A stretch of DNA of 28,140 bases from the IMG/VR virus record IMGVR_UViG_3300032770_000081, positions 1 through 28,140 of that record. The stretch is one strand, 5' to 3'. Positions 1-28,140 of this stretch are shown piece after piece; the first letter of the stretch is position 1; the number at the start of each line of letters is the position of its first letter. A program made the translations under genes and the position numbers. Source of the DNA: a virus. Under the pieces are notes generated by a model that searched no databases, was not told the origin of the DNA, and saw nothing but the letters and a program-made list of their open reading frames with translations.

Positions 1-1
1 T

Positions 2-1375
2 GCGGGCTTGGGTGGCTATGCGCTGATCGTAGACGGCCAGTACGGCTATTACTACCTGCTCTCAGGGCTCCCTTACGCCAATACGTTTACGGCCGGGGTG
101 CAGTCCGGCATGGCGACTATTACGTTACCGGGGTCTTTGCCCCCCGGATTGATTGTTGCCTCAACGCCCATGTTGAGCGATGCCTCAGGTTACATCCCCG
201 CAGGCACTAAGGTGGTCTCGGTCGATACCAATGGCCTGACCATCACGATGTCCAATAACGCCACAGGGACCAATGCCTCGGAGGCGATCACCTTAACTAT
301 TCCGGTCTTTGGGCAGATCACAGATCCAGGATTTCTAGGGGCGACGAGAGTCTGTTTTATCGAAGGCTATCTGATCCTGAATCAACCAGGGACTCGGACC
401 TTTTATACGACGGGACCCACCCCGTATCAGATGCTCTTTCCGGGTTCCTTCTTTGCGCTCAAGGATTCCAGCACCGATAACTTGGTGACGATGGAAGAGA
501 ACAACCGGGAACTATGGCTCATTGGAGAACGAACCTCGGAGGTCTGGTATGGATCGGGTTTGGGACCTAACTTCTACTTTTCTCGAATTCCTGGAGTGGG
601 CCCGCAGATTGGATGTGCTGCCGTTGCTTCCATCACTCGCATGGGGAACGTTCTTATTTGGCTAGGCAAGAATGAGCAGGGAGAAAACCTTGTTGTCACT
701 ACGGCACAATACTCCTGGAGTCGGGTCTCTAATCACGCGGTGGAACATGCGATTTCATCGTATCCCCTGGTATCTGATGCAGTCGGTTACGCTTATGAAG
801 AAGAAGGGCATCTGTTCTACATGCTCACCTTCCCCACGGCGGATGTGACCTGGTGCTTCGATGCGACCACCAAGCAGTGGCACAAGAGGCTCTCTTGGGA
901 TTCGTCTTCTGGGACTTATCACCGCCATCGCAGCAATTGCTTCATGGATTTTGGTGATGTACGCCTTGTGGGAGATTATCAAACCGGACAGCTGCATCAG
1001 ATGAGCCGCAGCTTCTATACCGATGCAGGAAATCCTCTAAGAGCCGTCCGACGTACGCCTCATATCTGGGCCAAGGAGAGTCGGGAACGAGTCTTCTTCA
1101 GCCAGATGCAGATTGAATTTACCCCGGGAGTGGGACTCCAGAGTGGTCAAGGGATGACCCCGGAATGCATGCTCCGCTGGTCCGATGATGGGGGCTTTAC
1201 GTGGGGTAATGAGCAGTGGACCTCGATCGGGGCAGCGGGTGAGACGGTTAACCGTGCGATCTGGTATCTCCTCGGACACAATCGGGGGCGAGACCGGGTG
1301 TGGGAGTTTGCCATTACAGACCCCGTGCAACGCGATGTCATAGGCGCCACCTGTTACCTAGAGGGCTCTCGATGA
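2..1375 (+). CDS. P22 gp10-like tail hub / packaged-DNA stabilisation protein (5' partial)
   Basis: The reading frame is open to the first base of the window, so the true start lies outside; 457 residues are visible against 472 in P22 gp10, so probably only a little is missing. Gp10-family proteins form the hub under the portal that closes the head after packaging and carries spikes and needle. Supporting sequence: the opening GGYALIVDG, the central run LWLIGERTSEVWY near residue 175, a conserved-looking SRIPGVGPQIGC stretch, and the late segment MLRWSDDGGFTWG, typical of the stabilisation family. It is followed by other tail and ejection genes, as in P22-like phages, and its stop overlaps the next start (ATGA). 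Family assignment is from remembered motifs, not an alignment. Confidence 0.85.
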   Translation, partial: AGLGGYALIVDGQYGYYYLLSGLPYANTFTAGVQSGMATITLPGSLPPGLIVASTPMLSDASGYIPAGTKVVSVDTNGLTITMSNNATGTNASEAITLTIPVFGQITDPGFLGATRVCFIEGYLILNQPGTRTFYTTGPTPYQMLFPGSFFALKDSSTDNLVTMEENNRELWLIGERTSEVWYGSGLGPNFYFSRIPGVGPQIGCAAVASITRMGNVLIWLGKNEQGENLVVTTAQYSWSRVSNHAVEHAISSYPLVSDAVGYAYEEEGHLFYMLTFPTADVTWCFDATTKQWHKRLSWDSSSGTYHRHRSNCFMDFGDVRLVGDYQTGQLHQMSRSFYTDAGNPLRAVRRTPHIWAKESRERVFFSQMQIEFTPGVGLQSGQGMTPECMLRWSDDGGFTWGNEQWTSIGAAGETVNRAIWYLLGHNRGRDRVWEFAITDPVQRDVIGATCYLEGSR

Positions 1376-1710
1376 CCATCGGGCAATATCGCACGCCACC
1401 GAACTACGTTGAACCCATCGTAGAGGGTACGAACACCTCTCAGAGCTATTACCGTTTCTTCCAGGCCGTAGACCAAGGGATTCCTCCAGCGCTTGAGACT
1501 GCAGTCACCGTGGGAGGTTCGCCCTTCACCTACACCGCCCAACACGGTGGTTTTATGATCATCACCGGTGGGATGGTCTCGGATGTGTCCTTCGTGCGTG
1601 GGACCTCCTATACGACGGGACAGACCGCCGGAGTCTTTCCGCTGTCCTTCGGGGATCAGCTGGTAGTGACTTACAGTGGTGCCCCTACGATGACCTTTGT
1701 GCCCACATGA
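1372..1710 (+). CDS. Small virion-associated protein, unknown
   Basis: A 112-residue protein whose ATG overlaps the stop of the tail-hub gene (ATGA); longer in-frame versions would run deep into that gene and are unlikely. The N-terminal half (MTIGQYRTPPNYVEPIVEG) is polar; the C-terminal half is rich in Gly, Thr, Ser and Val with alternating hydrophobics, suggesting a small beta-sandwich. No transmembrane segment or catalytic motif is visible. Translational coupling between the hub and ejection-block genes suggests a minor structural component or tail-assembly factor. I do not recognise a named family. Confidence 0.75.
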   Translation: MTIGQYRTPPNYVEPIVEGTNTSQSYYRFFQAVDQGIPPALETAVTVGGSPFTYTAQHGGFMIITGGMVSDVSFVRGTSYTTGQTAGVFPLSFGDQLVVTYSGAPTMTFVPT

Positions 1711-2183
1711 AGATCGAGCGGGAGCCATTCAGTCACGAGCTTTTCGAAGAACTGATTCCGCTCGCACGTAAGTGTTGGGCTGAGAACACGATCGTCAAAG
1801 CAGAGAGTTGCGCGTTCTATGGAGAACGGGACTTTGAGATCGAGCCAGACCTGGAAACTTACCAGAGACAATCCGATCTAGGAAACCTGGTGATCTTTAC
1901 CCTGAGAGAAGACTCACTCAAGGGTTATATCGTGGGATTTCTCTATCGGAGTTGGCATCACAAGAAGATTCTGTGTGCTAATGCGGATTCTATTTATCTT
2001 GATCCGGATTACCGTTCTTATGCTGTAGTGATGATTGAACGCTTTGAGAAGGAAATGAGAGCCATGAATGTCCATATCATCGGATGGCCCACCCCTCCGG
2101 AGGGCAGTGTTTATGGGCTTCTCAAGGCCAAGGGCTATGTTCTGGATGACGTGGTGATGGAGAAAAGATTATGTGCGCTATAG
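1707..2183 (+). CDS. GNAT-like N-acetyltransferase
   Basis: A 158-residue protein with the order expected of the GNAT fold: an N-terminal helix (FEELIPLARKCWAE), a central strand pair (LVIFTLREDSLKGYIVGFLY), a beta-4/alpha-3 region (ADSIYLDPDYRSYAVVMIERFEKEM) and a C-terminal strand-helix (YGLLKAKGYVLDDVVMEK). The usual acetyl-CoA pyrophosphate loop (Q/RxxGxG/A) is only weakly represented by DPDYRSYAVV, so activity is uncertain. It overlaps the upstream gene by 4 bases and the downstream gene by 13, so it is made with the tail and ejection proteins. GNAT-like genes at this position recur in podoviruses of this type; the substrate is unknown. Confidence 0.7.
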   Translation: MKIEREPFSHELFEELIPLARKCWAENTIVKAESCAFYGERDFEIEPDLETYQRQSDLGNLVIFTLREDSLKGYIVGFLYRSWHHKKILCANADSIYLDPDYRSYAVVMIERFEKEMRAMNVHIIGWPTPPEGSVYGLLKAKGYVLDDVVMEKRLCAL

Positions 2184-3067
2184 CAGGCATTGCGGCTGCC
2201 AGTGTGGTGGGGGGTGGGATTAGTGCCATGGGCGCTGAATCGGCGGCAGGCACTCAGGCCCAGGCCGCAGAGAATGCCCAACAGATCTCGATGAACGAGT
2301 TCAATACCATCACGGGGCAAGAACAGCCCTACATGAATGCGGGCTATGGAGCCCTCAATCAGCTGGATTATCTCCTGGGTGTGACCCCTCAAGGCCAGAC
2401 GCAGGGAGGCGCAGGGGGGCAGGGAGAATACCGGATGGGACCCCACGGCTCCATCATCCCGCAGGTTTCTGGAGGCAGCCAGACTCCGGGAGTTTCGAGC
2501 ACGGCGGGAGGCTTTGGGTCGTTACTCACGCCCTTTACCGCGCAGTACATGAAGCAGTACTCCCCGGCCTATCAGTTCCAACTACAGCAGGGTCAGCAGG
2601 GCGTATTGAATCAGGATGCCTCGAGCCAAGGCGCCCTCTCGGGAGCCGCGCTTAAAGATCTGATTGGCTACAACCAGAACTATGCGAACACAGCCTTTAA
2701 CAGTGCGTTCAATCAGTACCAGACTCAGCAAGGGAATACGTTCCAGAGGCTTGCGGGTATTGCACAGCTCGGTCAGGCGGCGGCTACTAACACCGGACAG
2801 CAGGGCACCGCTCTTGCGGGTCAGGCAGCACAGAGTGCGACCAACATAGGGACCGCTCAGGCCGCAGGAACCGTAGGCGCAGCCAATGCGCTCTCAGGCG
2901 GGTTGAGTAATGCAGCGACGCTGAGTGCTCTCTATGGTGGACAGGCGGGTGGCTTTGGATTTACGCCTCAAGACATCAGTTCATACAACAGTCCAGGGTT
3001 TAATTCAGATGCTCTTACCACCGTGGGTGGGGGCTATACGGTGAATACACCGGGATACACTGGGTAA
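2171..3067 (+). CDS. DNA ejection (injection) protein, P22 gp7-like
   Basis: A 298-residue protein with a small-residue hydrophobic start (MCAIAGIAAASVVGGGISAM), then a long Ala/Gly/Gln/Asn-rich body with many tyrosines. This composition and placement match the internal ejection proteins of P22-like phages (gp7, gp16, gp20), packaged in the capsid and injected ahead of the DNA to bridge the periplasm. The N-terminal glycine-zipper-like helix could insert in a membrane. It starts inside the end of the acetyltransferase gene and is followed after 5 bases by another Gln-rich protein. The exact P22 counterpart cannot be fixed from composition alone. Confidence 0.75.
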   Translation: MCAIAGIAAASVVGGGISAMGAESAAGTQAQAAENAQQISMNEFNTITGQEQPYMNAGYGALNQLDYLLGVTPQGQTQGGAGGQGEYRMGPHGSIIPQVSGGSQTPGVSSTAGGFGSLLTPFTAQYMKQYSPAYQFQLQQGQQGVLNQDASSQGALSGAALKDLIGYNQNYANTAFNSAFNQYQTQQGNTFQRLAGIAQLGQAAATNTGQQGTALAGQAAQSATNIGTAQAAGTVGAANALSGGLSNAATLSALYGGQAGGFGFTPQDISSYNSPGFNSDALTTVGGGYTVNTPGYTG

Positions 3068-3072
3068 TCTCC

Positions 3073-4605
3073 ATGCCAGAAATGATACCGGTCGGTAATA
3101 CGATCAATCCTCCGCCGAACGCATTATCCCAACTATCTGGCATCCTTGGGATTCGGCAACAGCAGCAGCAGCTACAGACCGGCCAGTATCAGCAGCAGAG
3201 TGCTCAGGCTGAGTCTGAGCAGGCGACGGCAAAGAATCAGGCGCTATTGGCTGCACAGAATCTGACCAAGAACGCTATCAACGATCCCAGTTATTTTAAT
3301 GATGATGGAACTCCGAAGACCGACAAATTCCAACGTGATTTAACGGCTGTCGGAGGGATCTATGTACAACCATACATTGGCCAGATGACGGACAATTTTA
3401 CCGGAGCGGTCAAGAATAGGGCCGTTATCCAAGGGTTGAGAGCCGATCAGCAGGCCCAGCTTGGGGAAAGGCTAGGGGCGTTCGCGGCCGATACGAATGC
3501 GAACAGAAAATCATTCAAAGGACTTTTAGAGAATGTGCGCTCTGTAGTTGGAGACGATCCGGCCGCTAGGGACATGATAGATGATGCATTGATGAATGCT
3601 CCGCCCAAGACAGGGAAAACAGACGCGGAAGATTCATTGGCATTGAGACAATATGCAAGGAACTTGGCAGTAGCGACACAAGCTCATTCGGCAGCATTAA
3701 GCGCCCCGTCCACATCCGATTACACCACGACAGAAGGGAATATTGGTCAGAGACAGACTAATGTGATGTCCCCTATGGGAACTGGACCTGTTGGTGCAGA
3801 AGTACCGCAAGGACCCGCTCCAACTATTGGACAAAACACGAGTCAACAACCAGCGGTGATCAGCGGCGCAGGGGTACGGACATTACCCAGTGTGGGAGGT
3901 GGTGGAGGTGGCGCGAGCGATAGACCATCTCCTACTGCGCCCGGATATGAGGTTGCAGGTTATGGGCGAGCACTACAGGACGCGCAGGCTTACACGACCC
4001 AAGTCCGTAACTCCGATACCCAGAACTACGGCGTCGGCACACATGTCGCTAACGTCATTCGGCAGCTCTCCAAGGATACCGCGACCGGCCCAGGAACCAA
4101 GACCTGGCACACCATGCTGGCAGGGGTCAGCGGGATTACCGGAGCGAAGATTGGGGACGCTGGCAGTGATTACCGTTTGATTAATTCTTATCTTGATCGA
4201 CAAGCAGCGATTGCCCAGCAGACGATGGGAATTCCGAATACCAATGCCGGTATGGAGCAGGCGCAGACGTTAAGCGGTACGACAGCGCTTCCAGGTCCTG
4301 CGCTGCGTAACAAGAACAATTTGACTCAGGCGCTGATCGAAGGGGCCCACCAGTTCAGGCAGGGAATGGATAAGGCTGCAGGTTTAGGGCCGAACCCTGA
4401 CCCTCAGAAGCTCAACGCCTTCAAGGCCGCATGGACTGCGAACTTCGATCCGAACGCTTATCGTCTTTGGACCGCAACGCATAGCGGGGACAAAGAGGAA
4501 CTCGACAATCTGCAAAAGGAACTCGGCACCAAAGGACTTAAGGAACTCTCGCAAAAGATGCGCAACCTTAAAGCACTCTCTACTACAGGACAGCTACCCC
4601 CGTGA
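3073..4605 (+). CDS. Internal virion / DNA ejection protein
   Basis: A 510-residue protein. The N-terminus has a Gln-rich helical stretch (RQQQQQLQTG near residue 28), the middle is a mixed helical domain, and residues of about 200-300 are a low-complexity linker with a run GGGGGG. The C-terminal 200 residues are helical with conserved-looking aromatic residues (KTWHTMLAG, YRLINSYLDRQAAIAQQTM). Position two genes after the tail hub and coupling to the next gene (GTGA) point to the second of three ejection proteins. No lytic motif is visible. Function is inferred from position and composition. Confidence 0.7.
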   Translation: MPEMIPVGNTINPPPNALSQLSGILGIRQQQQQLQTGQYQQQSAQAESEQATAKNQALLAAQNLTKNAINDPSYFNDDGTPKTDKFQRDLTAVGGIYVQPYIGQMTDNFTGAVKNRAVIQGLRADQQAQLGERLGAFAADTNANRKSFKGLLENVRSVVGDDPAARDMIDDALMNAPPKTGKTDAEDSLALRQYARNLAVATQAHSAALSAPSTSDYTTTEGNIGQRQTNVMSPMGTGPVGAEVPQGPAPTIGQNTSQQPAVISGAGVRTLPSVGGGGGGASDRPSPTAPGYEVAGYGRALQDAQAYTTQVRNSDTQNYGVGTHVANVIRQLSKDTATGPGTKTWHTMLAGVSGITGAKIGDAGSDYRLINSYLDRQAAIAQQTMGIPNTNAGMEQAQTLSGTTALPGPALRNKNNLTQALIEGAHQFRQGMDKAAGLGPNPDPQKLNAFKAAWTANFDPNAYRLWTATHSGDKEELDNLQKELGTKGLKELSQKMRNLKALSTTGQLPP

Positions 4606-5981
4606 GTGCGACCGCAGACGATCCAGCCATTTCTTGGGCCATGTCGGGTGGACAAGGGACCCCGACGGCGTCGGCATCGCCGGACACTGGCTCATCGGAT
4701 GATCCCGCCATCGCATTCGCGGCGTCGGGTGGAACACTTGAGCCTGAGGGGGAACTCTCACCTCTCCATGTCACCGCTACTCGTGCTGAACCCAATCCAA
4801 TGCCCATCCTTGACCCCACGCGTTTGCAGGGTCAAGACCCAAGCCAGATTGAAGCAGCCCGAAGGGCAGTTACGCCTACCTCATTAGATCCGCTAGTGAA
4901 TAAGGCTGTGAATTACGTCACCGGATTACCTGGGAAATGGGGTGATGAGCTTCAAGCTTATGCTCGGAGCAAAGGTGTGGAGAATCCCTATCTACAGGCC
5001 GCTATTGGCGAGGTTCCACAGCTGACAGCTAATGTCGCCGCAACCTTCGCGCCTTTTGGGTTCGCAAGCGACGAGGAAAATGCGGCTAGAGAAGTGGGCG
5101 AATTAGGTAATTATTCGGCTCGTGAGGAAAGCGAGATCAGCCGATTAGCTGATATCCATGCGCGTGCGGAGGCTAAAGGGTTCGATATTCCCGAAGTTGC
5201 GAGTCCTGAAAGATTGGCTAAATCTGCAGCTAATAATCAATCTGTGACCGATAACGTTGTTCGAGCGAATTTTGGCTTAACGAAGAAAGCTCCATTGACG
5301 CCGCAAATGCTCGAAGGCTGGAGAGAAGATTTTAATGCTGCGAACAGTTATGCCGAAGCTAGAAATATAGGCAAACTACAGTTGAATGACGATGCTCTAA
5401 ATGGTTTATCTAATTTGCCGAAACCTATCTATGACAGATTAGGAATTGACAGCAAGATTAGTCCTTCAGGAGTTATTGATAGCAATGATGCGGTAGATAT
5501 TTCACAGGCTCTTAGATCCCGTTCGTCTCAGTTATGGAGAACATCTAAGACTCTTCCAGAATACGAAGATCAAGCTATCGCTATGGATAAGACGATCGAT
5601 AGCTTAGAGGACTCAGTGACTCCTCATATGAAAGACCCCAACCAGTGGGCTTTAGATCGAGCTAAAAATGCCCAGAGCTACAACGTACAAGCGGCACTGG
5701 ATAGTGGACATGTGGACGTGGGTGACTTAGCTCGGATGAAGTTCGCCAAGGGTCAAATCAAACCTTGGACCGGAGACCTAAGTGATTTGGCAGATTTGGG
5801 CCAGTTACATCCTGACGCATTCCGACTGAATCGCACCCCAGTACCACGCTATGGAGCGCTTCGTAAAGGTCTTGCGTGGGGAGCGGGAGCGGCGGCAGCT
5901 GGAGCAGCAGCCAAGCTCGGAATGGGCGCGGTCAGTCACGTGGTGGGTAGCCAAGCAGCGAATGCTGTGGCACCGGAATGA
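4602..5981 (+). CDS. Internal virion / DNA ejection protein with C-terminal hydrophobic helix
   Basis: A 459-residue protein starting at a GTG that overlaps the previous stop (GTGA). The N-terminus contains two degenerate repeats (DDPAISWAMSGG and DDPAIAFAASGG, about residues 6-17 and 33-44), an unusual feature. The middle is alpha-helical and polar. The C-terminus has an Ala/Gly-rich hydrophobic segment of about 25 residues (LAWGAGAAAAGAAAKLGMGA), a likely membrane-inserting helix. As the last of three consecutive ejection-type genes it fits a protein that crosses or lines the channel formed during genome delivery. Assignment is by context. Confidence 0.68.
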   Translation: MSATADDPAISWAMSGGQGTPTASASPDTGSSDDPAIAFAASGGTLEPEGELSPLHVTATRAEPNPMPILDPTRLQGQDPSQIEAARRAVTPTSLDPLVNKAVNYVTGLPGKWGDELQAYARSKGVENPYLQAAIGEVPQLTANVAATFAPFGFASDEENAAREVGELGNYSAREESEISRLADIHARAEAKGFDIPEVASPERLAKSAANNQSVTDNVVRANFGLTKKAPLTPQMLEGWREDFNAANSYAEARNIGKLQLNDDALNGLSNLPKPIYDRLGIDSKISPSGVIDSNDAVDISQALRSRSSQLWRTSKTLPEYEDQAIAMDKTIDSLEDSVTPHMKDPNQWALDRAKNAQSYNVQAALDSGHVDVGDLARMKFAKGQIKPWTGDLSDLADLGQLHPDAFRLNRTPVPRYGALRKGLAWGAGAAAAGAAAKLGMGAVSHVVGSQAANAVAPE

Positions 5982-5983
5982 GA

Positions 5984-6103
5984 CTAGATAATTGCGGCCA
6001 CAACTCCTGTGATCATGCCGCAAATCGTCCAAAACCGAAGTTGAGGCGAGAATCCCTTGGAGACTAAAAGCACGATGATTGCTAAAGCAAGAATCGGGAT
6101 CAT
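5984..6103 (-). CDS. Putative 39-residue two-helix membrane protein, antisense
   Basis: On the minus strand an ATG at 6103 opens a 39-residue frame ending at TAG (5984-5986). The product is strongly hydrophobic: a first helix (MIPILALAIIVLLVS), a short basic turn (KGFSPQLR) and a second helix (FWTICGMITGVVAAII). It fills exactly the 122-base gap between two plus-strand structural genes, with its start abutting the fibre start. The only Shine-Dalgarno-like sequence (AAGGA) is about 16 bases upstream, which is long, and no promoter was recognised. By analogy small phage membrane proteins can exclude superinfecting phage, but nothing here proves expression. Confidence 0.4.
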   Translation of the reverse strand: MIPILALAIIVLLVSKGFSPQLRFWTICGMITGVVAAII

Positions 6104-7366
6104 ATGACTACCGCCGCTGTCCTTAGCCCAAGCCCAATCCAAAAGTTCTGGGCCAACGATGGAACTCCTTTGGTCGGTGGCACCGTCACCACCTATGCCG
6201 CTGGGACCTCAACTCCCATCGCGACCTACACCGATTATACCGCGCTCACCCCTAATTCGAACCCGATTACACTTAATTATCGGGGTGAAGCCTCGATCTG
6301 GCTACTGCCGAACGTGGCCTATAAATTCGTTGTAAATGACTCACTTGGGAACACGATCTCGACCACGGATCAGATTACGGTAAGTCAGCTGCTGACCCTC
6401 TTTGCCGGGGTCGATACCGGAATCGCCAACAACTACATCGTTAATTTTATCGCCTCTTTCAGTGCACTGGCGAACGGCATTGTTCTCTACTTCGTCCCCG
6501 CGAATAACAACACGGGGGCTTCCACGCTGAACGTCAATGGCCTGGGCGTGATCCCGATCATTAACGTCGATGGATCAGCGCTCGGGGCCAATCAGATCAC
6601 CGCCGGTCAAATGGTGGAGGTGGTCTATTACAACGGCAATTGGCAGCTGATCACGATCTCGGCCTTTAGCGGATCGACCATCGGGACCTTTGGCATCTCG
6701 ACGACTATCCCATCGGCTTCGACGACCGACCTGGGAAGCGCCACAGCGCATGTGGTTCTGGTGACGGGGACGACCACGATCACCTCGTTTGGATCGTCCG
6801 CCAGTCTCAGTGCCCCGATCTACATGGTGCGTTTCAGTGGTGCTCTGACCCTGACGGCAGGTGTTGCCCTCATTCTTCCGGGCGCAGCGAACATCCCCGT
6901 TCAAGCGGGAGACTCCCTGATCGCGCAATATTTGGGTTCAGGTAACTGGACGGTTTTAAGCTTTCAGGCGAATTCATGGAAACCCATTCAGTACGGAAGC
7001 TTTACCGGAACCCTTACCGGAATGTCTGGTTCAACGACCGGAACGGTGACGTACTTAATCACGGGAGGAACGATACGCCTCTGGCTCAACGGAGGGGCCA
7101 TCACGGGAACCTCCAACACGACGGCTATGACGATGACCGGACTACCGGCGGCCGTAACTCCGACCAGTGCGAGAGCCGTTTCTACGTTCGTGGAGAACAA
7201 CAGCGTGACTTCCAACGTGGGACTGGCATCAGTTTCAAGCTCAAGCGTGATTACCTTCGGTATCGCGACCGTCAGTGGCTCTTACACACCGATCAACACC
7301 TCAGGCTTCACGAATAGTGGCACCAAAGGCTTGGGTGCCGATTGGACGATCAGTTACCCCCTATGA
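6104..7366 (+). CDS. Tail fibre protein with virion-binding N-terminal domain
   Basis: A 420-residue protein. Residues of about 10-90 form a virion-attachment module with the pattern NDGTPLVGG, TYAAGT, TPNSNPITLNYRGEA, shared with the next gene. The middle (about 110-290) is Thr/Ser/Asn-rich beta structure. The last about 120 residues match a common fibre tip pattern: GTVTYLITGGTIRLWL, then GTSNTTAMTMTGLPA, ending GTKGLGADWTISYPL. It should be a trimeric receptor-binding or adaptor fibre attached to the tail hub. The stop overlaps the start of the following tailspike (ATGA). No enzymatic motif is seen. Confidence 0.8.
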   Translation: MTTAAVLSPSPIQKFWANDGTPLVGGTVTTYAAGTSTPIATYTDYTALTPNSNPITLNYRGEASIWLLPNVAYKFVVNDSLGNTISTTDQITVSQLLTLFAGVDTGIANNYIVNFIASFSALANGIVLYFVPANNNTGASTLNVNGLGVIPIINVDGSALGANQITAGQMVEVVYYNGNWQLITISAFSGSTIGTFGISTTIPSASTTDLGSATAHVVLVTGTTTITSFGSSASLSAPIYMVRFSGALTLTAGVALILPGAANIPVQAGDSLIAQYLGSGNWTVLSFQANSWKPIQYGSFTGTLTGMSGSTTGTVTYLITGGTIRLWLNGGAITGTSNTTAMTMTGLPAAVTPTSARAVSTFVENNSVTSNVGLASVSSSSVITFGIATVSGSYTPINTSGFTNSGTKGLGADWTISYPL

Positions 7367-9489
7367 CAGCTCAACTCGCTCCGACCCCAATCTTCAAAGC
7401 TTTCGGTAACGACGGTACACCTCTGGCGGGAGGCCTGCTCTATACCTATGCGGCAGGCACTACAACCCCTCAGGCTTCCTATACTGACTCGAGTCAAAGC
7501 ACGCCGAACACCAATCCCATCGTTCTGAACTTCCGGGGTGAGTGCGCGCTGTGGCTCGATGCCACGCTGAGTTACAAGCTCAATCTAACGGATTCCCAGG
7601 GCAATCAGATCTCAGGCTATCCGATCGATAACGTCGCCAGTGGCGTTGCATCTACCGCATCCCCCTCGATCATTCCGGCGATCAGTAACACCTATACGCT
7701 GGGGAATGCCTCATCCAGCTGGGCGAATCTGTACATCGGACCGATCAAGGCTCCGATCTACGATACCGCTAACGATTTCGTCGGCTATTACGGTCGCAGC
7801 GCCGCTGAGATCGCAGTCAGTGTAGTCCCCACCGATTACAGCTGGCCCTGGGGAGACCCACGACGTTTCGGTGCAGTCGGTAACGGAGCGACGGACGACA
7901 CCACTGCCTTGACCAACTGGGCCAAGGTGGGCGGGAAGATGACGGTTCCTGCGCTGACCTTCCTGATCTCAGCCACGATTCCTCTGGTGTCCTACTCCAG
8001 CATTGTGGGTGTTGAGGGGGGAGTGATCACGACAGCGACGCACGATATCTCAATGCTCCAGGCGACCTCGCAGACCAATATCAGTATTACCGGGGTCACG
8101 GTGAAGATGACCTCTGCAGGGACCGCTGCCAACGTAGGGGGCATCGATCTGATTACCTGCAATGATTGCCAAGTGGAGAACTGCGAATTTATCGGCATGC
8201 AGTTCTCCGGCATCAAAGCGAGCGGAGTTCAACGTTGCACCTTTCGGGCGAACTACATTCACGATGTCCTCGGAACCGGTCAGGACTCGGGCGATATCTA
8301 CATGGAATCGACCGCTTCGGTCTCTTCCAAGGATAACGTCATCGATGGGAACTTCTGCCTGGGGACTACTTTTGAGTTCGGTATCGCCTGTTGGGACCCG
8401 TACTCAGGCTTACTCCCGTTGCGCAACATCATCTGTAATAACCGCATCATGGCGCATAACGGGTATGGAATCCTGATCTATATGCCGGATTCTGGGGACT
8501 CCTATAACCAGATCATCGGCAACCACGTTCAGGATATCTCAGCCCATTCGACCAACACCTCCAGTGGCACTGGAATTTACATTGAAGGCGCAGGAAACGG
8601 GGGGACGCAGTGTATCGGTAATACGGTCAAGAACTGTTGCATTACCACGAGTGCTGCGAGTCTTGCCCCAGCAGGTATCGGGGTTAATGGAGGGCCTGCA
8701 GCCGGCGGAGTTCCCCTGGTGATTGCCAACAATACCGTCTCTGAGATGACGCAGTACCACGGTATTCTCGTGACCGGATGTGATGGAGCGACGATCACGG
8801 GTAACTCGGTGCGCATGCCCTTAACCCAAACCACGCTCGGGCAAGCCATCGCGGTGGTTAATAGCAATCTGATTACGGTCTCCAGCAATAGCATCAATCT
8901 ACTGAGCACGACACAGAATCAGGCAGGGATCTTTGTCGAGGCGATTGGCGCTAACTTCAGCGATGTGTCCATTACGGGCAACAATATTAATGGCGGCCAC
9001 TATGCTCATATCCGCTTCGTCAACGATGGCAACCTGTATCAGCATGTGGCGGTCATCGGGAATGTCTGTACGGGAGGGGACTCAACCGCGATCCCGCTGA
9101 TCCTCGAGAGCGGCTCGGTAGAGGAGGCCCAGATCATCGGCAATACATTCAACTCCAACAGTGCCACCGCGATCTCGCAAACGGCCTGTATTGCCATTCG
9201 CTACAGTGGGAATTTTGCTACCGGGAGTGGGGCGGTCCTTTTGACCTCAGGGACCTGTACGGCCAGTTTCTACGATCGCACCAACTACGGAACGGGAGCT
9301 GCGGGCGGGGTCAGTAACTCTGCGACCGGTTTCATCGTCGAGCAACTCGGGACCGCGCAGCCTGCGGCGGGTACCTGGGCACGAGGCGATATGGTGCAGA
9401 ACAGCTCCCCTTCGGCCTCTTCGGTCTATATGTGGGTTTGTACCACGGCCGGGACCTCCGGGACCTGGAAGACGATCAGCAACACATGA
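7363..9489 (+). CDS. Tailspike with right-handed parallel beta-helix (pectate-lyase fold)
   Basis: A 708-residue protein; the start at 7363 is chosen because it overlaps the preceding stop (ATGA) and places the attachment domain at the extreme N-terminus. Residues of about 5-90 repeat the module of the previous gene (NDGTPLAGG, TYAAGT, TPNTNPIVLNFRGE). Near residue 165 comes RRFGAVGNGATDDTTAL, the usual entry strand of phage pectate-lyase-like beta-helices, followed by about 400 residues of coil repeats such as NCQVENCEF, VIDGNFC, IICNNRI, QIIGNHVQDI and ITGNSV. The C-terminus has GTWARGDMVQNSSP and CTTAGTSGTWK, a recurring capping domain. The likely role is binding, and perhaps cleaving, surface polysaccharide; catalytic residues cannot be assigned. 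Confidence 0.88.
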   Translation: MTAQLAPTPIFKAFGNDGTPLAGGLLYTYAAGTTTPQASYTDSSQSTPNTNPIVLNFRGECALWLDATLSYKLNLTDSQGNQISGYPIDNVASGVASTASPSIIPAISNTYTLGNASSSWANLYIGPIKAPIYDTANDFVGYYGRSAAEIAVSVVPTDYSWPWGDPRRFGAVGNGATDDTTALTNWAKVGGKMTVPALTFLISATIPLVSYSSIVGVEGGVITTATHDISMLQATSQTNISITGVTVKMTSAGTAANVGGIDLITCNDCQVENCEFIGMQFSGIKASGVQRCTFRANYIHDVLGTGQDSGDIYMESTASVSSKDNVIDGNFCLGTTFEFGIACWDPYSGLLPLRNIICNNRIMAHNGYGILIYMPDSGDSYNQIIGNHVQDISAHSTNTSSGTGIYIEGAGNGGTQCIGNTVKNCCITTSAASLAPAGIGVNGGPAAGGVPLVIANNTVSEMTQYHGILVTGCDGATITGNSVRMPLTQTTLGQAIAVVNSNLITVSSNSINLLSTTQNQAGIFVEAIGANFSDVSITGNNINGGHYAHIRFVNDGNLYQHVAVIGNVCTGGDSTAIPLILESGSVEEAQIIGNTFNSNSATAISQTACIAIRYSGNFATGSGAVLLTSGTCTASFYDRTNYGTGAAGGVSNSATGFIVEQLGTAQPAAGTWARGDMVQNSSPSASSVYMWVCTTAGTSGTWKTISNT

Positions 9490-9911
9490 GCTGGAAAGAC
9501 GGTGGGGAGCAGTACCTACCCACCATCGCCAGTAACGAGATCGCCTTTTCGATCCCGACGGACCTTTTGGCCCGGATTGCCTACCAGGAATGTTCCTGGA
9601 GACCTGAGGTTATCTACGGCCAGGTCAAATCTCCCGCAGGCGCGGTGGGGATGTTTCAACTTCTGCCGCAGTTCTTTCCCAATGCAGGGAGGTCCTGGGA
9701 GGACGATGCGGTTACGGCAGCGGATTATCTGACACAGCTTTATCGGCAGTTCAAGGACTGGCAGATGGCAGTGGCTGCTTATAACTGGGGGCCAGGGAAC
9801 TTGAAGAAGTATCCAGGGATCGCGATGCCCCAAGAAACAAAAAACTACGTGGTATCGGTCTTTACCGATGTGCACGTGGATGGGTCGCTCTATGGATCAC
9901 TGGAGGCTTAA
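9486..9911 (+). CDS. SLT-type lytic transglycosylase / endolysin
   Basis: A 141-residue protein with the lysozyme-like SLT fold: the catalytic glutamate is probably E35 in IAYQECSWRP, followed by SPAGAVGMFQLLP (49-61) and AYNWGPG (98-104), the three standard motifs of family 1 transglycosylases. There is no signal peptide, so export would need a holin, as for a canonical endolysin. It starts on the tailspike stop (ATGA) and is followed by several small membrane proteins and spanins, supporting a lysis role. A virion-associated muralytic enzyme is the alternative, given the tail gene just upstream. Confidence 0.9.
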   Translation: MSWKDGGEQYLPTIASNEIAFSIPTDLLARIAYQECSWRPEVIYGQVKSPAGAVGMFQLLPQFFPNAGRSWEDDAVTAADYLTQLYRQFKDWQMAVAAYNWGPGNLKKYPGIAMPQETKNYVVSVFTDVHVDGSLYGSLEA

Positions 9912-10175
9912 ATGTCAGAGGACAGTTCCTGGCATCTGGTTAATCTGCTCTTTATCCCCCTGACGGCTCTCATGGGCTGGTTCTCCAAGCAACTCTCGGG
10001 TAAGGCGGATAAAGAAGAGGTTAACCGCAGTCTGAGTACTCTGAGTGAGTCCCTCGAGATCATGCGGCAGGAGCGCCAGAGAATGCACTCTGAGAACACT
10101 CAGCGCCTGGATGCGATTCATCAGCAGTTACTCGATATCGTGGGCGGACGTTACCGCCGAAACAAAGGAGATTGA
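9912..10175 (+). CDS. Small membrane protein with coiled coil, lysis-block
   Basis: An 87-residue protein with one N-terminal hydrophobic segment (about residues 8-26, LVNLLFIPLTALMGWF), then a charged heptad-like helix (KADKEEVNRSLSTLSESLEI and onward) to the basic C-terminus. Start follows the lysin stop directly. One membrane helix with a coiled coil is common among phage lysis-block accessory proteins, but it has no diagnostic motif. It could be an antiholin, a pinholin-like partner or a tail/membrane accessory. Confidence 0.7.
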   Translation: MSEDSSWHLVNLLFIPLTALMGWFSKQLSGKADKEEVNRSLSTLSESLEIMRQERQRMHSENTQRLDAIHQQLLDIVGGRYRRNKGD

Positions 10176-10176
10176 A

Positions 10177-10308
10177 ATGGTCGATGTCCAAACCGATGTG
10201 GCCAAACTGGAGGGCCAATGGGCGTTCGTAAGGGCCAACTGGCCTCGCGTATCCATCATCGTCATTCTGGCCTTCGTGGTCGGGGCGGCGGTCGGACACT
10301 TCCTCTAA
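10177..10308 (+). CDS. 43-residue single-pass membrane protein, possible holin component
   Basis: The ATG at 10177 has an excellent Shine-Dalgarno sequence (AAAGGAG at 10164-10170, six-base spacing), which fixes this start over longer in-frame versions. The 43-residue product has a polar N-terminal half (MVDVQTDVAKLEGQWAFVRA) and one transmembrane helix reaching the C-terminus (SIIVILAFVVGAAVGHFL). It lies between the coiled-coil membrane protein and the two-helix holin candidate, and its stop overlaps the next start (TAATG). A holin or antiholin role is inferred only from size, topology and position. Confidence 0.7.
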   Translation: MVDVQTDVAKLEGQWAFVRANWPRVSIIVILAFVVGAAVGHFL

Positions 10309-10514
10309 TGTGGGACCTGATGCGTCGCCACTGGCGGCAAAATGGCACCAAGTTTCTAGGCGTAGCCGGCGTCATATTGGGGGCATTACAGGCTGCTACC
10401 CTCTGGTTCACCCCGAAGGGACTGCAGCTCATCGGGGTCGCATCAGCCATCGTAGGGGGGCTCACTGTGAGGAGAGGATTCACTAATTCCCGTAACACCG
10501 ACGACAGCCAATGA
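10308..10514 (+). CDS. Putative holin, two transmembrane helices
   Basis: A 68-residue protein starting on the upstream stop (TAATG). After a basic N-terminus (MWDLMRRHWRQNGTK) come two hydrophobic helices (about 15-33, FLGVAGVILGALQAATLWF, and about 37-54, LQLIGVASAIVGGLTVR) and a polar tail. The segment GGLTVRRGFTNSR resembles a recurring C-terminal signature of short phage holin-like proteins. In this setting it is the best candidate for the holin that triggers lysin release. The assignment rests on topology and context. Confidence 0.7.
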   Translation: MWDLMRRHWRQNGTKFLGVAGVILGALQAATLWFTPKGLQLIGVASAIVGGLTVRRGFTNSRNTDDSQ

Positions 10515-10603
10515 CCTGGTGGCATTGGCATCATCGTCATCGGCGACGCCCACGGGCGCCGCTGCTCTTTGTCTGTTTCCATCCCAAATCACGAGGACAT
10601 CGT

Positions 10604-10933
10604 ATGTCTAGTACAACCGTCAATATTGTGCTTCCGTCCGCTCGAGTCGATGGGAGCGCCTTGGATATCTCCCAGATCGCCTCCTACACCTTGAGTAAGG
10701 CGGTGGACGCCGGGGCTGCTACGGTCCTGGTGACCCAGGCCGGTCCCTTCACGGACGTGAACCAGGTCTATACGGATGCCAATCCGGACTTCGGATCTAC
10801 GGATAATTATTCGGCGACTGTGACGGATGTGGAGGGGAACGTATCGGCGGCAGGTACGGCGAGTGTGGCGATCCCACCGAGTCAGCTGGCGGCCCCGAAC
10901 GCACCCACCGTCTCGGCGACCTTTAATCCTTGA
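10604..10933 (+). CDS. Small Ig/Fn3-like domain protein in the lysis block
   Basis: A 109-residue protein. The start at 10604 has a Shine-Dalgarno-like ACGAGGA six bases upstream. The sequence (VDGSALDISQIASYTLSKA, then DNYSATVTDVEGNVSAAGTA) resembles a fibronectin-III or Ig-like beta-sandwich, with a Pro/Ala-rich tail. A longer alternative from 10511 overlaps the holin stop as ATGA and adds 31 residues beginning WWHWHHRHRRR; its odd composition makes it less likely. Such domains often decorate virions by weak surface binding, so a structural role despite the lysis setting is plausible. Its stop overlaps the Rz start. Confidence 0.7.
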   Translation: MSSTTVNIVLPSARVDGSALDISQIASYTLSKAVDAGAATVLVTQAGPFTDVNQVYTDANPDFGSTDNYSATVTDVEGNVSAAGTASVAIPPSQLAAPNAPTVSATFNP

Positions 10934-11412
10934 CCTGGCTCGTTGCGAACTGGAGGGTGGTATTAGCCACCCTCGCAGTTCTCGCGATCATTGCGGGGGT
11001 CATCGCCTGGGACCACCACGAACGTCTCATTGGAGAACAGAAGATCCGCCAGGCGGACGCGCAGGCCCTACAACAGGTGCAAGCACAGGCGGCCAAGGAA
11101 ACCCAAGCCCTCGCCCAGAAGGCCGCCCAGGCCGCCCAGGAAGCCTCCCATGCACAAGCTGTCCTTGATGCTTATACCGCTCAGTTTCCTGTTAGCGTCG
11201 TGTGCTACCCGGACGATCGCCGTCCAGACCTGCCCCAAGCCTCCTCCCATCCCCCCGGAACTCAGCCAACCCCCGCCCGACCCGACGCTAGCAGCCAAGT
11301 GCCTGCAGGAGGCCCTGCACGGGACATCAGCGCCGAACTCGCAACCATCGTGCAAAGCTTTGGCCGACTGGCTATCCTCGAACGTGAATGGCAACAGAGG
11401 GAACTGAAATGA
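10930..11412 (+). CDS. Rz: Rz-type inner-membrane spanin
   Basis: A 160-residue protein from a TTG that overlaps the upstream stop (TTGA). It has one N-terminal transmembrane helix (about residues 8-26, NWRVVLATLAVLAIIAGVIAW), then a long Ala/Gln-rich periplasmic coiled coil (about 30-85). This is the classic i-spanin layout. In Gram-negative phages it pairs with the Rz1 lipoprotein to fuse inner and outer membranes in the last step of lysis. The Rz1 gene is entirely inside this one in another frame, which shapes the Pro-rich C-terminal sequence. The TTG start is inferred from coupling; a later start would cut into the helix. Confidence 0.85.
   Translation: MTWLVANWRVVLATLAVLAIIAGVIAWDHHERLIGEQKIRQADAQALQQVQAQAAKETQALAQKAAQAAQEASHAQAVLDAYTAQFPVSVVCYPDDRRPDLPQASSHPPGTQPTPARPDASSQVPAGGPARDISAELATIVQSFGRLAILEREWQQRELK
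11150..11407 (+). CDS. Rz1: Rz1-type outer-membrane spanin lipoprotein, nested in Rz
   Basis: An 85-residue frame lying fully within Rz in a different reading frame. It begins with a lipoprotein signal (MHKLSLMLIPLSFLLASC) whose lipobox L-A-S-C predicts cleavage before Cys18. The mature protein is Pro-rich (PKPPPIPPELSQPPPDP), as o-spanins usually are, followed by a short Cys-containing C-terminal region. The nested arrangement, signal peptide and proline content together make this assignment strong. The product would sit in the outer membrane and contact Rz across the periplasm. Confidence 0.88.
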   Translation: MHKLSLMLIPLSFLLASCATRTIAVQTCPKPPPIPPELSQPPPDPTLAAKCLQEALHGTSAPNSQPSCKALADWLSSNVNGNRGN

Positions 11413-11558
11413 CCCTGGCAACCATCTTCCTGATCGTAGCCCTAGTCCTCTTTATCCTCTCCGCCGTGGGGGTCTCAGCCCCCCGGGTGAACCTCATGGC
11501 TGCGGGACTGGCCTTCTGGGTCGCTGCTGAGATCTTCGGGCGCACAGTACTGCACTGA
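11409..11558 (+). CDS. 49-residue two-helix membrane protein
   Basis: An ATG overlapping the Rz stop (ATGA) opens a 49-residue frame. It encodes a first transmembrane helix (about 3-24, LATIFLIVALVLFILSAVGV), a short loop containing SAPRVN and a second helix (about 29-44, MAAGLAFWVAAEIF). It is the last plus-strand gene before the converging early operon, and its last 65 bases overlap the antisense gene ending at 11494. It could be an additional holin or antiholin; only topology and coupling to the spanins support that. Confidence 0.68.
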   Translation: MTLATIFLIVALVLFILSAVGVSAPRVNLMAAGLAFWVAAEIFGRTVLH

Positions 11559-11790
11559 TTCCTGCCAGGAGCGTTAAAGCTCCTGCTGCGCCCTGTGGGC
11601 TGATTTCAGGAGCGGCCACAGGCGGGTCAGCAAAGAAATACGTGTAGCTATTGTCCTGGGTCGAAGGGCCTATCGCCTCACAGGAAACGGGATTCCCATT
11701 GGCATCCGTTTGCATATGGGTGCAGTAGTAAGGGGCAGGGGGCTGAGCTAAGGCTGCAGCGGGTAAGAGCAATAACAGTAAACCTCTCAT
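11494..11790 (-). CDS. Exported protein with signal peptide and sorting-signal-like C-terminus
   Basis: A 98-residue minus-strand protein with a strong ribosome site (GGAGG, five bases before the ATG). The N-terminus is a clear signal peptide (MRGLLLLLLPAAALAQPPA, likely cleaved after AQ or ALA). The mature part has Cys, Tyr and Asp/Asn residues. The C-terminus has three parts: APEISPQ, a hydrophobic stretch (GALTLLAGISAVLC) and a basic tail (ARRSQQRPRRP). That order resembles PEP-CTERM/VPEID-type sorting signals, though the match is to the pattern, not a verified model; a simple tail anchor is the alternative. It is the last gene of the early operon and overlaps the plus-strand gene head-on. 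Confidence 0.68.
   Translation of the reverse strand: MRGLLLLLLPAAALAQPPAPYYCTHMQTDANGNPVSCEAIGPSTQDNSYTYFFADPPVAAPEISPQGAAGALTLLAGISAVLCARRSQQRPRRPVPQP
11566..11585 (+). terminator. Perfect 7-bp hairpin at the convergence point (possible terminator)
   Basis: CAGGAGC, a six-base loop and GCTCCTG form a perfect hairpin 8 bases after the last plus-strand stop, where the late and early operons meet. There is no T-tract on the plus strand, so it may be a weak or factor-dependent terminator. It also lies inside the coding region of the antisense gene, so the repeat may have a coding origin. Confidence 0.3.
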
Positions 11791-11828
11791 ATAAACCTCC
11801 GTTATTCCCTGTCGGAGTTGTTGTTGAG

Positions 11829-12080
11829 TTATCCGGTGAGCTTCTGGGGCGTGAGGCTATCTAGCCACGCATGGAAGCGCTCGTCGGCCTCATCGATTTG
11901 CTGGCGTCTATCCGCTCGCGCAAAGACCACGAACGTAGCGTGATCGGCCATAGCCTGCGGGTCTCTACGCATCCCGTTGAATACAACCGAGATCACCTCG
12001 CAGCCGACATCAAGCATGGCCTTGGCCATCTGCTCGGCCTCAAAGTCGCTGTCGACTCGGCGGCTAAACACTCGATTCAT
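11829..12080 (-). CDS. Small protein of unknown function, early operon
   Basis: An 83-residue protein with a good ribosome site (AGGAGA, six bases before the ATG), and a start overlapping the upstream stop (ATGA). The sequence alternates helix and strand (FEAEQMAKAMLDVGCEVISVVFNG, then TFVVFARADRRQQIDEADERFHAWLDSL), suggesting a small alpha/beta fold with acidic helices. No catalytic or metal site is apparent. It is not recognised as a known family. Confidence 0.7.
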   Translation of the reverse strand: MNRVFSRRVDSDFEAEQMAKAMLDVGCEVISVVFNGMRRDPQAMADHATFVVFARADRRQQIDEADERFHAWLDSLTPQKLTG

Positions 12081-12298
12081 CGACTATCTCCTGGTTGATC
12101 CGTGTGGCATATGGGGCAGCCGCTGGCTTGCTTATGCTGGTAATGGCCGTGCTTTGAACACCAGCCAACGTGCCAATACGTGTAACGCTTCGGGGACCCA
12201 AACGCCTTCCTGTAGGCATCTATTTCTTCCTCTGATGGCGCTTCGTCATAACGCAGCCACCGAGTCATCCCTGATAGCCTCCAGCGTGACTCGCTCAT
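12077..12298 (-). CDS. Small zinc-ribbon-like protein, early operon
   Basis: Up to 73 residues. The C-terminal half has Cys and His residues in WCSKHGHYQHKQASGCPICH, a probable single zinc-binding unit. The first ATG (12298) lacks a ribosome site, whereas an in-frame ATG at 12268 is preceded by GGAGG nine bases away, so a 63-residue version (12077-12268) may be the true product. The stop overlaps the next start (ATGA). Function unknown; a nucleic-acid or protein-binding adaptor is possible. Confidence 0.65.
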   Translation of the reverse strand: MSESRWRLSGMTRWLRYDEAPSEEEIDAYRKAFGSPKRYTYWHVGWCSKHGHYQHKQASGCPICHTDQPGDSR

Positions 12299-12312
12299 AG
12301 TTGGTTAGCGAT

Positions 12313-12555
12313 TCAAGGGAGTTTATCTCCCGTAGCAGTAAACTCGGACTGTGGTACCGAGCGCATATAAGCCAAAATCTCCTCTAGCTCGGAGACCGAG
12401 AATTGGCCATCGAGTATGGCGGCCTTGATCGGCGTCGTCTTGTCCGGCTCGTAGTCGGTGTAACGTCCGCTCATCGTGATAAATCCGATGATGCCGTTAA
12501 TCTCGGGCTCTTTACCGTAGTCACGCTGTTCCATTGGACGGTATCCATTTGCCAT
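12313..12555 (-). CDS. Small acidic protein, unknown
   Basis: An 80-residue protein, mostly polar, with a predicted helix near the C-terminus (VSELEEILAYMRSV). The ribosome site is weak (AGG, about seven bases upstream). Its start lies 35 bases inside the preceding small gene, so one of the two start choices may be wrong. The last codons contain a small inverted repeat (GGGAG, five bases, CTCCC at 12317-12331) that could act as an attenuating hairpin. No family recognised. Confidence 0.62.
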   Translation of the reverse strand: MANGYRPMEQRDYGKEPEINGIIGFITMSGRYTDYEPDKTTPIKAAILDGQFSVSELEEILAYMRSVPQSEFTATGDKLP

Positions 12556-12646
12556 TGACGAACCTATATCTCGGCTTCTGGTGGCTGCAGGGCTTGAGTT
12601 GCCAGGGGATCTTGTGACTCGGGTGCGGACAATACTGCATTGTCAT
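12521..12646 (-). CDS. 41-residue Cys/His-rich protein
   Basis: A short frame whose ATG overlaps the stop of the upstream gene (ATGA), giving 41 residues with YCPHPSHK near the N-terminus and PCSHQKPRYR in the middle. The Cys and His spacing suggests a minimal metal-binding motif. Its final 35 bases overlap the next gene in another frame. The coupling to its neighbour is the best support; with no strong ribosome site and small size it remains tentative. Confidence 0.42.
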   Translation of the reverse strand: MTMQYCPHPSHKIPWQLKPCSHQKPRYRFVNGKWIPSNGTA

Positions 12647-12822
12647 GGTGTCTCGCTCACAGTGACTCTAACGATCTTGACCCCGCGCTCCTTCCAGCCC
12701 GGCATTTCCAAATTGAGCCGATCGATCAGGAAGCGTCGGTTAAAACTGCACCCGTAGACTGGGGCCAAGTAATTGCGCTTGACCATGTACATCGTTCGAG
12801 TCTTTGACGCTGGCTTACTCAT
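12643..12822 (-). CDS. 59-residue basic protein, unknown
   Basis: A 59-residue frame starting 9 bases after the upstream stop. The product is basic (MSKPASKTRTMYMVKRN, then FNRRFLIDRLNLEMPGWKER, VKIVRVTV) and looks like a compact alpha/beta fold. It fills the space between two accepted genes on the same strand and its stop is coupled to the next start (ATGA). Function unknown; the positive charge is compatible with nucleic-acid binding. Confidence 0.6.
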   Translation of the reverse strand: MSKPASKTRTMYMVKRNYLAPVYGCSFNRRFLIDRLNLEMPGWKERGVKIVRVTVSETP

Positions 12823-12831
12823 CGGACCCGT

Positions 12832-13020
12832 TCAACGGTGCTCCCGAATCCAGTGCGCTAGAGCGACGACCCAGCCAATGATCTTCTCTCGGTCGGCGCC
12901 CTTCAGCATCTCTTGGATTTCGGGCTCGGTGAGGAACACGATATCGATCGACTGAAACTTGCCAGCGTGCTTAGCGCGGACGTAGTAGCCAGTCACATGG
13001 TCGTCTGCATTGATACTCAT
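12832..13020 (-). CDS. 62-residue early protein, unknown
   Basis: A compact protein (MSINADDHVTGYYVRAKHAG, then IDIVFLTEPEIQEMLKGADR, IIGWVVALAHWIREH), alternating strand and helix, with a hydrophobic C-terminal helix that is probably part of a folded core rather than a membrane span. Its start overlaps the previous stop (ATGA). No motif suggests a reaction. Conserved-looking aromatic and charged positions make it a convincing gene even though the family is unknown to me. Confidence 0.72.
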   Translation of the reverse strand: MSINADDHVTGYYVRAKHAGKFQSIDIVFLTEPEIQEMLKGADREKIIGWVVALAHWIREHR

Positions 13021-13328
13021 TCGGACGTCTCGTCAGCGTTTAAGTCGGCGTTATGGTTGCGCATCGCCCGCTCTAGGTCATGCTGTAGCTCGGCGTTCTC
13101 GCGCTGCAGCCGCTCGATCTCGTCGGCGGCATTCCTGAAGGCTCTGGCAGTGATGTGCATATCAGCCGCATCGGACACATCCGCATCCTTACGCAGGTTC
13201 TGTGCCACAGAATTTGAGGTCAGTGCTACTTCGCCAGGGTGAGACTTACAGCCGCTGAAGTGCCCCGCACCGGCCTCGTAATACACGCCACAATCGGGGC
13301 ACTTCTTCTCGGTCCGCGTGTCGCTCAT
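13017..13328 (-). CDS. Zinc-ribbon plus coiled-coil protein
   Basis: A 103-residue protein; the start at 13328 is chosen because it overlaps the previous stop (ATGA) and has GAGGG nearby. Near the N-terminus KKCPDCGVYY, with a later Cys and His (FSGCKSH), forms a likely zinc knuckle. Residues of about 60-95 (ARAFRNAADEIERLQRENAE and onward) make a strong parallel coiled coil. An oligomeric zinc-binding adaptor is a reasonable structural guess; its partner is unknown. Confidence 0.7.
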   Translation of the reverse strand: MSDTRTEKKCPDCGVYYEAGAGHFSGCKSHPGEVALTSNSVAQNLRKDADVSDAADMHITARAFRNAADEIERLQRENAELQHDLERAMRNHNADLNADETSE

Positions 13329-13522
13329 TTGACCCTCACGTAAGCGATAGGCTTGCCACAGTGCGGGCAATATTCCCAGTCCTCATTGAAGCTAATGGCG
13401 CGACCGCAGACGGTGACATAACTGTATGACTCGCTCGCCTTGGCCTCGATCCAGAAACAGACCGGTGGCTGCGGGTATGCCTGCGTCGGCCTATCTTCCT
13501 TCTCGGTTCGCATGTCGGTCAT
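13325..13522 (-). CDS. Small zinc-ribbon protein
   Basis: A 65-residue protein starting at 13522, where the ATG overlaps the upstream stop (ATGA). It contains FWIEAKASESYSYVTVCGRA and EYCPHCGKPIAYV; the CPHCGKPI knuckle plus the earlier cysteine suggest a single zinc ribbon. Proteins with a lone C-terminal CPxCGK motif are common among phage early genes with no assigned role. It neighbours two other zinc-ribbon genes in the same operon. Confidence 0.7.
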   Translation of the reverse strand: MTDMRTEKEDRPTQAYPQPPVCFWIEAKASESYSYVTVCGRAISFNEDWEYCPHCGKPIAYVRVK

Positions 13523-13836
13523 AACTTCTTCGCTCCGCACCACGGGCAAAATCTAATGGCATCAAGCGAAGAGCCGATATGCCACTCAGGTGGATTAACC
13601 TTGGGTCTCCCGCGGGGGTTATCGTAGTCGGTGAGCAATGGGCCGTACCCCTCGTTATCCGTGCAGTAGCCTTGAGCGCGTTCCCAATTGGCGCAGCATT
13701 GTGCAGACGGAACCGGCAGTTCGCGCAATCCTCCGCACTCGCTGCATACGTCGTCATATCCCGTGCCACGTCCAGAGAAGCCGCTTCCGCCGCATCTCTG
13801 GCAGACCACCGTTTCCGATGTCCGCTGCTCGGTCAT
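13519..13836 (-). CDS. Zinc-binding protein with DnaJ-type CxxCxG knuckles
   Basis: A 105-residue protein. The N-terminus has VCQRCGGSGFSGRGTGYDDV followed by CSECGG, that is two CxxCxG knuckles (C12/C15 and C31/C34) as in DnaJ-type zinc domains. The C-terminus ends RFCPWCGAKKL, a second zinc ribbon. It shares MTEQRT at its start with the upstream methyltransferase-like gene, perhaps a duplicated leader sequence. Start overlaps the upstream stop (ATGA). Role unknown. Confidence 0.72.
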   Translation of the reverse strand: MTEQRTSETVVCQRCGGSGFSGRGTGYDDVCSECGGLRELPVPSAQCCANWERAQGYCTDNEGYGPLLTDYDNPRGRPKVNPPEWHIGSSLDAIRFCPWCGAKKL

Positions 13837-14435
13837 AGCGCTACAGCCCGTTTAAGACTGCTTCGGGGTGATCGGTCCCGACTGTCGCGTGCGCCGTCGC
13901 GAGGTGCAGTCCCAGCACCACGGGAGTCTTTGATAAATACGCACCAATGAGTGAACTTACCGCTGCGGTGCCCGAATAGGGGGCGAATAGGTGCCAGGTC
14001 GAGCACATCCATAATTGGTATGTCGTTCTCGGCCCACTTGAACACCAGCACGCCATACTCACAGAGCACCCGAAAGCACTCGCGGAAGCCATCCCGCAGC
14101 AGCGCTGCCCAGTCGTTTGGCAGGCTGCCGAAGCAGCCGAAGGTGATACTGCTCTCGGCCACGTCGCGGACGTGCGGAGGGTCGAATACCACCAGCCTGA
14201 AGAAACCATCCGCAAACGGCATCTTGGTAAAGTCGGCCATAATGTCAGGGGCGACCACGGTGGGCGATCTGCCGGCCGTGGCTGGCGTCCCGCGATCCCT
14301 TTCGTAGGTGGCCTGGCGCTTATCGATAAACAGCGCCCGAGGGTCCTTGCGGTCAAACCACATCATCCGGCTACCGCAGCAGGCGTCGAGCACGAACGGG
14401 AATGCCTGCTGTTCAGTAGTTCGCTGCTCAGTCAT
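13833..14435 (-). CDS. Class I SAM-dependent methyltransferase-like protein
   Basis: A 200-residue protein starting at 14435, eight bases inside the upstream gene's end. Motif I appears as LDACCGSRMMWFD (about residues 16-28), the acidic end of strand 2 as ALFIDKR (34-40), a motif III-like step as DIMADFTKMPFADG (64-77) and the catalytic motif IV as FDPPH (84-88), similar to the DPPY loop of N6-adenine and N4-cytosine methylases. A later GHRSGKFTHWCVF completes the fold. This small family is frequent in phage early regions. It may modify DNA against host restriction, but a target cannot be read from the sequence. Confidence 0.82.
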   Translation of the reverse strand: MTEQRTTEQQAFPFVLDACCGSRMMWFDRKDPRALFIDKRQATYERDRGTPATAGRSPTVVAPDIMADFTKMPFADGFFRLVVFDPPHVRDVAESSITFGCFGSLPNDWAALLRDGFRECFRVLCEYGVLVFKWAENDIPIMDVLDLAPIRPLFGHRSGKFTHWCVFIKDSRGAGTAPRDGARDSRDRSPRSSLKRAVAL

Positions 14436-14619
14436 AGTCGCGCACCGCCAATATCTTGCACCGGACCAGACAGTCCTCGACGATGGCCCGCACGAATAGC
14501 TCCGTGGCCTGAACCGTCGAGTTGACATCGCCGCCCGCGTTTATCAGGTCGCCCAGCCGGTGAGCCAAGTTCTCGCCCATGGACTGGATATGCGCGGCGA
14601 GCTGCTGTTCTGCCGTCAT
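14428..14619 (-). CDS. Small helical protein, unknown
   Basis: A 63-residue, mostly alpha-helical protein (MTAEQQLAAHIQSMGENLAH, then STVQATELFVRAIVEDCLV). The ATG at 14619 overlaps the preceding stop (ATGA) and is preferred over an ATG 21 bases earlier. No motif suggests a reaction. It links the nuclease-like and methyltransferase-like genes in the operon. Confidence 0.62.
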   Translation of the reverse strand: MTAEQQLAAHIQSMGENLAHRLGDLINAGGDVNSTVQATELFVRAIVEDCLVRCKILAVRDYD

Positions 14620-14957
14620 CGTATCTTTCCCTGTTCCCATAGCCGCAGAATCGTCAGCGCACAGTAGTGGAGCATTTCTTCTGAATGCTGCCAGCAGTCC
14701 TTCTCATTTCTGCTCTGTGTGTCCATATATGTATGGCAGTCTCGACAGAGCCACGCAGCAATCGCGTCATGTCCCTTATGGCCCATGCCACCACCGTAAC
14801 TAGACCGACGAGGGCCAAAATAATGACAAAGCACAGTAGTCCCATTATTAACCCCACATCGGACACAATCTTGTCCTTCGGCAGCGTCACGTAACTTGGC
14901 TACCTTGCCGTCGGGATGCTTCCAAGGTTCTTGCCCAGTCCAACGTATGGAAGGCAC
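14616..14957 (-). CDS. YbcO/DUF1364-type HNH-like nuclease
   Basis: A zinc-binding protein with KLRDAAEGQDCVRCG, then TVLCHYFGP, GGGMGHKGHDAIAAW and LCRDCHTYMD. This order (Cys pair, His, GMG-K-D box, CxxCH) matches the phage DUF1364 family related to YbcO, a putative nuclease linked to recombination. The conserved part begins about residue 20. The start chosen is a GTG at 14957, giving 113 residues; a longer frame to 15125 would be a Pro/Ser-rich extension lying under the upstream gene and is judged a shadow. It is coupled to the next gene (ATGA). Confidence 0.78.
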   Translation of the reverse strand: MPSIRWTGQEPWKHPDGKVAKLRDAAEGQDCVRCGVNNGTTVLCHYFGPRRSSYGGGMGHKGHDAIAAWLCRDCHTYMDTQSRNEKDCWQHSEEMLHYCALTILRLWEQGKIR

Positions 14958-15219
14958 GCTCTCTTTTGGCACGGAGCTTCTCGTACTGGGTGACGGCGAG
15001 GAAGTGGGTGTTCCAGGCCTGCTGGGATTCGGGATCGGTCTTGGCACTAACTTCCCGATCACGGACCGTTTCCCCTTCAGCCGCCTTGAACGCAAAGGCT
15101 TCCCGTAGCTTCGCAAGGTATTCACTTTTACTCACCTGCATCTTGGCTTCGGCGATCTCATCGTCCGTCAGCGCTAGGTAACGTAAGGCATTCTCCGCCC
15201 GCTCGATGTTGGTTAGCAC
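14887..15219 (-). CDS. Helical early protein, phage hypothetical family
   Basis: A 110-residue protein from a GTG at 15219 with GAGG six bases upstream. It is helical throughout: IERAENALRYLALTDDEIAE, KSEYLAKLREAFAF, TDPESQQAWNTHFLA and ending ARTLEASRRQGSQVT. Proteins with this pattern (a Cys- or Ser-containing YLAKLxEA helix and a C-terminal RTLESSRR-like end) recur in podovirus and siphovirus early operons and are often next to recombination genes. No activity is known. It overlaps both neighbours in other frames. Confidence 0.75.
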   Translation of the reverse strand: MLTNIERAENALRYLALTDDEIAEAKMQVSKSEYLAKLREAFAFKAAEGETVRDREVSAKTDPESQQAWNTHFLAVTQYEKLRAKRERAFHTLDWARTLEASRRQGSQVT

Positions 15220-15406
15220 GGTAGTCCTCTAGCGCTCCGGTCCAAGACCGGCGGAAAGGCGCCCCGAGTTGCCACCAGACAGCCAGGTATAGCGCCTCAT
15301 CCCGTACCAGAATTTGGTGCACTGCCCACACCGCCTCCAGGGATTGATCGACCGAGAGCAGCATTTCGGCGATGGCCTCATGGACTTCCTGCTCCGTCGG
15401 CGCCAT
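15158..15406 (-). CDS. Small helical protein, unknown
   Basis: An 82-residue protein; the start at 15406 is preceded by a purine-rich GGGGGAAGGAG. The N-terminal 50 residues are a convincing amphipathic helix pair (TEQEVHEAIAEMLLSVDQSL, then VWAVHQILVRDEALYLAVWW). The last about 20 residues overlap the downstream gene by 62 bases and look unstructured, as expected for overprinted sequence. Function unknown. Confidence 0.62.
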   Translation of the reverse strand: MAPTEQEVHEAIAEMLLSVDQSLEAVWAVHQILVRDEALYLAVWWQLGAPFRRSWTGALEDYRANQHRAGGECLTLPSADGR

Positions 15407-15683
15407 CTCCTTCCCCCTGTACCGACCCTGTACCGATCGCCTCTCTACGGATGCGCCCGACAGCTTTAACGTCACGTCTGGAGGCCATCCAGTGTCCGGT
15501 GTCAGACTTCACCATCCCTTTTTCGAGCATTTGGGGGACAGACAGGCACCGTCGGCCCTCTTTGGCGCTATAGCGGTGGCGTCCGAAGGCGGAACTGGAG
15601 CGAAAGTACTCCCCACAGGCCGTACAGCGGCACCGATCGGTATAGGGGGGCGTCATGGGATCGTTGGGGATAAGGTCGATCAT
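15378..15683 (-). CDS. C2HC zinc-finger phage protein
   Basis: A 101-residue protein with CRCTACGEYFRSSSAFGRHR and RRCLS: Cys20, Cys23, His36 and Cys46 give a C2HC finger, followed by QMLEKGMVKSDTGHWMASRR. This arrangement is a recurring phage early protein (a finger, then a methionine-rich GM and GxW segment). The ATG at 15683 overlaps the upstream stop (ATGA). It is probably a nucleic-acid-binding accessory; the C-terminal Gly/Asp-rich tail overlaps the next gene and is likely disordered. Confidence 0.75.
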   Translation of the reverse strand: MIDLIPNDPMTPPYTDRCRCTACGEYFRSSSAFGRHRYSAKEGRRCLSVPQMLEKGMVKSDTGHWMASRRDVKAVGRIRREAIGTGSVQGEGDGADGAGSP

Positions 15684-15859
15684 TTATGTTTGTCGTTTAG
15701 TTCGCTTTCGATGGTAAAGGCGATCTGGTGCAAAGCCTCCGGGTCTGAAACGATATCGGCCAGAATATGAGCGGATGCGGCCGCCACCGCAGGACGTTCC
15801 TGCCCATCGCTACGGACGTAATAAACGCGCCACCACCCAATCTGATCACGCGCTTCCAT
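15680..15859 (-). CDS. 59-residue early protein, unknown
   Basis: A 59-residue frame whose ATG overlaps the preceding stop by one base (TAATG) and whose own stop overlaps the next start (ATGA), a tightly coupled position. The protein has an aromatic strand pair (IGWWRVYYVRSDGQERPAVA) then a helix (AAASAHILADIVSDPEALHQ). No motif indicates function. The perfect operon fit supports it as real. Confidence 0.65.
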   Translation of the reverse strand: MEARDQIGWWRVYYVRSDGQERPAVAAASAHILADIVSDPEALHQIAFTIESELNDKHK

Positions 15860-16377
15860 TAGAAATTAGGCTCCGCATCGTCTATGGGTCCATTCAGTCC
15901 TATGGGAGTTGTCCCGAAGTCCGGGATCGGATCGTTAAAGTCCTGGACCTTGCCGCTCCTCAGCTGCTCTCCGGCCCGATAGGCGGCTGCGACCCAGGCC
16001 CCTATCTGCTCAGGGTCGGTAATGAACTCAGCCGCTATAGCGCTCCCAACGACGTTTGAGACGAAGCGGGAGAGGTCCCCGGCATCGATGTTCCAGCCTT
16101 TGACGGTGGAAGGCTTACCGAGTGTCGCGTTGGGAGTAGGAGCTCCGTTCTGTACTTGCGGTTCCTGGGCGTGGCTCCAGCGGTTCAAGAACCAAACGGT
16201 TTTGCCGTCATCGAAGGTCTTCGAGGTCGTCTGTGCTTCGATCAGCGCCCCCACCGGCGGAGGCTCCACGTTATTACCCAGATAAAAAGCATCTTGCCAC
16301 CCTGTTTTCCCATCTAAGAAGCAACGCGGTTTACCCTTCTGGGTCCGATCGCATTTAGTTACTCGGTGAATCGGCAT
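15859..16377 (-). CDS. Possible OB-fold / single-strand DNA-binding early protein
   Basis: A 172-residue protein with a strong ribosome site (AAGGGGAGAG near the ATG at 16377). The N-terminal about 70 residues look like an OB fold: short beta strands with aromatics (GWQDAFYLGNNVEPPPVGAL, then VWFLNRWS). The C-terminal part is helical (FVSNVVGSAIAAEFI) and ends in an acidic tail (GPIDDAEPNF), as in many single-strand DNA-binding proteins. That makes an SSB-like role attractive, but the fold is inferred by eye and other small beta-barrels are possible. Confidence 0.6.
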   Translation of the reverse strand: MPIHRVTKCDRTQKGKPRCFLDGKTGWQDAFYLGNNVEPPPVGALIEAQTTSKTFDDGKTVWFLNRWSHAQEPQVQNGAPTPNATLGKPSTVKGWNIDAGDLSRFVSNVVGSAIAAEFITDPEQIGAWVAAAYRAGEQLRSGKVQDFNDPIPDFGTTPIGLNGPIDDAEPNF

Positions 16378-16624
16378 CTCTCTCCCCTTGCGAATCGATA
16401 AATTCAAGCCATTCAGTAAACCCTTGATCGGCTTCAAGCCACCAGTGGTCCCACAAGTACCTCTCCCCACTGTCGCAGCCCGATAGGTTTTCTTCGTCCA
16501 CTTCGACTCCCTCCACGCAGTCATTACAGATCGCCTGCATTCCGACCGAGCTATCCACTAAGTGAGCGTCATTCAGATCGATCACTTTCATGCATTTCCC
16601 ACAGGTGACGGGATAGAAGTCCAC
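16355..16624 (-). CDS. Small acidic zinc-binding protein
   Basis: An 89-residue protein starting at a GTG (16624) with GGAG five bases upstream; the start overlaps the previous stop (TAGTG). VTCGKCMKV (Cys8, Cys11) and ICNDCVEGV (Cys33, Cys36) form a four-cysteine zinc ribbon, followed by a strongly acidic region with tryptophans (YLWDHWWLEADQGFTEWLEF). The acidic C-terminal part resembles protein-binding segments of small phage inhibitors, though no target can be named. Confidence 0.7.
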   Translation of the reverse strand: MDFYPVTCGKCMKVIDLNDAHLVDSSVGMQAICNDCVEGVEVDEENLSGCDSGERYLWDHWWLEADQGFTEWLEFIDSQGERDADSPSN

Positions 16625-16803
16625 TACTGCTCCGGCCAGTTCTTCATATCCGTGAAGTAGCTGGAATGCTGCTCTCGAGGCCAGCGTCTGCGACGGATAT
16701 TCCGATGATGGAAATGGAAGCTCAGGAATATCCCGATCAGATAGGCAAGAGAGCAGGCTCCCGCAAAGGCTAGAACTACCATCGCTGCTTGCCAGACACT
16801 CAT
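16624..16803 (-). CDS. 59-residue single-pass membrane protein
   Basis: A 59-residue frame. The first about 29 residues are one transmembrane helix (WQAAMVVLAFAGACSLAYLI), followed by a basic, His-rich cytoplasmic-looking tail (FHFHHRNIRRRRW). Start overlaps the upstream stop (ATGA) and stop overlaps the next GTG. As a second-wave product of the early operon it may act at the inner membrane, for example in exclusion or host control; that is inference from topology. Confidence 0.62.
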   Translation of the reverse strand: MSVWQAAMVVLAFAGACSLAYLIGIFLSFHFHHRNIRRRRWPREQHSSYFTDMKNWPEQ

Positions 16804-17006
16804 AGTCCCATCGCCTTGTGAACCATGTCGGTCACTTCAGCCATACGAGACTGGCCTTCCACGTAGCCAGCAGCGCGTCCTGCGTTGTAGCCTGCTTTCC
16901 AGGCCGCATGGAGGGCTTTCAAGACTTCTCCCGTGGTGGTATCGGCCATAGAGGTGGCGATACGTGCAACGTCCGCCCCCTGGGTATTGGTGATGCGCTC
17001 GCTCAT
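16800..17006 (-). CDS. 68-residue early protein, unknown
   Basis: A protein with a strong ribosome site (GGAGGAG, just upstream of the ATG at 17006), mostly helical: VARIATSMADTTTGEVLKAL, then AAWKAGYNAGRAAGYVEGQS, with a conserved-looking Gly-rich turn. No transmembrane or metal motif. Position second in the operon implies early, high expression. Function unknown. Confidence 0.7.
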   Translation of the reverse strand: MSERITNTQGADVARIATSMADTTTGEVLKALHAAWKAGYNAGRAAGYVEGQSRMAEVTDMVHKAMGL

Positions 17007-17194
17007 TGCTCCTCCGTATTGAGCTTCTGCAACTCGTTAATCAGGTAATCCTGGTAAGTGAGACGATCCCGCACATGCTTGGGAAAGGCCAGATATTTAT
17101 TGTGATAAACCCAGTTGGCCTCATTCGAGAACTTGCCAAAGCGCTCGTGCATCAGCTCTCTTATCAGCATGGCCTTTTCCGTTTGACTTTCCAT
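17003..17194 (-). CDS. First gene of the early operon, 63 residues, unknown
   Basis: A 63-residue protein starting at the ATG at 17194, almost at the predicted transcription start, with no Shine-Dalgarno sequence, so the message would be close to leaderless. The sequence (AMLIRELMHERFGKFSNEAN, then YLAFPKHVRDRLTYQDYLIN) is helical with an aromatic core. Longer versions would read through the promoter and operator repeats and are not credible. It overlaps the next gene by 4 bases. As first gene at a repressor-like control region it could be an early regulator. Confidence 0.68.
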   Translation of the reverse strand: MESQTEKAMLIRELMHERFGKFSNEANWVYHNKYLAFPKHVRDRLTYQDYLINELQKLNTEEQ

Positions 17195-17202
17195 GGGTAC
17201 GT

Positions 17203-17232
17203 ATGCTAACGTGAAGCCTAACGTGATGTCAA
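17203..17232 (-). promoter_or_regulatory. Minus-strand early promoter (TTGACA / TAGCAT)
   Basis: Reading the minus strand, TTGACA (17232-17227) is a perfect -35 box, followed by an 18-base spacer and TAGCAT (17208-17203), a 4/6 -10 box. Transcription would begin about 17195-17197, zero to two bases before the ATG at 17194. The spacer contains two direct copies of a 9-base operator-like sequence. Confidence 0.6.
17206..17226. promoter_or_regulatory. Tandem operator-like repeat (2 x CTAACGTGA)
   Basis: The sequence CTAACGTGA occurs perfectly at 17206-17214 and 17218-17226, a 12-base period, inside the spacer of the minus-strand promoter and between the two divergent genes. This is the expected place for a repressor to control the switch; the small HTH protein just downstream is the natural candidate to bind it. 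Confidence 0.55.
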
Positions 17233-17246
17233 GCACTAAATTAAAA

Positions 17247-17420
17247 ATGACCAAACAGGAACGGCTCTCGAGATGGAGAGCAGAGATCAGGCGGCGGGGA
17301 TGGACGGTGAAGCAGGCTGCGGTGATGCTGGGGGTCAGCCTACAGGTGGGCTACAACTGGAACTGTGGACTACAGCCGATTCCTCCTGCCCGGCTTAAAC
17401 AACTGGAGGAGCTCAAGTGA
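17247..17420 (+). CDS. Small Cro-like helix-turn-helix protein
   Basis: Taking the ATG at 17247 gives 57 residues; earlier in-frame ATGs at 17226 and 17193 would run through the operator repeats and are less likely, although none has a ribosome site. The core WTVKQAAVMLGVSLQVGYNW matches a helix-turn-helix (helix 2 VKQAAVMLGV, turn, helix 3 SLQVGYNWNCG), in the order of Cro/XRE proteins. It lies divergent to the early operon, next to a tandem operator, which is the usual arrangement of a phage repressor or Cro. Its stop overlaps the next start (GTGA). Confidence 0.7.
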   Translation: MTKQERLSRWRAEIRRRGWTVKQAAVMLGVSLQVGYNWNCGLQPIPPARLKQLEELK

Positions 17421-17608
17421 CGCAGACAGAACAGATCCTGAATCACATGAAACGGGGACGCACCGTCTCAGCGCTGAATGCGCTTAACTTATTCGGCTGC
17501 TTACGGCTTGCAGCCCGGATACATGACCTCAAGGCGAGAGGTCACGATATCAAGCGGGATTCGGTCCAGGTCTCTCGGGGAAGACGGATTGCGGTGTATT
17601 ACCTGTAG
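17417..17608 (+). CDS. HTH domain protein (HTH_39-like)
   Basis: A 63-residue protein from a GTG overlapping the upstream stop, with GGAGGAG just upstream. Sequence MTQTEQILNHMKRGRTVSAL followed by NLFGCLRLAARIHDLKARGH resembles the HTH_39 family of small winged-helix proteins found beside phage regulators and replication genes. It would bind DNA as the second product of the short rightward operon. A specific role cannot be read from the sequence. Confidence 0.75.
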   Translation: MTQTEQILNHMKRGRTVSALNALNLFGCLRLAARIHDLKARGHDIKRDSVQVSRGRRIAVYYL

Positions 17609-17616
17609 GAAGCCGC

Positions 17617-17645
17617 TTGCAACGTAATTACAGCGGCGCTATAAA
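17617..17645 (+). promoter_or_regulatory. Strong sigma70-like promoter driving a structured RNA
   Basis: TTGCAA (17617-17622), a 17-base spacer and TATAAA (17640-17645; 5/6 to TATAAT) make a near-consensus promoter. The expected start is about 17652, which is the first bases of a strong hairpin. It lies directly after the HTH_39 gene stop. Confidence 0.65.
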
Positions 17646-17651
17646 CGCTTC

Positions 17652-17910
17652 GGGCCCAGTGAACTTAATCACTGAGCCCGTAGGTCCGGTTAGCAGCCGG
17701 GCCGGAGCGATAGGGAGGAACTCCGGGTACGGGTATTTTGCCTGACCAACCTCCAAAGTCAAACCGGCCCGCCTACTCCGAATCTGGTGGAGGGGCACGC
17801 AGCCGTAGCGGGGGTCACCACCTTAAACAAGCCACCGTCGGCACGGGAACTCAGGGTCTGAGCTTCTCGTCCCGAAAGCTTGCTTACCCATGGGGGGTAG
17901 GGGGGCTTTT
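17652..17910 (+). ncRNA. Candidate structured RNA, about 260 nt, between promoter and terminator
   Basis: This 340-base gap between genes (17609-17948) has no convincing protein gene but dense pairing. From the predicted start: CGGGCCCAGTGA (17651-17662) pairs with TCACTGAGCCCG (17669-17680), one mismatch. CCCGTA (17677-17682) pairs with TACGGG (17728-17733), enclosing CCGG/CCGG (17686-17700) and CCGGAG/CTCCGG (17702-17726), a three-way junction. Further along, CCTCCA (17750-17755) pairs with TGGAGG (17788-17793), CGGGA/TCCCG (17844-17874) encloses CTCAG/CTGAG, and a terminator-like hairpin ends near 17910. It may be a free sRNA or a leader for the downstream genes. A 60-codon frame from a TTG at 17738 exists but lacks a placed ribosome site. 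Confidence 0.55.
17875..17910 (+). terminator. Terminator-like hairpin at the end of the structured RNA
   Basis: AAAGC (17875-17879) pairs with GCTTT (17905-17909) around CTTACCC/GGGTAGG (17883-17889 and 17895-17901, one G-T pair), ending in TTTT. The U-tract is short and partly paired, so termination may be partial, fitting an attenuator more than a full stop. Confidence 0.45.
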
Positions 17911-17948
17911 GGGAATCTAGGGTCTGTATCTCTTCGGAGGGATTTAAG

Positions 17949-18131
17949 GTGAAGAGGAAAGTTTATTGTAAGGCTTGTGGAATACCGATTATCTGGAAGC
18001 AGACGAAGAAGGGGAGATGGTGTCCATATAACTCAAACGGTAAGCCTCACTTTGGTCTCTGTAAGCATGAAGTTAAGAAACTAGAGAAGAATATTGAGAT
18101 GGATCAAGAATATAGAGCAATTATTGGATGA
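17949..18131 (+). CDS. Small zinc-finger protein
   Basis: A 60-residue protein from a GTG preceded by CGGAGGG, a strong ribosome site. KVYCKACGIPIIWKQT, then RWCPYNSNGKPHFGLCKH: Cys7, Cys10, His34 and Cys38 form a zinc finger typical of small phage proteins that begin with a CxxC-G-x-P-I motif. Base composition of the gene is more A-rich than its neighbours, hinting at separate origin. It overlaps the nuclease gene (ATGA). Probably binds nucleic acid or a protein partner. Confidence 0.75.
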   Translation: MKRKVYCKACGIPIIWKQTKKGRWCPYNSNGKPHFGLCKHEVKKLEKNIEMDQEYRAIIG

Positions 18132-18433
18132 GATTTAACAAACGAGATAACAATGAAGCCGAGATCGTCACTGCTTTGCAGCGAGTCGGATGTAGCGTGG
18201 CTTACGCTGAGCGACAGCCATATGACCTACTGGCAGGAAGGGCTGGACGAACCTATTTACTTGAAATTAAAGACAGAAAGGGCCGTCTGCGAGAGTCTCA
18301 GTTGGTTTTTGGGGCAAGCTGGAAAGGTCATTACAAAGTGGTCAGAAGCGTTGAAGAAGCCCTAGAGGCGGTGGGAGTGAGAGCGGAACAGATAGGTGGC
18401 CTAACCCCTGTTCCGCCCTCGGATCGACGCTAG
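18128..18433 (+). CDS. PD-(D/E)XK-type nuclease
   Basis: A 101-residue protein with the compact PD-(D/E)XK order: an N-terminal helix with Glu10 (DNNEAEIVTALQRVG), PYDLLAG with Asp33, then TYLLEIKDRKG with Glu46 and Lys48, followed by the helix and strand (ESQLVFGASWKGHYKVVRSV). This is the size and order of phage VRR-NUC/Holliday-junction-resolvase-like nucleases. It overlaps the zinc-finger gene by 4 bases. A likely role is processing branched or replicating DNA before packaging; specificity is not visible. Confidence 0.82.
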   Translation: MRFNKRDNNEAEIVTALQRVGCSVAYAERQPYDLLAGRAGRTYLLEIKDRKGRLRESQLVFGASWKGHYKVVRSVEEALEAVGVRAEQIGGLTPVPPSDRR

Positions 18434-18509
18434 CTTGAGGCGAATTTAATACAGACAGAATTGCTAAGCAAATCAGTCGTTATAAGACGACACTGTAGGA
18501 AGATTCTTA

Positions 18510-18710
18510 ATGATCGAAGTAGGGATGGTGCTACCTGAGGGTTTAAGGATCTGTGGGGTCTGTCGAACTGCCAAGCACATGAGCGATTTCCATGGGTATG
18601 AGGTGGGCTCGAGGAAGGGAGCTCGGTATGAGTGTTTAACCTGTAAGCGACTGAGGCAGAACAGGGAATACGCGATCAGAAAGGGGAAAAAGGATGAGGG
18701 AGGGCTATGA
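18510..18710 (+). CDS. Zinc-ribbon protein, HNH-accessory-like
   Basis: A 66-residue protein with a ribosome site (AGGAAG, seven bases upstream). ICGVCRTAK (Cys15, Cys18) and YECLTCKRL (Cys42, Cys45) form a treble-clef-like zinc ribbon with a basic C-terminal helix (KRLRQNREYAIRKGKKDEGG). Similar sequences form the zinc half of HNH-type proteins; the catalytic His-Asn is not present, so it is called a binding protein only. It overlaps the next gene (ATGA), placing it in one unit with the antiterminator-like gene. The 76-base gap upstream holds a small inverted repeat (GTCGT, six bases, ACGAC) and no gene. Confidence 0.72.
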   Translation: MIEVGMVLPEGLRICGVCRTAKHMSDFHGYEVGSRKGARYECLTCKRLRQNREYAIRKGKKDEGGL

Positions 18711-19138
18711 AAGTCGGATTGGAATATCAAGAGCTTGAGCATGCCTTACGTCTCTGGGGGGCCTGGGAAGAAGAACATTACCTACAAGACTCATTGCCGA
18801 CCCAATCCAGCCATCTGATGATCTATTGCGACCATCCTCCGGGACACAAGATCCTTTGCGCTGAGATCGAGAAAGGCCTGTGGAAGCTCAGCCGGACCAT
18901 AGCTCAACTACCCCACAAGCATCGCGACATTCTTCTGGTCTGGTATGCCGTCAACATGAAGCCCACCGGGGGTTATTGGGACGCCAAAGAGAAGGCTAAG
19001 ACGATCGGTATCCGACTGAATGTGCTACGAATGCGGGTGACGAGAGCTCGTCGAGTCTTACATAAGAAAATCTTCTTGACTGATGGTTATCTCAGTAGTA
19101 CACAAGGCGCAGAGTGCATAACTGTCTCTGCAGCTTAA
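18707..19138 (+). CDS. Probable late-gene antiterminator / sigma-region-4-like protein
   Basis: A 143-residue protein. The C-terminal half, QLPHKHRDILLVWYAVNM, then AKEKAKTIGIRLNVLRMRVT and RARRVL, has the sigma-70 region 4 helix-turn-helix pattern seen in phage Q-type antiterminators and ArpU-like late regulators. The N-terminal part has a WGAWEEEHY segment and a DHPPGHKILC stretch that may bind metal. Position directly before the packaging and virion genes is the classical place for Q. It would act on RNA polymerase at a late promoter to read through terminators. The specific site is not identified. Confidence 0.78.
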   Translation: MKVGLEYQELEHALRLWGAWEEEHYLQDSLPTQSSHLMIYCDHPPGHKILCAEIEKGLWKLSRTIAQLPHKHRDILLVWYAVNMKPTGGYWDAKEKAKTIGIRLNVLRMRVTRARRVLHKKIFLTDGYLSSTQGAECITVSAA

Positions 19139-19148
19139 GGAAATAGCC

Positions 19149-19343
19149 ATGCCAGGACCGAAGGAAAACAAGGCGAGTATGAAGGGAGAAGCCAAGCATC
19201 ACGTCTCGCCTGCGAGTGAGACGGTCGCTGGCATCGAAGAGCACAGCCATGCCGGAGAGCAGGGCATGCATGATGGGGTGGTGTTTCGTATCCCCGATGG
19301 CCTACCGGATCATTCCTGCGTGAGAACGCCAGAGAAGAAGTAA
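19149..19343 (+). CDS. Small polar protein, first late gene, unknown
   Basis: A 64-residue protein with a ribosome site (AAGGA, about seven bases upstream). The sequence is basic and polar, Lys, His, Gly and Glu rich (MPGPKENKASMKGEAKHHVS, then AGIEEHSHAGEQGMHDGV), with little predicted structure. It is directly followed by another low-complexity protein, as often seen ahead of terminase genes. Role unknown. Confidence 0.62.
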   Translation: MPGPKENKASMKGEAKHHVSPASETVAGIEEHSHAGEQGMHDGVVFRIPDGLPDHSCVRTPEKK

Positions 19344-19667
19344 ATGGCCTGGAAATTCACCTTCGGTAACCAGCCGCGCTTCAATGGCCGGGAAAATACC
19401 AGCAGTGGTAAGCCCCAGGAGCCGATGAAGCTCGAGAGTGGCGTTAAAGACGTGGCTAAAGCCCTAGGAGCCGGAGAGCCGGGCAGGGCGCAGGGATTCC
19501 GCCCCGGAGGTCATGGACCTGGCTACGACCGCGTAGGAATGTCTACGGGCATGCAGGTCAAGATTCCCACCGTGCGGGATCAGAGCAACGTCCATCAGGG
19601 TAAGGGTGTAGACCCGGAGAATATCCTGACGGGTGGAGCGGTTAACCCACACAAGGACAGTCCGTAA
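19344..19667 (+). CDS. Low-complexity Gly/Pro-rich protein, unknown
   Basis: A 107-residue protein beginning exactly after the previous stop. It is rich in Gly, Pro, Lys and Arg (MAWKFTFGNQPRFNGR, GRAQGFRPGGHGPGYDRVGM), likely disordered, with positive charge that would allow nucleic-acid or capsid binding. It overlaps the next ATG by one base (TAATG). No family recognised. Confidence 0.62.
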   Translation: MAWKFTFGNQPRFNGRENTSSGKPQEPMKLESGVKDVAKALGAGEPGRAQGFRPGGHGPGYDRVGMSTGMQVKIPTVRDQSNVHQGKGVDPENILTGGAVNPHKDSP

Positions 19668-19804
19668 TGCCTAAGCCTGAGAAGGGCGAGAAGCTCGAGC
19701 ATTACGTCTCGCGCTTCATGGGGGCCAAGCAGGATCAGAAGTGGCCACAAAAGCAGAGAGCCGCGATCGCGTACAGCGAATTCCGGCGCAAGAAAAAGAA
19801 ATAA
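19667..19804 (+). CDS. 45-residue basic protein of a small phage family
   Basis: An ATG overlapping the preceding stop by one base (TAATG) gives 45 residues: MPKPEKGEKLEHYVSRFMGA, then QKQRAAIAYSEFRRKKKK. The order (P-x-x-GE, a FM or CM turn, QRxAIAYSxFR, then lysines) recurs in short proteins encoded beside phage terminase and portal genes. It is highly basic at the end. Function unknown; a packaging or nucleoid-associated role would fit the charge and location. Confidence 0.65.
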   Translation: MPKPEKGEKLEHYVSRFMGAKQDQKWPQKQRAAIAYSEFRRKKKK

Positions 19805-19805
19805 C

Positions 19806-20210
19806 GTGGACTGGCGAGAAGGAAGAGGCAAAAGGATCGATCACCGGACGACCACTCTTGTCCCTGAGTCAGAGGGGATTAGAGCGCTACGCGATGCGAT
19901 TATCGTTGAACCGCTTGAATGGGTTCCCTCTAAGATACTCTGGGCTGCCTACACGGGCTTCCCTCTCCGGGGCCTTGTCAAAGCTGTTGGACCCGGCACG
20001 TACCCCAAGCGGTATGACGGCCCCAAGGGACGGCGTACAAAAATGTGGGAGTCAAAAAGTTTTAGGGCCACGGAAGTTAAAGCCGGCGACATCGTGGAGC
20101 TCGGAGGGCTTGAGCTGGGCGGATACATTGGGTTTACCACGTTCCTCTGGGGCTCCAAAGAGCATCTCATCTGCCGCGAAGAAGACATCGTCGGGATCGT
20201 GAATGATTGA
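19806..20210 (+). CDS. GroES/Cpn10-like co-chaperonin fold protein
   Basis: A 134-residue protein from a GTG one base after the upstream stop. ALRDAIIVEPLEWVPS (27-42), GLVKAVGPGTYP (56-67), EVKAGDIVELGGLELGGYI (90-108) and EHLICREEDIVGIV (119-132) follow the Cpn10 order: start strand, G-V-AVGPG, K-GD-V, and the final I-RE-DI-I strand pair. The mobile loop region (41-54) replaces the usual hydrophobic tripeptide and the base is longer. T4 encodes such a protein (gp31) to help fold its coat. A role with host GroEL in capsid folding is inferred, not shown. Confidence 0.7.
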   Translation: MDWREGRGKRIDHRTTTLVPESEGIRALRDAIIVEPLEWVPSKILWAAYTGFPLRGLVKAVGPGTYPKRYDGPKGRRTKMWESKSFRATEVKAGDIVELGGLELGGYIGFTTFLWGSKEHLICREEDIVGIVND

Positions 20211-20445
20211 GCATCGTTGTATGAAACCTGCTGGTGTGGATGCTTTCGTGGCCCCTGTCGATTACATGGGTTTATCGAACAAGGAATTTGCAGAGCGATT
20301 CTTGGAGCCCATGCTCGTGGCCTTGAAGCGATACAGCGGGGTTGATGCTGCATCCGATGTGCACGATCTGCATCTGAGAATTACCGTGCGAGAAGTCAGC
20401 CCCCTAGAAGCGGCTCTCTTAAGCGAACCACTCGATGACGATTGA
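20203..20445 (+). CDS. Small protein, possible paralogue of next gene
   Basis: An 80-residue protein starting inside the GroES-like gene's end. Its middle (FVAPVDYMGLSNKEFAERFL) and end (HDLHLRITVREVSP) line up loosely with the following protein (IVVSGFDFGLLNARNQLISK and YSLTLHLKAEWESP), suggesting a duplicated pair with strand-helix-strand fold. No motif gives a function. Coupled to the next gene by an 11-base overlap. Confidence 0.65.
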   Translation: MIEHRCMKPAGVDAFVAPVDYMGLSNKEFAERFLEPMLVALKRYSGVDAASDVHDLHLRITVREVSPLEAALLSEPLDDD

Positions 20446-20653
20446 GCACAAGGCCTATGCGATTGTCGTCTCAGGCTTCGACTTTGGATTACTCAACGCA
20501 CGTAATCAATTGATCAGTAAAGTGATTAACCCAGCCCTTGATACCTTACTCACCGAGCCGATCTGGGATCACATCAAGGGCTCAGAGACGCAATACAGTC
20601 TCACGCTGCACCTGAAGGCCGAATGGGAATCGCCTGTTCCGGAGGTCCAGTGA
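20435..20653 (+). CDS. Small protein, possible paralogue of previous gene
   Basis: A 72-residue protein (MTIEHKAYAIVVSGFDFGLL, then KVINPALDTLLTEPIWDHIK) with the same apparent layout as its left neighbour: a strand, a helix with conserved-looking Pro, and a C-terminal LTLHLKAE strand. It overlaps both neighbours (its stop overlaps the next GTG). Function unknown; duplication is inferred by eye. Confidence 0.65.
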   Translation: MTIEHKAYAIVVSGFDFGLLNARNQLISKVINPALDTLLTEPIWDHIKGSETQYSLTLHLKAEWESPVPEVQ

Positions 20654-20808
20654 AACGAGGTAGACCCCCCTTAGAGCCTCGCATCACAGAACTCGAGAAA
20701 CGAGTCGAGACCTTGCTGCACATGCTCGAAGAAGTGAAAAGCATGTTGGAGCGTCAGAAGCCCAAGGAATACGAACCCCGCTTCGATCACTGGCCCTCAT
20801 TACGCTAA
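20650..20808 (+). CDS. AT-hook-like coiled-coil protein
   Basis: A 52-residue protein; the GTG at 20650 overlaps the upstream stop and follows GGAGG, so longer in-frame versions are rejected. It begins with KRGRPPLEPR, an AT-hook-like core (RGRP) that can enter the minor groove, and continues as a heptad coiled coil (ITELEKRVETLLHMLEEVKS). A dimeric DNA-binding accessory next to the terminase genes is a plausible reading. The stop overlaps the next start (TAATG). Confidence 0.65.
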   Translation: MKRGRPPLEPRITELEKRVETLLHMLEEVKSMLERQKPKEYEPRFDHWPSLR

Positions 20809-21008
20809 TGGAACTCAATTACCAGCTGATCAGCCAACTCTCAGAGCTTGGAGTACGCAAGATCACTCTGAGTCCTGATGCTGCAGAGCAGCTATTCAAG
20901 CGCATCAAGGGCCTCTATGTCCCAGGGAATTACCAGCCCGAAGCTGATCAATTCGACATGGGCATGATGGCTGGTATAGAGCTTTATCGAGAGCCCCATG
21001 GCCGCTAA
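20808..21008 (+). CDS. Small protein, unknown
   Basis: A 66-residue protein with helix-strand-helix pattern (YQLISQLSELGVRKITLSPD, then AAEQLFKRIKGLYVPGNYQP) and an aromatic, methionine-rich C-terminus (DMGMMAGIELYREPHG). Start overlaps the preceding stop, end overlaps the next gene by 11 bases. Not recognised. Confidence 0.65.
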   Translation: MELNYQLISQLSELGVRKITLSPDAAEQLFKRIKGLYVPGNYQPEADQFDMGMMAGIELYREPHGR

Positions 21009-21297
21009 GTACAGACGCTGGACACCGGAAGTCGTCAGGAGTCGCATCAAAACCTCATTGCTCGTAAAAGCCCTTCAAGATCATGCAGTTAACGGTAAGG
21101 ACATGGCACAGAGCCAAATAACTGCAGCCTTAGGCCTATTACGCAAGGTAATGCCTGATCTGACAGCTACGACACTGAGTGCCACCATTCAAGACACTAA
21201 TGAGCTCAGCACAGCAGAAATCGTTAGAAGAATTAGCGCTCTTGAAGGAGCTGTTGGCCAGGCGGGAAGCCAGCCAGAGTCTTCAGAAGTACATTGA
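20998..21297 (+). CDS. Probable terminase small subunit
   Basis: A 99-residue basic helical protein: RRWTPEVVRSRIKTSLLVKA, HAVNGKDMAQSQITAALGLL, RKVMPDLTA. The order (R-x-RI-x-T-x-L, then SQI-x-AA-x-LLRK-x-PDL) matches short terminase small-subunit-like proteins of P22-like and related phages. Placement directly before, and overlapping by 98 bases, the large terminase supports it. It would bind the packaging start site and regulate the motor. The N-terminal DNA-binding helix is not certain. Confidence 0.72.
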   Translation: MAAKYRRWTPEVVRSRIKTSLLVKALQDHAVNGKDMAQSQITAALGLLRKVMPDLTATTLSATIQDTNELSTAEIVRRISALEGAVGQAGSQPESSEVH

Positions 21298-22654
21298 GTA
21301 TCTAGCGATATGCCCAAAGCCCTCGAGACATCACGAGCTACTGATCCAGAAGCTGGAGTTGATTGTCTCAGGGGAGATTAAGCGGCTCATGGTCTGGATG
21401 CCACCTGGATCTGCCAAGTCTACTTACGCGAGCATCCTGTTCCCACCGTACTACATGGGAAGATTCCCGCAGACGAGCTTACTCGGCGTATCCAATACCA
21501 CCGAGTTGGCAGAACGCTTCTCGAGACGAGCCCGGAACATCGTAGCGAGCCCAAGGTTTAGGAACATCTTCGGATTCGGATGCAATGAAGACAACAAAGC
21601 CGCGGGTAGCTGGGAGAATGAGAAAGGGGGAGAGTTCTTTGCAGCGGGAATTGGATCGGCTATTGCTGGCCGCCGCGCAGGCTTGGGCCTCATCGACGAT
21701 CCTGTTAAGTCCAGGGAAGAAGCCGATTCTGAGAGAGTTCGAGAGAAGCACTGGGATTGGTATCTCAATGACTTCCTCACGAGGCTGCTTCCTAGCGCTC
21801 CGCAGATCATTATCCAGACTCGATGGCACGAAGACGACTTATCCGGACGCATCTTAGAGAGGGAAGCTCATCGGTGGGCGGTATTGAAGCTCCCGATGGA
21901 AGCACAGACGAACGATCCCCTTGGCCGTCAACCGGGAGATAGGCTCTGGCCCGAATGGTTTACCGATGAACAGGTCCAGACGGCCAAGTTGGACGCAAGA
22001 GCATGGAACGCCCTATATCAACAAGATCCGAGTCCTGAAGATGGCGAATACTTCAAACGAGAATGGTTCAACACCTACGATAGACCCCCAGCCGGAATGC
22101 ACATCTATGGCGCATCCGACTACGCCGTCTCAGACGGCATGGGTGATTATAGCGAGCACGGGATATTTGGACTCGACTGGAACGGAGACTTGTACCTCCT
22201 CGACTGGTGGAGAGGACAAACCACCGCCGACGTCTGGATCGAACGACAGTGCGACTTGATTGCTACCTATTCACCCTTGATCTGGTTTGGCGAAAAAGGG
22301 GTGATCCGAAACTCCATCGAGCCCCAGCTCAAGCGTCGCATGCAGGAGCGGGAGACGCGTTGCCGGCTCGAATGGCTACCCTCGGTTACGGACAAGTCCG
22401 TGCGTGCGCGCCCGTTCCAGTCTCGCGCTGCCATGGGCAATGTCTATATCCCGAAAGCTGCCTCCTGGCTCTCGGATCTGATGGGTCAGCTGATGAAGTT
22501 TCCCGTGGGCAAGTACGACGATGGGGTGGACGTCTGTTCACTGATCGGGAGGGGACTCGAGCATGCCAGGCCACCTCAGATGCAAGCCAAGAAGACGGAA
22601 GAGACCGTGTATATGCCTGCCCCGCGACCTGATGGTCTAGGCTGGATGGGATAA
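21200..22654 (+). CDS. terL: Terminase large subunit
   Basis: A 484-residue ATPase-nuclease. The start at 21200 (MSSAQQKSL) is preferred to one 21 bases earlier. Walker A is PPGSAKST (68-75), Walker B LGLIDDP (162-168), the coupling motif QTRWHEDDLSG (206-216). The C-terminal nuclease has YGASDYAVSDGMGDYSEHG with Asp307 and neighbours, and later KYDDGVDVCSLIGR. This order fits TerL of headful-packaging podoviruses. It pumps DNA into the procapsid through the portal and cuts it when full. It overlaps the small-subunit gene by 98 bases and is followed directly by the portal. Confidence 0.95.
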   Translation: MSSAQQKSLEELALLKELLARREASQSLQKYIEYLAICPKPSRHHELLIQKLELIVSGEIKRLMVWMPPGSAKSTYASILFPPYYMGRFPQTSLLGVSNTTELAERFSRRARNIVASPRFRNIFGFGCNEDNKAAGSWENEKGGEFFAAGIGSAIAGRRAGLGLIDDPVKSREEADSERVREKHWDWYLNDFLTRLLPSAPQIIIQTRWHEDDLSGRILEREAHRWAVLKLPMEAQTNDPLGRQPGDRLWPEWFTDEQVQTAKLDARAWNALYQQDPSPEDGEYFKREWFNTYDRPPAGMHIYGASDYAVSDGMGDYSEHGIFGLDWNGDLYLLDWWRGQTTADVWIERQCDLIATYSPLIWFGEKGVIRNSIEPQLKRRMQERETRCRLEWLPSVTDKSVRARPFQSRAAMGNVYIPKAASWLSDLMGQLMKFPVGKYDDGVDVCSLIGRGLEHARPPQMQAKKTEETVYMPAPRPDGLGWMG

Positions 22655-24811
22655 GTGCCGACGCTACCGCTGCACGCAGATACCTACCAAGACGCACAAA
22701 CCGACTCAGACATCTTTGCCGAATGCTCCGCCCGCTTGCGTATTGCCCAGCAGGCCGAAGGGGAGAACAGAAACAATGCCATCCTTGCCCTCGAGTTCGA
22801 AGACGGACAGCAATGGCCAGACGACCTTTACAATCTCAGAAAGATTAACCGTCGACCCACACTCACAATTAATCACACTCGAACGATGGTTAGGCGCGTG
22901 GTTAACAACATGCGCCAGCAAAGGCCTCGTATCAAGGTACATCCTGTTGGATCAGGTGCAGACGTTGATCTCGCAGATAAGGTCGGTGGACTCATTCGAC
23001 ATATCGAAACCCGATCTGATGGCGCTATCGCATACGACGTCGGAGGAGAGTCCGCAGTCAAGATCGGTTGGGGATACTGGCGAATCCTCTCCGAGTACGT
23101 AGACGAAAAGAGCTTCGAACAGGAACTGAAGCTCTTACCGATTCGGAATACCTTCACCGTCTATATCGATCCCGCGGCCCAGATGCCTGCCGGGGAGGAT
23201 ATGGATTGGTGCATCATCTCGGAGATGATGAAGCGCTCAGAGTATGAGCGTAAGTACCCGAAAGAGAACGAGACTGAATGGCGCGAGGGGGCTGCGGGAG
23301 ATGAGTTCAAAGATTGGGAAACGGAAGAACAGATACGCCTTGCTGAGTACTTCCGGATCGCCAAGGTTAGAGACACGCTGGTCAAGCTTACTGACGGACG
23401 AACGGTATACGGAAGCGAGTTTGACAAGGGAGCTTTTGCGACTGCAGGCATTAGTATCGCTAGAAACCTCGAAGGCAAAGAGATCCGGCGACCCACCGAG
23501 CGGCGACAGCTCCAGTGGTTCCGAATCAACGGAACAACCGTAGTTCAGAAGGTCGATCTCCCCGGGCACTGGATACCGGTCATCCGCTGTGAGGGCAATA
23601 CCTTAGATCTCAACGGCCAGGTGCGCAGGAAAGGCATGGTCGCCGACATGATGGACACCGCGCGGATGTACAACTACTGGCGCACGTGTGAGACCGAGAT
23701 GATCGCGCTTGCTCCCAGAGCGCCCTTCATCACGGCAGAGGGACAGACCGATGGGCACCCGGAGTGGCGTGATGCGAATCAAAAGCCTTATAGCACGCTT
23801 ACTTACAAGCCTACGTGGATTGAGCAGCCGGACGGATCGAAGGTCCCGTTACCCCCGCCTCTTCGGCAGGAACCTGTGGCCATTCCCGCAGGATTCGTCA
23901 ATGCCGCAGAGAGCGCCGCAAAAGACCTCATGGCCCTCGCCGGAATGCCACACGAGCCGGGTGTGGACAAGCCAGGAGAGGTTATTTCTGGAAAAGCTCT
24001 TGAACGAAGGCAAGCTCTCTCAGACATCGGTCACTTTCAGTACTACGACAACCAGACACGAGCCATTGCCCACACCGGAAGAATACTGCTCGACCTCATA
24101 CCCCACTACTACCGAGAGCCTGGACGAATACAGCGAATCGTTAACCCCGACGGAACCCCCGAGGTCCTTACACTGAATCAGATGGACCCCAATTCCTCGG
24201 AGAACAAGATCCTCAATGACATGACCGTAGGTAGATACGATGTGGTTATGGATACGGGACCGGGGTATGAGACCAAGCGCCTAGAGGGTGCGGAGGCGAT
24301 GATTGATCTACTCAAAACACCTCTTGGGGAGCCTGTTGCTAAAGTCGGCGCAGATCTTGTTGTTAGGAACATGGACTTTGCTGGCGCTAGCGATCTTGCC
24401 GATCGTCTTGCTCCTCTTACTCCCCAGGGTCTGCAGCAGACCATTCAACAGCTTCCGAAACAGGCTCAAGGCATAGTCACGGCGATGCAGCAGCAATTGC
24501 AGCAAGCGCAGCAGGTGATCCAGGGCTTACAGCTTGAATTGAAGTACAAAATGGGCGTCATACAGACGCAGGAACAGGCAGAGACACAGAGGCATTTGTT
24601 GACCGAGGAGACCAAGCGAGCGGATGTGCTGACCAAGGCTCAAACGGCCAAGGAAGACACGCACGTGAAGGCTCAGGCAAGTATCGCAGTGGCCGAGATT
24701 GGCGCGGCAGGCAAGCTTCTAGATACCCATTTAGCTGGCAAATACGACAAAGAGGCCAAAGAGGCCGATTTGCTCATTGCCAAAGCCACTAAGCCCAAAT
24801 CAGGAGATTGA
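22655..24811 (+). CDS. Portal protein (P22 gp1-like)
   Basis: A 718-residue protein (P22 gp1 has 725) starting at a GTG directly after the terminase stop. Signature regions: INRRPTLTINHTRTMVRRVV (about 66-85), IETRSDGAIAYDVGGESAVKIGWGYW in consecutive parts near 125-150, RNTFTVYIDPAAQMP near 165, and the clip/stem segment WRTCETEMIALAPRAPFI. The last about 130 residues are a Gln/Ala-rich coiled coil (QQLQQAQQVIQGLQLELKY and onward) corresponding to the barrel of P22-type portals. It forms the dodecameric DNA channel and docks the terminase. Confidence 0.93.
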   Translation: MPTLPLHADTYQDAQTDSDIFAECSARLRIAQQAEGENRNNAILALEFEDGQQWPDDLYNLRKINRRPTLTINHTRTMVRRVVNNMRQQRPRIKVHPVGSGADVDLADKVGGLIRHIETRSDGAIAYDVGGESAVKIGWGYWRILSEYVDEKSFEQELKLLPIRNTFTVYIDPAAQMPAGEDMDWCIISEMMKRSEYERKYPKENETEWREGAAGDEFKDWETEEQIRLAEYFRIAKVRDTLVKLTDGRTVYGSEFDKGAFATAGISIARNLEGKEIRRPTERRQLQWFRINGTTVVQKVDLPGHWIPVIRCEGNTLDLNGQVRRKGMVADMMDTARMYNYWRTCETEMIALAPRAPFITAEGQTDGHPEWRDANQKPYSTLTYKPTWIEQPDGSKVPLPPPLRQEPVAIPAGFVNAAESAAKDLMALAGMPHEPGVDKPGEVISGKALERRQALSDIGHFQYYDNQTRAIAHTGRILLDLIPHYYREPGRIQRIVNPDGTPEVLTLNQMDPNSSENKILNDMTVGRYDVVMDTGPGYETKRLEGAEAMIDLLKTPLGEPVAKVGADLVVRNMDFAGASDLADRLAPLTPQGLQQTIQQLPKQAQGIVTAMQQQLQQAQQVIQGLQLELKYKMGVIQTQEQAETQRHLLTEETKRADVLTKAQTAKEDTHVKAQASIAVAEIGAAGKLLDTHLAGKYDKEAKEADLLIAKATKPKSGD

Positions 24812-24814
24812 CAC

Positions 24815-25543
24815 ATGGCCAATCCAGGCCCAGCAATTGCCGGTATTCCCAATACCGAGCTGTTCGTATCCACCGGCCCACTGCAGCGCGTAGTGTGGCC
24901 CGTCCAAGCCTCCACGGTGACCTTTGCCGCCGTGAACGGCGATGTCCTGTTGAACTATTTCCCCTGCAACTACCCCATCACGGCAACCCGTATGGACGCG
25001 CTGATCAACGTGATTGCAGCCTCCGCTGCCACCACGGCCACAGCCGCTATTGCCATCACGGCCAATGCGGGTATTTACAGCTCCTATCTGTCGACCAATA
25101 CGGCCGGTAGCACCACGGCTGCGAGCCTACTGTCCTGGGGATCGACCCAGACGACCTACAGCTACGCATCCAACAGTGCCGGCGTCACGATGCTGGTCAC
25201 GGCGGGTCTTCGACCCGTATCGGTCCCGATCAACATCAACATGCAGCCGGGCGAGTACTACGTTGCATTCAACATGTCGACCAGCCAATCGAGCGTGGGA
25301 CTGTCCACGACCGCCTTGGGTTTCTCGATGTCGCATGAGTGCGGACTCGGGCTCTCAGCCACAAACTACGTGGATAACTTCACCCAGGTCACAGGCAGCA
25401 CCCAGGGATTGAATCAATTCCAGGGCGTCTACACCACGACCACGGGTGCATTACCCTTGACGATCGCCAATACGCAGGTCGCTCAGACCGGTATTTCGGG
25501 CGGTATCGCGGGTAACTACGCCTTCGTGCTTCGCAATTACTAA
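24815..25543 (+). CDS. Beta-rich fibre-domain protein
   Basis: A 242-residue protein, rich in Thr, Ser, Ala, Asn and Gly with almost no Lys. Segments such as ITATRMDALINVIAASAATT, INMQPGEYYVAFNMSTSQSS and AGNYAFVLRNY resemble the C-terminal receptor-binding-type domain of the long fibre encoded downstream (QMIMLQSMSSQSATTW; SFQPNEYWV). So this looks like a fibre tip domain encoded as its own gene, possibly a decoration or fibre cap. It is separated from the portal by 3 bases, where scaffold and coat genes would be expected in P22. Not a capsid protein by size or composition. Confidence 0.7.
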   Translation: MANPGPAIAGIPNTELFVSTGPLQRVVWPVQASTVTFAAVNGDVLLNYFPCNYPITATRMDALINVIAASAATTATAAIAITANAGIYSSYLSTNTAGSTTAASLLSWGSTQTTYSYASNSAGVTMLVTAGLRPVSVPININMQPGEYYVAFNMSTSQSSVGLSTTALGFSMSHECGLGLSATNYVDNFTQVTGSTQGLNQFQGVYTTTTGALPLTIANTQVAQTGISGGIAGNYAFVLRNY

Positions 25544-25717
25544 GTGAAGAAGCGGCGTTCCGGTAGCTGGTACCCAACGCCGCAACTTAGGTTCGTGGAA
25601 CGCGAGAACATCACCATGAGTGAGCGCCGGACGTGGCTCGCTTTACAGCAGTTCTGGCGTCGTGAGGGTTATGAGGGTGGTGAGTGGCGGGATGTCCCCC
25701 TGGTGAGAAATGAATGA
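25544..25717 (+). CDS. 57-residue basic protein, unknown
   Basis: A GTG directly after the previous stop opens 57 residues, MKKRRSGSWYPTPQLRFVER, then MSERRTWLALQQFWRREGYE, rich in Trp, Arg and Glu. A helix-turn-helix-like amphipathic shape is possible. The stop overlaps the next start by 8 bases. It fills otherwise empty sequence between two late genes, which supports it; function unknown. Confidence 0.58.
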   Translation: MKKRRSGSWYPTPQLRFVERENITMSERRTWLALQQFWRREGYEGGEWRDVPLVRNE

Positions 25718-26168
25718 GCTCAAAGGGCCCTCGGCGGCCCACTCGGACAACTTAAACCCCTGGGACTGGAAGCGTGAACGGGCGCCTCGAGCACGTAACA
25801 CGGCTCCGGCGGCCTCTCAGACCTCGGTGAGCTTCGAACGCCTGGACGCCCTGCATAACCGTTATGCCGGTGCTCCAGCGGTTGCGGGAGAACTCGCCCC
25901 TCAGACAGAGACCCAGGCCCTAGCGAGCGCTGATTTGTCCCTGACACCTGCAGCCCAGGAGAGGATCAATCTCCAGGAGAGTGCAGAGGTCAAGGCCAAT
26001 GCAGCGCTCGATCTAGGACCGCAGGCGCAGTTACGGGACGCCTTTAAAGTCCCGGTGGCTCCGACCCTGTCCAATGAGGCGAAGTTGGCTCCGAGTGCCT
26101 CCAAGGAGCTCCTGGAGGGCTATAAGGAGCGCTTCTTCCTGAAGCAAGACGGATACGATGATCCGTGA
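25710..26168 (+). CDS. Ala-rich protein of unknown role, possibly scaffold-like
   Basis: A 152-residue protein, Ala/Leu/Gln/Glu-rich and mostly helical or disordered (MNELKGPSAAHSDNLNPWDW; then LSLTPAAQERINLQESAEV; ELLEGYKERFFLKQDGYDD). The composition and short helical C-terminus are reminiscent of scaffold or fibre-assembly chaperones, but P22 scaffold is about twice as long, so the comparison is weak. The start overlaps the previous gene, the stop overlaps the long fibre start (GTGA). Confidence 0.6.
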   Translation: MNELKGPSAAHSDNLNPWDWKRERAPRARNTAPAASQTSVSFERLDALHNRYAGAPAVAGELAPQTETQALASADLSLTPAAQERINLQESAEVKANAALDLGPQAQLRDAFKVPVAPTLSNEAKLAPSASKELLEGYKERFFLKQDGYDDP

Positions 26169-28140
26169 CGTTTCCTAATGCCGGACCTGCCACACAGAGC
26201 ACGGGCAATGTGGCCGGCGGTCCTTACGTTGCCTGGTCCGGGACGAACGTTGGGGCAGTTATCGGTCCCGCGGGTACGCTGGTCCCCCTCGGCGGAGGTA
26301 ATGGGGTTGCTCTCTATGATGGGGCGGCGTCGATCACCTCGGGAACCGCACAGTTCTCGAATGCGAATGGCGTTAGCTTTGGCATCAATGGCCAGACCAT
26401 CACCGCATCAGCCGCAGGAGGGGGAGTTGTCCTCAATGCCGGGGCCAACAGCATCTCATCCGGGACAGCGGTCTTCTCCAACGCCAATGGCGTTAGTTTC
26501 GGTTTCAACGGGCAAACGGTCACCGCCTCGGTAGCACCGGCAGGAGGGGCACAGACAGGGATCTCGAGCATTGCAGACAGCGCCCACACCCAGACGGTGG
26601 GCATGCTGAGCTTTGCCAACAGCAACGGATTGACCTTTGGACTGTCAACAGGCGCGAACACAGCGACCCTGACAGCATCCTATACGGTACCGGTGGTACC
26701 GAACTCGTATGTCAGCAACGTCAATGGCTCCTCGGGGGCCTTGAGTTTTGCCACGGGTTCGTCCTTGAGTTCGTCCTCGAACGGCTCGACGATCACTTTT
26801 GGGCTGGCGAGTAACATCACCACCGCGCTTCAGAGTGCCGGGGCGTATCTGACCACCGCCGCCCAGTCTTCAGCCTCGAATGTCTCGGCGGTCTATGCGG
26901 CGACCAATAACACGGGTGGTGGAACGGCGACGCTCTCGGGTGGAGTGAGTTTCAGCAACGCCAACGGGCTGACCTTCTACACTTCCGCCGGTAATGCGGT
27001 AGCGGGTTCTTATACCGTCCCTGCCACGGCGGGTCTGATCAGCGCGGTCAACTTCTCTGCGGGGACGACCTCAGGGAATCTCTCAGCCGTCACGTTCAGT
27101 AACTCCAACGGGGTGTCCTTCGGACTGAATGCGGGGACCATTACCGCCTCAGTCAATGCCGGAGGGGGCGGTGGGGCTGCGATCTCGATCGGGGGCAACA
27201 GCACCTCGGCGGGGGCCGGCTACTCGAACATCACGAGTGGTACGGCGATCCTTCTGGGTGGCAATAACATCACCCTCTCGCAGAACGGGGCCTCGATCAC
27301 GATATCCGGTGCGAATGCCGGTGGGGCTCAGACCGGGATCAGTGGGCTGGCGAACTCCCAGACCACCTTTACGTCAGGCACGGTCTACCTGAGCGAAGGC
27401 GGAGGGGCGATCTCGATCGGTTCCACGGTCAACGGGGCGAGCCAGAGCTATACGTTCTCAGTGCCTCAGACCTCGAGCTTGGTCGGTACCAATGGCCTGA
27501 GCGTCTCAAGTAACGGCTCCACGATCAGCGTCCAGCAGATCCCGCTCTCGGTGTACGAACCGCACATGAGGGGTCAGGTCACGACCCAGACGCTGGCGAA
27601 TGGAACCTGGTACTTCCAGCCGGTGTACATGTCGGTCCCGGTTTCGGCGTACCAGATGATCATGCTGCAGTCGATGTCCTCCCAGTCGGCGACGACCTGG
27701 AGCATTACGGCATCGGTCAGTGGTGGGGCCGGCTCGAGTGCGACCGGATCGTACGGAGTTTCGGGGACAGCGGCGATGTTTTCGCGTCAGTCCACGGGGA
27801 CCGATGCACACAGCACGAACATTATCAGTGTCTATTCCAATACGACCAGTTACAGCTTCGGCTGGAGTCAGTCGGTCGCCTGGAATACAAACGTCAGTAG
27901 TGCGACGGCCTCAGTATCGACCCAGCTGGCGGTTGGGTATCTGGCGAATATCGACTCTGTCGGCGGGATCACGACGAGTTCCAATACGAGCTCGGGGAGC
28001 ACGACATGGTCCAGCACCGGAACGGGTGCTACGACCTTTGCAACGACCTTCGCCAACAGCTTCTTCTCAGGGAATCTCTCGGGGGTGAGACCGAACTTCA
28101 TCCCCTGGAATACCTCATTCCAGCCCAATGAATACTGGGT
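26165..28140 (+). CDS. Long repetitive tail fibre (3' partial)
   Basis: The GTG at 26165 overlaps the preceding stop (GTGA) and the frame stays open to the window end, giving at least 658 residues. The N-terminal two-thirds contains at least five degenerate repeats of the form FSNANGVSFGxNGxTITAS, a pattern common in phage fibre shafts, rich in Gly, Ser, Asn and Thr and almost free of Lys. The last about 200 residues (WYFQPVYMSVPVSAYQM, TSYSFGWSQSVAW, SFQPNEYWV) turn into a beta-sandwich similar to the protein at 24815-25543. It is likely a trimeric host-binding fibre. The C-terminus lies beyond the window. Confidence 0.85.
   Translation, partial: MTFPNAGPATQSTGNVAGGPYVAWSGTNVGAVIGPAGTLVPLGGGNGVALYDGAASITSGTAQFSNANGVSFGINGQTITASAAGGGVVLNAGANSISSGTAVFSNANGVSFGFNGQTVTASVAPAGGAQTGISSIADSAHTQTVGMLSFANSNGLTFGLSTGANTATLTASYTVPVVPNSYVSNVNGSSGALSFATGSSLSSSSNGSTITFGLASNITTALQSAGAYLTTAAQSSASNVSAVYAATNNTGGGTATLSGGVSFSNANGLTFYTSAGNAVAGSYTVPATAGLISAVNFSAGTTSGNLSAVTFSNSNGVSFGLNAGTITASVNAGGGGGAAISIGGNSTSAGAGYSNITSGTAILLGGNNITLSQNGASITISGANAGGAQTGISGLANSQTTFTSGTVYLSEGGGAISIGSTVNGASQSYTFSVPQTSSLVGTNGLSVSSNGSTISVQQIPLSVYEPHMRGQVTTQTLANGTWYFQPVYMSVPVSAYQMIMLQSMSSQSATTWSITASVSGGAGSSATGSYGVSGTAAMFSRQSTGTDAHSTNIISVYSNTTSYSFGWSQSVAWNTNVSSATASVSTQLAVGYLANIDSVGGITTSSNTSSGSTTWSSTGTGATTFATTFANSFFSGNLSGVRPNFIPWNTSFQPNEYW
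26351..27152 (+). repeat. Degenerate coding repeats in the fibre shaft
   Basis: Units coding for FSNANGVSFGINGQTITAS-like sequence lie near 26351-26410, 26471-26530, 26609-26675, 26948-26995 and 27090-27152. They are protein-level repeats with diverged DNA, not tandem DNA repeats, and form part of the fibre gene. Confidence 0.6.

Follow-up and report, generated by a model that had tools for sequence, protein, structure and literature searches.

The window analysed here, a stretch of 28,140 nt corresponding to positions 1 to 28,140 of IMG/VR virus record IMGVR_UViG_3300032770_000081, contains a 340 nt gene-free gap (17609–17948) that extends from the end of an HTH_39 gene (17608) to the next gene start (GTG, 17949). 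The gap is flanked by the HTH_39 gene and a gene encoding a 60-aa zinc-ribbon-like protein, all on the plus strand, while the genes to its right lie on the same strand as the predicted RNA described below and form an operon of zinc-ribbon, nuclease, HNH-like and Q/sigma-like genes. Direct inspection of the sequence bore out the original prediction that a gap of this length, holding a promoter and hairpins, separates an early regulator from nuclease genes. The 143-aa protein encoded at 18707–19138 is kept in the related viral contigs L009 and L014 and exhibits weak similarity to sigma-70 region 4 (NCBIfam, E ~0.002); judging from its sequence, it is possibly a Q-type antiterminator, with no match in Pfam, PHROGs or PDB. 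AlphaFold modelling of the Q/sigma-like protein gave a poor result (pLDDT 49), which was left out of the argument. Further downstream, positions 19806–20210 encode a small conserved protein with weak similarity to the GroES co-chaperone (NCBIfam, E 0.0017), which is present in many terminase relatives.

A sigma-70-type promoter is predicted at 17617–17645 on the plus strand, with TTGCAA (17617–17622) and TATAAA (17640–17645) separated by a 17 nt spacer, and its geometry, as originally proposed for the window, is kept in all seven homologues. The site was omitted by a consensus promoter scan, which demands a T at position 6 that TATAAA does not provide; when scored in place, a promoter this good or better near a given point was found at 0.3 % of random contig sites. 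Hairpin H1 begins 5 nt past TATAAA in the window, and in each of the seven RNAs a TTGnnn-17-T[A/T]nnnn element ends 4–7 nt ahead of the first H1 base. The seven predicted promoters (TTGCAA/TATAAA, TTGATT/TATAAA, TTGCCT/TAGAAA, TTGCGC/TATAAA, TTGAAT/TTAATT, TTGCAA/TTAAAT and TTGACG/TAAAAC) have probabilities of 0.003 to 0.053 per site relative to random sites of the same contig, and their conserved geometry fixes the strand and the start of the RNA. The promoter position, six homologous gaps and the lack of a conserved frame indicate a predicted non-coding transcript of ~260 nt (17652–17912, plus strand). A frame check of the seven homologues, which addressed the possibility of a conserved protein frame across the gap, revealed no open frame spanning all seven RNAs, and the small ORFs are not common to them. 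The 264 nt RNA folds better than its dinucleotide shuffles (z = −3.1, with none of 200 shuffles as good). However, its reverse complement folds nearly as well (z = −2.9), so the folding energy alone leaves the strand undecided, and it is the promoter and covariation that decide.

The six homologous gaps, located in other viral contigs, bring the RNAs to seven and fall with the window into two subfamilies, subfamily I comprising the window, L009, L014 and L072, and subfamily II comprising L137, L010 and L015. The search started from relatives of the window phage's terminase; a nucleotide profile of the gap led to L009 and L014, L072 was found by the pattern of the second hairpin, the divergent L137 by a covariance model of subfamily I members (22.5 bits), and L010 and L015 by starting from L137. 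Reciprocally, L009 was found by the L137 profile and by the subfamily II model (21.8 bits, E ~0.01). Matches from both sides, together with position, support the assignment of the two subfamilies to one family. All seven are located at the junction of early genes and a nuclease operon, and each homologous gap lies upstream of nuclease/terminase genes that share its strand. The L072 record (IMGVR_UViG_3300037258_000427) contains the RNA, two HTH genes and a nuclease gene, yet no match to the window phage's terminase, which suggests that the RNA with its HTH and nuclease neighbours moves between phages as a module.

The sample is small, and seven members in two subfamilies provide few independent changes. 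A recognizable copy is missing from some terminase relatives in profile and model searches, and the stretches fetched from the nearest isolated phages by terminase (Pam1, CBW1004C-Prop1 and Pan3) contain no such RNA according to the seven-member profile and model R2. Nucleotide searches of phage and plasmid collections returned nothing useful, an exact pattern matched none of the 84,980 bacterial and archaeal genomes scanned, and relatives of the neighbouring nuclease yielded no homologous gap. Scanning viral contigs for CCAAAGTCAA followed by CCGGCC gave 46 matches, of which the convincing ones were known members only. Models R1 and R2 were also run over complete records of further related viruses and over three bacterial genomes and detected no new member, a negative result that is weak evidence because R1 misses the subfamily II member G008. 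One further match, L020:17591–17704 (27.9 bits), lacks synteny and was left uncounted.

At the 5′ end of the RNA, hairpin H1 (17651–17680, plus strand) is found with different letters at the same place in all seven members. It had been described as a 12-bp hairpin at the predicted start; the hairpin is real, while its pairing consists of 11 pairs and one C–A mismatch. Hairpin H3 (17702–17726, plus strand), formed by CCGGAG (17702–17707) and CTCCGG (17721–17726), covaries, with GGAG/CTCC replaced by GGTG/CACC in L014 and by GGTA/TACC in L072. Within subfamily I, six pairs are changed on both sides, a count reached by 6 of 500 shuffles and supporting both H3 and the A:A′ helix described below, and slid structures score much worse. 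The position of the small hairpin H4 (CGGGT/GCCTG, 17730–17744, plus strand) is occupied by a hairpin of other sequence in most members. The covariation in homologues for which the original prediction asked is therefore present, and the CCGGAG/CTCCGG stem it listed is real and covaries across subfamily I. Of its other stems, CCCGTA/TACGGG would disrupt H1 and is supported by no homologue, and CTCAG/CTGAG within CGGGA/TCCCG was not recognized in homologues. The broader description as a multi-stem RNA holds as regards a structured RNA with covariation but missed the key feature, namely two mutually exclusive helices.

Segment A (GGTCCGGTT, 17683–17691) is the strand common to these helices, all three segments being on the plus strand. 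It pairs either with segment A′ (AGCCGGGCC, 17695–17703), its hairpin partner according to double changes and a permutation test, or with segment D (AACCGGCC, 17762–17769), an alternative partner ~70 nt downstream. The conserved stretch CCAAAGTCAA at 17753–17762 (plus strand), which lies just before and extends into D, is near-invariant in subfamily I and has a related form in subfamily II. The A:A′ and A:D helices cannot coexist; each of the seven RNAs retains both, and either helix has at least four doubly changed positions. When aligned by hand, all sequences show A:A′ pairing between position −6 and U2, with one gap, and this helix is doubly changed at positions −6, −5, −3, −2 and −1, whereas the double changes of A:D affect −6, −5, −3, −1 and an inner pair, with an irregular position at −2 or −1. 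The A:D helix reaches 12 bp in L137 and is weakest in L014, where a better far partner lies at another site. It is very probable that a structured RNA exists in which two mutually exclusive helices are conserved.

The nature of the mismatches bears on whether these segments act as RNA or as DNA. All nine non-Watson–Crick oppositions in A:A′ are U–G, as RNA pairing predicts, and those of A:D are mostly U–G outside the one irregular position. Three related segments just downstream of HTH genes and close to a promoter might alternatively be inverted sites for a phage DNA-binding protein, such as a repressor or replication initiator, and such sites could change together with the protein; however, the U–G oppositions, the differing spacing of the sites and the further hairpins with changed letters (H1, H3 and H4) make a DNA element a very remote prospect.

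The possibility that one fold is functional, with the second complementarity a by-product of folding order or of GGCC-rich repeats in subfamily I, concerns the significance of the pairing itself. A′ and D are alike because both match A, and the GC-rich subfamily I offers several registers. Moreover, a loose motif of the A/A′/D shape, with wobbles and bulges allowed, is expected by chance about once per 7 kb (in 1.6 Mb the descriptor produced 232 matches, among which members were indistinguishable from chance), so the claim rests on covariation and a single sequence proves nothing. As a permutation test on the hand-made alignment favours native partners by construction, a test in which pairing was re-optimized after each partner swap was relied on instead; with five distinct sequences, the native arrangement ranked first among the 120 permutations for each helix. 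Compared with shuffled partner regions, pairing energies gave p < 0.05 in six of the seven RNAs for A:A′ and in five for A:D, with the subfamily I members not independent of one another. Subfamily II, with other and less GC-rich letters, still keeps both helices. Together with the permutation result, this renders a single functional fold quite improbable.

With either D or A′ blocked, the two predicted core states differ by no more than ~7 kcal/mol in any member. Left unconstrained, the core has a minimum-energy fold with A:D in L009, L137, L010 and L015, and A:A′ in L014 and, inside a longer helix, in L072, while the best fold of the window uses a third pairing, of GGCCGG with D, in which neither exclusive helix is complete. 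Near-equal energies of this kind would be the look of a bistable RNA, predicted energies being no proof.

A G-rich, terminator-like hairpin (GGGGGGTAGGGGGG at 17892–17905) occupies 17871–17913 of the plus strand, with a hairpin at the same place in the four subfamily I members. The 3′ hairpins of this subfamily have energies of −25.7 to −37.7 kcal/mol (−26.9 in the window) and two G runs on the 3′ side. The U tract is weak, short or inside the stem, with UUUU past the stem only in L072; in the window UUUU pairs within the stem. The element earlier described as a terminator-like hairpin ending in TTTT is accordingly a strong hairpin but no textbook terminator. In L010 the RNA ends directly against the start codon of a zinc-ribbon gene; the subfamily II counterpart, GGGAAAGTGGG, adjoins this codon and may form part of the ribosome site there. 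The output of the RNA may thus differ, with termination in subfamily I and translation start in subfamily II.

In the proposed mechanism, the sigma-70 promoter would start a non-coding leader of ~260 nt at ~17652. As the leader emerges, H1 would fold first, followed by A:A′ (state 1), and D, made ~70 nt later, could take the place of A′ as the partner of A (state 2), which would free A′ to extend H3. The balance of states would determine whether the G-rich 3′ hairpin halts RNA polymerase or the enzyme reads on into the downstream operon and, in subfamily II, perhaps whether ribosomes start. Comparison of the seven gaps demonstrates a conserved putative RNA, a conserved predicted promoter and two conserved exclusive helices; beyond this, we infer that the RNA is transcribed, that it folds in the stated order during transcription, that it acts in cis and that its states are coupled to the 3′ hairpin. 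No conserved pairing that couples the A/A′/D switch to the 3′ hairpin was found. The weak U tract and the third pairing in the best fold of the window also count against a cis-acting leader. The whole chain, in which strand exchange in such a leader heads the nuclease and Q/sigma-like operon, is therefore proposed tentatively, at somewhat less than an even chance.

The first downstream gene varies among the phages (zinc ribbon, T5orf172-like or unrelated), a variation that misfits control of one particular gene, whereas the position of the RNA at the operon head is kept; this combination favours an operon-wide effect, by attenuation or antitermination, or an independent RNA over a single-gene sensor. 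An independent small RNA, with a promoter and an end of its own, would act in trans on targets of the host or the phage, and its two folds would represent a folding pathway or an on/off state. Such an RNA would agree with the promoter predicted at an equivalent position in each of the seven members, the strong 3′ hairpin of subfamily I, the non-conserved downstream gene and the apparent mobility of the module in L072. On the other hand, the L010 RNA reaches the next start codon, with no space left for an end of its own, in most members the 3′ hairpin is not accompanied by a good U tract, and no conserved unpaired stretch longer than that at 17753–17762 is available as a seed, so that action in trans appears somewhat unlikely.

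No match to Rfam 15 was obtained in the window at the gathering threshold, in agreement with the earlier statement that no named RNA family matches. At E up to 10, the gaps of L009, L072 and the window gave nothing beyond sub-threshold matches, and at E up to 1 there was none in L137 or L015. A raiA-hairpin match (RF03059; 25 bits at 17670–17716, against a gathering score of 43.7) is absent from L009 and L072 and was attributed to chance, as were MIR815, CRISPR-DR21 and others at relaxed thresholds.

Among known systems, the yxjA purine riboswitch is a transcriptional riboswitch that works by cotranscriptional strand exchange (PMC9756952). Such riboswitches share with the phage RNA a promoter-proximal leader structure, conserved exclusive helices with a common strand (here A:A′ and A:D) and a hairpin near the 3′ end. 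In contrast, the RNA described here is phage-encoded, has no known aptamer or ligand, places the proposed exchange inside a conserved 5′ core, has a weak or paired U run and is not followed by a consistent class of downstream gene among the members compared.

The HK022 put RNA, with putL just downstream of PL, has ~70 nt and two stem-loops (PMC9378689). It resembles the phage RNA, by description rather than sequence alignment, as a structured nascent RNA near an early promoter that heads an early operon. A put-like function, in which the folded core would bind RNA polymerase and promote read-through of operon terminators without a protein factor, would fit a structured core that starts at the first transcribed base and keeps its position while downstream gene content varies. 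However, the core of ~120 nt (H1, A/A′/D, H3 and H4) contains exclusive helices and is directly followed by a terminator-like hairpin, and the Q/sigma-like gene hints weakly at a protein antiterminator, all of which makes this function improbable. By the features compared, the RNA would work most like the strand-exchange riboswitches, is situated like HK022 put, and is a member of neither group.

The lambda late leader (6S RNA, from pR′ to tR′) is likewise short, started from a promoter and ended by a terminator-like hairpin before phage genes, and a Q/sigma-like gene is also nearby in the window. To our knowledge, the lambda leader has no conserved fold. In the window, unlike in lambda, the RNA comes before the Q/sigma-like gene and stands in front of nuclease rather than lysis genes.

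From these comparisons, and on the evidence of covariation, the conserved promoter, the lack of a frame and the lack of an Rfam family, we conclude that the seven gaps represent structured phage RNAs of a new family in which strand exchange is conserved. They most likely serve as leaders that act in cis, in line with the regulatory RNA or leader first predicted. The family is previously undescribed, and we know of few decision-taking regulatory RNAs in phages beyond a few lambdoid examples. The retention by evolution of two incompatible folds across seven uncultured phages points to a switch, and an RNA whose sequence is kept able to fold in two exclusive ways is probably a small genetic switch. 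That it represents a phage-specific switch class, in which an early exchange from A:A′ to A:D would set the rightward operon without a phage protein and in response to a ligand, polymerase speed or temperature, is considered unlikely.

Additional elements accompany the RNA in individual members. At L009:3426–3475 the 3′ motif recurs as GGATCCGGATGGGAAAGGGGG followed by ATG, ahead of a nuclease-like gene that lies downstream of the RNA. The 3′ part of the RNA in L137, L010 and L015 contains a GUGGUUGACCAC-like hairpin with GGUUG, a repeat of the core of A that might form 5–6 bp with D and possibly link the switch to the 3′ end in subfamily II. On the reverse strand of the same three members (L137:3420–3456, L010:1430–1465 and L015:5370–5410), H1 and the adjoining A-rich stretch resemble an intrinsic terminator (GGGGGCGTTTT), which could stop antisense transcription too.
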